From positions 62,001-126,000 of the forward strand of contig JAJRPO010000026.1 of NCBI GenBank assembly GCA_024280735.1: a stretch of DNA of 64,000 nucleotides, given 5' to 3'. The notes beneath the pieces were generated by a model. That model saw only the letters and a list, made by a program, of their open reading frames with translations, ran no database searches and was not told the DNA's origin. The DNA comes from Alphaproteobacteria bacterium (lineage in GTDB: Bacteria; Pseudomonadota; Alphaproteobacteria; Rhodobacterales; Rhodobacteraceae). The position numbers were made by a program, and so were the translations under genes. How positions within the stretch are numbered: the first letter of the stretch is position 1; each line of letters starts with the position of its first letter. This document shows positions 1 through 64,000 of this stretch, one piece after another.

Positions 1-839
1 AGTGCCGCAACCCGTTCCTCAAATTCCACACGGGTTTGGCCGGACAAAAACGGGCCATAAATGATATGCGCGCGCGGCATCAAGGTTGGGTCGGCTTCAT
101 AGGCTTGCAAAACCTGATCCACCAGCAACTCACCATCACCACCCCCGCCCGGCGTTACCAGGATATATGGCTCCTCGTCCCGTTCTGCCTGCCCCGAACT
201 GTCGCGGCGCAGATAGCCTGTCCAGTGCATGCGGTCATCAACAGAGGCCGGATATTCCAAACCTTCCAGCGGATTATAAATAGACCGCAGGCCATAGACC
301 CAAATCTCGTCATAAAACTTTGCCATAGCCGACACTGCATCTTTGCGGTCCCATTCCTCGGCCAATGCTTTGCTCTCATCCAGAACATCGCGCAGGCCCA
401 GCACAATTTTGGAGCTGGTATTTTCCTTGAGCCATTCCAGCGATTCCAGCAACTCACCGCGAAATCCGGTTGGTTCTTTATCAACGATCACCAAATCCGG
501 CTCAAACTTCTCTACTGCTGTGCGGATCAAGCCGGCGCGCAGTGCTGTGGTTTCGTCTATGTCCAGCCCCAAAGCCTCTGATACATAGGATCCGTCGGTC
601 ATCTTGGTCACACCGGGCAGGCGGATATGGTCCACTCGTTCGGGGAATGTAAAACGGCCCGCAACCGGTGAACCCGTCAGAATCAGGGCGGACAATTGAT
701 CATTTGCTTTGGTTAACGCACCCGCAATGGTACGCGAGCGGCGCAAGTGGCCCAGCCCGAAAGTGTCATGGCTATAGAGCAGTACACGCGGTGCCCGCGC
801 CTCAACAAACCCGCCATTTGTCTGGTCGGAATAGTTCAA
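1..839 (-). CDS. MurG-like glycosyltransferase, C-terminus off the left edge
   Basis: An open frame of about 279 codons enters from the left edge and is still open there. The protein begins with a Rossmann-like strand followed by S-H-D-T-F-G-L-G-H-L-R-R (residues 23-34), the nucleotide-sugar transferase start typical of the MurG-related 'predicted glycosyl transferase' family COG4671. A second glycine-rich turn (V-T-P-G-G-G-G) lies near residue 230, where the UDP-binding half begins. The family normally runs to roughly 380-400 residues, so about 100 are missing. No ATG or GTG lies between the in-frame TGA at 843-845 and the first conserved residues; the TTG at 839-837 is the best start, with an AAGGG ribosome site a few bases upstream. 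Sugar donor and acceptor are unknown; the nearby UDP-sugar genes make a role in surface polysaccharide plausible but unproven. Confidence 0.85.
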   Translation of the reverse strand, partial: MNYSDQTNGGFVEARAPRVLLYSHDTFGLGHLRRSRTIAGALTKANDQLSALILTGSPVAGRFTFPERVDHIRLPGVTKMTDGSYVSEALGLDIDETTALRAGLIRTAVEKFEPDLVIVDKEPTGFRGELLESLEWLKENTSSKIVLGLRDVLDESKALAEEWDRKDAVSAMAKFYDEIWVYGLRSIYNPLEGLEYPASVDDRMHWTGYLRRDSSGQAERDEEPYILVTPGGGGDGELLVDQVLQAYEADPTLMPRAHIIYGPFLSGQTRVEFEERVAA

Positions 840-845
840 ATCTCA

Positions 846-1158
846 GCCCTTCACTTCCCATAGCGCGCAAGACAGCGGGTTGCAGAACAACCTCTGAACC
901 CGCATCATACTGGTACTTCCAGTTTTAACCATGGTCAATTCCCGTGTCCTCACAGACCAAAACGAACCCTTGGCCTGACGGTTGTTATAAAGCTTGTATA
1001 AATACCACGACAACCCTGTTTCGAACGATTTATTCAGTGTCACATTGTCTTGACGTGCAGTGACATTAAATAGATTTTACAAATCTGTGATTAACGCGGA
1101 TACTTAGCCCAGAGTTTTCGGGCAAAACCCCCGACGAACGACAGCAGGCCTTAGAAAT
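846..1158. other. Divergent intergenic region before the MscS channel
   Basis: This roughly 310-base gap separates the leftward glycosyltransferase from the rightward channel gene and should hold both promoters. It contains two short inverted repeats: AGATTT-TAC-AAATCT at 1072-1086 and TGTCAC/GTGACA at 1038-1043 and 1060-1065. A TTGACG at 1050-1055 could be a -35 for the channel gene, but I see no convincing -10 at the right distance. A 66-codon minus-strand frame with a GTG start crosses the region; it resembles nothing I know and I do not call it a gene. Confidence 0.4.
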
Positions 1159-3474
1159 ATGCAAAGATACACTATGATCATTATGCGATTTGCACGACTA
1201 ATTTTGACAGCCGCGGTGTTGCTTGCTTTGGCAGGGCCGACACTAGCACAAGACTCCGTCGATCCTATGGCGCAAATTGTAAAATCGGCCAGCGAGGCCG
1301 GCTTGAAAGTTATTGTTATTGAAAGCGCCGGAAACGCCGCTGAAGCAGGATTGGAGCCTGAGGAGTCAAAAGAATCTTTTTTCATGACCACTCAGAAACG
1401 CGTGGATGCTTTTCGGGATCGCTTATCTGAGCAACTTTCCCGCGCGCCGGCTTTGATCGAAGAAGTCATCTATATCACCAATTACGCCAGCCCAACGGGG
1501 CATTATTCCAAATATTTTGTCATCCTCATTTGGACTATGGCGCTGCTCCTTATTGCTGAACAAATCGTGCGCAACGGTCTGGGGCGGCCCATTTTTGGAA
1601 AATGGTTTGTGGGTTTGCAGACCGATAACCCCATAGGCTACGCCCAAAAATTGCCTGTTTTGCTGCTGCGCAGCTTAATGGCGGTGGTTGCCCTGACACT
1701 GGTTGTGGTTATTTCCTATGCCTTGGGGCGGGTGATTTTTGGCAAAGCAGACAATGATATTGTCCGCCTCACGGTTGCCTATATCTATGCCACTTATTTT
1801 ATGTCCAGAGGTGTGGTTTTCTTGTGGCGGATGATCCTTGCGCCTTACCTCGAACAATATCGCATTCCTCATTTTTCTGACACAGACGCCCGTAAGCTGT
1901 TTTATTGGCTGCTTATCGTCTCCAGCTTTGCAATTACTTCCTTAAACTTCGTAAACTGGATTCAAGAACTGGGTATGGGCTATGATATTTATGCCTTGCT
2001 CAACTCTGCCCTGACTTTTTTGGTAGTCCTAATGAATGTGGCTATGGTGCTTGCCAATCGAAGGGCCATTACAGGTGCGATCCTGAACGGCGAGGACTAC
2101 AACGAAGTCTCGGTCGCTTCACGCTTTTTCGCGCGTGCTTGGGCACCGGCAGTAATCCTCTATTTTCTAGTTGCCTGGGGGGAAATGACCTACCGCCTGG
2201 TGCTTAATATTCCGCTGGAGGTATCCTTGATCGCTGGGTTTTATGCGATCCTTTTAACTGTCTTGGTTGTCTATGGAATGGTCGGTTATCTGATCGAGCG
2301 GGTCTTTACCCGCCGTCGCATGATTGCGGCAATGCACCAACAGGCCTTGGAACTGGAACAGCAAGAAGCGAGTAATGCCGAAGCACCAGCAGAGGCCAGC
2401 GCGGAAACAGCGCCGCCACTCAGCAGCCACAAAATGCGAACATTCGAGGATCTATCCCGCCGCTTGGCCAATATCCTTGCGGTTTTTGCCGGGGCTTGGG
2501 CGCTCTCGTCAATATGGCGGCTCGACATTGAAATGATGGGGGCATCTTCGGCGCAACGCAGCTACGACCTCGTGTTTGTCCTATTGATTGGTTACATCGT
2601 TTATCACTCCGTGCGCATCTGGATTGATCAAAAGATCGAAGAAGAAGGCGGCGCGGACGTCGAGGTCGCCCCCGGCGACGAGGGCGGGGCCGCAGGTTCT
2701 TCAAGGCTTGCAACGTTGCTGCCGCTGTTTCGGAACTTTGTTTTGGTGGTTATTGCGGTAACTGTTGGCCTGATTGCGTTAACGGACTTGGGCATCAATG
2801 TTGCCCCCCTGTTTGCTGGCGCGGGTGTTGTTGGTTTGGCCATCGGTTTTGGCGCGCAAACATTGGTGCGCGATATTCTGTCGGGGGCGTTCTATCTGTT
2901 TGATGATGCGTTTCGCAAAGGCGAATACATTGACATTGGTACAGTCAAAGGCACTGTTGAACGGGTTTCGGCGCGGTCATTCCAGTTACGCCACCACCTT
3001 GGCCCCTTACATACAGTTCCATTTGGTGAAGTTCAGTTCCTCACGAACTTTTCCCGCGATTGGGTGATGATGAAACTGCCTTTGCGGGTGACTTATGACA
3101 CGGACGTGGAAAAGGTTCGCAAACTGGTCAAAAAGCTGGGACAGGATTTGCTGAACGACCCGGTTGTCGGCGACCAATTCCTGCAACCGTTAAAATCCCA
3201 AGGCGTGATTGAGATGCAAGACAGCGCCATGATCATACGGGTGAAATTTATGACCAAGCCGGGCGATCAATGGGTTCTGCGCAAACGGGTCTTTCAAGAA
3301 ATCCGCGACTTATTTGCCCGCGAAGGCATCAAGTTTGCCCATAAAGAAGTGACCGTTCGTCTTGCAGACGGCGAAGTTTCCAATCTGACGGAGGCGCAGA
3401 AACAAGCTATTAGCGCCGCAGCACTGGCGCATGAAGAAGAACCCGTGCCGAAAAAGGGTGGCGACGACCGTTAG
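1159..3474 (+). CDS. Large MscS-family mechanosensitive ion channel
   Basis: A 771-residue inner-membrane protein that should open under membrane tension and release solutes on osmotic down-shock. An N-terminal signal peptide (hydrophobic LILTAAVLLALAGPTLA, cleavage likely before QDS near residue 31) is followed by a periplasmic stretch and several transmembrane helices. The MscS core is at the C-terminal side: the glycine/alanine-rich pore helix A-G-A-G-V-V-G-L-A-I-G-F-G-A-Q runs about 554-568, followed by the beta domain (VRDILSGAFYLFDD, then GTVERVSARS). It is much longer than the ~280-residue minimal MscS and fits the large multi-helix subfamily. Residues 390-420 and 495-515 are soluble, acidic linkers. 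In-frame ATGs at 1159, 1174 and 1183 are all possible starts and none has a strong ribosome site. It ends 13 bases before the convergent ABC operon. Confidence 0.9.
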   Translation: MQRYTMIIMRFARLILTAAVLLALAGPTLAQDSVDPMAQIVKSASEAGLKVIVIESAGNAAEAGLEPEESKESFFMTTQKRVDAFRDRLSEQLSRAPALIEEVIYITNYASPTGHYSKYFVILIWTMALLLIAEQIVRNGLGRPIFGKWFVGLQTDNPIGYAQKLPVLLLRSLMAVVALTLVVVISYALGRVIFGKADNDIVRLTVAYIYATYFMSRGVVFLWRMILAPYLEQYRIPHFSDTDARKLFYWLLIVSSFAITSLNFVNWIQELGMGYDIYALLNSALTFLVVLMNVAMVLANRRAITGAILNGEDYNEVSVASRFFARAWAPAVILYFLVAWGEMTYRLVLNIPLEVSLIAGFYAILLTVLVVYGMVGYLIERVFTRRRMIAAMHQQALELEQQEASNAEAPAEASAETAPPLSSHKMRTFEDLSRRLANILAVFAGAWALSSIWRLDIEMMGASSAQRSYDLVFVLLIGYIVYHSVRIWIDQKIEEEGGADVEVAPGDEGGAAGSSRLATLLPLFRNFVLVVIAVTVGLIALTDLGINVAPLFAGAGVVGLAIGFGAQTLVRDILSGAFYLFDDAFRKGEYIDIGTVKGTVERVSARSFQLRHHLGPLHTVPFGEVQFLTNFSRDWVMMKLPLRVTYDTDVEKVRKLVKKLGQDLLNDPVVGDQFLQPLKSQGVIEMQDSAMIIRVKFMTKPGDQWVLRKRVFQEIRDLFAREGIKFAHKEVTVRLADGEVSNLTEAQKQAISAAALAHEEEPVPKKGGDDR

Positions 3475-3487
3475 GGCGCTTTGCGCC
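3475..3487. terminator. Small hairpin between convergent genes
   Basis: GGCGC-TTT-GCGCC forms a perfect 5-bp stem exactly filling the gap between the stop of the MscS gene and the stop of the last ABC transporter gene. No T-run follows on either strand, so it would be at best a weak two-way terminator or an mRNA 3'-end stabiliser. Confidence 0.3.
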
Positions 3488-4645
3488 TTAGTCGTGAGAG
3501 TAGGGATCAAGTGAATCCCGCAACGCATCGCCAAGAAAGTTGAACGCCAAAACTACAAAAATCACTGGCAGCATCGGAATTGCCGTCCACGGGTAAATTT
3601 CGATCGACGCGAGGTTTTGCGCATCGTTCAACATCACCCCCCAACTGACCGCAGGCGCACGCAGGCCAAGGCCAAGAAACGACAGCGCCGTTTCACCGAG
3701 GATCATCGCGGGAATCGACAGCATGGCACTGGCGATCAAGTGGCTGGAGAAGTTGGGAAGCAAATGTTTACGGATCACCCGCGACGGTTTCGCCCCCATC
3801 ATTTCAGCGGCGCGCACGAACTCCTCCTCTCGCAGACTGAGGAATTTTGATCGCACGGCACGCGCAAGCCCCGGCCAGTCCAGCAACCCCAGAATGATCG
3901 ATATGATAAAGAATACGGCGACAGGTCCCCAGTGAGACGGCACGGCGGCCGATAAGGCCAACCAAAGCGGCAGCTCTGGTATCGAGCGCAAAATCTCGAT
4001 TATGCGATTTACAAACCAGTCGATAGCGCCGCCAAAATAACCGGCAATCCCCCCGATGCTGATGCCCAGAATAAATGACACGGTGATACCAATCAAACCA
4101 ACGGTCATAGATAACTGCGCGCCATAAAAGATACGCGAGAATACATCGCGCCCGAGGCGATCAGCCCCCCACAGAAACACGGTTGCCCCTTCAGGTGCGC
4201 AAAACAGATGGCGGTTGGTTTTGAACAGAGCCAGAAAGTAATGCGTGCCGCCTTCGCAAAAAAATTCCAGTTTCGCGGGGTTTTCCCTGTCAGACGGATA
4301 ACGCCAGCGGAATTGCTCCAAATCCCTGACCGCATTTTCCGGATACACAAAGGGGCCAATAAATTTGCCCTCGTGGAACAGCCGCACCATTTGCGGGGCA
4401 GCGTAGATGTGATCCGGGTTCCGCTCATTCGCCGTATAGGGCGCAATGAAGCCCGCAAAGGGAATCATCAGATAGGAAACCGCTAGAAACAGCGCAGAAA
4501 TCAAACCCAACTTATGGCGGCGGAATTTGCGCCAGATCAGCAGCCAGTTTGGCGCATCAAGATCAGGGCGCGCGGGTTTGCTGCGCTCCTCCTCGGGATC
4601 ATAGGGCGCGGTGTCAACAAAATGCTCATCTGGTAGTTGGGTCAT
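3488..4645 (-). CDS. Peptide-type ABC transporter permease (OppC/YejE class)
   Basis: A 385-residue inner-membrane permease, the C-type partner of the next gene upstream. A soluble N-terminus of about 45 residues leads to a first transmembrane helix, then a long periplasmic loop of about 90 residues, then the five-helix core starting at G-A-D-R-L-G-R-D-V-F-S-R, the family's typical entry motif. The coupling (EAA) loop is visible as E-F-V-R-A-A-E-M-M-G-A near residues 272-282, where the ATPase docks. The long first loop is seen in the oligopeptide subgroup rather than the short dipeptide one. It is the last gene of the operon; its ATG overlaps the upstream stop as ATGA (4642-4645). The substrate is most likely a peptide, but opines, glycosides or nickel chelates are also carried by this family. 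Confidence 0.92.
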   Translation of the reverse strand: MTQLPDEHFVDTAPYDPEEERSKPARPDLDAPNWLLIWRKFRRHKLGLISALFLAVSYLMIPFAGFIAPYTANERNPDHIYAAPQMVRLFHEGKFIGPFVYPENAVRDLEQFRWRYPSDRENPAKLEFFCEGGTHYFLALFKTNRHLFCAPEGATVFLWGADRLGRDVFSRIFYGAQLSMTVGLIGITVSFILGISIGGIAGYFGGAIDWFVNRIIEILRSIPELPLWLALSAAVPSHWGPVAVFFIISIILGLLDWPGLARAVRSKFLSLREEEFVRAAEMMGAKPSRVIRKHLLPNFSSHLIASAMLSIPAMILGETALSFLGLGLRAPAVSWGVMLNDAQNLASIEIYPWTAIPMLPVIFVVLAFNFLGDALRDSLDPYSHD

Positions 4646-5670
4646 CTATCGCGCCCCCCATATTTTATTCGCGGATCAAGCAACATCAGCAACACGTCGG
4701 AAACCATTGTGCCGATCAAGGTCAATCCAGCCACAAACAACAGGATAAACCCCGCCAGAAACTGGTCTTGGGTTTTAAGTGCGGTCAGCAAAGCAGGGCC
4801 AATTGTTTGCAAGCCCAGCACAACCGACACCAGCACAGAACCGGAAATCAATGATGGCAGCAGATTCCCGATATCGGCCACAAAGGGGTTAAATGCCACG
4901 CGCAGCGGGTATTTCAGGATGGCTTTCACCGGCCCGACACCTTTGGCACGGGCGGTATCGACATAGGGTTTACTCAGCTCATCAAGCAGATTAGCCCGCA
5001 AACGCTGCATCATCGCAGCGGCACCAGAAGTGCCGATCACAAAGGTCGGAATAATCAGGTGTATCAACACGGACTTAACCTTGGCGGCAGACATAGGTTC
5101 ACCCTCAAATTCCGGTGCCATCAAGCCGCCAATCGGCAGGTTGAAATAGCGGTGCCCGTAATAAAACAGGATCAGGGCCAGCAGGAAGTTTGGCGTCGCC
5201 AAGCCCAGATAACCGACAAAGGCAGATGTGTAATCCACCCATGTCTTGGATTTCGCCGCTGCCAATACACCCAAAGGCAAGGCCACCATGTAAACAAACA
5301 AAATGGCCGCGACATTGACCAGAACAGTCATCCATAGTGCCGTGCCGACTATTTCAGAAACCGGTTTGTCGAATTCAAAGGACCAACCAAAATCGCCCTG
5401 AAGGATGCCGGAAAACCCATGCGGGCCGGGGTAGAATCCAACCCAGATCAGGTATTGCCGCCACAAGGGCTGATCCAGCGAATATTCTTTCCGCAAGAAC
5501 TCCACTTTGGCGACACCCGATTCCTGGCCCGTCGCCCGCAGCTCCGCGATCAAGTTGGACAGATAGTCGCCAGGCGGTAGGTTCATGATGAAAAAGACCA
5601 AGGCAGACACGACAACCAGTGTCATCAACATGGTAGCAAAACGGAAAATGGCAAACCGAAGGATCGGCAT
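4642..5670 (-). CDS. Peptide-type ABC transporter permease (OppB/YejB class)
   Basis: A 342-residue inner-membrane permease, B-type partner of the OppC-like protein. It starts with the usual N-terminal helix (L-R-F-A-I-F-R-F-A-T-M-L-M-T-L), has a periplasmic domain containing the family motif on the way to helix 2 (L-R-K-E-Y-S-L-D-Q-P-L-W-R-Q-Y), and an EAA coupling loop (Y-V-D-T-A-R-A-K-G-V-G). The ATG at 5670 overlaps the stop of the binding-protein gene by one base (TGATG); a TTG one codon earlier is also possible. Same operon, same inferred substrate as its neighbours. Confidence 0.92.
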   Translation of the reverse strand: MPILRFAIFRFATMLMTLVVVSALVFFIMNLPPGDYLSNLIAELRATGQESGVAKVEFLRKEYSLDQPLWRQYLIWVGFYPGPHGFSGILQGDFGWSFEFDKPVSEIVGTALWMTVLVNVAAILFVYMVALPLGVLAAAKSKTWVDYTSAFVGYLGLATPNFLLALILFYYGHRYFNLPIGGLMAPEFEGEPMSAAKVKSVLIHLIIPTFVIGTSGAAAMMQRLRANLLDELSKPYVDTARAKGVGPVKAILKYPLRVAFNPFVADIGNLLPSLISGSVLVSVVLGLQTIGPALLTALKTQDQFLAGFILLFVAGLTLIGTMVSDVLLMLLDPRIKYGGRDR

Positions 5671-7583
5671 CAATAGTCCCCCCCATCAACAAAGAAAAAT
5701 TCATCAACGCGGTGAATGCCAAAATGTGCGCCCGGGTCCCAAGCCCACAGGCCCTCCTCGGGCACATTGCGCAACCGATTTGATACCACAACCGGTTGGG
5801 GCGCTTCTGCCAGAATGCCAATGCCATACATTTCTTCGGCGTGGATTTTTAGCATTTCCACCCAGATCTCTTTGCGTCGCGAATTGAGTGATGTTTCCTC
5901 CCACTCCGCCGCAAGTTCCATTAGGCGGCGGGGTTTGGGCATATCGATCGGCTCCCCCGCATCACCGTTGGTCTGGTAATACTGCCCCCATTTCGGCCAA
6001 GAGAAAAACTCTTGTGCACGCGGGGCCAAATAATCGGGGGATGTGGTTGCCGATGGAATGCCATTATCCCAACCACACCAAACCGCTGCCATTGATTGAC
6101 CTGAAAACACATGTTGGCGTAAAATGTCGCGATCCAATGGGCGCATTGTCAGGCTGATGCCAATCTCTCGCCAAGTGTCGGTGGTAATTTGCAAGGCATT
6201 CTCGACCTCTTGCCGCTCGCCTGCTGTTTCTACTAAAATACGCATTGGCCGCCCGTCAGGCAACAGGCGGATACCGTCACCTTGGCGTTCTGTAAATCCC
6301 ATCTCATCCAGTAATCGATTGGCTTCATCAGGATCATAGGTCGCGTTGTTCATCCTATTTTCCTCTGAGTAAAAGGGGCTGGCGGGCAGGGCCGTCATGT
6401 TGCCCTCTGACGCCAGGCCAAAATACAAAGCTCGGTTTATCATGCGACGATCAATCCCCAGCGACAAAGCCTTGCGAAAGCGAACGTCACGCAGAATTTT
6501 CCGCCATACCGGATTGGCGAAATTCAAGTTGGGATAGATCGCAATCTGCGACGACGTGCCAGCCTTCCATAGACGCAGCTTATAATCCGCGCCCTCCAGC
6601 TCGCCTTTCTTTAAAATCGGCACATCTTCAAAGCTCAGACCGCGCGCCTGTAAGTCCGACTCACCTGCGTTGGTTTTTGCCGCGACCAACCCTTTGCCAA
6701 CGATCGTCATCTCTACTGTATCAATATAGGGCAGTTGCAATCCTGTGCTGTCAATCCGGTGGTAATACGGATTTCGCACAAATTGGCGGCGGCTGTCCTT
6801 GCCGGTATCCGCTGGAATCCACGGCTGCAAAGTCGGCAGATGGTGGTTGTTGAACTTGTACATATTATCGTATTTGTTATGCAGCGCCGCCCACCCTCGG
6901 ACCTTTTTCTTGGCAATGGCTTTGGCCAATTTTTCCGGGTTTGCGTGGTCTTGGTGGTACTTCCGCAGATAATGCCCCGGGCGATAGATAAACGGGGGCC
7001 GCGCCTGTGCCAAGCGTGGCAGAAAACCGGGGTTAGGCCTCGGCCATTCAAATATCACTGTCAAATCATCGGGAAACAGAACTTGTGGCAACACGCCGTC
7101 CAGCCGCATAAAAGACGGCGGGCCAGAAGGAGACAAGGATTCGTTATTGGCAATCTCTTCCCACCAATAGCGGAAATCGGCGCTGGTAAACGGTTTACCA
7201 TCTGACCATTTGTGGCCCTTGCGCAGGGTCATGGTAAATTTGCCGCCGTCGACATCAACGGCCTGCAAAATATCCGGCACCAGCTTATAGTCAGCGTCAT
7301 AGCCGACCAAGCGTGCGTAGCCATAAACCACCATCTGGCGGATGTCTTTGGAACGGGTAATCATGGTGCGCAAGGTGCCGCCCTGTACGCCTTGCAACCG
7401 CCCCATGGTCGGCAAATCCACGACGATTGGATTTTCCGGCAGACGTTCACCAATCGGCGGCATATTATTGCCATCAACCGAATCTTGCCAAAATGCGGTT
7501 TCTTGCAAGACGGGCATTTGCGCGACAGATGTTGTACCCGCGAAAACCAAACAGGCGCAAAGTTTTGCGAAGATCATTCTCAT
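5670..7583 (-). CDS. ABC transporter periplasmic substrate-binding protein, family 5
   Basis: A 637-residue secreted binding protein of the SBP_bac_5 type, which captures the substrate for the two permeases. A signal peptide (F-A-K-L-C-A-C-L-V-F-A-G-T-T-S-V-A, cleavage near residue 21) precedes the mature protein; the residues around the Cys do not form a clear lipobox. Family landmarks are L-R-K-G-H-K-W-S-D-G-K-P-F-T-S-A-D-F (the conserved 'WSDG..ft..D' signature, about residues 120-137) and R-F-R-K-A-L-S-L-G-I-D-R further on. It is longer than typical dipeptide binders (~530 residues), in line with oligopeptide binding proteins. It lies second in the operon; its ATG overlaps the upstream ATPase stop as ATGA (7580-7583), with a purine-rich ribosome site upstream. 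Confidence 0.92.
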   Translation of the reverse strand: MRMIFAKLCACLVFAGTTSVAQMPVLQETAFWQDSVDGNNMPPIGERLPENPIVVDLPTMGRLQGVQGGTLRTMITRSKDIRQMVVYGYARLVGYDADYKLVPDILQAVDVDGGKFTMTLRKGHKWSDGKPFTSADFRYWWEEIANNESLSPSGPPSFMRLDGVLPQVLFPDDLTVIFEWPRPNPGFLPRLAQARPPFIYRPGHYLRKYHQDHANPEKLAKAIAKKKVRGWAALHNKYDNMYKFNNHHLPTLQPWIPADTGKDSRRQFVRNPYYHRIDSTGLQLPYIDTVEMTIVGKGLVAAKTNAGESDLQARGLSFEDVPILKKGELEGADYKLRLWKAGTSSQIAIYPNLNFANPVWRKILRDVRFRKALSLGIDRRMINRALYFGLASEGNMTALPASPFYSEENRMNNATYDPDEANRLLDEMGFTERQGDGIRLLPDGRPMRILVETAGERQEVENALQITTDTWREIGISLTMRPLDRDILRQHVFSGQSMAAVWCGWDNGIPSATTSPDYLAPRAQEFFSWPKWGQYYQTNGDAGEPIDMPKPRRLMELAAEWEETSLNSRRKEIWVEMLKIHAEEMYGIGILAEAPQPVVVSNRLRNVPEEGLWAWDPGAHFGIHRVDEFFFVDGGDY

Positions 7584-9364
7584 AATTCCACCCTGACAAA
7601 ATGGCCCGGTTCGGTTTCAACAAGGTCCGGTGCGGTTAGTCCGTTAAAGCGGAATTGCTCTGGCCATGTTTTGGGGTTTCCCGCGCCCAATGCCACCGCC
7701 TCCAGATCGATTTTCTGCGTGGTGTCCGGCTCCAGACAGGCGGCGATAAGGGCTTTGGTATAGGGGTGTTTGGGGGCTGTGAACAATACATCCGGTGCCG
7801 CTTGCTCAATGATCTGCCCGCGCCGCATCACTGCTACTTCATCTGCAATCCGTGCCACGACGGCTAAGTCATGGCTGATAAACAGGTAAGACAGGCCAAG
7901 GTTATCGCGAATTTCCTCTAGCAAATCCAACACCTGCATTTGCACCGAAAGGTCGAGCGCAGATGTCGGCTCATCGCACACCAGCAGATTGGGTTTCAAC
8001 GCCAATGCGCGGGCGATTGACAGACGTTGGCGTTGGCCACCTGAAAACGCATGGGGGAAACGCCGTAGCATTGTGGGATCAAGATCAACCTGTTCCAGCA
8101 ATTCAATGGCCCGGTCTTTGCGTTCGGAACGGGTGCCGATTTCGTGGATTTCCAACGGTTCGGTGAGAATATCAATCACTTGCATCCGTGGTGATAGAGA
8201 ACTGAACGGGTCTTGAAACACCATCTGCGCTTGTCGTTGAAAGCTGCGTTTTGCATCGCCGGATAATTTTTGGACCTCAACCGCTGAATCGCCGCTATCC
8301 GGCCAATACTTAATTACTCCGCCAGCATCGGGCGACCGTGCGCCCAGCGCAATTTGTGCAACGGTCGATTTACCAGAGCCAGACTCGCCAACAATAGCAA
8401 AGGTCTTGCCGCGCGCCACGGTAAGGTTCACCCCCTCTACTGCTTTGATGATGCCCCCTTTGCGCATGAATCCACCGCCGCGCAAATCAAAGCTTTTCGA
8501 GATGTTTTCGAGTTGCAGAATAGGGTCTTCAATCACCCGCGCAGAGGTCGGTTCGGCCTCGTGCGGAATATTCGGCGCAGCGGCAATCAGTTTGCGGGTA
8601 TAGGCGTGGCCGGGGTCATCCAGCACATTACTAACCCTGCCGGACTCCATGATTTTTCCGTCACGCATTACCACGACCTTATCCGCGCAGTTGGCCACAA
8701 CACCCAGATCATGCGTCACCAAAATAACCGCCATGCCCGTTTCGCGCTGCAAATCCTTGATCAACCCCAGAACCTGTGCCTGTGTCGTCACATCCAATGC
8801 GGTCGTCGGTTCATCCGCAATCAACAGATCAGGTTTGGCCACCATCGCCATGGCAATCATCGCCCGCTGGCGCATACCGCCTGACAACTCAAACGGATAA
8901 GACCGAAACACCCGCTCAGGATCGGGGAACCCGACACGCTCGAACTTTTGTAAAACAATTTCTTTCGCACTGCGTTTATTATGATCGCGGTGCAGGATCA
9001 AAACTTCTGACACTTGATCACCGATTTTGTGTAATGGCGAAAGGGAATGCATCGGTTCCTGAAAGATCATCGAAATCCGGTCACCACGGATTTCCCGTAA
9101 CTCCTTCTCGGACATGGCCAGCAGATCAATACCGCCGCTATCAGAATTCAAGTAGGCCGAACCAGAGTGTATGCGCGCAGCTTTGGGTAAAATTCGCAAA
9201 ACCGCCCGACAGGTTTGGGTTTTACCGGAACCGGATTCCCCCACTAACGCAACCGTTTCACCGCGTTGAACATCAAAGTTGATATTGCGAATAATCGGAT
9301 CAGCAGAGCCAAAGCCAATTGCCAGATCACGGACCTGCAACAACGGCTTTTCATGCGAATTCAT
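7580..9364 (-). CDS. Two-domain ABC transporter ATPase (YejF/GsiA type)
   Basis: A 594-residue cytoplasmic ATPase with two complete nucleotide-binding domains in one chain, powering the importer encoded downstream. Domain 1: Walker A G-E-S-G-S-G-K-T at 42-49, signature L-S-G-G-M-R-Q-R at 160-167, Walker B L-I-A-D-E-P at 181-186. Domain 2: Walker [10 protein letters not shown] at 326-334, signature F-S-G-G-Q-R-Q-R at 440-447, Walker B C-D-E-P-T-S at 463-468. Both carry the oligopeptide-type C-terminal extension (H-P-Y-T-K-A-L in domain 2). It is the first gene of the operon; having the ATPase first and the binding protein second is less common than the reverse. The start ATG at 9364 follows a GGGGGAGG-rich stretch. 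Confidence 0.93.
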
Positions 9365-9386
9365 ATCTCGATGGCCTCCCCCAGCC

Positions 9387-9417
9387 TTTGCGCCATTATT
9401 TTTTGATTATGCGCAAA
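9387..9417. promoter_or_regulatory. Inverted repeat upstream of the ABC transporter operon
   Basis: TTTGCGC (9387-9393) and GCGCAAA (9411-9417) are perfect 7-bp arms separated by a 17-base AT-rich spacer. The repeat lies 23-53 bases upstream of the ATPase start, where an operator or a 5'-leader hairpin would sit. No regulator gene is adjacent, so the binding protein, if any, is unknown. Confidence 0.35.
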
Positions 9418-9495
9418 CGCAGTAGACCCATCCCCCTATCAAAAAACAAGGATATTAAACTAATTGTGATGAGGTTGCTGTTACTTAGCGATAAT

Positions 9496-10773
9496 TTAAA
9501 GCCGCAGATCGGCCAAACCATCAGGCAACATATGCTTTAAGTCGTAAATGACACAGTATTTTTTGCCTAAAGCCATAATCGCATCTGACCCCATATCAAC
9601 AAACTCTTTATGGGAAACAGCCAATACCATCGCATCATATTTGCCCGTTTGCAGGTTGTCTGTGAGGGTGATGCCATATTCCGCCAACGCTTCGGCCTTA
9701 TCGGCGCGGGGATCATGCACATGCACTGTTACCCCGTAATCTTCCAATTCTGAAATCACATCAACCACGCGGGTATTGCGCAAGTCAGGACAGTTTTCTT
9801 TGAAGGTTAACCCCATGACAAGAATTTCCGCCCCCACAACCGAGACACCTTTGCGAATCATTTCCTTGATCAACTCGGCCACAACCATCTTGCCCATGGC
9901 GGAATTCACTTTGCGGGCGGCCAGAATGATCTCTGGGTGATAGCCCGCCGCCTGTGCTTTGTGAGTCAGGTAATAGGGATCAACACCAATGCAATGGCCG
10001 CCGACAAGACCAGGGCGAAAGTTGAGGAAATTCCACTTGGTGCCAGCTGCTGCCAGCACATCACCCGTATCAATGCCCAACCGGTGAAAAACCAACGCCA
10101 GCTCATTTATCAGCGCAACATTAACATCACGCTGCGTATTCTCGATCACCTTAGCGGCCTCCGCCACCTTGATCGAGGGCGCGAGGTGGGTGCCCGCCGT
10201 CACGATTTCACGGTATAACGCATCGACAAATTGCGCCACTTCTGGCGTGGAACCGGACGTTATTTTGATGATATTCGGCAAGCGGCGTTCCTTGTCGCCC
10301 GGATTAATCCGTTCCGGGCTGTAACCTGCAAAGAAATCCGTGTTGAATACCAGACCGGAATTCTTCTCAATTACCGGAACACAGTCTTCCTCGGTTGCGC
10401 CGGGGTAAACCGTGCTTTCATAAATCACCACATCCCCTTGGCTGATGACCTGCGCCACAGTTTCAGACGCCGCGATCAGCGGTTTCAAGTTCGGGTTGTT
10501 GTTCACATCAATTGGCGTTGGAACAGTAACAATGTAAACGTTGCAATCTGCGAGGTCGGAAATATCCGTGGTGAATTGCAGGTGGCTTGCCTCGATCATC
10601 TCTGGCGCGGAAACCTCTTGCGTGGCATCTCGCCCCTCTCGCAGGGCCGCGATACGACCCGCATCAATATCGAACCCCACAACAGAACGCAATTTACCAA
10701 ACTCCACCGCCAAAGGCAGGCCGACATAGCCCAACCCGATGATGGCGATTTTTGCAGAAGCGAGGTCAATCAT
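9496..10773 (-). CDS. Nucleotide-sugar 6-dehydrogenase (TviB/WbpO type)
   Basis: A 425-residue NAD-dependent enzyme oxidising the C6 hydroxyl of a UDP-sugar to a uronate. The Rossmann motif G-L-G-Y-V-G is at 13-18 and the catalytic cysteine is C261 in G-G-H-C-I-G-V-D-P-Y-Y. That motif, together with the 425-residue length, points to the UDP-N-acetylhexosamine dehydrogenases (WbpA, WbpO, TviB) rather than plain UDP-glucose dehydrogenase, which usually reads GGxCxPKD. A TTG five codons earlier is open, but the ATG at 10773 has GAAAGAG at the right distance and is preferred. The product would feed capsule or LPS synthesis; the UDP-glucuronate 4-epimerase-like gene 2 kb away is a likely functional relative, although the inferred substrates differ. 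Confidence 0.9.
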   Translation of the reverse strand: MIDLASAKIAIIGLGYVGLPLAVEFGKLRSVVGFDIDAGRIAALREGRDATQEVSAPEMIEASHLQFTTDISDLADCNVYIVTVPTPIDVNNNPNLKPLIAASETVAQVISQGDVVIYESTVYPGATEEDCVPVIEKNSGLVFNTDFFAGYSPERINPGDKERRLPNIIKITSGSTPEVAQFVDALYREIVTAGTHLAPSIKVAEAAKVIENTQRDVNVALINELALVFHRLGIDTGDVLAAAGTKWNFLNFRPGLVGGHCIGVDPYYLTHKAQAAGYHPEIILAARKVNSAMGKMVVAELIKEMIRKGVSVVGAEILVMGLTFKENCPDLRNTRVVDVISELEDYGVTVHVHDPRADKAEALAEYGITLTDNLQTGKYDAMVLAVSHKEFVDMGSDAIMALGKKYCVIYDLKHMLPDGLADLRL

Positions 10774-10852
10774 GGCTGACTCTTTCAAAGTAGGTTATTG
10801 AAAGATTGTTTCGCATTCCCTGCAACAAGGGTCCAGCCAAATTACTGTGTCC

Positions 10853-11203
10853 TCACCCAGAAGAAATGACAAACTCCCCCTCCATACTCGGATGGTAGGC
10901 GCAGAAATAGCGCGGGAAAGTCGCGGCAGTAATTTCGATTTCACCGCTTTGGCCCTTCACCAACTCTTGCGTATCCCAACTGTCATCCGATGCCGTGGCC
11001 GTATGGGGACTTAAGTCGTGGTTCACCCACTTCACCGTATCACCAATGGAAACATTCAGAATCGGCGGATTGAATGCCAGATCAACAATTTCAACCACGT
11101 GAGTTCGCGCATCAGGCAAACCCCCTTGGGACATGGTGGCCCATGCGACGGGCAATCCTGTCGCATAAGCCAAAAAGCACCGCCTATTCAGTGGCTTGCT
11201 CAT
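10853..11203 (-). CDS. Amicyanin-like small blue copper protein
   Basis: A 116-residue exported type 1 copper protein, expected to shuttle single electrons in the periplasm. Ligands are visible: H67 in N-H-D-L-S-P-H, and C101, H104 and M107 in C-A-Y-H-P-S-M. The tight C-x2-H-x2-M spacing is that of amicyanin and pseudoazurin-like short-loop cupredoxins. The N-terminus (K-P-L-N-R-R-C-F-L, then a modest hydrophobic stretch) has a twin arginine and may be a Tat signal, although it is not a perfect match. It is the second gene of a pair; its ATG overlaps the stop of the DUF4142 gene (11200-11203). No methylamine dehydrogenase genes are present, so the redox partner is unknown. Confidence 0.88.
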   Translation of the reverse strand: MSKPLNRRCFLAYATGLPVAWATMSQGGLPDARTHVVEIVDLAFNPPILNVSIGDTVKWVNHDLSPHTATASDDSWDTQELVKGQSGEIEITAATFPRYFCAYHPSMEGEFVISSG

Positions 11204-11724
11204 TTTAGTGCCTTTACCATATTCGCCGCGTGCTGTTCGTGCCGCAGAAAGATTTTGTGACCCTGTTCAAACAACGCCTTCACCTCTGCATTTTCGATAT
11301 TGGGAATAAACGCATCGCCGATTAAACCGTTTACGGCCTTGTGGTAAGCCAATTCGTTTTCTGCATAGGCAAGATCAAACTCTACCCCGCGCAAACCCGA
11401 GAGTTTGTCGATGATAACTTCGGCACCCTCATTCAATGACTGGCTGAGAAAGTTATCTTCTGGGCTGGCCCCGAGTTTGGCAAGCAAATCCAACGCGGCT
11501 TGATTGACTGCCTCGTGGTCACGAATCATGGTTTCTGCAAAACCCCGCACCTCTTTGTTGGAGGTCATGGCCAAGGCCAAATGCGCGTAGCGAATGTCTA
11601 TGTTGTCCGCAATGTATGCAACATGCGCGATTTGCAAATCATTCAGATCGGCGGGGTTTTCAGCCTGTGATGGACTTGCGAGTGTAAGCCCAAGCAGGAT
11701 GGCGCTGAGTGTTAGGGTTTTCAT
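11200..11724 (-). CDS. DUF4142-family exported protein
   Basis: A 174-residue protein with a clear signal peptide (K-T-L-T-L-S-A-I-L-L-G-L-T-L-A, cleavage after S-Q-A at about 21). The mature part is predicted all-helical and resembles the DUF4142/ferritin-like four-helix family. Histidine- and glutamate-containing helices are evident (R-D-H-E-A; E-Q-G-H-K-I-F-L-R-H-E-Q-H near the C-terminus), which would suit metal binding, but no metal is established for the family. It is co-transcribed with the cupredoxin, suggesting a shared role in periplasmic copper or redox handling. It is divergent from the AraC gene, with 111 bases between the two starts. Confidence 0.82.
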   Translation of the reverse strand: MKTLTLSAILLGLTLASPSQAENPADLNDLQIAHVAYIADNIDIRYAHLALAMTSNKEVRGFAETMIRDHEAVNQAALDLLAKLGASPEDNFLSQSLNEGAEVIIDKLSGLRGVEFDLAYAENELAYHKAVNGLIGDAFIPNIENAEVKALFEQGHKIFLRHEQHAANMVKALK

Positions 11725-11835
11725 CTTTGTTACTCCAAATTGTTAAGATGAAAATTAGTATCTATCAATATTTGGTACTGTGAATGCCCATTACTCTAAT
11801 AAGTATGCTCATTCGTTCAAAGACATGGACGTACA

Positions 11836-12795
11836 ATGAAATATATGCTTAGTGATGATATGTTAGATCTTCTCAGCGACATCCTGCTTCACCTGTCCGT
11901 TAAGGGCACGCTTTACTTCCGAACCTCGTTCAGCCCGCCTTGGGGTGTAGAAATTCCAGCCTATGAAAATGTCGCCCGATTCCACTTTGCGCATCGCGGG
12001 GATTGTTTGGTTAAAGTCGAAGGGCACGACGAGGTTTTGACCCTGCGGCAAGGGGATATTGTATTGATCCCACATGGCGCGAAACATCGTTTATATTGCA
12101 CTATATCCACGGAAAGCGATATTCATCCATTGGATCAGGTTATCTCTGAATCCGGTTATACGGGGGAGGGGGTATTGGTTCATGGCGGCCCAATGATTGA
12201 ATTGGAAACCCAGCTCATTTGCGGTCACTTTTCCTTTGAGCCTGGCAGCCAGCACATGATTCTTGACCGGCTCCCCCCCTATATTCACATCGAAAATTAT
12301 GGCGAAGCCTCTGGAAACTGGCTTGATGCAACCTTGAGGGTCATTGGCACCGAAGCTGGCGGATTAAAGATGGGCGGTGATCTCATTGCCCTGAAAATGT
12401 CTGAAGTGATATTTACTCAAATGCTTCGATCTTTCTTTGAAAGCGGGGAGGCATCTCATGTGGGGCTGTCTGGATTTGCAGACGCCAAGTTGGCCCGCGC
12501 ACTGACGGCTTTTCATCAAGAACCCGCCAAGGAATGGAGTGTTGAAAAGCTGGCCCGTGTGGCTGGCCTGTCGCGCACGGGGTTTGCTCTGCGATTCTCT
12601 GAAAAAATGGGAATTACACCCATGCAATACCTAACCAGTTGGAGAATGCAGATAGCCCGCAAAAGCCTAATCGCGGATCAAATAACCGTGGTAGAGGCGG
12701 CTGCCCTTTCAGGCTACGCATCTGAGTCAGCTTTTTCACGGGCCTTTAAGAAAGAGGTTGGCCAGTCACCAGCTGCCTATCGATTAGCTGGCTAA
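11836..12795 (+). CDS. AraC-family regulator with N-terminal cupin domain
   Basis: A 319-residue transcription factor. Residues about 1-190 form the sensor part typical of the cupin_6 AraC branch (D-M-L-D-L-L-S-D-I-L, then F-R-T-S-F-S-P-P-W-G-V, and R-Q-G-D-I-V-L-I-P-H-G-A-K-H). The C-terminal ~100 residues carry the two helix-turn-helices: W-S-V-E-K-L-A-R-V-A-G-L-S-R-T-G-F-A-L-R-F and the AraC signature around S-G-Y-A-S-E-S-A-F-S-R-A-F-K-K. It is divergent from the DUF4142-cupredoxin pair and probably controls it or an unlinked oxidoreductase gene. Its stop overlaps that of the convergent epimerase by four bases. Confidence 0.92.
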   Translation: MKYMLSDDMLDLLSDILLHLSVKGTLYFRTSFSPPWGVEIPAYENVARFHFAHRGDCLVKVEGHDEVLTLRQGDIVLIPHGAKHRLYCTISTESDIHPLDQVISESGYTGEGVLVHGGPMIELETQLICGHFSFEPGSQHMILDRLPPYIHIENYGEASGNWLDATLRVIGTEAGGLKMGGDLIALKMSEVIFTQMLRSFFESGEASHVGLSGFADAKLARALTAFHQEPAKEWSVEKLARVAGLSRTGFALRFSEKMGITPMQYLTSWRMQIARKSLIADQITVVEAAALSGYASESAFSRAFKKEVGQSPAAYRLAG

Positions 12796-13811
12796 ACCTC
12801 GTAATATTCCCGATACCAGTCTACAAATCGGTTCACACCGTCCTGAACCGAGGTGCGAGGCTGATAATCGACAAGGTTTTGCAGTAACTGGCAATCGGCC
12901 CAAGAGGCGGGCACATCTCCGGGCTGAATATCCATATAGTTCCGCTTGATCTTACGACCAATGGCGTTCTCGATTGCCTCGATGTAATCCATCAAGCGCA
13001 CCTTTTCAGAGTTGCCGATATTGATAACCCGAAATGGTGCGACATGGCTGAGGGAGTCACCCTCGATCTCTTTCCAGTCATCGCGTTCATTAATTCTGGG
13101 TGGAGGGGCCTTAATCAACAAAGAAATGGCGCTGACAATATCGCCAACATAGGTGAAATCCCGTTCCATATTACCGTGGTTGAACACGTCAATCGGCGCG
13201 CCCTCCAGCCCTAGTTGCGTGAATTTGAACAGCGCCATATCGGGCCGCCCCCATGGGCCATAGACAGTGAAAAACCGGAACATCGTTGTCGGCAGGCCCC
13301 ACAGATGCGCATAAGTATGGCCCATGTTCTCGCCTGCCTTCTTGGTGGCAGCATAGAGTGACATTTGCGTTTCGGTCTTTTGCGATTCGCTGAACGGCAT
13401 CTCCTCGTTTGCGCCATAAACCGAGCTGGTGGAGGCCATCAGAAGATGATCCACAGCCAATTCACGGGCGCATTCCATCACATTAAACGTACCGGTTACG
13501 TTGGTTTCGATATAGGCGCGCGGGTTTTCAAGGGAATAACGCACCCCTGCCTGCGCCGCGAGGTGAACAATCACATCCGGTTGAAACCCGTCCGCCACCT
13601 GCTTCAATGCTGGATAGTCACAAATATCGGTCTCATGCGCGGTAAAGTTTGGGTTTTGCAGCAGGATGTCATGACGCCGGTGCTTTAACGCGATGTCGTA
13701 ATAATCGGTAATGGCATCAATACCCAACACAAGGTGCCCCTGGTTCAACAGCAGTCTTGCCAAATGAAACCCAATGAAACCCGCGGTTCCGGTTACCAGA
13801 ATTTTCTGCAT
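12792..13811 (-). CDS. UDP-glucuronate 4-epimerase-like SDR enzyme
   Basis: A 339-residue extended short-chain dehydrogenase that should interconvert UDP-glucuronate and UDP-galacturonate, supplying galacturonate for surface polysaccharide. NAD-binding G-T-A-G-F-I-G is at 8-14, S-T-S-S-V-Y-G at 127-133, and the catalytic Y153-x3-K157 pair in Y-A-A-T-K. R-Y-S-L-E-N-P-R and F-R-F-F-T-V-Y-G-P-W-G-R-P-D-M-A are hallmarks of this epimerase branch (LspL, CapI). Its substrate would come from a UDP-glucose dehydrogenase; the dehydrogenase at 9.5-10.8 kb looks more like a HexNAc type, so the two may serve different sugars. About 190 bases lie between this gene and the rightward operon at 14000. Confidence 0.9.
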   Translation of the reverse strand: MQKILVTGTAGFIGFHLARLLLNQGHLVLGIDAITDYYDIALKHRRHDILLQNPNFTAHETDICDYPALKQVADGFQPDVIVHLAAQAGVRYSLENPRAYIETNVTGTFNVMECARELAVDHLLMASTSSVYGANEEMPFSESQKTETQMSLYAATKKAGENMGHTYAHLWGLPTTMFRFFTVYGPWGRPDMALFKFTQLGLEGAPIDVFNHGNMERDFTYVGDIVSAISLLIKAPPPRINERDDWKEIEGDSLSHVAPFRVINIGNSEKVRLMDYIEAIENAIGRKIKRNYMDIQPGDVPASWADCQLLQNLVDYQPRTSVQDGVNRFVDWYREYYEV

Positions 13812-13999
13812 TTCGTGCTGCCCGTGCCTTATTCTCTGCCTTGCGCAGATTGCGACTTATGGCAGCTAGCACAACTGTCAACAAGGGGGATGGGATTCTG
13901 CATTGCCAGCCTCAATACATCGTGATTAAGTCGTAAAAAATATTACGCCACATCGCTGAATGGATGGGCGGGGAAACTTCTTCAATAAGGGCTAAGGTC

Positions 14000-14833
14000 A
14001 TGGAAATAATTTCGGAAAACATCTGCTTTGACGGTGTTCAGGGAGTCTATTCGCATAAATCCACCACTTGCAACTGCGACATGACTTTCGGCCTGTATTT
14101 GCCGCCGCAAGCCAAAACCCAGAGCGTGCCGGTTTTGTGGTATCTGTCCGGCCTGACCTGTAACCACGAAAACGCAATGACCAAGGCAGGCGCTCAGGGT
14201 TGGGCGGCACAGCATGGTATCGCACTGATATTTCCCGACACCTCGCCGCGCGGTGATGGTGTGGCCGACGATGACAATTATACCTTGGGCCAGGGCGCTG
14301 GGTTTTATGTGAATGCCACTCAAGACCCGTGGAAACCACATTTCCAAATGTGGGATTACATTGCCGATGAATTGCCCGCGCTGGTCATGTCAGAGTTTCC
14401 ATTAATCGACGATTTGCAAGCAATCATCGGCCATTCCATGGGCGGGCATGGCGCTTTGACTTTGGCGATGACAAGGCCGGAGCAATTCAAATCCGTTTCC
14501 GCCTTCGCCCCAATTGCCAATCCAAGCACATCACCTTGGGGGCAGGAACAATTGTCGGCATATCTCGGGGATGACAAGGATACTTGGGCCGCCTATGACA
14601 GCACAGTTTTGATGCACGAAAACGGCCATCCAAACCATGTGTTGATAGATCAAGGAACGTCCGACCAGTTCCTGAACTTGCTACAACCGGAAAAACTGTC
14701 AGAGGCGATGGCCGCCAAACGCCAGCAAGGCACGTTTCGGATGCAAAAGGGTTTTGACCACAGCTATTTCTTTGTGGCCAGTTTTATGGAAGACCACGTT
14801 GGTTTCCATGCGCAAGCGTTGATGGGGGAATAA
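14000..14833 (+). CDS. fghA: S-formylglutathione hydrolase
   Basis: A 277-residue esterase-D-like serine hydrolase cleaving S-formylglutathione to formate and glutathione, the second step of glutathione-dependent formaldehyde detoxification. The nucleophile is S146 in G-H-S-M-G-G-H; the acid lies in I-D-Q-G-T-S-D-Q and the base in G-F-D-H-S-Y-F-F. W-Y-L-S-G-L-T-C (about 47-54) is the family's oxyanion-region signature. The frame is open 12 codons further upstream, but the ATG at 14000 matches the family N-terminus and has ATAAGGG eight bases upstream. It heads the operon. The partner dehydrogenase (AdhC/FlhA type) is not in this window. Confidence 0.92.
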   Translation: MEIISENICFDGVQGVYSHKSTTCNCDMTFGLYLPPQAKTQSVPVLWYLSGLTCNHENAMTKAGAQGWAAQHGIALIFPDTSPRGDGVADDDNYTLGQGAGFYVNATQDPWKPHFQMWDYIADELPALVMSEFPLIDDLQAIIGHSMGGHGALTLAMTRPEQFKSVSAFAPIANPSTSPWGQEQLSAYLGDDKDTWAAYDSTVLMHENGHPNHVLIDQGTSDQFLNLLQPEKLSEAMAAKRQQGTFRMQKGFDHSYFFVASFMEDHVGFHAQALMGE

Positions 14834-14836
14834 TTG

Positions 14837-16270
14837 ATGGCGCAGTATGATCTGGTTGTCATAGGCAGCGGCCCTGCCGGACGCTCAGCTGCCATTCAAG
14901 CCGCCAAACTAAAACGCAAAATTCTGGTGGTCGAACGGGAACCGCGCCTTGGCGGTGTATCAATTCACACCGGTACCATCCCGTCCAAGACATTGCGGGA
15001 AACCATTTTAAACCTGTCCGGCTGGCGCGAACGCAGTTTTTATGGACGGTCCCACCGCGCCAAAGAAAAGATCGATTCCGGCGACCTCAAGGCCCGGTTG
15101 CACATGACCTTGAATCACGAAGTCGACCTGCTGGAACATCAGTTTGCCCGTAATCGGGTGGAAACACTGACTGGCAGTGCAAAATTTGTGGATCAAAACA
15201 CAATTTCCGTTACGGCCACTAATGGTGAAGACACAACCATCACTTCTGACAGCTTTCTGATTGCCACAGGAACCTACCCTTTCCGACCCGATTACGTGCC
15301 ATTTAACGGTACGTCCATTTTCGACAGCGACGAAATCCTGAACCTGCCGTCGATCCCGCGCAGTATGATTGTCATCGGCGCGGGCGTAATCGGCGTGGAA
15401 TACGCAACCATGCTGGCCGCCCTTGATGTACGGGTCACGCTGGTAGAACCGCGCGACAGCTTTCTTGATTTCATCGACCGTACCTTGATCGCGGAGTTCA
15501 CCCAGCAAATCCGCGAAATGGGGGTTGATCTGCGGCTCGGCTCTGCTGTGGAAAAGGTTGAAGACAAAGAGGAGTATGTCGAAATCGCTATGGCGAATGG
15601 CCGCCATGTGCGGGCCGAAATGCTGTTGTTTGCGGCGGGACGTATGGGGGCGACACGCAATTTGGGGTTGGAGTCTGTAAATTTGGAAACAGACCACCGT
15701 GGCCGATTGAAAGTTGATCAGGAAACCTATCAAACGGAGCTGCCGCATATCTATGCGGCTGGTGATGTTATTGGTTTTCCCAGCCTCGCTTCGACATCCT
15801 TGCAGCAGGGTCGTGTTGCCGCCTGCCATGCACTTAAAACACCGTCTTTACCGCAATCTCCGTGGTTCCCCTATGGCATTTTCTCGGTGCCCGAAATGTC
15901 CACAGTTGGCATGTCAGAGGAGGAAGTGCAGAAGCGGGATATTCCCTATGAAATCGGCATCGCGCGGTTTTCTGAAACCTCTCGCGGGCAAATCATGGGG
16001 ATCAGCAACGGCATGCTTAAAATGCTGGTCTCGCTGAAAACGCGCCGATTACTGGGGGTGCAGATCGTCGGCGAGGGTGCAACCGAGCTTATTCACATTG
16101 CCCAAGCGGTTTTGAATCTAAAAGGAACGGTGGATTATTTCGTCGAAAACACCTTTAACTATCCCACCTTGGCAGAGGCCTATAAAATCGCGGGCCTTGA
16201 TGCCTTTAACCGGATGCCGATTCCGGATGCGTTCAAGGTGAAGCCCAATAAAAAGGGTAAATCCAAATGA
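14837..16270 (+). CDS. sthA: Soluble (Si-specific) NAD(P)+ transhydrogenase
   Basis: A 477-residue FAD flavoprotein exchanging reducing equivalents between NADPH and NAD+. FAD-binding G-S-G-P-A-G is at 10-15, the NAD(P) motif G-A-G-V-I-G-V-E near 180-187, and the C-terminal dimerisation domain ends the chain. In dihydrolipoamide dehydrogenases the G-G-x-C-x4-C disulfide follows the FAD site; here the same place reads G-G-V-S-I-H-T-G-T-I-P-S-K (positions 42 and 47 are Ser and Thr), so no dithiol relay is possible and the transhydrogenase assignment is favoured. It starts three bases after fghA; the ATG at 14837 is preceded by a possible TTG. Its last codons overlap the next gene. Confidence 0.9.
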   Translation: MAQYDLVVIGSGPAGRSAAIQAAKLKRKILVVEREPRLGGVSIHTGTIPSKTLRETILNLSGWRERSFYGRSHRAKEKIDSGDLKARLHMTLNHEVDLLEHQFARNRVETLTGSAKFVDQNTISVTATNGEDTTITSDSFLIATGTYPFRPDYVPFNGTSIFDSDEILNLPSIPRSMIVIGAGVIGVEYATMLAALDVRVTLVEPRDSFLDFIDRTLIAEFTQQIREMGVDLRLGSAVEKVEDKEEYVEIAMANGRHVRAEMLLFAAGRMGATRNLGLESVNLETDHRGRLKVDQETYQTELPHIYAAGDVIGFPSLASTSLQQGRVAACHALKTPSLPQSPWFPYGIFSVPEMSTVGMSEEEVQKRDIPYEIGIARFSETSRGQIMGISNGMLKMLVSLKTRRLLGVQIVGEGATELIHIAQAVLNLKGTVDYFVENTFNYPTLAEAYKIAGLDAFNRMPIPDAFKVKPNKKGKSK

Positions 16271-16728
16271 CCTGCGTATATATCGACGCCGACGCCTGTC
16301 CCGTGCGCCCTGAAACCATGCGGGTGGCCAGCAGGCACAAGTTGCAGGTTTATGTGGTTTGTAACGGGGGCTTACGGCTCGATCCTGATCCATTAGTAGA
16401 GACTGTGATCGTGTCCGATGGCCCCGATGTTGCCGATATGTGGATTGCAGATCGGGCTGCTAAAGGCGACGTGGTGATTACGGGCGACATACCCCTGGCC
16501 GCAAAATGTGTGGAAAATGGCGCACGGGTTGTCCGCCACAACGGCGAAGTGTTCACGCCTGCAAACATCGGCAACCTGTTGGCAACCCGCGATTTGATGA
16601 CCGATTTGCGCGCCGCCGACCCGTTTCGCCAAGGTGGTGGCAAGCCGTTTTACAAGGCTGACCGCTCGCGCTTTCTGGATACACTGGAGCGCGAAGTTAG
16701 ATTTGCCATAAGGGATCAAACAGGATGA
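16267..16728 (+). CDS. DUF188 / YaiI-YqxD family protein
   Basis: A 153-residue protein of the UPF0178 (YaiI/YqxD) family, a PIN-like fold of unknown biological role. The family signature is at the N-terminus (V-Y-I-D-A-D-A-C-P-V-R), with further conserved acidic blocks V-S-D-G-P-D-V-A-D-M-W-I and V-I-T-G-D-I-P-L-A that resemble the acidic metal pocket of PIN nucleases. The start overlaps the sthA stop (ATGA). Confidence 0.88.
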   Translation: MTCVYIDADACPVRPETMRVASRHKLQVYVVCNGGLRLDPDPLVETVIVSDGPDVADMWIADRAAKGDVVITGDIPLAAKCVENGARVVRHNGEVFTPANIGNLLATRDLMTDLRAADPFRQGGGKPFYKADRSRFLDTLEREVRFAIRDQTG

Positions 16729-17357
16729 ACAATATTCAAGCAGTGGTTTTCGACATCGGGCAGGTGCTGATTGAGTGGCAACCTGAACGGCTGTATGACA
16801 GTATCATCGGAGAAGTTGCCCGCAAGGAACTGTTTGCGGCGGTTGACTTGCATAAAATGAACAACGCTGTCGACCTCGGTGAGCCGTTGCTTGATACCGT
16901 CACTGCCCACGCCAAGAAACACCCGGAACATGCTGAAAATATTCAAGTTTGGCACGACCGCTGGATCGATATGGCCTCCCCCGCAATAGACTGGTCGGTT
17001 TCCTTGATGGCCCGTTTGCAGGAAAATGGCGTACCCGTTCTAGCCTTATCAAATTTTGGCATCGACACCTTTGCCCACGCGCAATCTGTCTATCCGTTTT
17101 TGAAAAATTTCGACCAACAGTATATTTCCGGCCACCTCGGGCAGATCAAACCCTTCAACGACATCTATGCGAGTCTCGAGGAAAAATGTGGCTTTGCGCC
17201 TGAAACATTGCTGTTTACCGATGACCGCCCCGAAAACATTGAAACCGCAATAAAGCGCGGCTGGAGTGGCCATGTATTCACCAGCCCTAAGGGCTGGGCA
17301 AAGCGGTTGGTTTCTGAAAACTTATTAAACCCTGCTCAGGCTGGATTGGAGGACTGA
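16725..17357 (+). CDS. HAD-superfamily hydrolase (YihX-like)
   Basis: A 210-residue haloacid-dehalogenase-type phosphatase. Motif I is V-F-D-I-G-Q-V-L with nucleophile D10; motif II is L-A-L-S-N-F; motif III/IV are the Lys in G-Q-I-K-P and F-T-D-D-R-P-E-N. The DxG form of motif I (instead of DxD) is usual for the YihX/dehalogenase-like subgroup that acts on small sugar phosphates or other phosphoesters; the substrate here cannot be told. The start overlaps the DUF188 stop by four bases (ATGA). Confidence 0.88.
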   Translation: MNNIQAVVFDIGQVLIEWQPERLYDSIIGEVARKELFAAVDLHKMNNAVDLGEPLLDTVTAHAKKHPEHAENIQVWHDRWIDMASPAIDWSVSLMARLQENGVPVLALSNFGIDTFAHAQSVYPFLKNFDQQYISGHLGQIKPFNDIYASLEEKCGFAPETLLFTDDRPENIETAIKRGWSGHVFTSPKGWAKRLVSENLLNPAQAGLED

Positions 17358-18293
17358 ATGGATATACCCTTTATCAGCTATGAGGAAATGGACCCGCATC
17401 TGAGCTGGCAGGGCATCACGGACGCCATGACAGCAGGGCACAGGTTGCCAAAACCGAGCATCTCGGATGGTTTTGCATACCGTGGCGAGGACACCTTGCT
17501 ATCGCGTGCTGCATGGATTGACGGACTTGGTGTGGCCGTCAAAAGCGCCACAATCATGCCTGCCAACGTGTCTAAAGGCCTGCCAATGGTCAACGGCGGC
17601 GTTATGGTTTTTTCCGATAAAAACGGAGCCTTAGAGGCCATTATTGATTTTCATCTGGTGACTAAGTGGAAAACCGCAGGCGACAGCCTGCTGGGGGCAA
17701 AATTGCTGGCCCGCCCCGATGTAAAAACAGTGTTAATCGTGGGGGCTGGCACTGTTGGTGCCAATTTGGTGAGCGCCTATTCCTCCCACTTCGACGATCT
17801 AGAATTCCTGATCTGGAATCGTACTGCCGACAAGGCAACCGCCTTTGCCAACAGCCTGCAAGGCAACCATGACATCAAGGCAACCGACGACCTGCCCGCC
17901 GCTGCCGCGCAAGCAGATGTGATTTGTTGCGCGACCATGAGCACGGAACCTGTTCTGCGCGGCGATTGGCTGCGCGATGGCCAGCACATTGATCTGATCG
18001 GTGCCTATCGACCAGATATGCGCGAAGTGGACGACGCCGCGCTTACGCGTTCGCGGATTTTCGTCGACAGTCGCGAAACGACGCTCGCCCATATTGGGGA
18101 ACTAAAAATCCCCTTGGAGCAAGGTGTAATCTCAAAGAATGATGTGATTGGCGATTTGTACGATCTGGTTTCTGATGGACCGGGGCGACAAAATATGTCG
18201 GAAATCACGCTATATAAAAATGGTGGCGGTGCCCATCTAGATCTAATGACCGCTAAATACATCTTGCAAAAATGGAAGGCGCTGAACCCATGA
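17358..18293 (+). CDS. Ornithine cyclodeaminase / mu-crystallin family dehydrogenase
   Basis: A 311-residue NAD(P)-binding protein that starts on the base after the HAD stop. The Rossmann motif V-G-A-G-T-V-G is near 129-135, and the family's N-terminal lysine region appears as V-A-V-K-S-A-T. Members include ornithine cyclodeaminase, alanine dehydrogenase (archaeal), delta1-pyrroline-2-carboxylate reductase and imine reductases, so the reaction is not settled by sequence alone. Being followed by a PhyH-type dioxygenase and an esterase suggests breakdown of an amino-acid- or imine-related compound, which is inference. Confidence 0.88.
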   Translation: MDIPFISYEEMDPHLSWQGITDAMTAGHRLPKPSISDGFAYRGEDTLLSRAAWIDGLGVAVKSATIMPANVSKGLPMVNGGVMVFSDKNGALEAIIDFHLVTKWKTAGDSLLGAKLLARPDVKTVLIVGAGTVGANLVSAYSSHFDDLEFLIWNRTADKATAFANSLQGNHDIKATDDLPAAAAQADVICCATMSTEPVLRGDWLRDGQHIDLIGAYRPDMREVDDAALTRSRIFVDSRETTLAHIGELKIPLEQGVISKNDVIGDLYDLVSDGPGRQNMSEITLYKNGGGAHLDLMTAKYILQKWKALNP

Positions 18294-19090
18294 CAAGCAT
18301 TACAATAACCGATAGCCAAATCGCCGACTATCAAAAGAACGGCGCCCTGTTGTTGCGCGGTGTATTGACCGATTGGATAGAAACAATAACCGCCGGCATC
18401 ACCCGAAACCTGAACAACCCATCCGAGTACGCCAGCGAAAACAGCGTCACCGAGGGCCGATTTTTTGACGATTATTGCAACTGGCCAAATATCCCCGAAT
18501 TTGAAGACGTGATCCGTAACAGCCCCGCCGCCGAAATCGCCGCTAAGGTGATGCGCTCGCAATCAGCGCAGATTTTCCATGACCATGTGCTGGTCAAAGA
18601 AAGCGGTACACCGACACCGACGCCTTGGCATCAGGACAGCCCCTATTACTTCGTTGAAGGCCAACAAACCGTCAGCATGTGGATTCCGGTTGATCCCGTG
18701 AAAGACGCATCTTTGCGGATGATTGCCGGTTCCCACCGTTGGAATAAACCCGTGCGCCCCGTCAGCTGGGCCGACAACAGCGATTTTTATGAAAAATCCG
18801 ATGATTGGATCGAGGTACCAGATCCAGACGCTGACCCAACGGGTTTTGACGTGCTGGAATGGCCTATGGAACCCGGCGATATGGTGCTGTTTGATTATCG
18901 CACAGTCCACGGCGCGCGCGGCAATCCCAAAGGCGCGTCACGGCGCGTTCTGTCATTGCGTTGGGTGGGAGACGACGCGCGCTATGTGGAACGATCGGGC
19001 CGAACCTCGCCGCCGTATCCCGGACATAATATGAGCGCAGGGCAGAAATTGCGCACGGACTGGTTTCCGGTGATATGGGATCAAGGATGA
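18290..19090 (+). CDS. Phytanoyl-CoA dioxygenase (PhyH) family protein
   Basis: A 266-residue Fe(II)/2-oxoglutarate-dependent oxygenase. The iron-binding pair H-x-D is in W-H-Q-D-S-P-Y-Y, the distal histidine in R-T-V-H-G-A-R-G, and the 2-oxoglutarate-binding arginine follows in S-R-R-V-L-S-L-R-W. The double-stranded beta-helix order is complete. The ATG at 18290 overlaps the upstream stop (ATGA); an in-frame start six codons earlier lies inside the previous gene and is less likely. The substrate is unknown; the family hydroxylates lipids, amino acids, ectoine and small metabolites. Confidence 0.88.
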   Translation: MTSITITDSQIADYQKNGALLLRGVLTDWIETITAGITRNLNNPSEYASENSVTEGRFFDDYCNWPNIPEFEDVIRNSPAAEIAAKVMRSQSAQIFHDHVLVKESGTPTPTPWHQDSPYYFVEGQQTVSMWIPVDPVKDASLRMIAGSHRWNKPVRPVSWADNSDFYEKSDDWIEVPDPDADPTGFDVLEWPMEPGDMVLFDYRTVHGARGNPKGASRRVLSLRWVGDDARYVERSGRTSPPYPGHNMSAGQKLRTDWFPVIWDQG

Positions 19091-19929
19091 AGCCATATTC
19101 TGTTGAAAATGGTGCGTTTGCGGAGCTGTCAAACGGGCAGATTTTTTATCAATGGCATGGTAAGACTGAAGGGCCAGTCTTGGTGCTGGTTCATGGGCTG
19201 ACCACCCCCAGTTTTGTGTGGCGGGATATGGTACCAAGCCTGGTAACTGCGGGGTATCGCGTTCTGACCTTCGATCATTTTGGGCGTGGGTATTCTGGGC
19301 ACCCAAAACAACCGCAGACCTACGCGTTTTTCACCAAGGAACTTACCGAACTCCTCGACCACTTGAAAGTTTCAGACCCTATACACCTGCTGGGCTATTC
19401 CATGGGCGGCGGTATTGTCGCTGATTTTTCGGCACGGAATCCCGCCCGTATCGACCACCTTATTATGCTGGCCCCCGCAGGATTTCGCGCAGAATTAGGC
19501 GGGTTCTTTGACTGGGCCGCGCGCGCGCGCATACTCGGCGATCTGGCCATGTCCGTCTTTGGCGGCTATCTGATCCGCAAAGGCGCACAGGCCACTGAGC
19601 AATCCGAAAATGTGGACAAAGAAATAATTGCACTACAATGCCATGAAACAAGGCAAACCGGGTTCGCCGCTGCTGTCCTTAGTAGTATCCGCCACGTTAC
19701 CGGCAAGAACCTGCATTCGGTTCACGCCCAAATTTCAGCGCATAATATCCCGTCGCTGGCAATTTTTGCCAGTGACGATACTGTCATACCAATTTCTGGT
19801 GCTGACGGGTTAGCGGCTGCAAACCCGTCAACAAAAATTGTTAGGATAGCAGATGCTGGCCACTGCCTCGCCTACACGCATGCAGATCAAGTGAACGCGG
19901 CCATTCTGGATTTCCTGAGCGATACCTGA
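19087..19929 (+). CDS. Alpha/beta-hydrolase fold protein
   Basis: A 280-residue hydrolase, last gene of the 14-20 kb operon. The nucleophile elbow is G-Y-S-M-G-G-G, the oxyanion H-G motif is V-L-V-H-G-L-T, the acid lies in F-A-S-D-D-T-V-I-P, and the base is the His of D-A-G-H-C-L. These fit esterases, haloperoxidase-like enzymes and C-C hydrolases. The ATG at 19087 overlaps the PhyH stop and has GATCAAGG directly upstream; the ATG four codons earlier (19075) is an alternative. Its TGA abuts the stop of the convergent small membrane protein. Confidence 0.88.
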   Translation: MKPYSVENGAFAELSNGQIFYQWHGKTEGPVLVLVHGLTTPSFVWRDMVPSLVTAGYRVLTFDHFGRGYSGHPKQPQTYAFFTKELTELLDHLKVSDPIHLLGYSMGGGIVADFSARNPARIDHLIMLAPAGFRAELGGFFDWAARARILGDLAMSVFGGYLIRKGAQATEQSENVDKEIIALQCHETRQTGFAAAVLSSIRHVTGKNLHSVHAQISAHNIPSLAIFASDDTVIPISGADGLAAANPSTKIVRIADAGHCLAYTHADQVNAAILDFLSDT

Positions 19930-20151
19930 TTACATATTCAGATACGCCATACGCCCCAATTTTACCGCCAATAATACAGGCAGGGATGCGTGCATGATCA
20001 GGTCAAAAATATCCAACGGCTTAACCAGCGTCCCATTGAACAACATCCGCGTTTTTTCAAACAGATGCGGCTCGGGAAAAAACGGTGCCAGGCCCAAGGC
20101 CAAAGCACCAATGATAAGGGTCAAAAGCGGGAGTTTATCGATAAAGGCCAT
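19930..20151 (-). CDS. Small two-helix membrane protein
   Basis: A 73-residue protein with two hydrophobic segments (L-P-L-L-T-L-I-I-G-A-L-A-L-G-L-A-P-F-F and L-I-M-H-A-S-L-P-V-L-L-A-V-K-L) around a central loop, P-E-P-H-L-F-E-K-x-R-M-L-F-N-G-T-L-V-K-P-L-D-I-F-D. It resembles a widespread small family that pipelines often label 'RND transporter', for which I know no evidence. Function unknown. Confidence 0.75.
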   Translation of the reverse strand: MAFIDKLPLLTLIIGALALGLAPFFPEPHLFEKTRMLFNGTLVKPLDIFDLIMHASLPVLLAVKLGRMAYLNM

Positions 20152-20185
20152 ATCTCAGGGTCCATTCTATTTTGCCACCAAATGC

Positions 20186-20213
20186 AAAAAAGGGCAGCCA
20201 GCGCCGCCCCTTT
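20186..20213 (-). terminator. Rho-independent terminator after trxA
   Basis: Read on the minus strand, AAAGGG-(G)-CGGC, a GCTG loop, then GCTG-CCC is followed by six T. The stem has one bulged G and one G-T pair. It lies 19 bases beyond the trxA stop, the expected place for the end of the tsaE-to-trxA transcript. Confidence 0.75.
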
Positions 20214-20232
20214 GAATTCGATGTGCTGTTAT

Positions 20233-20553
20233 TTAGATGCTTTCGTTGATCCAGCTGGCCAAAGCAGCCTTAGGGGCTGCGCCAGTTTTGTTGGAAACAA
20301 CTTGTCCGTCTTTGAACAGGAACAATGCTGGAATCCCACGAACACCCATTTGTGCCGGAGCATTTGGGTTTTCATCAACATTCACTTTGACGATCTTCAC
20401 TTTACCATCCAGTTCGACAGACAGCTCTTCCAGAGCGGGACCGATTTGTTTGCAAGGGCCGCACCATTCAGCCCAGAAATCCACAACCACAGGAATGTCA
20501 GAGTTCTTAACCTCTGCATCAAAGGTGTCGTCGGTCACATGTACAGTTGCCAT
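20233..20553 (-). CDS. trxA: Thioredoxin
   Basis: A 106-residue cytoplasmic disulfide reductase with the canonical W-C-G-P-C active site (C31, C34), the cis-proline in R-G-I-P-A-L, and full thioredoxin length. It follows addA on the same strand with a 60-base gap containing a good GGAGAATAAA ribosome site, so it may have its own promoter as well as read-through from the add genes. A terminator follows. Confidence 0.96.
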
Positions 20554-20613
20554 TTTATTCTCCTACGCAGGAATCTTCAGTTGCTCGCAACCTATGTATC
20601 CCTGCCCCAAGGG

Positions 20614-23600
20614 TCAAGATGTAGTGGTGCTTTGCAAGGCTTTCATCACGATGTCGTCTGGAATTGACATGAGTTGCCCATTTGCTGTCCACAGGATGGA
20701 CAATTTGACCCTATGCGCCGGATAAATTTGCTTCAAGGCGCTGGCATAGGCACCCATTTGGCGCAAAATACCCAAAGGCGTTTCCGTGGCGGTTTTAGGG
20801 ACGATCTGGTTCGTCTTGAAATCAATGGCTAAAACTTGATCTTTCGTGATAATCAACCGATCGATTATTCCGTCAATTTGTTTGTTACCCAACTCCGGCA
20901 GCCACGCAGTTATGCCAACTTCTGCCAAGGTGTCTGGCGCAAAAACATGGGACAATGATGGTTCATCGATCACCTTGCAGGCCTCGGCCAAAACATGCGG
21001 CAATTCGTCCTTGCTCAGGGGTTCGCAATCACCCACTAACAATTTTTCCGCCAGCGCTTTCCGATCTTCGGGTTTCACATTAGGCAAATGCTCCAGCAGT
21101 ATGTGGATTTGCCGACCCTTTCTAAGGGAATCTACCTCGGAAATCGGCTCGCCAGCTCCAAACAGCGCTTTTGCACCTTCAAATTTGGATGGCGAAATCG
21201 GCTGTTGGGGTCTATCTATCTTAGGTGCCTGTTTGGAAATCCAATCAGGGTGCTGCAATGGGTGAACGACGGCCTGCTCGTCAGGACTGGACGTTCCATC
21301 TGACCAGTTGAACAACAGCGACTGCTCTCCATCCATCAAGGGTGACTCTGTATTCTGAACAGACAGCTGCTCTATACCTTGCCGCACAAGATCATACCAA
21401 CTCTCGCCCTCTTTTCCCGCGTCCCCCGCACCGCAAATCACCAGCCAACTCTCGGCCCGCGTCATCGCCACATACAACAATCGCATCCGTTCCTGCTGCT
21501 CAAATTTCTTGCGCTGCTCTAAGGCTTGCAACTGGGCTTCCGTCGCGTTCGCCTCGTCGGTTTTCCACACAGCTGAACCGTCCAGCATTTTTACAATTTG
21601 ATCTCGGTTCGGCGGCCGGCGTTTGGCGGTATCTGGCAGGATAACAATCGGTGCTTCCAACCCTTTGGCTCCGTGAACTGTCATCACCCGAACCTGATTT
21701 GCACCGCTGTCCATTTCGCGTTTAATCACCACGCTGCCGGATTCGAACCAATGCAAAAAACCTGCTAAAGTTGGCACGTCAACCTGTTCATATCGCAGCG
21801 CCTGAGACAGCAGTTCATTGATGCCATCCTCAACTTCACCCCCCAATCGCGCTATTAGGTTCTCACGACCCTTGAATTCTGTCAGGATCGTTTCGATCAG
21901 CTCAAATGGACGCAAAAAATCAGCTTGCGACAGCAGCTTACGCAGCATAGCAAAGGTATCAGGATGGTCTTCCTTAGCCCCGCGAAGTTGCTGCCAAAGG
22001 CTGCCTTTACGACCCTGTGCAAGTGTGAATAATTGGCCCTCTGACAAGCCCAATAGTGGCGAGCGCAACGCCTCTGCCAGTGACAAGTCATCCTCTGGTA
22101 GATCCGCAAACTTTAACAATGACAATATATCGCGCACGGCCAATTCTTGCCCCACGTCCAACCGATCCGCACCCGCAACCGCAACGCCCCGAATCTTTAG
22201 CGCCTTGATGATCGCTTTGAACAATGGTCCCCGGCTTTGAACCAGAATAAGAATGTCACCCGGCGTTATCGCGCGTGCTGGCTCCTCGCCTGGCAAGGCC
22301 ATATTACTGTCGGTGACATGGGCGATCCAATCGGCAACCTGATTGCCTAAAATGGCGCGCGGATCATCCGGTGCCGGCGTGTCCACGGGCTTGAACCAAG
22401 GCAAATCTTCGGTGGTTTTCTCGACCTCCAGAAACGGCCATAAGTCCACCCGCCCCGGCTTGTCAGTCTTAAAGGCCCTATGTAAAATTTGCCCCTCCAG
22501 CCCCTCGCCGGCTTCACCCTCAAACACCTTATCAACCAAACGCAGAATCGGATCGGCGGACCTGAAAGAGTATAATAATTCCTGCCGCTCCAGTCGCCCG
22601 CCAACTTGGAAATATCGCTCATCAAACCGCGCTTGCATTTTGCTGAATTCGGCTGGATCAGCCCCTTGAAATGAATAGATTGATTGCTTTTCGTCCCCAA
22701 CAACAAATAGCGTGCGCTCTACGTCACTCGCCCCTTTGCCGGCGGTAAATTCATCCGCCAACTGTGCAATTACCGCCCATTGTGCAGGGCTGGTGTCTTG
22801 TGCTTCATCTACAAGAATGTGGTCAATACCGCCATCCAACTTGTACAATACCCACTGCGCCGATGCGGAATCGCCCAACAACTTGCCCGCTTTGGCGATC
22901 AGATCATCAAAATCCAGCTTGCCAGTCAATGATTTCCGGCGGTCATACTCTGCCAGAAAAGCCAGACCAAAGGTCGAAAGCGCCTTGGAACGAGCAAAGG
23001 ACAACACCCCCACCCGCCTGCGCCGGGCAGCCTCAACCACTTCGGAAAAATCACTCAGGTCGTCGCGAAGCTGTGGGTTTACGGTTTGCAGTTTTTTGGT
23101 CATCACCGCCGCATGTTTGGCGGAATTAGGCCCGTGGATTTTGCTGTTCTTGTAAAGGAACACTCCCTCCAAAGCCTTGAGAACGCCTATCGGATTGTTG
23201 ATGGCCAATAGACCCTCGATTGTGGTCGCATGCTTTGAATCCGTAACCGACCCCTCACTCATTACCAGCGCGGCGTTGCTCAACAGATCACGGTTTGCCT
23301 GCGTCAAAACCTCGGCCAGCACCGTTTGCACTGTCTCTTCTTCGCCAACGCCAAAACTTTCGGCTGAAACAGGCTGGCAAATCATCCCTCTCTTGGACAC
23401 GATTTCGCGCAGCAGATTGTCCGGCTCGTCGCCTCCGATATAACGTGCTAATCCATCAACTGCCGCCGTGGCCTTACCGTCAGCCAGCTCCTCCAACACT
23501 TCTTCTCGCAGCAACTTCGCTTGCCGATCCTCCAAAACCTCAAACAAGGGCGATACGCCTGCCTCTAGCGGAAAGCGCCGCAACAGCTTGTCGCAAAACG

Positions 23601-23976
23601 AATGGATGGTCTGGATTTTCAACCCGCCGGGCGTCTCCAACGCATTTGCAAACAGCGTCCGTGCCACCCGCAGTTTCTCAGTCCCGAGGTTTGAACGCTC
23701 CTCGCCAAGTTCCGCCAGTGTGTCGCGCAACTTTGCATCTGCCATCATCGACCATTCGCCCAGCCGTTCAAACAAACGGTTTTGCATTTCCGCCGCCGCG
23801 GCCTTGGTATAGGTCAGACACAGGATTTTTTGCGGGTCGGTCCCGATCAACAATAATCGCGCCACCCGATCCGTTAGAACCCGCGTTTTCCCCGACCCCG
23901 CATTGGCCGATACCCAAGTCGAGGCCGTGGGGTTTGCGGCACGTATTTGTGCGAGTGTTGCATCATCGAATTTCAT
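20614..23976 (-). CDS. addA: Double-strand break repair helicase-nuclease AddA
   Basis: A 1120-residue UvrD-type helicase with a RecB-type nuclease domain; with AddB it resects double-strand ends for homologous recombination. Walker A is A-N-A-G-S-G-K-T at 24-31, helicase motif II is I-L-V-D-E-A-Q-D-T-S, and motif III-like G-D-E-K-Q-S-I-Y-S-F-Q-G-A-D follows. Motif V/VI region: M-T-V-H-G-A-K-G-L-E-A-P and Y-V-A-M-T-R-A. The nuclease motif near the C-terminus is A-I-D-F-K-T-N with a downstream Q-M-G-A-Y. Length is normal for alphaproteobacterial AddA. The ATG overlaps the addB stop by four bases. Confidence 0.95.
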   Translation of the reverse strand: MKFDDATLAQIRAANPTASTWVSANAGSGKTRVLTDRVARLLLIGTDPQKILCLTYTKAAAAEMQNRLFERLGEWSMMADAKLRDTLAELGEERSNLGTEKLRVARTLFANALETPGGLKIQTIHSFCDKLLRRFPLEAGVSPLFEVLEDRQAKLLREEVLEELADGKATAAVDGLARYIGGDEPDNLLREIVSKRGMICQPVSAESFGVGEEETVQTVLAEVLTQANRDLLSNAALVMSEGSVTDSKHATTIEGLLAINNPIGVLKALEGVFLYKNSKIHGPNSAKHAAVMTKKLQTVNPQLRDDLSDFSEVVEAARRRRVGVLSFARSKALSTFGLAFLAEYDRRKSLTGKLDFDDLIAKAGKLLGDSASAQWVLYKLDGGIDHILVDEAQDTSPAQWAVIAQLADEFTAGKGASDVERTLFVVGDEKQSIYSFQGADPAEFSKMQARFDERYFQVGGRLERQELLYSFRSADPILRLVDKVFEGEAGEGLEGQILHRAFKTDKPGRVDLWPFLEVEKTTEDLPWFKPVDTPAPDDPRAILGNQVADWIAHVTDSNMALPGEEPARAITPGDILILVQSRGPLFKAIIKALKIRGVAVAGADRLDVGQELAVRDILSLLKFADLPEDDLSLAEALRSPLLGLSEGQLFTLAQGRKGSLWQQLRGAKEDHPDTFAMLRKLLSQADFLRPFELIETILTEFKGRENLIARLGGEVEDGINELLSQALRYEQVDVPTLAGFLHWFESGSVVIKREMDSGANQVRVMTVHGAKGLEAPIVILPDTAKRRPPNRDQIVKMLDGSAVWKTDEANATEAQLQALEQRKKFEQQERMRLLYVAMTRAESWLVICGAGDAGKEGESWYDLVRQGIEQLSVQNTESPLMDGEQSLLFNWSDGTSSPDEQAVVHPLQHPDWISKQAPKIDRPQQPISPSKFEGAKALFGAGEPISEVDSLRKGRQIHILLEHLPNVKPEDRKALAEKLLVGDCEPLSKDELPHVLAEACKVIDEPSLSHVFAPDTLAEVGITAWLPELGNKQIDGIIDRLIITKDQVLAIDFKTNQIVPKTATETPLGILRQMGAYASALKQIYPAHRVKLSILWTANGQLMSIPDDIVMKALQSTTTS

Positions 23977-26927
23977 GGCACTGGCCTCGGCTCTGGGTCT
24001 TCGCTATCTTCCCATTCGCCCCGTCGCGACAGGTAGTCATAGTCTGAAACATCTTGATCCTTTTGCATTCTGGCCCGCGCCGAATACCCCTGTTCTGGAT
24101 GCTGATAAGCCGCAATCAACGCGCGCAACTCCTCCCAGGTTTTGGTTGCCAGATCGTCCTGCATTTCAATCGGCTGTATTTTACCTGCCGTTTCATTAGC
24201 AGAGGCCCCAAGTCCGATATATTCCAATCCTATCACGGGTGCCGCTTTGACATCATCAAATCCGCCAACCTCCGCGATTGCAGCTTCTAGCTGTAACTGC
24301 TTGTCAAAATTCTCGATTACACCTTTGGATGGCGGCTTTCCTGATTTATAGTCATAAATCATAAAGTTACCGGATGTATCTAAATCAATACGATCAACTT
24401 TGGCTGTCAACAGAAAGTCCAGCTCTTCGATACGCCGCTGGCCCTTACGCTCCTGCACCAAGACCTTCCCGCGTGACCGCCGTCCCTGTTCTGTCGCGAT
24501 AAACCAATCTGCAATCCGTACCAAACGCGCCAACCAAAAACGGCGCTCGGCAGGCCAGGGGGCTTCTCGCTCCAGCACATCGGCAGCGATGGTCAGAAAT
24601 AACGATTTCGCGTCTTTGGGCAATTCGGCGAGCGTTTCCGCAATAAACTGTTCCAGCGCGTCATGCAGGGCAATGCCGCGCGCCAGTGCATCCGGCTGTC
24701 TGCCAAGGGGGGCAATCGGTTTCAAACGCAAAATCGCGCTGGCGTAAATCGCGTAAGGATCGCGGATCAAAGTTTTGATCCTTGTAACAGACAGCCGACG
24801 CGGGCGGACAGTAACCGGTGGGCAAGGAGACGGGCGTTTTGCCCGTTGGATTGGTTTTTCCGGCTTGTCCAATGTGTGTGCTAACGTCAGCAATCCATCC
24901 CCACGCGCCTGCATCTGCTTAAACGCTGAAATACCTTCTTCTCCTAGGCCATTCAGAAGGTTGCTCAGCCGGATCAGCCAGCGGGATGCCACGGTCGGAG
25001 CCTCGCCATCACGCAACGCACGCGACAGGACAACCTCGGGCGCTGCAATTGCCTGTTGAAAGTCATGCGCAGAAAGGCCTATTTGACGCTCTGGTGGTGG
25101 CAATCCAATTTGTTTACGCATGGTGCGATTCAGCCACGGATCAGGCACTTCCAGTTTGGGCCAGATATTTTCATTCAGCCCCGCCAGAATCACTAAATCA
25201 GCCCCCTGCTCTCGCGCCTCCCTTGGCCCCATGATCGCTATTTGCGGGTGCGGGGTGATCGCTTCGCGCACTTCGTCTTCTTTTAATATCTGCAATAACA
25301 ATGCATTGTATTCAGCAGCAGATAGCTCACTAACCGCCTCGGCTTCCCGCGCCAGTTTATCCATTGCCTGAACGGCCTGAACACCGGCTTCCTTCTCCCA
25401 CAAAACACCACTGCCCGTCGAATCAGGACCAGCTGCAAGAGTTTCCGCCAGATTTCGGTGCCTCTCAATCCACTCGGACAACGGCGCATTGGTCCAGTTT
25501 GCCAAAGGTGCGAAAACCTCCCGTAGCCAAGCGGACCACACCAACACTTGCGGATCATCCGCCTTATCCGCCCAGTCCGAAATCCGCCCAAAATCCACAA
25601 AAGGCGCGCCGCCACGCAGCTCTCCTGCCTCCAAATTGCGCGCCAGCAATCGGAAGTTCCCGTTATCTAGTCCCCGCGCGCAAAGTGGATGCTTCAGCAG
25701 TGACACTAAGGCCAGAGGCGTTAAGTGTTGGCCAAAACACCCCGCTAGCAGACGTAGAAAAACGCCCGGCGGTGTTTGATGCAAAGGCCGGCCCGCGCTG
25801 TCGTCCGGATGAATGTCCCAGCGTTGCAACGTCGCGGTCACACGGCGGGTAAGGGCACGATCGGGAGAGATCAGAACTGAATTCTGCCCATCCTGCGCCG
25901 CTTTGCGCAAACGAACGGCAATGGCTCTGGCTTCGTCTTTCGGGTTATCGGCCTCGATTAAGGCGATCTCCCGCGTTGCACGTGCGAGGTCTTGCTTCAA
26001 TGACGGGCCTTCCTCCAGCCATTGATCCGTAAAAGGAGCGGGGCGAAGAGCCAGCGAAAGAAGTTGATTGCGAGGCCTGTTAACAGTTGCTGACGACGCC
26101 CATCTATCTAGATTATTAATGTCTATATTCAAAGACTTGCAGAACTTAAACAACCCGGATTGCGGATGATCCATAGACACCCTTTGGTCGCCAAAATCAT
26201 GCCAGGCTTGCGCCGGCATTTCCAAATCCACCCCGGGCAAGATAACCGCCCCTTGCGGAAGCGCCGCAACCGCACGCATAAACACTGCCGAGGCACCGCG
26301 TGAACCTGTAGAACCAGCAACGATGATCGGATGATTAGGGGGCGATGTCTTCCATTGCTCCGCCAATGCCAGTGCGCTGGCCCGCTGTCTATCTTGCGGA
26401 TCTACTGCCGCAGAAGGATCCCAATGCGACGCCAGAATACGCAAGAAACCCAAGCTGCGTTCCCAATGGCCAGATAATTCACCGACTTTGATTTCCTCTA
26501 ACAATTCAAAGGCAACGCCTTCGCCCTGCATCTCATCCAGCAATTCGGTTAAGGATCCCGCCAAGTCAAAGACCGCCGATTGTGGTGCCAAGTCAGGTTC
26601 TTGTTCCAACAATGCCTTGACCAATTGCACCAGCCGCAATCGCCGCCGCAAGGAGCTGACCGGCGCAGGTAGGTTAACGGGTAAATCAGGCAAACTGGCA
26701 ATATCGGTAATCAACCGCAATCGCGGCAACAACAACGCGCCCTGCTGTAACAACAGCGCATGTATCCGGCGTTCCATCCGGCGAGTATTCACAAAAACCT
26801 CGACCCGCGCCAATGCGTCAGGCGGTTGATCCTCAAAACGGGCCAGCAATCCATCTACAAAGGCTTGTGCGAAATTACAGCCAATGGACAGCGTGAACAC
26901 CCGTGGTTCTGATTGGGCTTTAAACAT
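23973..26927 (-). CDS. addB: Double-strand break repair protein AddB, alphaproteobacterial type
   Basis: A 984-residue partner of AddA carrying the second nuclease domain. Near the C-terminus, M-I-Y-D-Y-K-S-G-K with a downstream Q-L-Q is the RecB-family nuclease motif. No Walker A lies at the N-terminus (the equivalent stretch reads T-L-S-I-G-C-N-F), and the C-terminal iron-sulfur cysteine array of Bacillus AddB is absent; both are usual for the alphaproteobacterial form. The start overlaps murU by eight bases and the end overlaps addA by four. Confidence 0.93.
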   Translation of the reverse strand: MFKAQSEPRVFTLSIGCNFAQAFVDGLLARFEDQPPDALARVEVFVNTRRMERRIHALLLQQGALLLPRLRLITDIASLPDLPVNLPAPVSSLRRRLRLVQLVKALLEQEPDLAPQSAVFDLAGSLTELLDEMQGEGVAFELLEEIKVGELSGHWERSLGFLRILASHWDPSAAVDPQDRQRASALALAEQWKTSPPNHPIIVAGSTGSRGASAVFMRAVAALPQGAVILPGVDLEMPAQAWHDFGDQRVSMDHPQSGLFKFCKSLNIDINNLDRWASSATVNRPRNQLLSLALRPAPFTDQWLEEGPSLKQDLARATREIALIEADNPKDEARAIAVRLRKAAQDGQNSVLISPDRALTRRVTATLQRWDIHPDDSAGRPLHQTPPGVFLRLLAGCFGQHLTPLALVSLLKHPLCARGLDNGNFRLLARNLEAGELRGGAPFVDFGRISDWADKADDPQVLVWSAWLREVFAPLANWTNAPLSEWIERHRNLAETLAAGPDSTGSGVLWEKEAGVQAVQAMDKLAREAEAVSELSAAEYNALLLQILKEDEVREAITPHPQIAIMGPREAREQGADLVILAGLNENIWPKLEVPDPWLNRTMRKQIGLPPPERQIGLSAHDFQQAIAAPEVVLSRALRDGEAPTVASRWLIRLSNLLNGLGEEGISAFKQMQARGDGLLTLAHTLDKPEKPIQRAKRPSPCPPVTVRPRRLSVTRIKTLIRDPYAIYASAILRLKPIAPLGRQPDALARGIALHDALEQFIAETLAELPKDAKSLFLTIAADVLEREAPWPAERRFWLARLVRIADWFIATEQGRRSRGKVLVQERKGQRRIEELDFLLTAKVDRIDLDTSGNFMIYDYKSGKPPSKGVIENFDKQLQLEAAIAEVGGFDDVKAAPVIGLEYIGLGASANETAGKIQPIEMQDDLATKTWEELRALIAAYQHPEQGYSARARMQKDQDVSDYDYLSRRGEWEDSEDPEPRPVP

Positions 26928-27627
26928 TTTCGGCTCTTTTCAATTCGGCTTCTGCCACTGCAATACCTTCCGGCCTGCCTACATCCACCCAGCCACCGGA
27001 ATGAACAATCCCAAAGACCCGTTGGTCCCGTAACATTTCATCCCAAACCAGATTAAGCGAGAAGCTATTCTGCTCAAAATCCATTAACCGATTGGTTTTG
27101 ATGATCTGGGTACCGGAATAAACGAATGGCGCGGTTTCAAGTTCACCGCGGCGACTGAGTCGGCCAAGTCTATCCATAAAGAAATCCCCCGCCCCTCGGT
27201 TCTCCTGTGCCTTTTCGCGCGGCACCACCATCAACAACGCGTCCATTCGCGATGGGTCCCAGGCACGGGCAAGTGCCTGCAACGGGTTATCGCCTGTCCA
27301 GACCATATCAGAATTCAGCGTGTAAACCGGCGCATCGCCCAATAACGGCAAAGCATTCCTAAGCCCGCCACCTGTTTCAAATATTTCCGGATATTCCCGC
27401 AACAGTTTTACGTCAGTTCGGGGCGCTAAATGCGTTTCCAAAACCTCCGCTTTGTAATGTGTGTTCACCACTATTTTTTCGACACCCGCCTGATGCACCA
27501 ATTCCAACGTGTGATCAATCAATGGCCTGCCCGACACCTCTATCATCGGCTTGGGGCAGTCTTTGGTCAGCGCCCCCATGCGCTTTCCAAATCCAGCCGC
27601 GAAAACCATTATCGCATCAGGACTCAT
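26920..27627 (-). CDS. murU: N-acetylmuramate-1-phosphate uridylyltransferase-like
   Basis: A 235-residue nucleotidyltransferase that should make UDP-MurNAc from MurNAc-1-phosphate in the cell-wall recycling shortcut that bypasses MurA. The pyrophosphorylase signature is F-A-A-G-F-G-K-R-M-G-A-L-T-K-D-C-P-K-P-M near the N-terminus, followed by the metal site L-N-S-D-M-V-W. Its place directly after amgK supports the murU assignment over other sugar-1-phosphate transferases. The frame opens at 27636, but the ATG at 27627 has AAGAG at better spacing; it overlaps the amgK end by 11 bases. Confidence 0.88.
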   Translation of the reverse strand: MSPDAIMVFAAGFGKRMGALTKDCPKPMIEVSGRPLIDHTLELVHQAGVEKIVVNTHYKAEVLETHLAPRTDVKLLREYPEIFETGGGLRNALPLLGDAPVYTLNSDMVWTGDNPLQALARAWDPSRMDALLMVVPREKAQENRGAGDFFMDRLGRLSRRGELETAPFVYSGTQIIKTNRLMDFEQNSFSLNLVWDEMLRDQRVFGIVHSGGWVDVGRPEGIAVAEAELKRAENV

Positions 27628-28639
27628 CGCGAGCATCTCTTATTTTATTGAGTGTTGTAGCGTTTGGCTCAGGGAGATTCTGTTTCACCCAAGACTGCAA
27701 ACCCGCGAGGGCAGGATGCATAAGATCCCGCATCAAATGCGCCCAAACCCTAGGAATAAGGTCCAGGTAGGTTGCTTTCCCGTCGCGCAAGTAAAGCCGC
27801 GTGAAGATACCGATTATTTTCAAATTCCGCTGCGCCCCCAATATGTTATAAGACATAATGAAACCCTTTTCGTCAACACCCTTAGCTGCCAAATAACGCG
27901 TGATCATTGCGGCTTGCAATTCCGGTGAAGTGTCTCGTCGGGCATCCTCGAGCAATGACACCAAATCATAGGCTGGATGCCCCGCAAGTGCATCCTGATA
28001 GTCCAGCAAACCAACCCGTTTGATACCTGATCGCTGCGGCAACCAAAGCAAGTTTTCCGCATGATAATCCCGTTGAACCAAAACCAGACCATCGGTTGGA
28101 AGCAAAGCGCAGGCCTCGTTGATTAGCCTGTCATATTCTTCAGGCAAAGCAGCCGGGCCCAAAGCGCCCGTTGCAGCAGGCAAATACCAATCCGTCAATA
28201 AACGTGCTTCTCTGAGGTATGTTTGAGCATCATAACGAGGCAGTTCGAGCGGAGCGTTATGGGTATGCAGTTCTGCCAAAACATCTATTGCAGCTTCATA
28301 AAGTTGCCACTCCATTTCGGGTGTATGCCCGCAAATACGTTTAAACAAATCATCGCCAAGATCTTCGATCAGCAAAAACCCGTTTATTGCGTCCGTATGA
28401 TATACTTCCGGTGCCGATAACCCATAACCACGCAATGTTTCCGTGACTTGTTTGAAGGTTACAATATTGGACTCAATATCTATCGGAGCATTCATCAAGA
28501 TTGCCGTTTTGCCGCTCTGCTCATCAATCAACCGATCATAACTGCGGCTAGAAGCGTCTGCAGCCAACGGAACCCGTGTGGCCGCTTGCCAACCACTCTC
28601 TTTAATAAAATCCCTTAACAGGTCAAATCGATCAATCAT
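27617..28639 (-). CDS. amgK: N-acetylmuramate/N-acetylglucosamine kinase-like (APH fold)
   Basis: A 340-residue aminoglycoside-phosphotransferase-fold kinase expected to phosphorylate the anomeric position of MurNAc and GlcNAc recovered from peptidoglycan. The catalytic block is L-V-Q-R-D-Y-H-A-E-N-L-L-W and the metal-binding block is V-G-L-L-D-Y-Q-D-A-L-A-G-H-P-A-Y-D-L, both characteristic of the AmgK branch. It sits between tsaE and murU, with a four-base overlap to tsaE upstream. AmgK-MurU recycling is known to lower fosfomycin sensitivity in other proteobacteria. Confidence 0.9.
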   Translation of the reverse strand: MIDRFDLLRDFIKESGWQAATRVPLAADASSRSYDRLIDEQSGKTAILMNAPIDIESNIVTFKQVTETLRGYGLSAPEVYHTDAINGFLLIEDLGDDLFKRICGHTPEMEWQLYEAAIDVLAELHTHNAPLELPRYDAQTYLREARLLTDWYLPAATGALGPAALPEEYDRLINEACALLPTDGLVLVQRDYHAENLLWLPQRSGIKRVGLLDYQDALAGHPAYDLVSLLEDARRDTSPELQAAMITRYLAAKGVDEKGFIMSYNILGAQRNLKIIGIFTRLYLRDGKATYLDLIPRVWAHLMRDLMHPALAGLQSWVKQNLPEPNATTLNKIRDARDES

Positions 28640-29133
28640 TTATTTGTCTGAACCTCATGCAACATCAATTTCAATATTTCAGCGACTGTATCCCATTTAG
28701 CACCTGTCCACTCTAGATGCATCACCCGACTGTTCTCACCCGTAATGTCAAAGCGGAGCCACATGGCATCTTTTGGGACCAAATCACCCAGCCGTTCCGG
28801 CCACTCAACAAGGCAGATCGCCTCCTCAAAGGCGGCTTCCAAGCCCAGCTCGTACAATTCATCAACATCGGTCAATCGGTAAAGGTCGGCGTGCCAAATT
28901 TCTACCAACCGCAAATCATAGCTTTGAACCAGTGTGAAGGTCGGTGAAGGCACATCCTCGACCGGACCAAATTCTGCCATCCTTGTCTGGATCAAGCGGC
29001 GGGCAAAATCGGTTTTTCCAGCGCCGACAACGCCCTGTAATAACAAGGTATCCCCTGCGAAAACCAACTCGGCAAAACATTTCGCCGCGCTTTCGGTATC
29101 TGTGGTGTCCTTTAGATAAAAACTGCGTCGCAT
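28636..29133 (-). CDS. tsaE: tRNA threonylcarbamoyladenosine biosynthesis ATPase TsaE
   Basis: A 165-residue P-loop ATPase that works with TsaD, TsaB and TsaC to make t6A37 in ANN-decoding tRNAs. Walker A is G-V-V-G-A-G-K-T at 34-41; S-P-T-F-T-L-V-Q-S-Y is the family switch region, and H-A-D-L-Y-R plus L-V-E-W-P-E-R-L complete the TsaE signature. TsaD is encoded 11 kb away in this window. First gene of the minus-strand repair/recycling cluster. Confidence 0.95.
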   Translation of the reverse strand: MRRSFYLKDTTDTESAAKCFAELVFAGDTLLLQGVVGAGKTDFARRLIQTRMAEFGPVEDVPSPTFTLVQSYDLRLVEIWHADLYRLTDVDELYELGLEAAFEEAICLVEWPERLGDLVPKDAMWLRFDITGENSRVMHLEWTGAKWDTVAEILKLMLHEVQTNK

Positions 29134-29193
29134 GGCCTACCTTTTGTCACGCCAGAATTAGAATGCTCTGGCATCGAAAGACAAGGGTAGAAT

Positions 29194-30390
29194 TCAGGCG
29201 CTATCCTGCAATACTTGGATATCAAGTGCATTGCGTCTGTGCGCGAACCTGAATTCACAAAAAACTTGCCCTCCGGCAATGGGGGAAAAAGTCATATTCA
29301 CCACCCCTCCGGACCCCAAAAAGACGTCGGCTTGCCATTGGCTGCGCTCAGACGGGTCCAATACAAACTGGCGAAAATCACCCCAAGCCGGAGAGGGTTT
29401 GCACATATCTTGCAACAAGCGGCTAAAATCGACAACGGTGACAGGTGAGACCGCACCAGCCAGATCGCAGCCCCAAATTTCGTCAAATGCATCATTTACA
29501 AAAACCAATTCCCCAGCCGGATCAAAAATCGCCACCCCGTCTGCAAGGCAATCCAACGCTGAATACAATTGCTCCAATTCACCGCGAAACTGCCGCTCGA
29601 TCATCACGGATTTGGATATATCCTCAAACAACAGAGCCAACCCGCCCTGAACATGAGGTCGACCAACCACACGGTAGATGCGTCCGTTCCCCAAGGTCCA
29701 TTCGGCCTGATAAGTACCGTTAATTGCACCACTTTCAAGGTTTTTGAATTCTTGACGGATAGATTGGAAATCGCTCGGCTCCGGCATGATCCCTTCGTTT
29801 CGCAAACGATCCAGAAAGCTCATCAAACTCGGACGCCGGATGAGCCATTCAGCGGGTAAGTCCAGCAACCCTGAAAGCGCAGGATTGAATAACGACAGAT
29901 CGCGTTTCTTGTCGAAAATGGCCAAGCCGATGGGCAAATGTGCAAAGGTTTCTGTCAATGTCTGGATGAATCTCTGTAATTCCTGCTCGGACTCGATCAG
30001 TGGCGCTGCATCTGCCGCATAATAGTAATCAATCCCATCTTGCTTGGATGTTTCCAGGCTAAACCAGGCGCCACCTTTAGGATGGCCACTCTTTAAGCGC
30101 GTGCGACCTGTCGGTTTATCCGCATGGGTATCGAACGCCCGGATGCCCCTCAAATCAACGCCGTCGAACAGTTCGTCGAAACGTTCATTCTGCCAAATAA
30201 CTTCTTGATTGCGCTCTGCCCATATTACCGAGGGAGCATTCCCCAAAGCCTTTTGCAGATCAAAGGAGTCACCGAAGCCCCTGCCATTCTTGTCCTGCAG
30301 AAATCGGTAGCGCATCACCCACGCCAAACCCATCCCAACCAAGAACAGCAAAACCAAAGACACAAATGTATAAATTGTGTTGTCAGACAA
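29194..30390 (-). CDS. Membrane-anchored PAS-domain protein without visible output domain
   Basis: A 398-residue protein. An N-terminal transmembrane helix (Y-T-F-V-S-L-V-L-L-F-L-V-G-M-G-L-A-W-V) is followed by cytoplasmic PAS-like repeats: one at about 50-120 (A-P-S-V-I-W-A-E-R-N-Q-E-V-I-W-Q-N), one at about 145-270 (F-A-H-L-P-I-G-L-A-I-F-D-K-K-R-D-L-S-L-F-N) and one from about 280 (L-D-C-L-A-D-G-V-A-I-F-D). The chain ends soon after the third; there is no histidine-kinase, GGDEF, EAL or HTH domain. The only upstream start is TTG at 30390. It lies between regB and tsaE on the same strand. Signal sensed and partner are unknown. Confidence 0.8.
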   Translation of the reverse strand: MSDNTIYTFVSLVLLFLVGMGLAWVMRYRFLQDKNGRGFGDSFDLQKALGNAPSVIWAERNQEVIWQNERFDELFDGVDLRGIRAFDTHADKPTGRTRLKSGHPKGGAWFSLETSKQDGIDYYYAADAAPLIESEQELQRFIQTLTETFAHLPIGLAIFDKKRDLSLFNPALSGLLDLPAEWLIRRPSLMSFLDRLRNEGIMPEPSDFQSIRQEFKNLESGAINGTYQAEWTLGNGRIYRVVGRPHVQGGLALLFEDISKSVMIERQFRGELEQLYSALDCLADGVAIFDPAGELVFVNDAFDEIWGCDLAGAVSPVTVVDFSRLLQDMCKPSPAWGDFRQFVLDPSERSQWQADVFLGSGGVVNMTFSPIAGGQVFCEFRFAHRRNALDIQVLQDSA

Positions 30391-30486
30391 GTTCGGTTCC
30401 GAAGATAGTTCACAGAGATACTTTTCTACTAATCATATAGTCGATAACTCAAATGAAGACAACCCATAATACACAAATACAACCCC

Positions 30487-31902
30487 CTACTCAACCTGAG
30501 GATTTACCTCAATGGCACCGCCTTTGGTCTTTTCAATTTTCGACCTGTCCCATCGCACATTAACAATCGCGCCGGAAACGCCGACCATACTGCGCAAATA
30601 CCTATTTTGACCAATGTTCACGTAACCATCCATGGCGGCATTGGCAAAAGTCAGTTGCGCGCCCGTTCGCTCCAACATTGTTTTGGCAATGAACAGGCCC
30701 AGCCCCATACCTTCATACCCGGCCCGCGCCTGCCCATTTTGTTTTGAACGTTTACCTTTCCCCAAATATGGCTCTCCGATTCTCCCTAGTAATTCAACAG
30801 GATAGCCTTTTCCGTCATCGCCAATCAGGATACGAATGGATTTTTCGGTCCAAACCGATTGAACCCAGACAGATGTAGTGGAAAAATCCACTGCATTCTG
30901 AATAAGATTGCGTATTCCATGGATAATTTCGAGGTTGTTAGCCACAAAGGGGATGTCCGCCATCGCCGAAAAATCAGTCTCACCGTTGGCGATAAAGAAT
31001 ATCTCTTTTCCCCGATTTTCATGCGGCTCGGCCGCGGCCTGAACCAGCCCCGTAATGGGGATCTTCTTGATCAGCATATCTTCTTTGCCTGCATCCCCCA
31101 TATCGCGCAATATTTGCCGTAACCTATCGGTTTGCTCGCCAATCAGTATCACGTCCTGTTGCAACTCCGGTTGATCTGCAAGGTCATATTCCAACTCCGA
31201 TGCCGCCAATTTGATCGTAGCCAAGGGTGTGCCCATTTCATGCGCAGCCGCCGCAACAACCCCGCCCAACATCGACAATTCATGCTCGCGCGCCATAGCC
31301 ATCTGTGTTGCCGCCAACGCTTGTGACATGGTGAAAGTCTCTACCGTAACCCGCCGCGCATATGCAGACAGGAACAAGATTCCAATCACCAGAGCTGCCC
31401 AAATTCCGGCTAGATACAACTCAGGCAGATGCAATATTTGACCGGAGAATGTTTGGATTGGCTGAAAATAGAACGCCAAAAAGGTAATGGCCGCCACCGC
31501 AGTCCCCGCCACCAAAAAGCTGGCATTTCGCCTCAGGGCAGTCGCAGAAATTGTTACCGGTGCAAGAATCAGCAGGGCAAACGGGTTGTTAAGGCCCCCG
31601 TTCAAATACAGCAAGAAAACCAGCTGCCCCAAATCAAACAATAATGTCAGGATCGCCTGTTTCTGCGACAAGCGTTTGCTTTCCGGCAAAACAAAAGTAG
31701 CAATCAAATTGAATATCACCGATATGCCAATTGCCAACATACACAGGCCAACTTGCAGATCTAGATCCAGAAAATAGACACCGACAAAAACTGCCAACGT
31801 TTGCCCTGCAACCGCCATCCAGCGCAGCATCGTCAGAGTACGCACACGCACCCATTCACTGCGGGCTGTGTTGTCAAAAATACTAAGTTGGGGTTGCTGC
31901 AT
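30487..31902 (-). CDS. regB: Redox-sensing histidine kinase RegB/PrrB, lacking the redox cysteine
   Basis: A 471-residue inner-membrane sensor kinase of the RegB/PrrB/ActS family, which phosphorylates RegA when oxygen falls and so controls photosynthesis, respiration, carbon and nitrogen genes in relatives. Six hydrophobic segments cover about 25-185; the quinone-binding G-G-L-N-N-P-F is at 102-108. The phospho-acceptor is H221 in A-H-E-M-G-T-P-L-A-T-I-K-L; the N box (N336), G1 (D-D-G-K-G-Y at 362-367) and G2 (G-M-G-L-G at 399-403) are intact. Forty residues after the histidine, where R. capsulatus RegB has redox-active Cys265, this protein has L261, and it has no cysteine beyond membrane residue C54. 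About 20 extra residues (424-443) interrupt the end of the ATPase domain. A GTG three codons upstream is an alternative start. Divergent from senC. Confidence 0.93.
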   Translation of the reverse strand: MQQPQLSIFDNTARSEWVRVRTLTMLRWMAVAGQTLAVFVGVYFLDLDLQVGLCMLAIGISVIFNLIATFVLPESKRLSQKQAILTLLFDLGQLVFLLYLNGGLNNPFALLILAPVTISATALRRNASFLVAGTAVAAITFLAFYFQPIQTFSGQILHLPELYLAGIWAALVIGILFLSAYARRVTVETFTMSQALAATQMAMAREHELSMLGGVVAAAAHEMGTPLATIKLAASELEYDLADQPELQQDVILIGEQTDRLRQILRDMGDAGKEDMLIKKIPITGLVQAAAEPHENRGKEIFFIANGETDFSAMADIPFVANNLEIIHGIRNLIQNAVDFSTTSVWVQSVWTEKSIRILIGDDGKGYPVELLGRIGEPYLGKGKRSKQNGQARAGYEGMGLGLFIAKTMLERTGAQLTFANAAMDGYVNIGQNRYLRSMVGVSGAIVNVRWDRSKIEKTKGGAIEVNPQVE

Positions 31903-32000
31903 GAGCCTCACCGGGTTGTGACGAAATAGCGGCTTGCCATTCGTTTCCTAACGCTAGACCAAGAGCGCAAAAGATGGAACCACACAAACAGGAGCATCAA

Positions 32001-32609
32001 ATGCCAAAATGGACTGCTATCGCCGCAACTGCCGCTGTTACAATAGGTCTTGGAGTCACTGCCGCTTACGTTCTAACCACTTCGGGCCCCAAGTCTTGCA
32101 GCAGTGCAACAATTGCTGGCGGCAAGGCTGCAATCGGCGGGCCGTTCACTTTGGTAGATAACAAAGGGGCCACAGTTACCGACAAAGACATCATAACCGG
32201 CCCGACACTGATCTATTTTGGCTATACTTTTTGCCCCGATGTTTGCCCTTTGGATACCGCTCGCAACGCCGAAGCAATTGACATTCTGGATGCCAGAGGC
32301 ATCGATGTATTGCCCGTTTTCATCACCATCGACCCTGCCCGTGATTCGGTTTCGGCGGTCTCCGGTTTCGTCGAGGTGATCCACCCACGCATGATTGGCC
32401 TGACGGGGACACCTGAACAGATCAAGGCTGCCTCACGCGCCTATAAAACCTATTTTCGTAAAAACGGCGAGGGCGAAGATTACCTGATGGATCATTCAAC
32501 ATTCACCTATTTAATGGGTCCTGACGGGTTATGGGAGTTTTTCAAGCGCGACGATACGCCAGAAAAAATCGCGGATACAGTTGCTTGTTTTATCGATCAA
32601 AAAGCCTAG
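32001..32609 (+). CDS. senC: SCO1/SenC/PrrC copper chaperone
   Basis: A 202-residue membrane-anchored periplasmic protein that delivers copper to cytochrome c oxidase and, in Rhodobacter, links oxidase activity to RegB signalling. An N-terminal anchor helix (I-A-A-T-A-A-V-T-I-G-L-G-V-T-A-A-Y) precedes a thioredoxin-like fold with the copper ligands C78 and C82 in F-C-P-D-V-C and H165 in M-D-H-S-T-F. The ATG at 32001 has AGGAG at good spacing; the longer open frame from 31974 does not. It lies in the classical regB-senC-regA arrangement. Confidence 0.94.
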   Translation: MPKWTAIAATAAVTIGLGVTAAYVLTTSGPKSCSSATIAGGKAAIGGPFTLVDNKGATVTDKDIITGPTLIYFGYTFCPDVCPLDTARNAEAIDILDARGIDVLPVFITIDPARDSVSAVSGFVEVIHPRMIGLTGTPEQIKAASRAYKTYFRKNGEGEDYLMDHSTFTYLMGPDGLWEFFKRDDTPEKIADTVACFIDQKA

Positions 32610-32678
32610 AATTGACGTGGCGGGCTGGACCGACTAAAAAGGTCGGATAATAATTCTCATGGCAGGATAGGCGACAAC

Positions 32679-33233
32679 ATGGTTGAGCGGCAGCTTCAGG
32701 ACATTGGTGAAGATAACACATTGCTCATTCTTGATGATGATGAGCCTTTCCGCAACCGGTTGGCGAGAGCCATGGATAAACGCGGGTTTAAGTCCACCGC
32801 ACTTGGGTCTGTCACCGCCGGGCGCGCTTTTTGTACGGCAACACCGCCAGCCTATGCCGTTGTTGATTTGCGGCTAGAGGATGGCACCGGCCTTGATGTG
32901 GTTGAGGTTTTACGCACCAAACGGTCCGACGCCAAGGTTGTTGTGTTAACGGGTTATGGCGCTATCGCTACGGCAGTTGCAGCTGTTAAAATCGGTGCGA
33001 CAGATTATTTGTCAAAGCCCGCCGATGCCAATGACGTTACAAACGCGCTTTTGGCCATTCCCGGCGACAAACCACCACCCCCGGAAAACCCCATGTCAGC
33101 AGATCGCGTACGGTGGGAACATATCCAGCGGGTATTCGAGCTTTGCGATCGCAATGTCTCTGAAACCGCGCGCCGCCTGAACATGCACCGGCGCACTTTG
33201 CAACGGATTCTGGCAAAACGCAGCCCCCGCTAG
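32679..33233 (+). CDS. regA: Response regulator RegA/PrrA
   Basis: A 184-residue response regulator. The receiver domain has the acidic pocket D19-D20-D21, the phospho-acceptor D63 in V-V-D-L-R-L (same number as in R. capsulatus RegA), T91 and K113 in L-S-K-P-A-D. A proline-rich linker (P-P-P-P-E-N-P) leads to the C-terminal Fis-type helix-turn-helix, N-V-S-E-T-A-R-R-L-N-M-H-R-R-T-L-Q-R, essentially the invariant RegA DNA-binding helix. It should be phosphorylated by RegB. The gap to senC holds a short CCGAC/GTCGG hairpin. Its stop shares four bases with the convergent LysR gene. Confidence 0.95.
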   Translation: MVERQLQDIGEDNTLLILDDDEPFRNRLARAMDKRGFKSTALGSVTAGRAFCTATPPAYAVVDLRLEDGTGLDVVEVLRTKRSDAKVVVLTGYGAIATAVAAVKIGATDYLSKPADANDVTNALLAIPGDKPPPPENPMSADRVRWEHIQRVFELCDRNVSETARRLNMHRRTLQRILAKRSPR

Positions 33234-34099
33234 GCGCAGCACCGCAGCCATTTGATGAATGTCGTCAGATGCGCGGATTGATGGCCCTTCATCGTCACCA
33301 GAAAATACCCCATCTTGGTCTCTTGCGTTTCCATCAGTTCAATAAGTGTGCCCGCTTGCAAATCGCGCTCAATCAAAGCAACTGACTGGATCGCCAGCCC
33401 ATACCCCGCCCTTACAGCTGACAGCACCAAATTATTGGTGTCAAAGTAGGTGACCGAAGCCTTGCTAAAATCAATCCCTTGGGTTTCCGCCCATACGTGA
33501 TGCTCTGACACCTGTTTTTCCAACAACCAAGGCAGTTTGTGCATCTTCTCAACTGTCATCTGGCCTTTATCGCCAATCAAAGCTGGGCTACCAACCACCA
33601 TCACCTGCGCCGAAGTTAAGCGCTCGCTTTCATACCCCGGCCAATCACCCAATCCATAGCGAATGGCCAAATCCATTCCGTCTCGGCGTAAATCAGACAG
33701 GCTGCTGCTGGGCTTCATCACCAGCTCGATTTCGGGGTGATCCGCCCAAAACCCGCCAAGGCGTGGCATCATCCAGTTTTCCGCGAATGTCGGTGTCATA
33801 GTTACCTGTAAAGGGCGGGTGGTTGCAAAGTCATGCAAATCCCGTACCCCTATTTCTATGCGCCCAAACCCCTCTTGCAACGCATTTGCCAGATGTTTCC
33901 CTGCCTCGGTTAATTCCATACTGCGGCCGCTGCGAAACACCAATTCAATGGCAAAGAACGCCTCTAACGCCCGCACATGCTGCGCAATCGCTGCATGAGT
34001 CACATTGAGCGAACGTGCCGCCGCGCTAAAGCCGCCCAACCGCGCGGTCGCCTCAAACGCCCGCAAGCCAGAGAGGGAAGGTATTTGTCGCCAGTTCAT
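33230..34099 (-). CDS. LysR-family transcriptional regulator (GcvA-like)
   Basis: A 289-residue regulator with the N-terminal winged helix (S-L-S-G-L-R-A-F-E-A-T-A-R-L-G-G-F-S-A-A-A-R-S-L-N-V-T-H-A-A-I-A-Q-H-V) and a substrate-binding-type effector domain. The 'L-x-A-F-E-A-x-A-R' opening resembles the GcvA/AmpR branch. It is divergent from the 52-codon small gene at 34203, with about 100 bases between starts, so it may control that gene; its effector is unknown. Confidence 0.9.
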   Translation of the reverse strand: MNWRQIPSLSGLRAFEATARLGGFSAAARSLNVTHAAIAQHVRALEAFFAIELVFRSGRSMELTEAGKHLANALQEGFGRIEIGVRDLHDFATTRPLQVTMTPTFAENWMMPRLGGFWADHPEIELVMKPSSSLSDLRRDGMDLAIRYGLGDWPGYESERLTSAQVMVVGSPALIGDKGQMTVEKMHKLPWLLEKQVSEHHVWAETQGIDFSKASVTYFDTNNLVLSAVRAGYGLAIQSVALIERDLQAGTLIELMETQETKMGYFLVTMKGHQSAHLTTFIKWLRCCA

Positions 34100-34202
34100 T
34101 TTGCCACCTGATAGTTCACCTTACATATAGAAATTCTTTCAGATTCGATTTGCGGATGCAACAAGGTTATTCAGGGAACAACAGAAACCGAAAGGAAACG
34201 AC

Positions 34203-34361
34203 ATGTTATCAATCTTTGCAAACGCCATGCGGATCGCCACAAAAACCACCCCGGTGCGCGATCCCGAAATGCAGCGCTTTCAACAACGCCGCGAATCCTG
34301 CCGGGCCAACAACGAATTCTACAAACGTTGGGCCGAGACCGAAGGCCGGTATTTGCGCTAA
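34203..34361 (+). CDS. Small basic protein of 52 residues
   Basis: An ATG at 34203, preceded by AAAGGAAA at ideal distance, opens a 52-codon frame ending in TAA at 34359-34361. The product is basic and hydrophilic after the first ten residues (M-R-I-A-T-K-T-T-P-V-R-D-P-E-M-Q-R-F, then R-R-E-S-C-R-A-N-N-E-F-Y-K-R-W-A-E) and probably helical. I do not recognise a family. The good ribosome site, divergent placement relative to the LysR gene and an exact four-base stop overlap with the HD-domain gene argue for a real gene. Function unknown. Confidence 0.65.
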   Translation: MLSIFANAMRIATKTTPVRDPEMQRFQQRRESCRANNEFYKRWAETEGRYLR

Positions 34362-34939
34362 AGCAAAGCGTTGTGACGCGCAGTAAAATCCCGCCGCACA
34401 TCCAGCGGCGGGCGCAGGTGGATTTTCAAATCCACAACCAGCGCAGAGGCGGGTTTGCCAAACAGCTTATCCGCCTCAACCCGCGTAAACCCCGCGATCT
34501 GGATCGCCTCCAGCCACGCGCTTATGTTATCCGCCTTTTTGATCTGTTTCTTGATCATCACAGGCACCACCGCTGGCAGCCCAAAACGAATGTGAATGGC
34601 CGCCGTCAACCGATCATCCAACGCACCATACTCCGGCCCCACCGCTGCCTTAACAGGCGAGATCATATCCCCGATCACATACTCCGGCGCATCATGCAGC
34701 AGCGCCGCCAAACGCCATTTGTCCGGTGCTTTGGGCTGAATCAGCCCATATATCTGCTCTACCAGCAACGAATGCTCCGCCACCGAATAGGCATAATCCC
34801 CCACAGTCTGCCCATTCCAGCGCGCCACAAACGACAGGCCATGCGCAATATCTTCGATTTCGATGTCCAGCGGCGACGGATCCAGCAAATCCAGCCGACG
34901 GCCAGAAAGCATCCGTTGCCAAGCGCGGGGTTGTTTCAT
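34358..34939 (-). CDS. HD-domain phosphohydrolase (YfbR-like)
   Basis: A 193-residue metal-dependent phosphohydrolase. Histidine H33, H56 in V-A-E-H-S, the H82-D83 pair in L-L-H-D-A-P-E-Y, and the distal Asp in K-A-D-N-I-S-A form the HD metal site. The layout, with S-V-A-E-H-S-L-L-V before the HD pair, resembles YfbR 5'-deoxynucleotidases and related hydrolases. The frame extends 19 codons further upstream, but the ATG at 34939 follows AAAGGAAACCAC and is the natural start. Divergent from nnrS. Confidence 0.88.
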   Translation of the reverse strand: MKQPRAWQRMLSGRRLDLLDPSPLDIEIEDIAHGLSFVARWNGQTVGDYAYSVAEHSLLVEQIYGLIQPKAPDKWRLAALLHDAPEYVIGDMISPVKAAVGPEYGALDDRLTAAIHIRFGLPAVVPVMIKKQIKKADNISAWLEAIQIAGFTRVEADKLFGKPASALVVDLKIHLRPPLDVRRDFTARHNALL

Positions 34940-35003
34940 GTGGTTTCCTTTGGGATCGGTTTTTAGCCATTGCGCCGGATTATTCAAGTGTTGCAAGCAG
35001 AGC

Positions 35004-35045
35004 GTGATTTAGGTCAAAGAATAGCCAATCAACCTTTGCTATCCT
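35004..35045 (+). promoter_or_regulatory. Dnr/NnrR- or Fnr-type activator site and -10 of nnrS
   Basis: GTGAT-TTAG-GTCAA at 35004-35017 matches the Crp/Fnr-family dyad TTGAT-N4-(A/G)TCAA at nine of ten positions if the NO-responsive form with GTCAA is used. A TATCCT at 35040-35045 can serve as the -10; the implied start at about 35052 puts the dyad centre at -41.5, the exact class II activator position. Such control (Dnr, NnrR or FnrL) is known for nnrS genes elsewhere; the regulator itself is not in this window. Confidence 0.6.
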
Positions 35046-35081
35046 CTCAAAACAACTCACTAAATCAGAGTCGAGCCGACC

Positions 35082-36284
35082 ATGACCCCACGCGAACCCT
35101 TCCAAAGCCCCACCGTATTCAGCTACGGCTTCCGCCCTTTCTTCCTATCCGCCAGTATCTTTGCCCTGATCGTGATTCCCATCTGGATGGCAATCCTCTC
35201 TGGCCATATAACCCTAGACGCCCCCTTTGCCCCCGCCGTCTGGCACATCCACGAAATGCTGTTTGGCTACGCCGCAGCCGTCATCGCGGGTTTCCTGTTC
35301 ACCGCAATCCCGAACTGGACAGGCCGGATGCCCGTGCGCGGTTGGCCATTGGCATTCCTTTTGGTAGTCTGGCTCTTGGGTCGCCTGTCCGTCGCTGGCG
35401 TTTTCGGCCTAGGCGCAGTTTCGGTAATGCTCATCGACGGCGCTTTCCTCGCCGCCATTGTGGTCATGGTCACAATCGAAATCACCGCCGGCAAAAACTG
35501 GCGTAACCTGAAAGTGCTGGCTCCTGTTATTCTTCTGCTCCTCGCTAACATCACCTTTCATATCGAATCCATGCAAACAGGCCTCGCGGAAATCAGCACA
35601 CGCCTCGGCTTTGCGGCCATCATTTTCCTTGTCATGCTAATCGGGGGCCGCATCATCCCCGCCTTTACTCGCAACTGGCTGGTCAAACAAAACAGCTCTG
35701 CATTACCAGCCCCCTTCGCCAAATTCGACGCAATCGCCATCCTCGCGGGCGCCCTCAGCATGGCCGCTTGGGTATTACTCCCCAACATCCCGTTAATCGG
35801 CGGCATGCTGATCACCGTTGCCCTGCTGCATTTCTTCCGCCTGTCACGCTGGCAGGGTCACCGCACACTACCATCGCCGTTGCTCCTGATGCTCCACATC
35901 GCCTACGCCTTTGTCCCCGCAGGCATTCTGTTGCTGGGGCTAGACAGCATCAGCGAGCGTTTCGACACCTATGTTGCAGGCCTGCACCTGCTGGGCATCA
36001 GCGCCATCGGCGGCATAACAGTTGCCGTGATGATCCGCGCCACTTTGGGCCACACAGGTCGCCCCCTAACCGCACCCATCACTTTGATCCTCGCCTTTGA
36101 CCTGATTATCTTTGCCGGCATCTATCGTGCCTTCTTTCCCAACTCGGAAATTGCCGGGATCTCAGGCATAGAGGTCGCCGCAACACTCTGGACCATCGGC
36201 TTTGCCATCTTCGTATTAAAGGTCGGCCATTGGCTGGTGACGCCAAAGGCACAAAAACGCACGCCAAACCCCGCAAAGCGGTGA
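35082..36284 (+). CDS. nnrS: NnrS family heme- and copper-containing membrane protein
   Basis: A 400-residue polytopic inner-membrane protein (about twelve hydrophobic segments) of the NnrS family, linked to growth under nitric oxide and nitrosative stress. The conserved start F-S-Y-G-F-R-P-F-F-L, then V-W-H-I-H-E-M-L-F-G-Y and A-I-P-N-W-T-G-R are family signatures; later histidines include those in L-H-L-L-G-I-S-A-I-G-G and L-G-H-T-G-R-P-L. No nitrite or NO reductase genes are adjacent, so here it probably acts as a stand-alone defence factor. A Dnr-like promoter precedes it. Confidence 0.9.
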   Translation: MTPREPFQSPTVFSYGFRPFFLSASIFALIVIPIWMAILSGHITLDAPFAPAVWHIHEMLFGYAAAVIAGFLFTAIPNWTGRMPVRGWPLAFLLVVWLLGRLSVAGVFGLGAVSVMLIDGAFLAAIVVMVTIEITAGKNWRNLKVLAPVILLLLANITFHIESMQTGLAEISTRLGFAAIIFLVMLIGGRIIPAFTRNWLVKQNSSALPAPFAKFDAIAILAGALSMAAWVLLPNIPLIGGMLITVALLHFFRLSRWQGHRTLPSPLLLMLHIAYAFVPAGILLLGLDSISERFDTYVAGLHLLGISAIGGITVAVMIRATLGHTGRPLTAPITLILAFDLIIFAGIYRAFFPNSEIAGISGIEVAATLWTIGFAIFVLKVGHWLVTPKAQKRTPNPAKR

Positions 36285-36351
36285 TGTGTTGCCCATTTGG
36301 CAAGGCAATGCTAACTGAGCGCAGAATTATCGAAAACACAGGAGCGTGGCC

Positions 36352-37737
36352 ATGACCACCGACTATATCGTCAAAGACATCTCGCTGGCCGAATTTGGCC
36401 GCAAAGAACTGGACATCGCCGAAACTGAAATGCCGGGCCTAATGGCGCTGCGTGAAGAATACGGCGCAGCACAACCGCTTAAAGGTTCCCGCATTGTTGG
36501 CTCCTTGCACATGACCATTCAGACGGCGTGTCTGATCGAAACACTGACAGCTTTGGGTGCTGATGTGCGCTGGGCGTCCTGTAACATCTTTTCCACCCAA
36601 GACCACGCGGCGGCAGCCATTGCGGCAACGGGTGTTCCGGTATTTGCGATCAAGGGCCAATCCCTGACAGAACATTGGGATTACCTCGACAAATCTTTCG
36701 CCTTTGACGACGGGCCAAATCTGATCCTCGACGATGGTGGTGACGCCACGTTGTACATCCTGCTAGGTGCCCGCATTGAAGGCGGCGAAGCCTTTGGTGT
36801 TGCAGGTTCCGAAGAGGAAGAATGCATCCAGGTGCAAATCAAAAAGCGTATGGCGGCAACGCCCGGCTGGTTCACAAAAATGCGCGACCAGATCAAAGGC
36901 GTGTCAGAGGAAACAACAACCGGCGTTCATCGCCTGTACGAACTTCACAAGAATGGCGAACTGCCCTTCCCAGCCATCAACGTGAACGATTCGGTTACCA
37001 AATCCAAATTCGACAACAAATACGGCTGTAAAGAATCCCTCGTCGACGGTATCCGCCGCGCAACAGACACAATGATGGCCGGTAAAACTGCTGTTGTTTG
37101 TGGTTACGGCGATGTTGGCAAAGGCTCCGCAGCATCCCTGCAAGGTGCCGGTGCCCGGGTGAAAGTCACCGAAGTTGATCCAATCTGCGCCCTACAAGCG
37201 GCCATGGACGGATTTGAAGTTGTAACCCTTGAGGATGCCGTTGCAGACGCCGACATCTTCATCACCACCACTGGCAACAAAGACATTATCCGCATCGAGC
37301 ATATGCGCGCGATGAAAGATATGGCGATTGTTGGCAACATCGGCCACTTTGACAATGAAATCCAAGTGGCGGCGCTGGCCAACCACAAATGGACCAACAT
37401 CAAAGATCAGGTCGACATGATCGAAATGCCTTCCGGCAACCGGATGATCCTGCTGTCCCAAGGCCGCCTGTTGAACCTTGGTAACGCCACCGGCCACCCG
37501 TCGTTTGTGATGTCCGCCAGCTTTACCAACCAGGTTCTGGCGCAGCTGGAACTCTGGACCAACACGGATGCCTATAAGAATGAAGTTTACATTCTGCCCA
37601 AGCATCTGGACGAAAAAGTAGCCCGTCTACACCTGAAAAAGATCGGCGTGAAACTGACAGAGCTGACCAAAGAACAGGCCGATTATATTGGCGTGAAAAC
37701 CGATGGTCCGTTTAAGCCAGAGCATTACCGCTACTAA
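36352..37737 (+). CDS. ahcY: Adenosylhomocysteinase
   Basis: A 461-residue NAD-dependent enzyme hydrolysing S-adenosylhomocysteine to adenosine and homocysteine, keeping the methyl cycle running. Substrate-site residues show in H-M-T-I-Q-T-A and [23 protein letters not shown]-x-Y-G-C is the catalytic signature, and [10 protein letters not shown] is the NAD site. The C-terminal K-P-x-H-Y-R-Y is complete. AGGAG lies at correct distance from the ATG at 36352; a GTG two codons earlier is less likely. The 60-base gap to nnrS leaves no room for an SAH riboswitch. Confidence 0.97.
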
Positions 37738-37755
37738 GCCCATCCCCTAACACTG

Positions 37756-37786
37756 AAAAACGGCCTCGTTTCGGGGCCGTTTTTTG
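37756..37786 (+). terminator. Rho-independent terminator after ahcY
   Basis: AAAACGGCC and GGCCGTTTT pair across a short loop and run into six T. It lies about 20 bases beyond the ahcY stop. Confidence 0.9.
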
Positions 37787-38026
37787 TTTCTGGTAAACCT
37801 TCGCAATTACTCGTTTTACGTCCTGCCATCTCCATCCCAAAACCTCGCCTGACATAGTTTGTTTTCGGAATGATTGGGCCAATAATCCCGGTGAATTGAG
37901 TTATTTTGCCCTCCCCCCTTTTTTTACAACCCCTCATCCCCTACATTTCGCTCAGGGGAGGATGCCCATGATGGGACCTCTGGGAGAGAAAGCCGGATAT
38001 CGCCGGTGAACAACAAGGAGAATAAG

Positions 38027-38368
38027 ATGGGCAAACGCGACGATTTGATCGCTAAATATGCGGACGACCTGAAGAACAAATGTGGCATGACGGCGGATAT
38101 GGATTTGCTGACCAAAGTAACCATCGGCTGCGGCCCGGCAATCTACAATGCCGACGCGTCCACGGTGGCGGCCTCGCAGGCCAGTGAATTGGAAACCGTT
38201 AAAAACAACTTCCTGATCAAGAAACTGGGTCTCGCAGACAGCCCGGCCCTGATGGAGGCCATCAACAAAGCCATGGACACTTACGGCCGTTCAGAGCGTA
38301 ACAAATATCGCGCAGTGGTTTATTACATGCTGACAAAGCAATTCGGCAAAGAATCCGTTTACGGTTAA
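38027..38368 (+). CDS. DUF2853-family protein
   Basis: A 113-residue acidic-to-neutral cytoplasmic protein of the DUF2853 family, whose function is unknown. Typical features are the opening G-K-R-D-D-L-I-A-K-Y-A-D-D-L and the conserved ending R-N-K-Y-R-A-V-V-Y-Y-M-L. The ATG at 38027 follows AAGGAG. It has its own transcription unit: the ahcY terminator lies upstream, its own terminator downstream, and a 5' leader with several short inverted repeats (CCCAT/ATGGG, CTCT/AGAG, 37967-37995) in between. Confidence 0.85.
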   Translation: MGKRDDLIAKYADDLKNKCGMTADMDLLTKVTIGCGPAIYNADASTVAASQASELETVKNNFLIKKLGLADSPALMEAINKAMDTYGRSERNKYRAVVYYMLTKQFGKESVYG

Positions 38369-38387
38369 TCACGCCTATTTTGCAATG

Positions 38388-38415
38388 AAAAGGCGCCCGC
38401 AACCGGCGCCTTTTT
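38388..38415 (+). terminator. Rho-independent terminator after the DUF2853 gene
   Basis: AAAAGGCGCC and GGCGCCTTTTT form a strong G+C-rich stem around a short CGCAACC-type loop ending in five T, about 20 bases beyond the stop. Confidence 0.9.
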
Positions 38416-38523
38416 GGTTAACAAGCTGATTTACCTAAACTTTTCCGCACACTGCGTTTGTAATTGAGGGTTGAATTCGATAGCAAACCTTTATGCGAGG
38501 ACCCTTTCAGGGTTTGGGGTGAG

Positions 38524-38552
38524 GGGAGGCTTTGAGACCAGCAAAGCCTCCC
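38524..38552. terminator. Long perfect hairpin near the end of the EVE operon
   Basis: GGGAGGCTTTG (38524-38534) and CAAAGCCTCCC (38542-38552) form an 11-bp perfect stem with a seven-base loop. It lies 14 bases beyond the stop of the EVE-domain gene. No T-run follows on either strand, so it may be a weak terminator or a protective 3' stem-loop. Confidence 0.5.
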
Positions 38553-38566
38553 TTCCTCTCTGGCTG

Positions 38567-38992
38567 TTAAACAGATCCATTCAAGCCGGCCATCTCACAT
38601 ACAACCCGCCACTCGGTTTCGGTTACAGGCTGAACCGAGAGCCTTGAATTGCGCACCAAAACCATTTCTGCCAGACGGGGTTCAGCCTTAATCTCAGCCA
38701 GACTCACAGGATTAAGAACGGCCTTTACTGCTTTGATATCAACGCATTCCCACCTTGGATCATCTGACGTGCTGTCAGAATGGCACAACGCGCAAACCTC
38801 GATAATACCGACCACGGACTTCTCTTTTAGCGAGTGATAGAAAAAACCACGGTCCCCAATCGCCATTTGACGCATAAAATTGCGCGCCTGATAATTGCGC
38901 ACGCCATCCCACTCCTCGCCAACTTCGCCTTTGGCAACTTGCTGATCCCAACCCCAAGTATTCGGCTCCGATTTAAACAACCAATACGCCAT
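38567..38992 (-). CDS. EVE-domain protein
   Basis: A 141-residue protein that is one EVE domain from end to end, a PUA-like fold thought to bind modified bases in RNA or DNA. Signatures are Y-W-L-F-K-S-E-P at the start, W-D-G-V-R-N-Y-Q-A-R-N and G-D-x-G-F-F-Y-H-S. It begins on the base after the gpsA stop, so the two are surely co-transcribed. Confidence 0.92.
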   Translation of the reverse strand: MAYWLFKSEPNTWGWDQQVAKGEVGEEWDGVRNYQARNFMRQMAIGDRGFFYHSLKEKSVVGIIEVCALCHSDSTSDDPRWECVDIKAVKAVLNPVSLAEIKAEPRLAEMVLVRNSRLSVQPVTETEWRVVCEMAGLNGSV

Positions 38993-39964
38993 CTAACTCT
39001 CCCTTTTCAAAGGCCGCGCCATTAAGGTTTCCAGCGCCTCCGCAACAGTTAACGCGTTTTCCAGAACATCCGCCACAACCGCTGCAATCGGCATTTCAAT
39101 GCCATGCTCATCGGCCAACCCGACCAGCGCCCGCGCGGTTGCAATGCCCTCCACGGTGGTTCCCGTTCCAAACGTACCCTTACGGGCCAGTGCCTCGCCA
39201 AAAGAAAAATTCCGAGATTGCGGCGACGTGCAGGTCAACGCCAAATCACCAAACCCCGAAAGCCCGGCCAAAGTTTCCGCCTTGGCACCCAAGACCTGCG
39301 CCAGCCGCGACATCTCTGCAAAACCACGGGTCAACAGCGCCGCCCGCGCGCTTTCCCCCAAATCGGCCCCCACAACGATGCCGCAAGCAATGGCATAGAC
39401 GTTTTTTAACGCCCCACCCAGCTGTACGCCGGCTAAATCCTGGGTCAAATACAGGCGCATCGTCTCGGTGGACAACAAGGCCTGCAAATTATACCCCAAA
39501 ATCTCATCCTTGCAGGCAATCGACAGGGCTGTCGGCTTACCCGACGCGATTTCTTTGGCAAAGCCGGGGCCGGAAATCACAGCGATTGGCGCGGTAATCT
39601 GTTGATCTGCCACGATTTGGCTTTGCAGCATCCCCGTGCCCGACTCCAGCCCTTTGGCGCACAGGATTATCGGACAAGTGGCATCTGACATGTCGTTCTC
39701 TTGCAAAAAACCGCGTAACTTCTGGGCTGGTATAACCAATAATATCGCGTCAGAACGCGCCAAGTCAGCCAGACAATGCGAAGCGCGCAGGCCACGCGGC
39801 AACCTGACCTCCGGCAAATATCTCTCATTAATGCCGGCAGCCTGCATCTGCGCCACTTGTACAGAATCCCGCCCCCAAAGGGTAACATCATGTCCCCCGC
39901 GCGCGATCACACAACCCAAAGCTGTACCAAAAGCACCCGATCCGATGACCCCAATCCTGCTCAT
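38993..39964 (-). CDS. gpsA: Glycerol-3-phosphate dehydrogenase [NAD(P)+]
   Basis: A 323-residue soluble enzyme reducing dihydroxyacetone phosphate to sn-glycerol-3-phosphate for phospholipid synthesis. The NAD(P) motif G-S-G-A-F-G-T-A-L is at 8-16, with W-G-R-D following; the catalytic lysine is in [10 protein letters not shown]. Its ATG overlaps the tsaD stop (ATGA), and the EVE gene follows directly. Confidence 0.95.
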
Positions 39965-41058
39965 GCTTTGGCACCTTTCTTACCGGATCCCAACATCGGC
40001 GCGGCATCACGATCCAGCGGCCAACGCGGACGAGCAGCAAGGGTCAGATCATCGCGATGCCCTTTGGTGAACCGCTCCAGTCCAGCCCAAGCAATCATCG
40101 CTGCATTATCTGTGCAATATTGTAACGGCGGTGCCAGAAACTCAAACCCACACCCATCTGCAACCCGTTGTAAACCTCCGCGAATAACAGAGTTCGCGGC
40201 CACTCCACCAGCAACAGCCAAAACGGGTTTTCTGGTATCTGCCAGCCCTTGAAAAACCAAACAAGCCCGCCGTGTTTTCTCGGCCAATGTATCGGCGACA
40301 GCCAGTTGAAAACTGGCGCACAAGTCGGCTCTGTCCTGAACTGTTAACCCGTTTTTTTCGTCAACCAACACATCCCGCGCCCGCCTCAATGCAGTCTTTA
40401 AACCCGAAAAAGACATGTCTTGCCCCGGCCTGTTCAGTAGTGGTCGCGGGAATTTAAATCTTTTTGCGTCACCTGTTAGCGCCTCTTTCTCAACCAACGG
40501 CCCACCCGGGTATCCCAACCCCAGCAATTTGGCCGTCTTGTCAAACGCCTCACCCGGCGCATCGTCAATTGTGCCGCCCAACCGTTGAAACCGATCCTCT
40601 GAATACACCGCCAAAAATTGGCAATGCCCACCAGATACCAACAGCATCAGATAGGGGTAGGCCACTTGATCCGTCATGCGTGGCGTCAGCGCGTGCCCCG
40701 CCAAATGATTAACGCCAATCAACGGCTTGCCAGACCCAACAGCCAACCCCTTGGCACACATCACGCCGCTCAACACGCCCCCGATCAGCCCCGGCCCAGC
40801 CGTCACCGCAATCGCGTCCATGTTATTCAGGCCGACACCCGCCTGCTGCAACGCGCGTTCAACACAAATATCCAGCCTCTCCGCGTGGGCGCGCGCCGCA
40901 ATTTCCGGCACCACCCCGCCGAAATCCGCATGCAGGGCATCTTGCCCCCAAACGACCGAGGACAGAACCTCCGGCACACCGTCCACGCGCCGCACAACCG
41001 CCGCCGCTGTGTCATCACAGCTGCTTTCAAGGCCCAAAACTGTCACTGTCTCTGTCAT
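39961..41058 (-). CDS. tsaD: tRNA N6-adenosine threonylcarbamoyltransferase TsaD
   Basis: A 365-residue ASKHA-fold enzyme that transfers threonylcarbamoyl to A37 of tRNA. Signatures: [10 protein letters not shown] near the start, the metal-binding histidine pair in [19 protein letters not shown]-x-G-E-A-F-D-K and [10 protein letters not shown]. The frame runs 51 codons further upstream but the family start is the ATG at 41058. Works with TsaE, encoded at 28.6 kb. Divergent from hemD, with 80 bases between starts. Confidence 0.96.
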
Positions 41059-41138
41059 TGCAAAATCCGGTTTATCATGGTCTTTTGTACCGCGCGTCAA
41101 CCGCTGTGCAAACCCCAAACAATGGTATCCAAACAACC

Positions 41139-41834
41139 ATGATTCGCCCGACCCTCTTGATGATTCGCCCTGAAAACCCCGCCCGTAACTTTGTGAGGGC
41201 ACTGGAAACACAACTTGGGCGGCCGGTTGCTACACTCTACAGCCCACTCATCGGCATAGAACCGCTTGCCACCAACTTGGATTTAACTGACATCACCTTG
41301 CTGCTGTTCACCTCTGTTAATGGCGTCGAACAGTTTGCCCGTAAAACCAAAACCCGCAACATCCCGGCGATCTGCGTCGGTACAACCACGCAACAAGCCG
41401 CTTTAAAAGCAGGTCTGGTGGCGACAGATGCTGGTGGCACAGCACAACTACTCCTCGCTCAGGCTATCGCGCGCAAACAGGAAAAATTCCTCTATATTTG
41501 CGGAGAGCAGACCTCGTTTGATTTATTGACCGCGCTACGGGCTGAAAATATCATCACCCGCGCGGAAATCCTTTATCGGCAATCACGCCTACCACTCTCC
41601 AAGCCCGCCAGCTCCCTACTGAAAAATTCACCCGCCATCATCCCTATCTTTTCTGCCAACGGCGCGAAAACCCTGTTGAAAGCAATCGCAGATAAAGAAA
41701 TCTACAAGCTTACGTTGCTGTGCATCAGCCCCACAGTCACCGAAACCTGCACTCGCGCGACAATCGGCACAGTCCACACCGCACGATCCCCAAACCGCAA
41801 GGGCATGATCGACAAACTAACTGATTTGCTGTAA
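41139..41834 (+). CDS. hemD: Uroporphyrinogen-III synthase-like
   Basis: A 231-residue protein resembling the poorly conserved HemD family, which cyclises hydroxymethylbilane to uroporphyrinogen III. The N-terminal [11 protein letters not shown] matches the 'tRP...a' start of Hem[11 protein letters not shown] and [10 protein letters not shown] are the paired half-domain motifs, and the chain ends with a T[13 protein letters not shown] stretch. Position before mitofilin and hemY is the standard alphaproteobacterial order and supports the call. ATGs at 41139 and 41160 both fit; neither has a strong ribosome site. Confidence 0.85.
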
Positions 41835-41920
41835 ATTTACCCGGCCTTGCCTATTTGACTTGAGACCCCCCTCCCATCGGCGTACCTTTCAACCGAGGGA
41901 TTCCTTCCTATATTTATTTG

Positions 41921-43156
41921 ATGCCCACCAAACAGGATACAAAGCCCGTGTCAGACACAGACAATATTTCTACCGACACAAATAACGAAACCACCGAGAA
42001 TATGGAGGTATCCCACGACGAAGAACATGAGGAACACCACACCTCGCTGTCGGCAAGGGTTCTGAAGGGCCTGTTTTTAATTGTCATCGGTTCCGGTATC
42101 GGCCTTTGGGGCGCACCCAAACTCGCACCTTTATTGCCGCAAGGACTGGCTCCCGTTGCAGAGTTCCTGATGCCCGGCCAGTCCATTGCCACCGCAGAAG
42201 TTATCGCACTACGTTCTGAAGTTGAGGTGAAACTAGCAGAACTGGCGGCTAAACCATCTAGCAACCTGACCCAAGAAGACATCGCCAAAGCCATTGCAGT
42301 TTATGACGCAGCCAACACCGAAACATTGGCCAAATTGCAAGATCAACTTGGCGCAACCGACGGCCAAGACATAGAAGCCCGCCTGGCAACAGCCGAATCA
42401 CGGCTTGAACGCGTCACTGCCGAACTTGCCGCCATGAGTGAACGCCTGTCGATGCAAATCACCGAAAACGGTACCGCCTTGTCTGAGGAGGCCGCCGCGA
42501 AACTCTCGGGCTATCAGGCGGTAATCACCGGAATGAAAGCACAACTTGACGCCTTGGCCGCAAATAACGGCACCCTTAACCAACGCATAGACGAGGTCTC
42601 GGCATCTTCTGTGCGCCGTGTAAAACAGGCCGAAGATGACGCCAACGCCAAAGTTGCCTCCACCGCAACGACCAAACTGTTAACCGACATTAACTCCGCG
42701 CTCGACTCAGGTGCATCCTTTCAGGCAGCCCTAGATGGACTGGCCAAAATCGCTGCCATCGCGCCTCCGCCGGAACTGTCCAGCATCGCCCCCACAGGCA
42801 CCACCAGCTGGGCAAATCTGCGTAGCGCGTTTTCCGAGGTTGCCCACGCCGCCTTGCGTGCCGACACCCAAGCCAATGCCGACAATGGTGTAATGAGCAA
42901 ATTCGGCGCATTCCTTCGCACCCAGGTCGGCACCCGCTCTCTTGAGCGCCGCGACGGTGACGACACCAACGCAGTCCTGTCGCGGATCGAAGATGAATTA
43001 ATTCGCGGCAATTTAACCAAGTCGCTGATTGAATCAAACTCCCTGCCCGAGGCCCCTAAGGCTGCCATGACAGAATGGCTCGCCGCCCTGACACGCCTGT
43101 CAAACGCCCAATCCGCAATGGCCCAATTAACCAGTACGCTTGGCGTAACCAACTAG
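41921..43156 (+). CDS. Alphaproteobacterial mitofilin (Mic60) homologue
   Basis: A 411-residue membrane-anchored protein (COG4223 type). An acidic, low-complexity N-terminus (about 1-45, many E, D, T, H) precedes one transmembrane helix (L-F-L-I-V-I-G-S-G-I-G-L-W), then a long coiled-coil region (about 75-250, rich in A, E, L, K) and a conserved C-terminal mitofilin-like domain. Homologues of this family are regarded as bacterial relatives of Mic60, which shapes cristae and intracytoplasmic membranes. It lies between hemD and hemY, its usual site. The ATG at 41921 follows a possible TTG. Confidence 0.85.
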   Translation: MPTKQDTKPVSDTDNISTDTNNETTENMEVSHDEEHEEHHTSLSARVLKGLFLIVIGSGIGLWGAPKLAPLLPQGLAPVAEFLMPGQSIATAEVIALRSEVEVKLAELAAKPSSNLTQEDIAKAIAVYDAANTETLAKLQDQLGATDGQDIEARLATAESRLERVTAELAAMSERLSMQITENGTALSEEAAAKLSGYQAVITGMKAQLDALAANNGTLNQRIDEVSASSVRRVKQAEDDANAKVASTATTKLLTDINSALDSGASFQAALDGLAKIAAIAPPPELSSIAPTGTTSWANLRSAFSEVAHAALRADTQANADNGVMSKFGAFLRTQVGTRSLERRDGDDTNAVLSRIEDELIRGNLTKSLIESNSLPEAPKAAMTEWLAALTRLSNAQSAMAQLTSTLGVTN

Positions 43157-43167
43157 TAAGGAACAAT

Positions 43168-44592
43168 ATGCTCTGGTCACTCATCCGCATATTTCTGTTT
43201 ATCGGCATCATCACGGCCGCCGCCTTTGGCACGACTTTCCTGATCGAGAACGGTGGCGAGGTTCGCCTGTCTTTCGCGGGCACCGAATACACATTCCAGC
43301 CCCTAGTCGCAATTATCATCATCGCTCTGTTTCTGGTCGCTGTCTGGGTATCCTTCAAAATCCTTGGCCTGCTGGTCGCGGTTTTCTACTTTTTCAACGG
43401 CGACGAAACGGCGATTTCCCGCTATTTCACCCGCAACCGCGAACGGCGCGGATTTGAGGCTTTGGCCGATGGTATGGTCGCCTTGGCCGCAGGTGAGGGC
43501 CGCGTTGCAGTTGCCAAAGCAGCCAAAGCCGAGAAATATCTGGAGCGGCCGGAACTGACCCATCTGATTAATGCCCAAGCGGCGGAAATGAACGGTGATA
43601 ACGCGCGCGCCCTGAAATATTATAAAAACCTGTTGGATAACGACCGCACCCGTTTCGTCGGGGTTCAGGGCATTATGAAGCAAAAACTGGCCGACGGTGA
43701 CACGGATACCGCGCTGAAACTGGCCGAGAAGGCCTTTGCTTTGCGCCCCCAGCATAAGGCGACAATGGATACATTGTTTGACCTGCAAACCGACAAAGAA
43801 GAATGGGCCGGCGCGCGCAAAACAATCGAGGCCAAGGTCCGCGCAAACGCCTTGCCCAAGGATGTGGCGCGGCGCCGCGATGCGGTGCTAACACTGGCGG
43901 ATGCCCGCCAGTTGCTCGATGCGGGCGAAGTGATCTCCGGCAAGGACGCCGCTTTGCAAGCCAACCGCCTGTCCCCCGAATTGATCCCTGCCGCTGTGTT
44001 GGCCGCAGAAATGCAGATCAACGACAATTCCAAACGTGCCGCCGCCAAGATCATCAAGAAGGCATGGGAGGCAACTCCGCATCCTGATCTGGCGGCCAGC
44101 TTTGCCGATATTGAACCAGAGGAAACCCCCGCCGCACGGTTGAAGCGTTTCAACGCAATAATCAAACTGCGCCCCGATCATTCCGAAACCAAAATGCTGC
44201 AAGCCGAATTGAACCTCACCGCCGAAGATTTCCCCGGCGCGCGGCGTGCAATGGGGCCTTTGGCAGACGATGAACCAACCGCCCGATCCCTCGCCATTAT
44301 GGCCGCAATCGCGCGTGGTGAAGGCGCCGAGGAAACTGTTGTGCGTGGTTGGCTGTCAAAAGCATTGAGCGCGTCGCGCGGCCCGCAATGGATTTGCTCT
44401 TCTTGCAATAAAATCCACACGGCATGGGCACCAAAATGTGACAATTGCGCAGGCTTTGACACCATGGCGTGGAAGGCCCCGCCAGAGAGCGACGGCGTTG
44501 CCGCAACCACAGCGATGTTGCCAGTGATGGGTGGGTTACTTGCGGACGAGCCTAAGAATGACGCGCCAGTTGTGGATGAAGAGAACACTTAA
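43168..44592 (+). CDS. hemY: HemY-like membrane protein with TPR repeats
   Basis: A 474-residue protein of the HemY N-terminal-domain family. Two transmembrane helices (residues about 3-25 and 45-75) form the conserved head, ending with a F-F-N-G-D-E-T-A-I-S-R-Y-F; the rest is helical, TPR-like (A-K-A-A-K-A-E-K-Y-L..., R-A-L-K-Y-Y-K-N-L-L). Near the end a C-x2-C...C-x2-C set (C-S-S-C-N-K and C-D-N-C-A-G) could bind zinc. The family is associated with late heme synthesis but its activity is undetermined. The ATG at 43168 follows AAGGA; the frame is open 31 codons upstream inside the mitofilin gene. Confidence 0.88.
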   Translation: MLWSLIRIFLFIGIITAAAFGTTFLIENGGEVRLSFAGTEYTFQPLVAIIIIALFLVAVWVSFKILGLLVAVFYFFNGDETAISRYFTRNRERRGFEALADGMVALAAGEGRVAVAKAAKAEKYLERPELTHLINAQAAEMNGDNARALKYYKNLLDNDRTRFVGVQGIMKQKLADGDTDTALKLAEKAFALRPQHKATMDTLFDLQTDKEEWAGARKTIEAKVRANALPKDVARRRDAVLTLADARQLLDAGEVISGKDAALQANRLSPELIPAAVLAAEMQINDNSKRAAAKIIKKAWEATPHPDLAASFADIEPEETPAARLKRFNAIIKLRPDHSETKMLQAELNLTAEDFPGARRAMGPLADDEPTARSLAIMAAIARGEGAEETVVRGWLSKALSASRGPQWICSSCNKIHTAWAPKCDNCAGFDTMAWKAPPESDGVAATTAMLPVMGGLLADEPKNDAPVVDEENT

Positions 44593-44644
44593 ATTCTCGA
44601 CACGGTGGCGTACCCATGGGTGCCAAATATCATAACCGCTGAAT

Positions 44645-45919
44645 CTAGGCGTTTTCCCGCAACACATTTCCTGCCAAATAAAGCGACCCGCAAATCAAGA
44701 TTCGCGCCTCGGGATGGTCGATAACGATGCGTTGAATTGCCGCCAAAACACTGTCCGCTTCCTGCGCATCCATCCCCACATCTCGCGCTGCTGCAACTGT
44801 TTCGCCAGCCGACAATGTGGCCGCCTCACCGGGAATAGAAACCCCCTGCAAAGTGGTCGCGCATTTGGCCAATGGTGCCAAATATCCGCGCACGTCCTTG
44901 GTGTTCAACATGCCCACAATCATGTGCAACGGGCGCTCCGGTAAACGGCCCAGCGCCTCTGCCAGCGCCTCGCCAGCGGCGGTATTATGGCCGCCATCCA
45001 ACCAGATTTCCGCATTAGGCGCAGCCTCTAACAGTGGTCCCTCGCGCAATTTTTGCAAACGCGCAGGCCATTCCACATTTGTCAAAGCATCAGAACAAGC
45101 GGACTCATTTTTCCCCAACAACCGCAGCGTAGCAATCGCAATCCCCGCATTCTGAACCTGATGCGCACCAATCAAAACCGGCATCGGTAGGTCCAGCAAT
45201 CCGTATTCATCCTGATAGATCAGCCGTCCGTTTTCTTCCCACACATGCCAATGCTGGCCATGAATTTTCAACGTCGCTCCAACCTGCACCGCCTTGGCCT
45301 CAATCACCGCTAGCGCCGCATCGCACTGTGGCCCGACAACCCCAAAACACCCGCGCTTTAAGACGCCAGCCTTTTCACCTGCGATTTCCTCGATGGTGTC
45401 ACCAAGGTACTGCTGATGGTCAATAGAAACGGGCGTGATTATAGACACTTCCGGCTTGTCGATCACGTTAGTCGCATCCAGCCGACCGCCCAACCCGACC
45501 TCCAGAATTGTATACTCTGCCGGTGTTCTGGAAAACGCGAGCAACGCCGCGCAAGTGGTTATTTCAAAATAGGTAATCTGCGTTGGGCCATTGGCCTGCT
45601 CGCATTCCTCAAGCGCCGCCGCCAAAGCATCTTCGGTAATCAACTCACCTGCCAAACGGATACGCTCATGAAACCGCGCAAGATGCGGAGAGGTATACGC
45701 ATGCACGCGGTCGCCAGCGCCCTCCAGCCCCGCGCGGATCATCGCCGAAACAGAGCCTTTGCCGTTGGTTCCCGCCACATGAATTACAGGCGGCAAGGCC
45801 CGTTCCGGATTGCCTAAGGCGTCCAGTAAGCGGGTCATACGATCCAGCGTCAGGTCGATAATTTTCGGGTGCAAAGACATCAACCTCATAAGGATGACAT
45901 CGCTGGCAGGGTTGTTCAC
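44645..45919 (-). CDS. folC: Folylpolyglutamate synthase / dihydrofolate synthase
   Basis: A 424-residue Mur-ligase-fold enzyme adding glutamate to dihydropteroate and folates. The P-loop is V-A-G-T-N-G-K-G-S-V near residue 48; S-P-H-L-A-R-F-H-E-R-I is the FolC signature, and T-P-V-S-I-D-H-Q-Q-Y-L-G-D-T follows. It starts with GTG at 45919 overlapping the accD stop (GTGA); later in-frame ATGs at 45889 and 45880 are possible but would lose coupling. Confidence 0.94.
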   Translation of the reverse strand: MNNPASDVILMRLMSLHPKIIDLTLDRMTRLLDALGNPERALPPVIHVAGTNGKGSVSAMIRAGLEGAGDRVHAYTSPHLARFHERIRLAGELITEDALAAALEECEQANGPTQITYFEITTCAALLAFSRTPAEYTILEVGLGGRLDATNVIDKPEVSIITPVSIDHQQYLGDTIEEIAGEKAGVLKRGCFGVVGPQCDAALAVIEAKAVQVGATLKIHGQHWHVWEENGRLIYQDEYGLLDLPMPVLIGAHQVQNAGIAIATLRLLGKNESACSDALTNVEWPARLQKLREGPLLEAAPNAEIWLDGGHNTAAGEALAEALGRLPERPLHMIVGMLNTKDVRGYLAPLAKCATTLQGVSIPGEAATLSAGETVAAARDVGMDAQEADSVLAAIQRIVIDHPEARILICGSLYLAGNVLRENA

Positions 45920-46839
45920 TTGGCGCTATCCTCAAAGGTTGCATCTTGCTGCGCAGGCACAGGGGCAGGCAGATCTCCCTTAATCGCAGGCGTTTGTCTC
46001 ATCAACATGCGGGTAATAGTAATCAGCTCCTCGCGCATATCTTTGCGGTTCGTCACCCGATCCAGCATACCGTGATCCAGCAGGTATTCAGCCCGTTGAA
46101 ATCCCTCTGGCAGTTTCTCGCCAAGGGTCTGCTCGATCACCCGTGGCCCTGCAAAACAAATCAACGCATTAGGTTCGGCAATATGCACATCCCCCAGCAT
46201 CGCATAGCTGGCAGTAACGCCCCCCGTGGTGGGGTGGGTCAGCACAACGATGAAAGGCAAGTTTGCCTCTTTCAGCATCTGCAAGGCAACTGTCGTGCGC
46301 GGCATTTGCATCAAGGACAAAATACCCTCCTGCATCCGAGCGCCGCCTGCTGCCGAAAACAAAATCATCGGGCATTTTTTCTTTACCGCGCGCTGGCAGG
46401 CCGCGATAATCGCATTGCCCACAAACATACCCATCGACCCGCCCATAAAGGAAAAATCTTGCCCAGCGGCAACAATAGGCGTGCGTCCCATATTGCCCTC
46501 AGCCACCAACATGGCCTCGTGCTCCTGCGTGTTTTTAATCGCCGCCTTCATCCGTTCGGGGTATTTTTTCTGATCTTTGAAACCCAAGGGATCGGCCAGC
46601 GGTTCCGGCACTTCTACCTCGGTGAACAGCCCGCCATCAAAAAGGTTAGCAAAGCGTTCCCGTGGCGAAATCCGTAGGTGGTGGTTACAGTTCTGGCAAA
46701 CGTTCAAGCCATCCGTCAACTCGCGGTGAAACAGCATGGTGCTGCATTCTGGACATTTCGTCCACAGATTGTCCGGCACCTCGCGGCGTGAAAACAATGA
46801 GTTTATCTTTGGCCGAACGTAGTTGGAAATCCAGTTCAT
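45916..46839 (-). CDS. accD: Acetyl-CoA carboxylase carboxyltransferase subunit beta
   Basis: A 307-residue subunit of acetyl-CoA carboxylase, making malonyl-CoA with AccA. The zinc ribbon C-P-E-C...C-Q-N-C is at about 29-52; the crotonase-fold core shows the family motifs D-F-S-F-M-G-G-S-M-G and S-A-A-G-G-A-R-M-Q-E-G and P-T-T-G-G-V-T-A-S. First gene of the accD-folC pair, the common proteobacterial order. Confidence 0.96.
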   Translation of the reverse strand: MNWISNYVRPKINSLFSRREVPDNLWTKCPECSTMLFHRELTDGLNVCQNCNHHLRISPRERFANLFDGGLFTEVEVPEPLADPLGFKDQKKYPERMKAAIKNTQEHEAMLVAEGNMGRTPIVAAGQDFSFMGGSMGMFVGNAIIAACQRAVKKKCPMILFSAAGGARMQEGILSLMQMPRTTVALQMLKEANLPFIVVLTHPTTGGVTASYAMLGDVHIAEPNALICFAGPRVIEQTLGEKLPEGFQRAEYLLDHGMLDRVTNRKDMREELITITRMLMRQTPAIKGDLPAPVPAQQDATFEDSAK

Positions 46840-46901
46840 TTGCGCCCCGTGCTGATGATGTCGCTGCCGTGTTACATAAGGTTAGCCTTCATTGAATGCA
46901 A

Positions 46902-47807
46902 TCACCCGTCGCGTTTCAAGCGAATAACGACCAGATAAATGATATAGGCGGACAAAATACTGCCGATATCCCAAAAAAGCAGGGTTCGTACAGCATCCTG
47001 ATTGCTGGCATCAAAGGGCGTCAGGTACAGGCTCATACCCGTCATGTCGCCTTGCATGCTGGTAATAAACAAGGCGAAAAAATTGTTGGTGAAATGCAAG
47101 CCAATGGCGGCGCCGATGTTGCCCGTTCTGGCCGTCACATCCGCTGCAAAAATACCAAATAACGTGGTGCCAATGACGATCAGAATTGCATTGTCGCCGA
47201 ATGTTTCAGTATCCCAATGCAAAGCACCGAATACCAGTGACGGCACCAGAATCCAGATCAGCGGGCTGCTATATCGCGCGCCCAATTCCTGTTGTAAATA
47301 CCCCCGGAAAATCAACTCCTCCGCCGAGATTTGCACGAACAACAGCGGCAGGGCCAGCGGCATCCATTTCATCCAATCCCAAAACGGCAAATTAGGCACC
47401 ATTTCATAGAAACGAAGTGAAAAGAACGTGCCAATACCGGCAATTGCCGCCAGTACCGCACCTGCTATCAGCATATTGCGAAATATTGCCCCATGACCAA
47501 TGAGCGATACTGGCGACCTGTCTCGCAGAACCGTGGCCGTCAGGGTAACCGCCCCCGCCATTCCCAAAAAGGTAGAAAGCGTCAACATAACCAGAATAGG
47601 CGTATCCGCCTTTGCTAGCATCATCATCGTATCTGCAAAACCGATGGATTCCCCCAAAAACAGGCTCACAACAAGAATTATCAAAAACGTAAATTCAAAA
47701 TAGAAAAGCACGATCAAACACAGACCAAGCACCAAATACCAACCACTACGTTGTGTTTTAGCGGGCGCGACAAAGGCCTCGAATCGATCATTCATCTGCG
47801 GAAACAT
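46902..47807 (-). CDS. CPBP-family intramembrane metalloprotease
   Basis: A 301-residue membrane protein with about eight hydrophobic segments. The Abi/CPBP (CAAX protease-like) motifs are present: E-E-L-I-F-R-G-Y-L-Q-Q (motif 1), F-G-A-L-H-W-D (motif 2) and L-H-F-T-N-N-F (motif 3), which bind zinc for proteolysis within the membrane. Substrate unknown. ATGs at 47807 and 47795 are both possible. It is divergent from the lipoprotein gene at 47953. Confidence 0.9.
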   Translation of the reverse strand: MFPQMNDRFEAFVAPAKTQRSGWYLVLGLCLIVLFYFEFTFLIILVVSLFLGESIGFADTMMMLAKADTPILVMLTLSTFLGMAGAVTLTATVLRDRSPVSLIGHGAIFRNMLIAGAVLAAIAGIGTFFSLRFYEMVPNLPFWDWMKWMPLALPLLFVQISAEELIFRGYLQQELGARYSSPLIWILVPSLVFGALHWDTETFGDNAILIVIGTTLFGIFAADVTARTGNIGAAIGLHFTNNFFALFITSMQGDMTGMSLYLTPFDASNQDAVRTLLFWDIGSILSAYIIYLVVIRLKRDG

Positions 47808-47952
47808 GCGTGGGAAACCCTGCTTATCACTATCTGTTGCACCTCAACCACGCCTGCATCATCGCCAAAGGAGTGATTGCCATTGATCTATTGCGCCCGT
47901 ATTGCGTTGGCAATACCGCAACAAGAACAACGCAAGAGACGTAGGCTGAAAT

Positions 47953-48582
47953 ATGGGAAAAAGGATAGAACTGCGGCTGCTCGGCATTGGTTTACTGGTC
48001 ATACTTAGCGGGTGCGTTGTCACTGACGCCATACCTTTCCTCGGGAAGCCAGACGATACAACGACGGTCTATCCGAAAAGCGCAAAAATAGTGATTGGTG
48101 GCCCAACGGGGTTTTGTGTGAATTCCCGCCAAAGCCGCACTAACAAAGACGGGGCATTTATCACCCTTGGGCCTTGCACTTCCGAAGAGTTTAAGGCGTC
48201 CCGAAACAAGGGCCTGTTTATCGCAAATGTATCGCCAATTGATGTTGCGGACGAATCCATCAACATTGCGGCCTTGGCGAGCTTTTTTGGCAGTGCGGCG
48301 GGATTGCGATCCTTGAGTAATTCCGGCGATGCAAAATCGGTTGAGATACTTGATACGGTCACGAAACACGGCGTGTATTTCCTGCATACGCGTGACAGTT
48401 CTGAACCGTTGATACCTGAGACAACCACTGAAAACTGGCGGGGCTTCTTTGCCGTGTCCGATCGTTTGGTTTCAGTCACCATGGTGAATTTCATAGAAAA
48501 CCCGATGCCGCAATCCGTGGTGCTGAATCGGCTAGAAGATTTTGCCGCACGGATTATTCAATTGAATAGGGCAACTTTTTGA
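47953..48582 (+). CDS. Putative lipoprotein of unknown function
   Basis: A 209-residue exported protein with a clear lipobox, L-S-G-C at 18-21, after the hydrophobic L-R-L-L-G-I-G-L-L-V-I. The mature part has two further cysteines (F-C-V-N and G-P-C-T) that could form a disulfide, and no domain I recognise. It heads a group of three rightward genes of poorly known function. Confidence 0.78.
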   Translation: MGKRIELRLLGIGLLVILSGCVVTDAIPFLGKPDDTTTVYPKSAKIVIGGPTGFCVNSRQSRTNKDGAFITLGPCTSEEFKASRNKGLFIANVSPIDVADESINIAALASFFGSAAGLRSLSNSGDAKSVEILDTVTKHGVYFLHTRDSSEPLIPETTTENWRGFFAVSDRLVSVTMVNFIENPMPQSVVLNRLEDFAARIIQLNRATF

Positions 48583-48685
48583 CCCTTTGCTAACTGTTTC
48601 CAGCAAAGATCTTTCCGGCTTAGGGTATTGTTTCCAATTCAGCACTAACCTAAATAATACCTACACCATTAGGACACTTCCACGA

Positions 48686-49459
48686 ATGCTGGATCGCCTG
48701 CGCAATTTGATACGAGAACGGTCGCACAAGCGCCAGCTATTGCGTTGGCAGCAAGGGGCCAGTCAGGCGCGTAACATGTCCCTATCGGGCTTGCGCGATT
48801 TACGGCGCCAAGCAAACCAGATCAAACGTCGGATTGACACGGTTAACCACATTGCCACGTCGCGGCTAACCCTGCCTGTCATCGGTTCCAAGGCGATCCG
48901 CAAACCGGCACGCACTGAGTGGGCGCATCGGCCAGAGGCTTGGGCCGGTCCGGTAAATCCAATGGGTGTTGCTGCCATTGCGTCTAAAACCCGCATTGGA
49001 GAGGAGCTGACAGTTTACCACGATTGCCGCAACAGCGAGTTGTCATTGCGTCAGGTCCGCAACACCCGCGAGGAAGATTTGGCACCGTTTGGCATTCGGA
49101 TGGATGTGTTCAACTTTGATGGGTCATTCCTGTCGCTTGCCATCGAAATGCCACCCGATTCCGTCGAGGGTTTGAAGCGCAGCCATTTGCTGCGCCTGAA
49201 CATGATTGTCGATAGCGAACGACCGCAAGAAATGTTCGCGCGTTTAAATCTGCGTCACGGCCCCAATACCGAACAGATCGTGCGCGAGTTAGACCTTAGC
49301 TCTCGTGAGCTATGGGTTGAGTTTGATCTCTACTACACCCAATTCAACGAAAATCGGGGTGATGCCATGTGGATCGATTTGATTTTTGAAGGCCCGTCAA
49401 TGAATCAGGTGGTGATCCGCGATATAACGTTGATCCGTAGGCCACGGGCAAATATTTAG
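48686..49459 (+). CDS. DUF6478-like conserved Rhodobacterales protein
   Basis: A 257-residue soluble protein. The basic N-terminus (L-I-R-E-R-S-H-K-R-Q-L-L-R-W) and helical region are followed by conserved blocks E-W-A-H-R-P-E-A-W-A-G-P, Y-H-D-C-R-x-S-E-L-S-L-R-Q-V-R-N, F-D-G-S-F-L-S-L and R-H-G-P-N-T-E-Q-I-V-R-E-L, which I associate with DUF6478. The last part is a beta-rich, carbohydrate-binding-like fold by appearance only. The frame opens 33 codons earlier, but the ATG at 48686 matches the family start. Followed after nine bases by the next gene. Confidence 0.8.
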   Translation: MLDRLRNLIRERSHKRQLLRWQQGASQARNMSLSGLRDLRRQANQIKRRIDTVNHIATSRLTLPVIGSKAIRKPARTEWAHRPEAWAGPVNPMGVAAIASKTRIGEELTVYHDCRNSELSLRQVRNTREEDLAPFGIRMDVFNFDGSFLSLAIEMPPDSVEGLKRSHLLRLNMIVDSERPQEMFARLNLRHGPNTEQIVRELDLSSRELWVEFDLYYTQFNENRGDAMWIDLIFEGPSMNQVVIRDITLIRRPRANI

Positions 49460-49468
49460 AGGTATGTG

Positions 49469-49855
49469 ATGGCAGCGAAGTTTAAACTGACAAAAAAGCA
49501 GATCATCAGTGGGCATTACGAGGGGCTTTTGCGGGCCTCCTCTAAAGGGCAGCAAGATCCGGCGCTGGAGATGATCCACCTAGGCCATGTCGTGGGCAAT
49601 GTTTCCGTCGAGGCAGTCAATTCCGACGGTGACGAATGGCTGGTACGGGCGGAAATCCCTTTGGAATTTTTGGTGGATGGCGTGCAAACCTTCCTGTTCG
49701 TCTTTGCCGGTCGCAGCAATATTTTGGGTCGCTTTTCGATGATTACCGGCGAACCGATGGAGGACGACTTGCGTGGCGAGATTGATTTGCTGCGCGCAGA
49801 GCTGGACATGCTGAAACGCGCTTTTCGCCGTCATTGCATCGAAACCATGCGGTAA
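49469..49855 (+). CDS. Conserved hypothetical protein, partner of the DUF6478 gene
   Basis: A 128-residue protein of unknown function. It is soluble, with a beta-rich middle (E-W-L-V-R-A-E-I-P-L-E-F-L-V-D-G-V-Q-T-F) and a C-terminal leucine-rich helix (E-I-D-L-L-R-A-E-L-D-M-L-K-R-A-F). The ATG at 49469 follows AGAGG; a GTG one codon earlier is also possible. Close spacing implies an operon with the DUF6478-like gene. Confidence 0.75.
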   Translation: MAAKFKLTKKQIISGHYEGLLRASSKGQQDPALEMIHLGHVVGNVSVEAVNSDGDEWLVRAEIPLEFLVDGVQTFLFVFAGRSNILGRFSMITGEPMEDDLRGEIDLLRAELDMLKRAFRRHCIETMR

Positions 49856-49911
49856 CGTTGCGTTCTTGATGACAAACATGCTGTGTTGCCCCTAAAGTCA
49901 CTTAATTCTGA

Positions 49912-52925
<3,014 letters not shown>

Positions 52926-52988
52926 GTTTAGTCTATATGTTAAGGGACCCCTACCAGCGACATTGGCAGTTTGAAAGCGAGAACGCAA

Positions 52989-53732
52989 ATGGTATCCGCA
53001 ACAACAGTTGACCCACATGAAGTCGCAAAATTTGAAGCAATGGCGGCGGAATGGTGGGATCCAAACGGTAAGTTCAAACCCTTGCACATGCTGAACCCCT
53101 GTCGGCTAGATTACATTGTTGATCAGATCACCGCTGAATTTGGCCGCGACCCCAAGCAAGTTAACAGCCTAAAAGGCCTGCGCATCCTCGACATCGGTTG
53201 CGGCGGCGGTTTGCTGTCAGAGCCCATGGCCCGCCTTGGCGCCGAGGTTGTTGGGGCTGACGCGGCAGAGGGCAATCTGCCCGTGGCGCGTGTTCATGCG
53301 GAACAATCCGGCCTCGACATAGATTATCGCCATGTGACAGCAGAGGCCATGGCTGCGGATGGCGAGCAGTTCGACGTTGTGTTGAATATGGAAGTGATCG
53401 AACATGTCGCCGACCCGCAAGGTTTTTTGACGGCCTGTCAACAATTGCTAAAACCGGGGGGATTGATGATTTGCTCCACCCTGAATCGCAATCCCAAAAG
53501 CTATCTGGTGGCCATCATTGGCGCGGAACATGTGATGCGTTGGCTGCCCAAAGGCACCCATGAATGGCAGAAGTTTGTGACGCCGGATGAGTTGTTTAAG
53601 CTGATCGAGGGGGCAGGGTTAACGCCTGTGGACCGCAAAGGTTTTGTGTTCAACCCGATCCTGTGGACGTGGACAATATCCGACAAAGATCTGAGCGTGA
53701 ACTATGTAACGTCCAGCACCAAACCCGTTTAG
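52989..53732 (+). CDS. ubiG: Ubiquinone O-methyltransferase UbiG
   Basis: A 247-residue SAM-dependent methyltransferase doing both O-methylations of ubiquinone synthesis. Signatures: E-A-E-x-W-W-D-like [15 protein letters not shown] at the start, SAM motif [11 protein letters not shown], and [10 protein letters not shown]. The ATG at 52989 is preceded by an in-frame TTG at 52971. Ends in a four-base overlap with the convergent marR gene. Confidence 0.94.
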
Positions 53733-54169
53733 GACCCAAGAATTCGCCGCAATTCACGTAACACCGGCAGGGCTTGCTTAATCTCTTTCGCTCCAATTTG
53801 TTCGACCACCGCATCAAACAATGGCCGCACAGCACGCATCGCTTGTTCGCGCGCTTCCTCGCCTGCTTTGTTGATTGACACAAGCTTCTTGCGGGCGTCG
53901 TCCCAATCGGGTCGAATGTGTATATACCCAGCGATTTCAAGCTTTTGCAATGTGTTCGTCATCGCGCCTTTGGTCACATGAAAGGCTCTTGCCAGTTGCA
54001 CAGGGGATTTCTCTCCGGTACTTGATAGATGGTTCAATACCGAAAAATGCGAGGTCTCCATGCCTTTGGGCAGTGTCCGCGACAGACCACCTTTGATCGT
54101 CTGCTCCGCCGCCACAACTTCGCTGAACAGGGCAATCGCTAGATTGGGATCGGTAGGATCAATTGTCAT
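53729..54169 (-). CDS. MarR-family transcriptional regulator
   Basis: A 146-residue winged-helix regulator: H-F-S-V-L-N-H-L-S, then [23 protein letters not shown] (recognition helix) and a basic wing with [14 protein letters not shown] lies seven bases before the ATG at 54169; the earlier ATG at 54196 lies deeper inside the nitrilase gene. It overlaps the end of that gene by 11 bases and is probably co-transcribed with it. Confidence 0.9.
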
Positions 54170-55007
54170 TCTTTGGCCCTTGATAAGCGCGGTCATGCGT
54201 CAACGCGGGGATGCGGGCGCGGGTTTGCTTTACCATGTTCAGGTCCAAATCGACACGAAAAACGCCCGTTTCAGTTCCAGCATCCAGCAGAACCTGCCCC
54301 CATGGATCGACCACCAGTGAATGCCCATAGGTCTGGCGCGATTTGCCGCCAACAGCATTGTGAGTTCCGACTTGCGCCGGTGCCAAAACATACGCCCCCG
54401 TTTCAATCGCCCGCGACCGCAGCAACACCTCCCAGTGAGCAGTCCCTGTCACAGGTGAGAACGCCGACGGAACTGTAATAATTCCTGCGCCGCCTTGGGC
54501 CAATTTCCGATACAAATGTGGAAAACGCACATCGTAGCAAATCGTCATGCCCAGCGCGCCAAAATCGGTTTTTGCAAGCACCACCCGTTCACCCGGACGA
54601 TAACCCGCAGACTCGCGGTAGGTTTCCGTTTCAGAAACCCGCACATCAAACATGTGGATTTTGTCGTAATAGGCGGCGACATTTCCCTTAGGTGAAATCA
54701 GAAAGCTGCGATTGATAAACCGCCCCCCGGGGTCATCCGATTTCAACGCCAACGACCCAATCAGCAGCCAAATACCACGTTCAGCCGCCAAGGCACGCAT
54801 TGCTTTCAACGTCTGATCATCGGACTTGGTCTGCAACACATCGTACTGGCGCGCACGGCTGGACGAGACAATATTTGTCACTTCCGGCGTAAGAACAAAT
54901 CTTGCCCCGCGATCCGCTGCCTCTGACACCAACGCCAAACTGTGGCGCAGATTCACTGCCGGATCATCACCGGAATTCAACTGTATCAAAGCAACCGAAA
55001 GGGTCAT
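54159..55007 (-). CDS. Carbon-nitrogen hydrolase (Nit1/Nit2-like)
   Basis: A 282-residue nitrilase-superfamily amidase. The Glu-Lys-Cys catalytic triad is visible in L-T-P-E-V-T-N, Y-D-K-I-H-M-F-D and T-I-C-Y-D-V-R-F-P. The closeness to Nit1/Nit2 (Y-D-K-I-H-M-F-D-V, C-Y-D-x-R-F-P) suggests a repair amidase removing deaminated glutathione or omega-amides. The ATG is not separated from grxC: its last codons are preceded by the ATGA overlap at 55004-55007. Glutaredoxin next door fits a glutathione link. Confidence 0.92.
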   Translation of the reverse strand: MTLSVALIQLNSGDDPAVNLRHSLALVSEAADRGARFVLTPEVTNIVSSSRARQYDVLQTKSDDQTLKAMRALAAERGIWLLIGSLALKSDDPGGRFINRSFLISPKGNVAAYYDKIHMFDVRVSETETYRESAGYRPGERVVLAKTDFGALGMTICYDVRFPHLYRKLAQGGAGIITVPSAFSPVTGTAHWEVLLRSRAIETGAYVLAPAQVGTHNAVGGKSRQTYGHSLVVDPWGQVLLDAGTETGVFRVDLDLNMVKQTRARIPALTHDRAYQGPKNDN

Positions 55008-55261
55008 CCTGCCAGCATGGCATCCAGCTTGCCCGCCTGTTCCAACGCAAACAAATCATCACAACCGCCGACATGAGCATCCCCTATGAAAATCTGCGGC
55101 ACCGTGTGGCCGCCGTTAGACCGCTGCATCATTTCTTGACGTTTGGCGGGTTTCAGCATGACGTTGATTTCCGTGAACTCGACGTTTTTACTTTTCAACA
55201 GCCGCTTGGCCGCATGGCAAAAACCACAGATTGGCGTGGCATAAATTTCAACATTTTTCAT
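55004..55261 (-). CDS. grxC: Glutaredoxin 3
   Basis: An 85-residue dithiol glutaredoxin reducing disulfides with glutathione. The active site reads C-G-F-C rather than the standard CPYC; T-V-P-Q-I-F-I-G-D (cis-proline) and G-G-C-D-D-L complete the glutathione pocket. Overlaps the nitrilase start by four bases; 40 bases downstream of comF. Confidence 0.94.
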   Translation of the reverse strand: MKNVEIYATPICGFCHAAKRLLKSKNVEFTEINVMLKPAKRQEMMQRSNGGHTVPQIFIGDAHVGGCDDLFALEQAGKLDAMLAG

Positions 55262-55301
55262 AGGGACGCTCCGTTCCTGAATTTGACGGTGTTATACCCT
55301 G

Positions 55302-56069
55302 TTATTCAGCCCGTGCAACGCGCGCTAATACAATCACATTCACATATGTGGCATTGTTGGCCATACAGGCCTCGGCGCAGGCGGAAAGGGTTGCCCCTGT
55401 GGTCATCACATCATCCACAATCAGAACCGGCCTACCCGACAGCCGCGTCGCCTGACGTGGGTTAATGAGAATGGCATCGCGCTGGTTCTCGAATCGTTCG
55501 TCACGGGTCATATCCTTTTGCATCATAGTCGGGCGCACCCGCTTTAACCCGTCAGGCACAAACTCCAACGCGCGCGCTTGCGCCAAACGCCGCCCCAATT
55601 CCACCGCCTGATTAAACCGCCGTGTCACCAACCGCCGCCAGTGTAACGGCACTGCGGTAACAATTGTATCTGGCGTAATAACACTTTCGGCAACCTCCGC
55701 CATCCACTCCGCCGCGGGCAGCGCTATGTCCAAACGATCACCATGTTTCAGTGATAGCACCATTCGCCGAACTGGCCCCTCATAGAGCGCAACCGCCCGC
55801 CCCTGCCGCCATGCGGGCGGAAAACTGTGGCAGGTTTCGCAAAATGCCTTCTCCCCGTCATCGTCACCCGACAAAGGAACCCCGCAAGAATCACATATCA
55901 ATCCAGCAATGAAATGCGCATCCGGCCAACAGGCAGCACAGAACCTTGCGCTGGCATCAGTGTCTTGACCACAGGACAGACAGCGCGTTGGATAAATTGT
56001 TTTCAGCAAAGCATTCAGGATGGGCTTAACCTTTCCAGGCAACTTGGTTAGGACAACGACAGGAGACAT
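55302..56069 (-). CDS. comF: ComF-family phosphoribosyltransferase-like protein
   Basis: A 255-residue protein. An N-terminal zinc region has C30-x2-C33...C44-x2-C47 and a second C-D-S-C-G...C-E-T-C set; the C-terminal half is a phosphoribosyltransferase fold with the PRPP loop V-L-I-V-D-D-V-M-T-T-G-A-T near 215-227. ComF is needed for DNA uptake in naturally competent bacteria and is widespread in others. The start ATG at 56069 is two bases from the start of the divergent methyltransferase, with no clear ribosome site of its own. Confidence 0.9.
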   Translation of the reverse strand: MSPVVVLTKLPGKVKPILNALLKTIYPTRCLSCGQDTDASARFCAACWPDAHFIAGLICDSCGVPLSGDDDGEKAFCETCHSFPPAWRQGRAVALYEGPVRRMVLSLKHGDRLDIALPAAEWMAEVAESVITPDTIVTAVPLHWRRLVTRRFNQAVELGRRLAQARALEFVPDGLKRVRPTMMQKDMTRDERFENQRDAILINPRQATRLSGRPVLIVDDVMTTGATLSACAEACMANNATYVNVIVLARVARAE

Positions 56070-56071
56070 CT

Positions 56072-56887
56072 ATGCAACCCACGCCGAATATGTTCGATCA
56101 AACTGCCCTGCATTTACACCGTGCGCGGACAGTAAGTTCCGATCCTTCGGTCTGGTTTTTGCACGACATGGCAATTGCCGAGGTTTCAGAAAGACTGAAA
56201 GACGTTAACAGAACCTTTACGGATCCGGTGATTGTGGGGTGGAAGGCGGAATACTGGGCTGACAAGTTGAATATTGATGCCCGTTGCATCCCTGACACTG
56301 ACATTCTCGACTTGCCGGAAGGTAAGGCAGACCTGATTATTCACGCCTTATGCTTACACACAGCCAATGATCCCGTTGGCCAACTCATCCAAATGCGTCG
56401 CGGTCTGCGCCCTGACGGGTTGATGATTGCCGCCCTTTTCGCCGGTGAAACCTTGCAGGAGTTACGCGCGGCCTTTACTGAAGGTGAAGCCTGCAACGAG
56501 GGCGGAATCAGCCCCCGTGTTGCCCCAATGGCAGAGATTCGCGCCTTGGGTGGTTTACTGCAACGGGCCGGATTGGCCCTGCCTGTGGCCGACACTTTGC
56601 GGATAGATACCAGCTACAAATCTCCGCTGCATTTAATGCGAGAGTTGCGGGCTATGGGAGAGACAAATAATATGTCTGAACGGCGCAAAACCGGCCTGCG
56701 GCGCGCAACTTTGACGGCTACTTTAGACAGCTATCAAAAGAACAATTCGCAAGACGGCAATAGGATCGCCGCCACGTTTGAACTCGCCTTTCTGACCGGT
56801 TGGCATCCTTCTGATAACCAACAAAAACCGCTTCGCCCCGGCTCTGGCCAAATATCGCTTGCCGATGCGCTAAATCCGAATAAATGA
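56072..56887 (+). CDS. SAM-dependent methyltransferase-like protein (NDUFAF5/BioC type)
   Basis: A 271-residue class I methyltransferase-like protein. M-F-D-Q-T-A-L-H-L-H-R-A-R at the N-terminus and D-L-I-I-H-A-L-C-L-H-T-A-N-D-P-V-G-Q-L-I-Q-M-R-R-G-L-R-P-like order are typical of the NDUFAF5/BioC-related branch found in alphaproteobacteria. The SAM glycine loop is poorly conserved (V-I-V-G-W-K-A), so catalytic activity is uncertain; mitochondrial NDUFAF5 hydroxylates a complex I arginine. Strong AGGAG before the ATG at 56072, lying inside the divergent comF gene. Confidence 0.82.
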   Translation: MQPTPNMFDQTALHLHRARTVSSDPSVWFLHDMAIAEVSERLKDVNRTFTDPVIVGWKAEYWADKLNIDARCIPDTDILDLPEGKADLIIHALCLHTANDPVGQLIQMRRGLRPDGLMIAALFAGETLQELRAAFTEGEACNEGGISPRVAPMAEIRALGGLLQRAGLALPVADTLRIDTSYKSPLHLMRELRAMGETNNMSERRKTGLRRATLTATLDSYQKNNSQDGNRIAATFELAFLTGWHPSDNQQKPLRPGSGQISLADALNPNK

Positions 56888-56929
56888 TCCGATTGGACGA
56901 ACCGCCCAACACGTTGTAAGAACCCGCCT

Positions 56930-57982
56930 ATGACAAAGAATACACCTGCCCAGCCTCCAGCCGACCATCCAAATGTTCAGTTTGGCAAGATCGGCGTTAT
57001 CATTTCAAACCTTGGTACGCCGGACGCCACCGATTACTGGCCTATGCGACGCTATTTGAATGAATTTCTGTCGGACCAGCGGGTGATCGATTATCCCCGT
57101 TGGAAATGGCAGCCGCTGTTGCAGCTGATCATCCTGACCAAACGCCCGTTTTCATCGGGCACTGCCTATAAAACCATTTGGAACGAGGGTCGTAATGAAA
57201 GCCCGTTGCTGACCACCACAAGGGATCAATGCGACGCGCTGCGAGACCGGCTTACCGCACTGCACGGCGATCAAATCGAAGTGGATTTCTGTATGCGCTA
57301 CGGCAATCCGGCCACCTCCCATGTGATCGAAAAGATGAGGTCCAAGGGCTGCGACCGCATCCTGTTTTTCCCGCTTTATCCGCAATACGCCGCCGCCACG
57401 ACAGCCACCGCCAATGATGAAACATTTCGGACCTTGATGAAATTGAACTGGCAGCCGGCAATCCGCACAGTGCCCGCATATTTTGATGATCCGATGTATA
57501 TTCAGGCTTTGGCAAATTCTGTTGAAACAGCTTACCGCGCGCTCAAAACCAAGCCGGATATACTGGTAACGTCTTATCACGGAATGCCTAAACGCTATTT
57601 GGCAGAGGGTGACCCATATCATTGCCAGTGTCTGAAAACCACGCGACTGCTGCGTGAAAAACTCGGCTGGCTGGAGAGTGATATTTCAGTCACATTTCAG
57701 TCACAATTCGGGCCAGAGGAGTGGTTGCAACCCTATACTGTCGAAGAAGTCGCCCGCTTGGCGAAGGTGGGCAAGAAACATTTGGCCATCATGGCACCGG
57801 CCTTTTCGACAGATTGCCTAGAGACGCTTGAGGAAATCAAGGAAGAAATAAAAGACAGCTTTATCGCTGCGGGAGGTGAGGAGTTCACCTATATACCATG
57901 CCTTAACGACACAGTGGATCATATTGATATGATGGTCGAAATCGTCCAGAATGAGTTAATGGGCTGGATACCCAAACTATAG
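56930..57982 (+). CDS. hemH: Ferrochelatase
   Basis: A 350-residue enzyme inserting Fe2+ into protoporphyrin IX, the last heme step. Signatures: S-N-L-G-T-P-D-A-T, catalytic His in S-Y-H-G-M-P-K-R-Y, Q-S-Q-F-G-P-E-E-W-L-Q-P-Y and the catalytic Glu region A-P-A-F-S-T-D-C-L-E-T-L-E-E-I. Complete. With hemD and hemY it gives three heme genes in this window. About 40 bases after the methyltransferase gene, likely same transcript. Confidence 0.96.
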   Translation: MTKNTPAQPPADHPNVQFGKIGVIISNLGTPDATDYWPMRRYLNEFLSDQRVIDYPRWKWQPLLQLIILTKRPFSSGTAYKTIWNEGRNESPLLTTTRDQCDALRDRLTALHGDQIEVDFCMRYGNPATSHVIEKMRSKGCDRILFFPLYPQYAAATTATANDETFRTLMKLNWQPAIRTVPAYFDDPMYIQALANSVETAYRALKTKPDILVTSYHGMPKRYLAEGDPYHCQCLKTTRLLREKLGWLESDISVTFQSQFGPEEWLQPYTVEEVARLAKVGKKHLAIMAPAFSTDCLETLEEIKEEIKDSFIAAGGEEFTYIPCLNDTVDHIDMMVEIVQNELMGWIPKL

Positions 57983-58064
57983 AAGTATTGTTCAAATAGT
58001 CCATGTTATCAGTGGAAAACTCAAATACCTGCCAATCTGGTTTATTGATCAGCAGATAGTTTTG

Positions 58065-58202
58065 TTAGCCTGCGTAATTCTCAACCGGCGTACCTTCAAA
58101 CACGCGATCGCCCACTTTGATTGCGATAATGCCGTTTGCAAGGCTCTTAAGAAAAAGCCCCTGAACCGCAACACAGCTGCCGATTATGATTGTTCTATAC
58201 AT
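58065..58202 (-). CDS. Small protein of 45 residues behind a lux-box-like site
   Basis: An ATG at 58202, preceded by GGGGAG at a seven-base spacing (58210-58215), opens a 45-codon frame ending in TAA. The product starts with M-Y-R-T-I-I-I-G-S-C-V-A-V-Q-G, a short hydrophobic stretch, and continues with I-I-A-I-K-V-G-D-R-V-F-E-G-T-P-V-E, which looks like a compact beta-strand protein. One cysteine (C10). I cannot name a family. The gene occupies most of the otherwise empty gap between hemH and mutT. A perfect lux-box-type inverted repeat lies 49 bases upstream of the start. Together the ribosome site, codon pattern and promoter element make it a probable real gene. Confidence 0.65.
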   Translation of the reverse strand: MYRTIIIGSCVAVQGLFLKSLANGIIAIKVGDRVFEGTPVENYAG

Positions 58203-58250
58203 CTTGAAACTCCCCGGATCATGTATGCTTAAGTTAAGTATGAGATAATA

Positions 58251-58270
58251 ACCTGTAACTTACTACAGGT
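58251..58270 (-). promoter_or_regulatory. Lux-box-like 20-bp inverted repeat
   Basis: ACCTGTA (58251-58257), six bases (ACTTAC), then TACAGGT (58264-58270): a perfect 7+7 dyad. The arms and spacing are those of the Vibrio fischeri luxI lux box, the site for acyl-homoserine-lactone-responsive LuxR; only the central six bases differ. The flanks are AT-rich, unlike the rest of the window. With the box centred at -42.5 the transcript of the 45-codon gene would start near 58218, just before its ribosome site; a weak -10 (TAAGCA, 58231-58226) fits. A second dyad, GTAATTTA/TAAATTAC at 58269-58295, overlaps the edge. Confidence 0.6.
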
Positions 58271-58308
58271 AATTTATAAAAATTTAGTAAATTACTCGCC
58301 AAATATAG

Positions 58309-58707
58309 TTAAAGCCAATCGCGCAATACGGAAATAATCGGAATATCGGCGGGCGGCATCGGGTATTCTTTTAATTTGTTCGGCCGGACCCAAGCCAATT
58401 CCTGCCCTTCCAGCCCGCGCGGAATACCATCCCACTTTCTACATGCAAAAAGCGGCATAAGTAGATGAAAGTCTTCGTATTTGTGGCTAGCAAAGGTCAG
58501 GGGTGCAAGGCAGCTCTGCCAGGTATCAATACCCAATTCTTCTTGTAATTCGCGGATCAAGGCCTCCTCGGGTGTTTCCCCTGCCTCAACCTTACCGCCG
58601 GGGAACTCCCACAGCCCCGCCATGGATTTCCCCTCTGGCCGCTGCGCCAATAGGACACGGCCATCTTTATCTATCAAGGCAACCGCCGCAACCAGAACGG
58701 ACTTCAT
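58309..58707 (-). CDS. mutT: 8-oxo-dGTP diphosphatase MutT (NUDIX)
   Basis: A 132-residue NUDIX hydrolase that clears oxidised dGTP. The Nudix box G-K-V-E-A-G-E-T-P-E-E-A...R-E-L-Q-E-E-L-G-I is at 38-60; W-E-F-P-G-G precedes it as in MutT, and the length is typical. The ATG overlaps the argJ stop by four bases. About 240 bases lie between its start and the 45-codon gene's end region; no terminator beyond the AT-rich dyad is seen. Confidence 0.93.
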   Translation of the reverse strand: MKSVLVAAVALIDKDGRVLLAQRPEGKSMAGLWEFPGGKVEAGETPEEALIRELQEELGIDTWQSCLAPLTFASHKYEDFHLLMPLFACRKWDGIPRGLEGQELAWVRPNKLKEYPMPPADIPIISVLRDWL

Positions 58708-60059
58708 GATCTGTAGTCTGCATTTATTTGGATATACCCGTGGGTGAAATCACAAGTCCAAACTGTGGCACGGCCTTTGCCGACTCCCAGATCAACACCC
58801 AAAACCAGCTCAGCGCCCTTCATATAGTCAACGCCATCCTGCTCCGTATAACTTTCAGCGACCCAGCCTTTTTCGGCAACCAGAATATCACCAAACCTAA
58901 TTGCCAGTGCATCGCGGTCTGCCTTTTCCCCAGACTTGCCAACCGCCATAACCACCCGACCCCAATTTGGATCTTCACCGGCAAAGGCAGTTTTGACCAA
59001 CGGGGAATTCGCAATCGCCAGCCCAACTGTATGCGCCGCAGCATCTGATTGCGCCCCTGTAACTGCAATCTCGATGAACTTGGTTGCACCTTCACCGTCT
59101 TTGACCACTTGATGCGCCAGATCCAACATCACCCCGTGCAGCTGCGTGGAAAATTCCTTGGCGGCTTTACTCGCCGTTGATTTGATTTCCGTATTACCCG
59201 CCGCGCCTGTGGCAAAAACCAGCACAGTATCCGAGGTCGAAGTATCGCTGTCGACTGTAATGCTGTTGAACGATGACTGGTTGTTTGCCGAAACAATCTT
59301 TTGTAATGCTCCGTTCGTAATCGCCGCATCCGTATAGATATAGACCAACATCGTCGCCATATCCGGTGCGATCATGCCAGAACCCTTGGCGTAGCCCGCG
59401 ATCTTTACGGTCCGGCCATCTAAAACAAACTCGGCCCAAGCACCTTTGGCAAAAGTATCCGTTGTCATAATGGCCCGCGCTGACGCTTCGGCCCGTTCCG
59501 TCGAGAGTTCATCACCAAGCTGGATCAGTTTGGTAACAATCCTGTCATGCGGTAACGGCTCCCCGATAACCCCCGTAGAAGACGTGAAAACATTACCGGC
59601 AGAGGTTCCAAGGGTTGTCGCTGCTGCATCACAAACAGCCTTGACAGACCCATCACCCGCCTTGCCAGTAAAGGCATTGGCATTCCCAGAATTCACAACA
59701 AGGCCCAATGGCTCATCAGTTTTTCCAGATTTATGCAAGGCCGCCAGTTTTTCCTGACAATCCAGAACCGCCGATGATCGCGTTTGCGACGTGGTGAATA
59801 CACCTGCGACGGCACTACCCGCAGCGATTTCCACCAAAGTTACATCGTCGCGATCTTTATACTTCACCTCAGCGGAACCAGAGGCAAAACGAACCCCGTC
59901 GATCACTGGCAGCACAGGGAACCCAGCAGCAGGAGCAAGGGGTGAAACCGATGGCATTTGAACAACAGTTCCCATCTGCGCCAGATCTTTGCGCAAACGC
60001 TTAATTCTACCCTTCAGTTTTTTGACCAGTGACTTGTCAGTCATATCCTCTTTTGCCAT
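58704..60059 (-). CDS. argJ: Bifunctional glutamate N-acetyltransferase / amino-acid acetyltransferase
   Basis: A 451-residue self-cleaving Ntn-type enzyme that recycles acetyl groups in arginine synthesis. The cleavage site and nucleophile Thr are in G-M-I-A-P-D-M-A-T-M-L; N-S-G-N-A-N-A, G-V-I-G-E-P-L-P and D-P-N-W-G-R-V are further family motifs. ArgJ is usually about 405-415 residues; here about 35 extra N-terminal residues, rich in Lys/Arg (S-L-V-K-K-L-K-G-R-I-K-R-L-R-K-D-L), precede S-P-L-A-P where the family begins. Later ATGs at 59990 and 59972 could start a normal-length protein, but the 60059 ATG has the better upstream purine tract. Confidence 0.92.
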   Translation of the reverse strand: MAKEDMTDKSLVKKLKGRIKRLRKDLAQMGTVVQMPSVSPLAPAAGFPVLPVIDGVRFASGSAEVKYKDRDDVTLVEIAAGSAVAGVFTTSQTRSSAVLDCQEKLAALHKSGKTDEPLGLVVNSGNANAFTGKAGDGSVKAVCDAAATTLGTSAGNVFTSSTGVIGEPLPHDRIVTKLIQLGDELSTERAEASARAIMTTDTFAKGAWAEFVLDGRTVKIAGYAKGSGMIAPDMATMLVYIYTDAAITNGALQKIVSANNQSSFNSITVDSDTSTSDTVLVFATGAAGNTEIKSTASKAAKEFSTQLHGVMLDLAHQVVKDGEGATKFIEIAVTGAQSDAAAHTVGLAIANSPLVKTAFAGEDPNWGRVVMAVGKSGEKADRDALAIRFGDILVAEKGWVAESYTEQDGVDYMKGAELVLGVDLGVGKGRATVWTCDFTHGYIQINADYRS

Positions 60060-60083
60060 GATCTCATCCCACCCTGATGTCGG

Positions 60084-60923
60084 TTATTTCAGCAATTCCA
60101 TTTTCCGGATCATTGAGGGATCAATGACCACGTCACTGCGAACAATCAAAGCATCCGCCTCAAATTTCTCAATGGCAGCCTTTATGGCGGCATCAGTCAA
60201 CTCACCCTCAATCTCAGTACGCACTTCCTCCAGTGTTGGCGGCGGAATATCGCGAGTCTCGAACAATTTGATAACATGCCAACCGAACTGGGTCTTGATC
60301 GGTGCAGAAACGCCACCCGCCGCCAGTTCCTTTACCGCACCGCTAAACTCCGGCACCATGCGTTCCGGCGTAAACCAGCCCAAATCACCGCCACCCGGCC
60401 CAGACGGCCCGGTTGATTTCTCTTTTGCCAACTCGGCGAAATCGGCACCACCTGCCAATGTTACAACCAATGCCTTGGCCTCATCCTCGGAACCCACCAA
60501 GATGTGCGAAGCCCTGTATTCCAGCTCCGTCGGCAAGTTTCCGTATTTGGCTTCATAGCCCGCCAGAACCGCCTCCTCAGTTGCAGCCGCTGCTCCAATC
60601 TGATCCAACGCTCGCCCTGCCAACAACGCCCGCGTCTCATTTTCAATGGCCAACTTAATATCTTTGGCCTCGGCGTCCGTCGTTGAACTGATGGCCGTTT
60701 GGTTGATCAACTGATCCAGAACGCCCTTGTACAACTCGGCATCCTCGATCTTCTGGTATTGCTCTGGCAGGCGGTCCGTCAGGGCGATCACATGGCCAAC
60801 AGTAATCTCGATCCCGTTCACGGTTGCCAATACCGTGTCAACAGACGGCCCGTCCTGCGCCAATGTCGCCGTGCCAATAATGGTCATGCAGGCAGTTGCC
60901 GCCAAAATATTCTTCAATTTCAT
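60084..60923 (-). CDS. Parvulin-type peptidyl-prolyl isomerase, exported
   Basis: A 279-residue periplasmic foldase of the SurA/PrsA-like group. A signal peptide (N-I-L-A-A-T-A-C-M-T-I-I-G-T-A-T-L-A, cleavage before QDG) is followed by a helical chaperone part and a rotamase domain at about 135-230 with Y-R-A-S-H-I-L-V, G-A-D-F-A-E-L-A-K-E-K-S, G-G-D-L-G-W-F and T-Q-F-G-W-H-V-I-K-L. It is the first gene of the minus operon with argJ and mutT and is divergent from secA, joining two secretion genes. Confidence 0.92.
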   Translation of the reverse strand: MKLKNILAATACMTIIGTATLAQDGPSVDTVLATVNGIEITVGHVIALTDRLPEQYQKIEDAELYKGVLDQLINQTAISSTTDAEAKDIKLAIENETRALLAGRALDQIGAAAATEEAVLAGYEAKYGNLPTELEYRASHILVGSEDEAKALVVTLAGGADFAELAKEKSTGPSGPGGGDLGWFTPERMVPEFSGAVKELAAGGVSAPIKTQFGWHVIKLFETRDIPPPTLEEVRTEIEGELTDAAIKAAIEKFEADALIVRSDVVIDPSMIRKMELLK

Positions 60924-60966
60924 GGAATTTCCCTAACTTTGCCCCCTTAACGGGCACTCTATTCAA

Positions 60967-60994
60967 GTATTATGCCCCGCGACCCTAGGGCCAA
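60967..60994 (-). promoter_or_regulatory. Candidate promoter of the parvulin operon
   Basis: On the minus strand TTGGCC (60989-60994) and TAATAC (60967-60972) are spaced by 16 bases, with an extended CATAATAC. It lies about 44 bases before the start codon. Confidence 0.35.
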
Positions 60995-60996
60995 CA

Positions 60997-61024
60997 TTGA
61001 CAGCACCCGCCCACCCGCTTACAT
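60997..61024 (+). promoter_or_regulatory. Candidate promoter of secA
   Basis: TTGACA at 60997-61002 is a perfect -35; TTACAT at 61019-61024 is a modest -10 after 16 bases. The two divergent promoters would nearly touch, and the palindrome at 61021-61039 overlaps this -10 region. Confidence 0.4.
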
Positions 61025-61039
61025 GCCTATCTGGCATGT
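61021..61039. repeat. Palindrome in the secA promoter/leader
   Basis: ACATGCC-TATCT-GGCATGT: perfect 7-bp arms around five bases. It overlaps the suggested -10 and start region of secA, about 140 bases before the start codon, so it could be an operator or a leader hairpin. A second stem (GCCGG/CCGGC, 61136-61154) lies closer to the gene. Confidence 0.5.
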
Positions 61040-61179
61040 TTGTTGGGACAGGCACGCTTGCAAACTTCATAGGTGGTCAAACGATGATCGACAAGGTGAT
61101 AGATTGCAGGCCCTTTCAACTTTCCGCCAGTTCTTGCCGGTATTAACCTCCGGCGTAAAAGTATGAAAACGGAGCAGAT

Positions 61180-64000
61180 ATGCTGGGCTTTGGCGCATTG
61201 ACCAAAAAGGTGTTTGGCACCCCGAACGATCGTAAAATCAAAGCGGTTCAACCGCTGGTGAAACAGATCAACGATCTTGAGCCGGAGTTTCAAAAACTCT
61301 CGGATGCAGAAATCAAGGCAAAGACGACAGAGTTCAAAGAGCGTCTGGATAAAGGCGAAACTCTGGATGATTTGCTGCCAGAAGCCTTTGCAAACGCCCG
61401 CGAGGCCGCAGTGCGCGCCCTTGGCCTGCGCCCGTTCGATGTGCAACTTGTTGGCGGTATATTCCTGCACAACGGCAATATCGCCGAAATGAAAACCGGT
61501 GAAGGCAAGACCTTGATGGCCACCATGCCGGTTTATCTGAATGCCCTGACCGAGCGTGGTGTTCACGTTGTGACGGTGAATGACTACCTCGCGAAACGTG
61601 ACGCGGAATGGATGTCTCAGGTTTACGAATTCCTTGGCATGACCACCGGTGTTGTTTATCCAAATATGGACGAAGACGAGAAGCTGAAGGCCTATCAATC
61701 AGACGTTACCTACGCCACCAACAATGAGCTGGGATTCGATTATCTGCGCGATAATATGAAATCAGAGCTGTCCCAAATCTGCCAACGCGATCACTATTTC
61801 GCGATTGTGGATGAGGTCGACTCAATTTTGATCGATGAGGCGCGGACACCGCTGATTATTTCCGGCCCAGCCGAGGATCGTTCAGAGTTGTACATCACCA
61901 TCAATAAACTGGTGCCCCAGCTGACCGAAGAGCATTACACGCTGGACGAAAAACAGCGCAGCGCAGTTTTGACCGACGAAGGCAACGACTTTGTTGAGGC
62001 GCAGATGCTGGCGATGAGCCTGCTGGCCGAGGGACAATCCTTGTATGATCCCGAAAGCACCACACTGGTTCACCACATAACCAACGCCCTACGCGCCCAT
62101 GTTTTGTTCAAGAATGAAAAAGATTACATCGTCAAAGACGGCGAAGTGATGTTGATCGACGAATTCACGGGCCGCATGATGGCAGGTCGCCGTCTGTCTG
62201 AGGGCCTGCACCAGGCACTTGAAGCCAAAGAAGGCGTGGACATCAAACCAGAGAATGTGACGCTGGCCTCTGTGACTTTCCAGAACTACTTTCGCCTGTA
62301 TGACAAGCTGGCTGGCATGACGGGTACAGCCCAGACAGAAGCCGTGGAATTCATGGAAATCTACGGCCTTGGCGTAGTGGAAATCCCCACCAACCAACCA
62401 ATTGTCCGCATTGATGAGAACGATGCGATTTACCGCACCGCCAAAGAAAAATTCGAGGCCGTAGTCGAGGAAATCGCCCGCGCTCACGCCAAAGGCCAGC
62501 CTATTCTTGTAGGCACCACCTCTATCGACAAATCCGAATACCTGTCCGAATTGCTGAAAGACAAACCCTTGCTGAAACGCATCGCAGAAAATCTGCGTAA
62601 GCGGGCGGGTGAGATGAAGAAAGAGGAAAACAAGGTCAAGTTCAACGCCGACGCTGATGCGATTGAGGGTATGGCCGAGCTGGAAAACGGTATTCCCCAC
62701 AACGTGCTGAACGCCCGTTTCCACGAACAAGAGGCACAAATTATCGCTGATGCAGGCCACCCGGGGGCTGTAACCATCGCCACCAACATGGCGGGCCGTG
62801 GCACCGATATTCAGCTTGGCGGTAACGTCGATATGCGCGTCGCCAACACAATGGCCGAAAAAGGCGACGAGGCTGATGAAGTCGAAATCCGCAAAGAAAT
62901 CGAGTCCGAAGTTGCCGAGCGCAAGAAGGCTGCTCTCGATGCGGGCGGCTTGTTTGTTTTGGCCACGGAGCGCCACGAGAGCCGCCGCATCGATAACCAG
63001 TTGCGCGGACGTTCTGGCCGTCAGGGTGATCCTGGTCGCTCCTCCTTCTTTCTTTCACTAGAAGATGATCTGATGCGGATTTTTGGGTCCGAGCGACTGG
63101 ACAAAGTTCTGTCCACCTTGGGCATGCAAGAAGGCGAGGCGATCATCCATCCTTGGGTTAACAAATCGCTGGAAAAGGCCCAAGCCAAGGTCGAGGGCCG
63201 CAATTTTGACATCCGCAAACAGCTGTTGAAATTCGACGATGTGATGAACGACCAGCGTAAAGCTATTTTTGAGCAACGTTTTGAAGTGATGGAAGGCGAC
63301 GACCTGTCCGGCGTCATCAAAGACATGCGCGATCAGGTGATAGATGATCTGGTGGATAAAAATATCCCTGCCAAATCCTATTCTGACCAATGGACCAGCG
63401 AAACCCTCTATGGCGAAGTGATCGAACATCTGGGCATCGATGTTCCGGTGATCGAATGGGCCGATGAAGAAGGTATTGATGATGCTGACATTCGCGAACG
63501 CCTGTACAAGGCCGCCGATGAATTTATGGCGGCGAAGGCCGCTGACCTTGGCCCTGAAAACATCCGCGCCTTTGAAAAACAAGTGTTGCTGCAAGTGATC
63601 GACGAAAAATGGCGCGAGCATCTGGTGACGCTGGAACATCTGCGCTCGGTTGTTGGCTTTCGAGGTTACGCAAACCGCGATCCTTTGAACGAATTTAAAA
63701 CCGAAGGCTTTGAGCTGTTTCAGGCCATGTTGGACGGCTTGCGCACTGACGTTTCCGCGCGCCTTTCTCATCTGCCCTCCAAAGCAGAGATCGAGGAGCA
63801 ACAGCAAATGATCTATGCGCAGATGCACGCTCAGGCAGAAGCAGCCGCAAAGATTGAGGGGGGCTTTAATGCGCCCCAACCAACGGAACCCGCCGCAGCA
63901 TTTGATGAAAATGACAAGGCCACTTGGGGTGACCCCGGACGTAACGAGCAGTGCCCCTGTGGCTCGGGCAAGAAGTTCAAACACTGCCACGGCAAAATGT
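61180..64000 (+). CDS. secA: Preprotein translocase ATPase SecA, last residues off the right edge
   Basis: About 940 codons of the ATPase that drives proteins through SecYEG. Motor landmarks: M-K-T-G-E-G-K-T (Walker A), [25 protein letters not shown] and [12 protein letters not shown]. The helical wing/scaffold and the C-terminal SEC-C zinc motif [14 protein letters not shown] are present, so at most a few residues are missing. The ATG at 61180 follows CGGAG. The C-terminal motif binds SecB, as usual in alphaproteobacteria. Confidence 0.97.

Follow-up and report, generated by a model that had tools for sequence, protein, structure and literature searches.

A perfect lux-box-like dyad ahead of a conserved small gene in Rhodobacteraceae, and a LuxR solo that may use it

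The small gene and its surroundings

We analysed a 64,000-nucleotide stretch of an alphaproteobacterial genome of the family Rhodobacteraceae (hereafter the window; the genome is G000 in our comparisons). Behind argJ and a mutT-like gene, and convergent with hemH, the window carries an ORF for a 45-aa protein. The gap ahead of this ORF, which has a G+C content of 30% compared with 53% for the whole window and had rightly been described as AT-rich in a first-pass annotation of the same DNA, holds a perfect lux-box-like dyad, ACCTGTA-N6-TACAGGT (Table 1).

Table 1. Features of the locus and of the LuxR solo loci discussed in the text
Feature	Position	Strand	Basis
ORF of the conserved 45-aa protein, ATG start; small SH3-like barrel by prediction	58065..58202	-	
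Ribosome-binding site CCGGGGAG of the small gene	58210..58217	-	sequence; invariant in own, G226 and G210
mutT-like NUDIX hydrolase gene	58309..58707	-	Pfam PF14815, E 1e-29
argJ	58704..60059	-	Pfam PF01960
hemH (ferrochelatase), convergent with the small gene	56930..57982	+	Pfam PF00762
Perfect lux-box-like dyad ACCTGTA-N6-TACAGGT	58251..58270	.	exact match; top matrix score in the window, 21.9 bits
Candidate -35-like TAGTAA, overlapping the first arm's end and part of the dyad spacer	58260..58265	-	putative; invariant in own, G226 and G210
Candidate -10-like CATACT, 17 bases after TAGTAA	58237..58242	-	putative; 5 of 6 columns invariant
LuxR solo gene	G000:C40, L037:1384-2238		autoinducer-binding domain, no luxI nearby
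Tandem lux-box-like elements, ~260-390 bases downstream of the LuxR solo	own element L195:2616-2635 (G000:C40)		
Hairpin with invariant UACUUCCCGGUUC loop region	L195:2430-2442, L196:2463-2475, L197:994-1006		

A match to the small gene is present in 129 of 198 family genomes, G000 included, and the records with relatives (80 of 136 loci kept) include Rhodobacter capsulatus, Ruegeria, Salipiger and Paracoccus. Of the 70 loci fetched, 69, that of the window among them, have the gene behind mutT and in its orientation; the fetched stretch of the remaining locus, L075, showed no mutT. At the level of the genus, for which 33 genomes were searched, the small gene is kept in 9 of 30 loci, again including our own, with one of the 30 (L112) ending inside mutT. 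In 15 of these 30 loci hemH adjoins mutT with no small gene between them, despite the frequency of the gene in the family. The closest keepers, G226 and G210, encode a small protein that is 87% identical to that of the window, and the codon differences from G226 and G210 number 25 and 22 in third positions, 4 and 4 in first positions, and 2 and 2 in second positions. Since third-position differences dominate, the gene is translated and under purifying selection, and the small gene proposed in the first-pass annotation is real. At L091, L093, L101, L102, L104 and L110, which belong to a different branch of the genus, a short CTATTTTGGGGATAG-like dyad can be seen by eye around the ribosome site of the small gene.

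We found no Pfam or NCBIfam model for the 45-aa product; the best Pfam E-value among 48 members was 0.012, and the matches were to scattered families. The confident AlphaFold2 model of the protein (mean pLDDT 93.4) has four strands arranged as a small SH3-like barrel, which is its predicted fold. The same arrangement is found in the small SH3-like or Sm-like beta barrels of Hfq, Tudor and the C-terminal domain of BirA, and the weak matches to these domains reflect no more than a common fold. We suggest that the small protein, which is covered by neither family database, deserves a name however the dyad is read.

Sequence, position and conservation of the dyad

The dyad is a 20-base palindrome with a CT-N12-AG core and lux-box arms. 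In its 14 arm bases and its spacing of six it is identical to the Vibrio fischeri lux box, the 20-bp operator of LuxR, in the form printed in PMC4444344 (ACCTGTAGGATCGTACAGGT), as had been recognised in the first-pass annotation; it differs in the spacer and in lying over a -35-like element, and both its regulator and its ligand are putative. It is the only match to the lux box at up to three mismatches in the window, where shuffled sequences gave a mean of 0.77, and the chance of an exact 14-base match, computed as 4^-14, is about 2.4e-4 per window, in agreement with the earlier estimate of about 2 in 10,000. Whatever their sequence, perfect 7-6-7 dyads number five in the window; perfection alone is therefore nothing unusual, and the notable part is the identity with the lux box. 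A scan of the genome for further copies, proposed in the same annotation, returned no second exact copy in 2.63 Mb searched (71% complete). Five genomic sites, that of the window included, match at up to two mismatches, as against two for a control with the pattern written backwards, and at least three of the other four fall within long ORFs (L002, L003 and L004).

Between the dyad and the ATG lie 48 bases (rather than 49, as first counted); the ribosome site is good, and the position is promoter-like. The columns conserved between our sequence, G226 and G210 include TAGTAA, followed after 17 bases by CATA(C/G)T, and we interpret the two as candidate promoter elements; a scan with the sigma-70 consensus reported neither of them. 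The Vibrio fischeri lux box is centred near -42.5, and activation as at luxI would want the box further upstream. Because the arms of the dyad straddle the conserved -35-like TAGTAA, repression would be likelier than activation if the dyad is bound, and the earlier suggestion of a LuxR-type activator acting at this site is, on our reading of that overlap, doubtful. Promoters that LuxR can repress, in which the lux box sits between -35 and -10, have been described (PMC4444344).

The first-pass annotation had named conservation of the dyad among relatives that keep the small gene as a test of its proposal, and here the proposal fares badly. None of the 68 other family-level gaps has a site with at least 11 of the 14 lux-box bases (the best has 10), and sites with at least 9 occur in 13 of the 68 gaps, compared with 17.6 in shuffles. 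Among the eight other keepers in the genus the best values are 9 of 14 bases and, with the matrix described below, 3.3 bits. Conservation in relatives that have both target and regulator is a supporting, not a strictly defining, criterion for a lux box. The arms of our dyad agree with G226 and G210 at only 9 and 5 of 14 positions, compared with 5 and 6 of 6 positions in the spacer; these two genomes have no match at E 1e-20 to the LuxR solo described below, so their missing dyad is not a strong argument against an operator. The exact dyad is present in 2 of 33 genus genomes and 2 of 198 family genomes, which makes 3 of 229 when shared genomes are counted once (G000, G227 and G082); in the same set the backwards pattern gave one exact match and about three exact dyads would be expected by our own arithmetic (4^-14 over ~0.8 billion bases). 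G227 keeps the small gene, with its exact dyad elsewhere on the contig. Two of the three genomes with an exact dyad have the LuxR solo, which amounts to a weak one in two once the window's own copy is set aside.

A tandem lux-box-like element beside a LuxR solo

The genome encodes two luxI and four LuxR-type domains (Autoind_bind matches above the cut-off), all outside the window, consistent with the earlier supposition that a partner regulator would be encoded elsewhere. No site above 9 of 14 lux-box bases was found in the regions upstream of the luxI and luxR genes at C46 and C14. At C14 (L040) two LuxR-type genes on opposite strands lie upstream of the second luxI, which also has a TTGACCTGAAAATGTCAA dyad upstream. 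A further LuxR-type gene, at C40, is a solo (Table 1). It is uncommon, with matches in 3 of 33 genus genomes at E 1e-20 and in 25 of 394 family genomes at E 1e-60.

By manual count the C40 solo has W57, L61, W70 and S71, in a region where its alignment with the LuxR of C46 is gapped, and its acyl-homoserine-lactone (AHL) pocket looks altered. An altered pocket makes control by AHL doubtful, and with it the idea of an ordinary AHL as the signal. The solo resembles group 5 of the LuxR solos, for which an arrangement tk - luxR solo - rimO and changed AHL-pocket residues, D70W and P71S, have been reported (Subramoni et al., 2015; PMC4338825). The likeness, which concerns residues 57, 61, 70 and 71, consists of W57, W70 and S71; residue 61 differs, being L rather than E or H, and the downstream neighbour of the solo in our genome is gyrB-like, not rimO. 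A rimO-like ORF ends beside the box at one solo locus (L114). The proposal of the first-pass annotation is partly supported, in that LuxR and LuxI genes exist and that the solo group has a conserved candidate operator with the same arms. Its quorum-sensing part is doubtful: the regulator that fits is a solo whose AHL pocket looks changed, and the upstream regions of C46 and C14 reach 9 of 14 at most.

The exact dyad of G082 lies 271 bases downstream of its ortholog of the C40 solo (L114), where it is box 1 of a tandem element (L114 and L222). Because this dyad stands beside a solo ortholog, we searched 30 solo loci for lux-box sites. Within 900 bases downstream of the solo, sites with at least 11 of 14 bases are present at 10 of the 30 loci and sites with at least 12 at 7, one of which, at L210, is probably not the tandem site; six rounds of base shuffles gave means of 0.67 and 0.17, respectively. 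Upstream of the solo no site was found at any of the 30 loci, compared with 0.83 and 0 in shuffles. All 10 loci with a site at the lower threshold have solos of at least 53% identity, and more distant loci have none. The boxes are paired, 31 bp from start to start, with pair sums of 18 to 24, compared with a median of 16 and a maximum of 18 in shuffles. In a scan of offsets over 13 of 18 loci (at least 57% identity) with a box of at least 10 of 14, an offset of 31 had the highest mean neighbour score, 6.77, compared with 3.43 over all offsets. Spacer positions outside the scoring are also conserved; 12 of 13 boxes, for instance, have A at position 10. The tandem-element loci are L195, L196, L197, L206-L209, L211, L215, L216, L218, L219 and L222. 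The element of our own genome is weak, with 11 of 14 bases, a poor second box and a pair sum of 19, the shuffle maximum being 18. Overall, the comparison of loci gives good support to a LuxR-type element that goes with the C40-solo group.

A survey of LuxR solos sought palindromes upstream of the solo transcription units and reported several alphaproteobacterial ones without CT(N12)AG (PMC4338825), whereas the boxes found here lie downstream. A review of 2014 names a single roseobacter binding site for a LuxR-type protein as defined by experiment, and states that the sequence required upstream of ssaI does not form an inverted repeat (PMC3907830). Among the matches listed in our literature search, as far as titles and the beginnings of abstracts go, none gives an account of the tandem boxes found here or of their operator role.

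Terminator-like hairpins with T runs lie between solo and boxes, directed toward the solo at 8 of 13 loci and in the opposite direction at 2 of 13, our own locus having neither. It is as if the boxes drove an RNA of about 200-300 bases that converges on the solo. No Rfam match was found between solo and boxes at the six loci searched. The three genus members with the solo share a hairpin with an invariant UACUUCCCGGUUC loop region, whose stems differ yet stay paired, with z-scores of -4.1, -4.0 and -2.9 for stretches cut around the motif. Among 238 fetched loci, the 13-mer of this hairpin occurs at L195-L197 and at L037 and L201, the latter two being our own locus again; it is absent from the window. 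The CUUCCCGG of that hairpin could pair with the ribosome site of the small gene, CCGGGGAG, an observation that may mean nothing.

Possible origins of the dyad

The reading we put first, to which we give somewhat less than an even chance, is that the dyad is a lineage-specific operator of a LuxR-type regulator, most likely the C40 solo. Its arms match the solo-group consensus, ACCTGT..ACAGGT, perfectly. With a matrix built from 12 boxes of other genomes, the arm part of which is partly circular because the training arms were chosen by their likeness to the lux box, the dyad scores first in the window at 21.9 bits, compared with 18.1 for our own tandem box and 17.7 for the best of 20 block-shuffled windows. 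The dyad spacer scores ~0, compared with a mean of 5.31 in the training boxes (our own tandem box, at 1.98, is the lowest of 13), so the total stems from the arms alone. The window dyad also lacks a partner at 31 bp and the conserved A-rich spacer, and by inspection is a single box. In none of the 10 further carriers of the solo whose small gene was scored is there a box upstream of that gene (best score 6.1 bits), and five of them (L208, L209, L210, L215 and L219) have the tandem element at the solo; the solos of three of the 10 (G002, G072 and G186) have only 43-53% identity and no boxes. The two other solo carriers of the genus, G213 and G215, yielded no small gene, which makes the nearest comparison impossible. 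The earlier proposal of a LuxR-type operator thus gains a solo group with an operator of the same arms, and loses by the dyad being unconserved, single and ill-fitting in its spacer.

If the dyad is an operator of the solo, a dimer of the C40 solo would bind its two arms and cover TAGTAA, the -35-like element of a putative promoter of the small gene. Binding would most likely repress the 45-aa protein, activation being the less likely mode, and the trigger would probably be something other than an ordinary AHL. A regulatory link from the dyad to the small gene is plausible. Comparison establishes the dyad, the small gene, the regulator gene and the conserved tandem element of the orthologs, whereas binding of the solo to that element and to the dyad, the promoter, the direction of regulation and the nature of the ligand are inferred. 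A conserved tandem lux-box element tied to a LuxR solo offers a concrete candidate operator, and through it the isolated palindrome becomes a prediction that names its regulator.

Between operation by the solo and coincidence the decision is close to a coin toss. We see a substantial, though minority, chance that an AT-rich promoter region drifted into the lux-box palindrome with no protein using it, the small gene being served by an ordinary conserved promoter. The lack of a comparable site in scored relatives that keep the small gene would be expected from such drift, as would a spacer more conserved than the arms in G226 and G210, the commonness of perfect 7-6-7 dyads, and a number of exact copies over 229 genomes that is at chance level. 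What drift explains poorly is an exact 14-base match beside a start codon in a genome that has such a regulator, as do few in the genus (3 of 33); that an exact dyad should fall both at a promoter and in a solo-carrying genome has a small joint probability.

Another kind of regulator, or a LuxR-type protein from the two luxI loci rather than the solo, is an improbable user of the dyad. Dyads of 20 bases with 7-base arms suit many dimeric regulators, and two luxI are present in the genome, as are three LuxR-domain matches besides the solo; the poor sites upstream of the C46 and C14 genes, and the different dyad upstream of the C14 luxI, speak against this. Least probable is that the dyad serves, behind mutT, as an RNA hairpin or as a weak terminator of transcription. 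A minus-strand scan flags it as terminator-like (8 pairs with the tail TATTATCTCA), and as an isolated hairpin it has -7.8 kcal/mol; against this, it has only 3 G-C pairs, 1.2 such sites are expected in shuffles, the 108-base leader folds otherwise (z +0.44), and the 6 of 69 mutT-small gene gaps with a terminator-like hairpin in a separate scan do not include our own.

The reading of the dyad as an operator of the solo can be extended, in a form that we consider unlikely: a solo with an altered pocket would use its tandem boxes to drive a structured RNA toward the 3' end of its own gene, and in this lineage would have captured the promoter of a conserved SH3-barrel mini-protein by means of a perfect single box. 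If true, this would be a LuxR regulon of one small RNA and one small protein.
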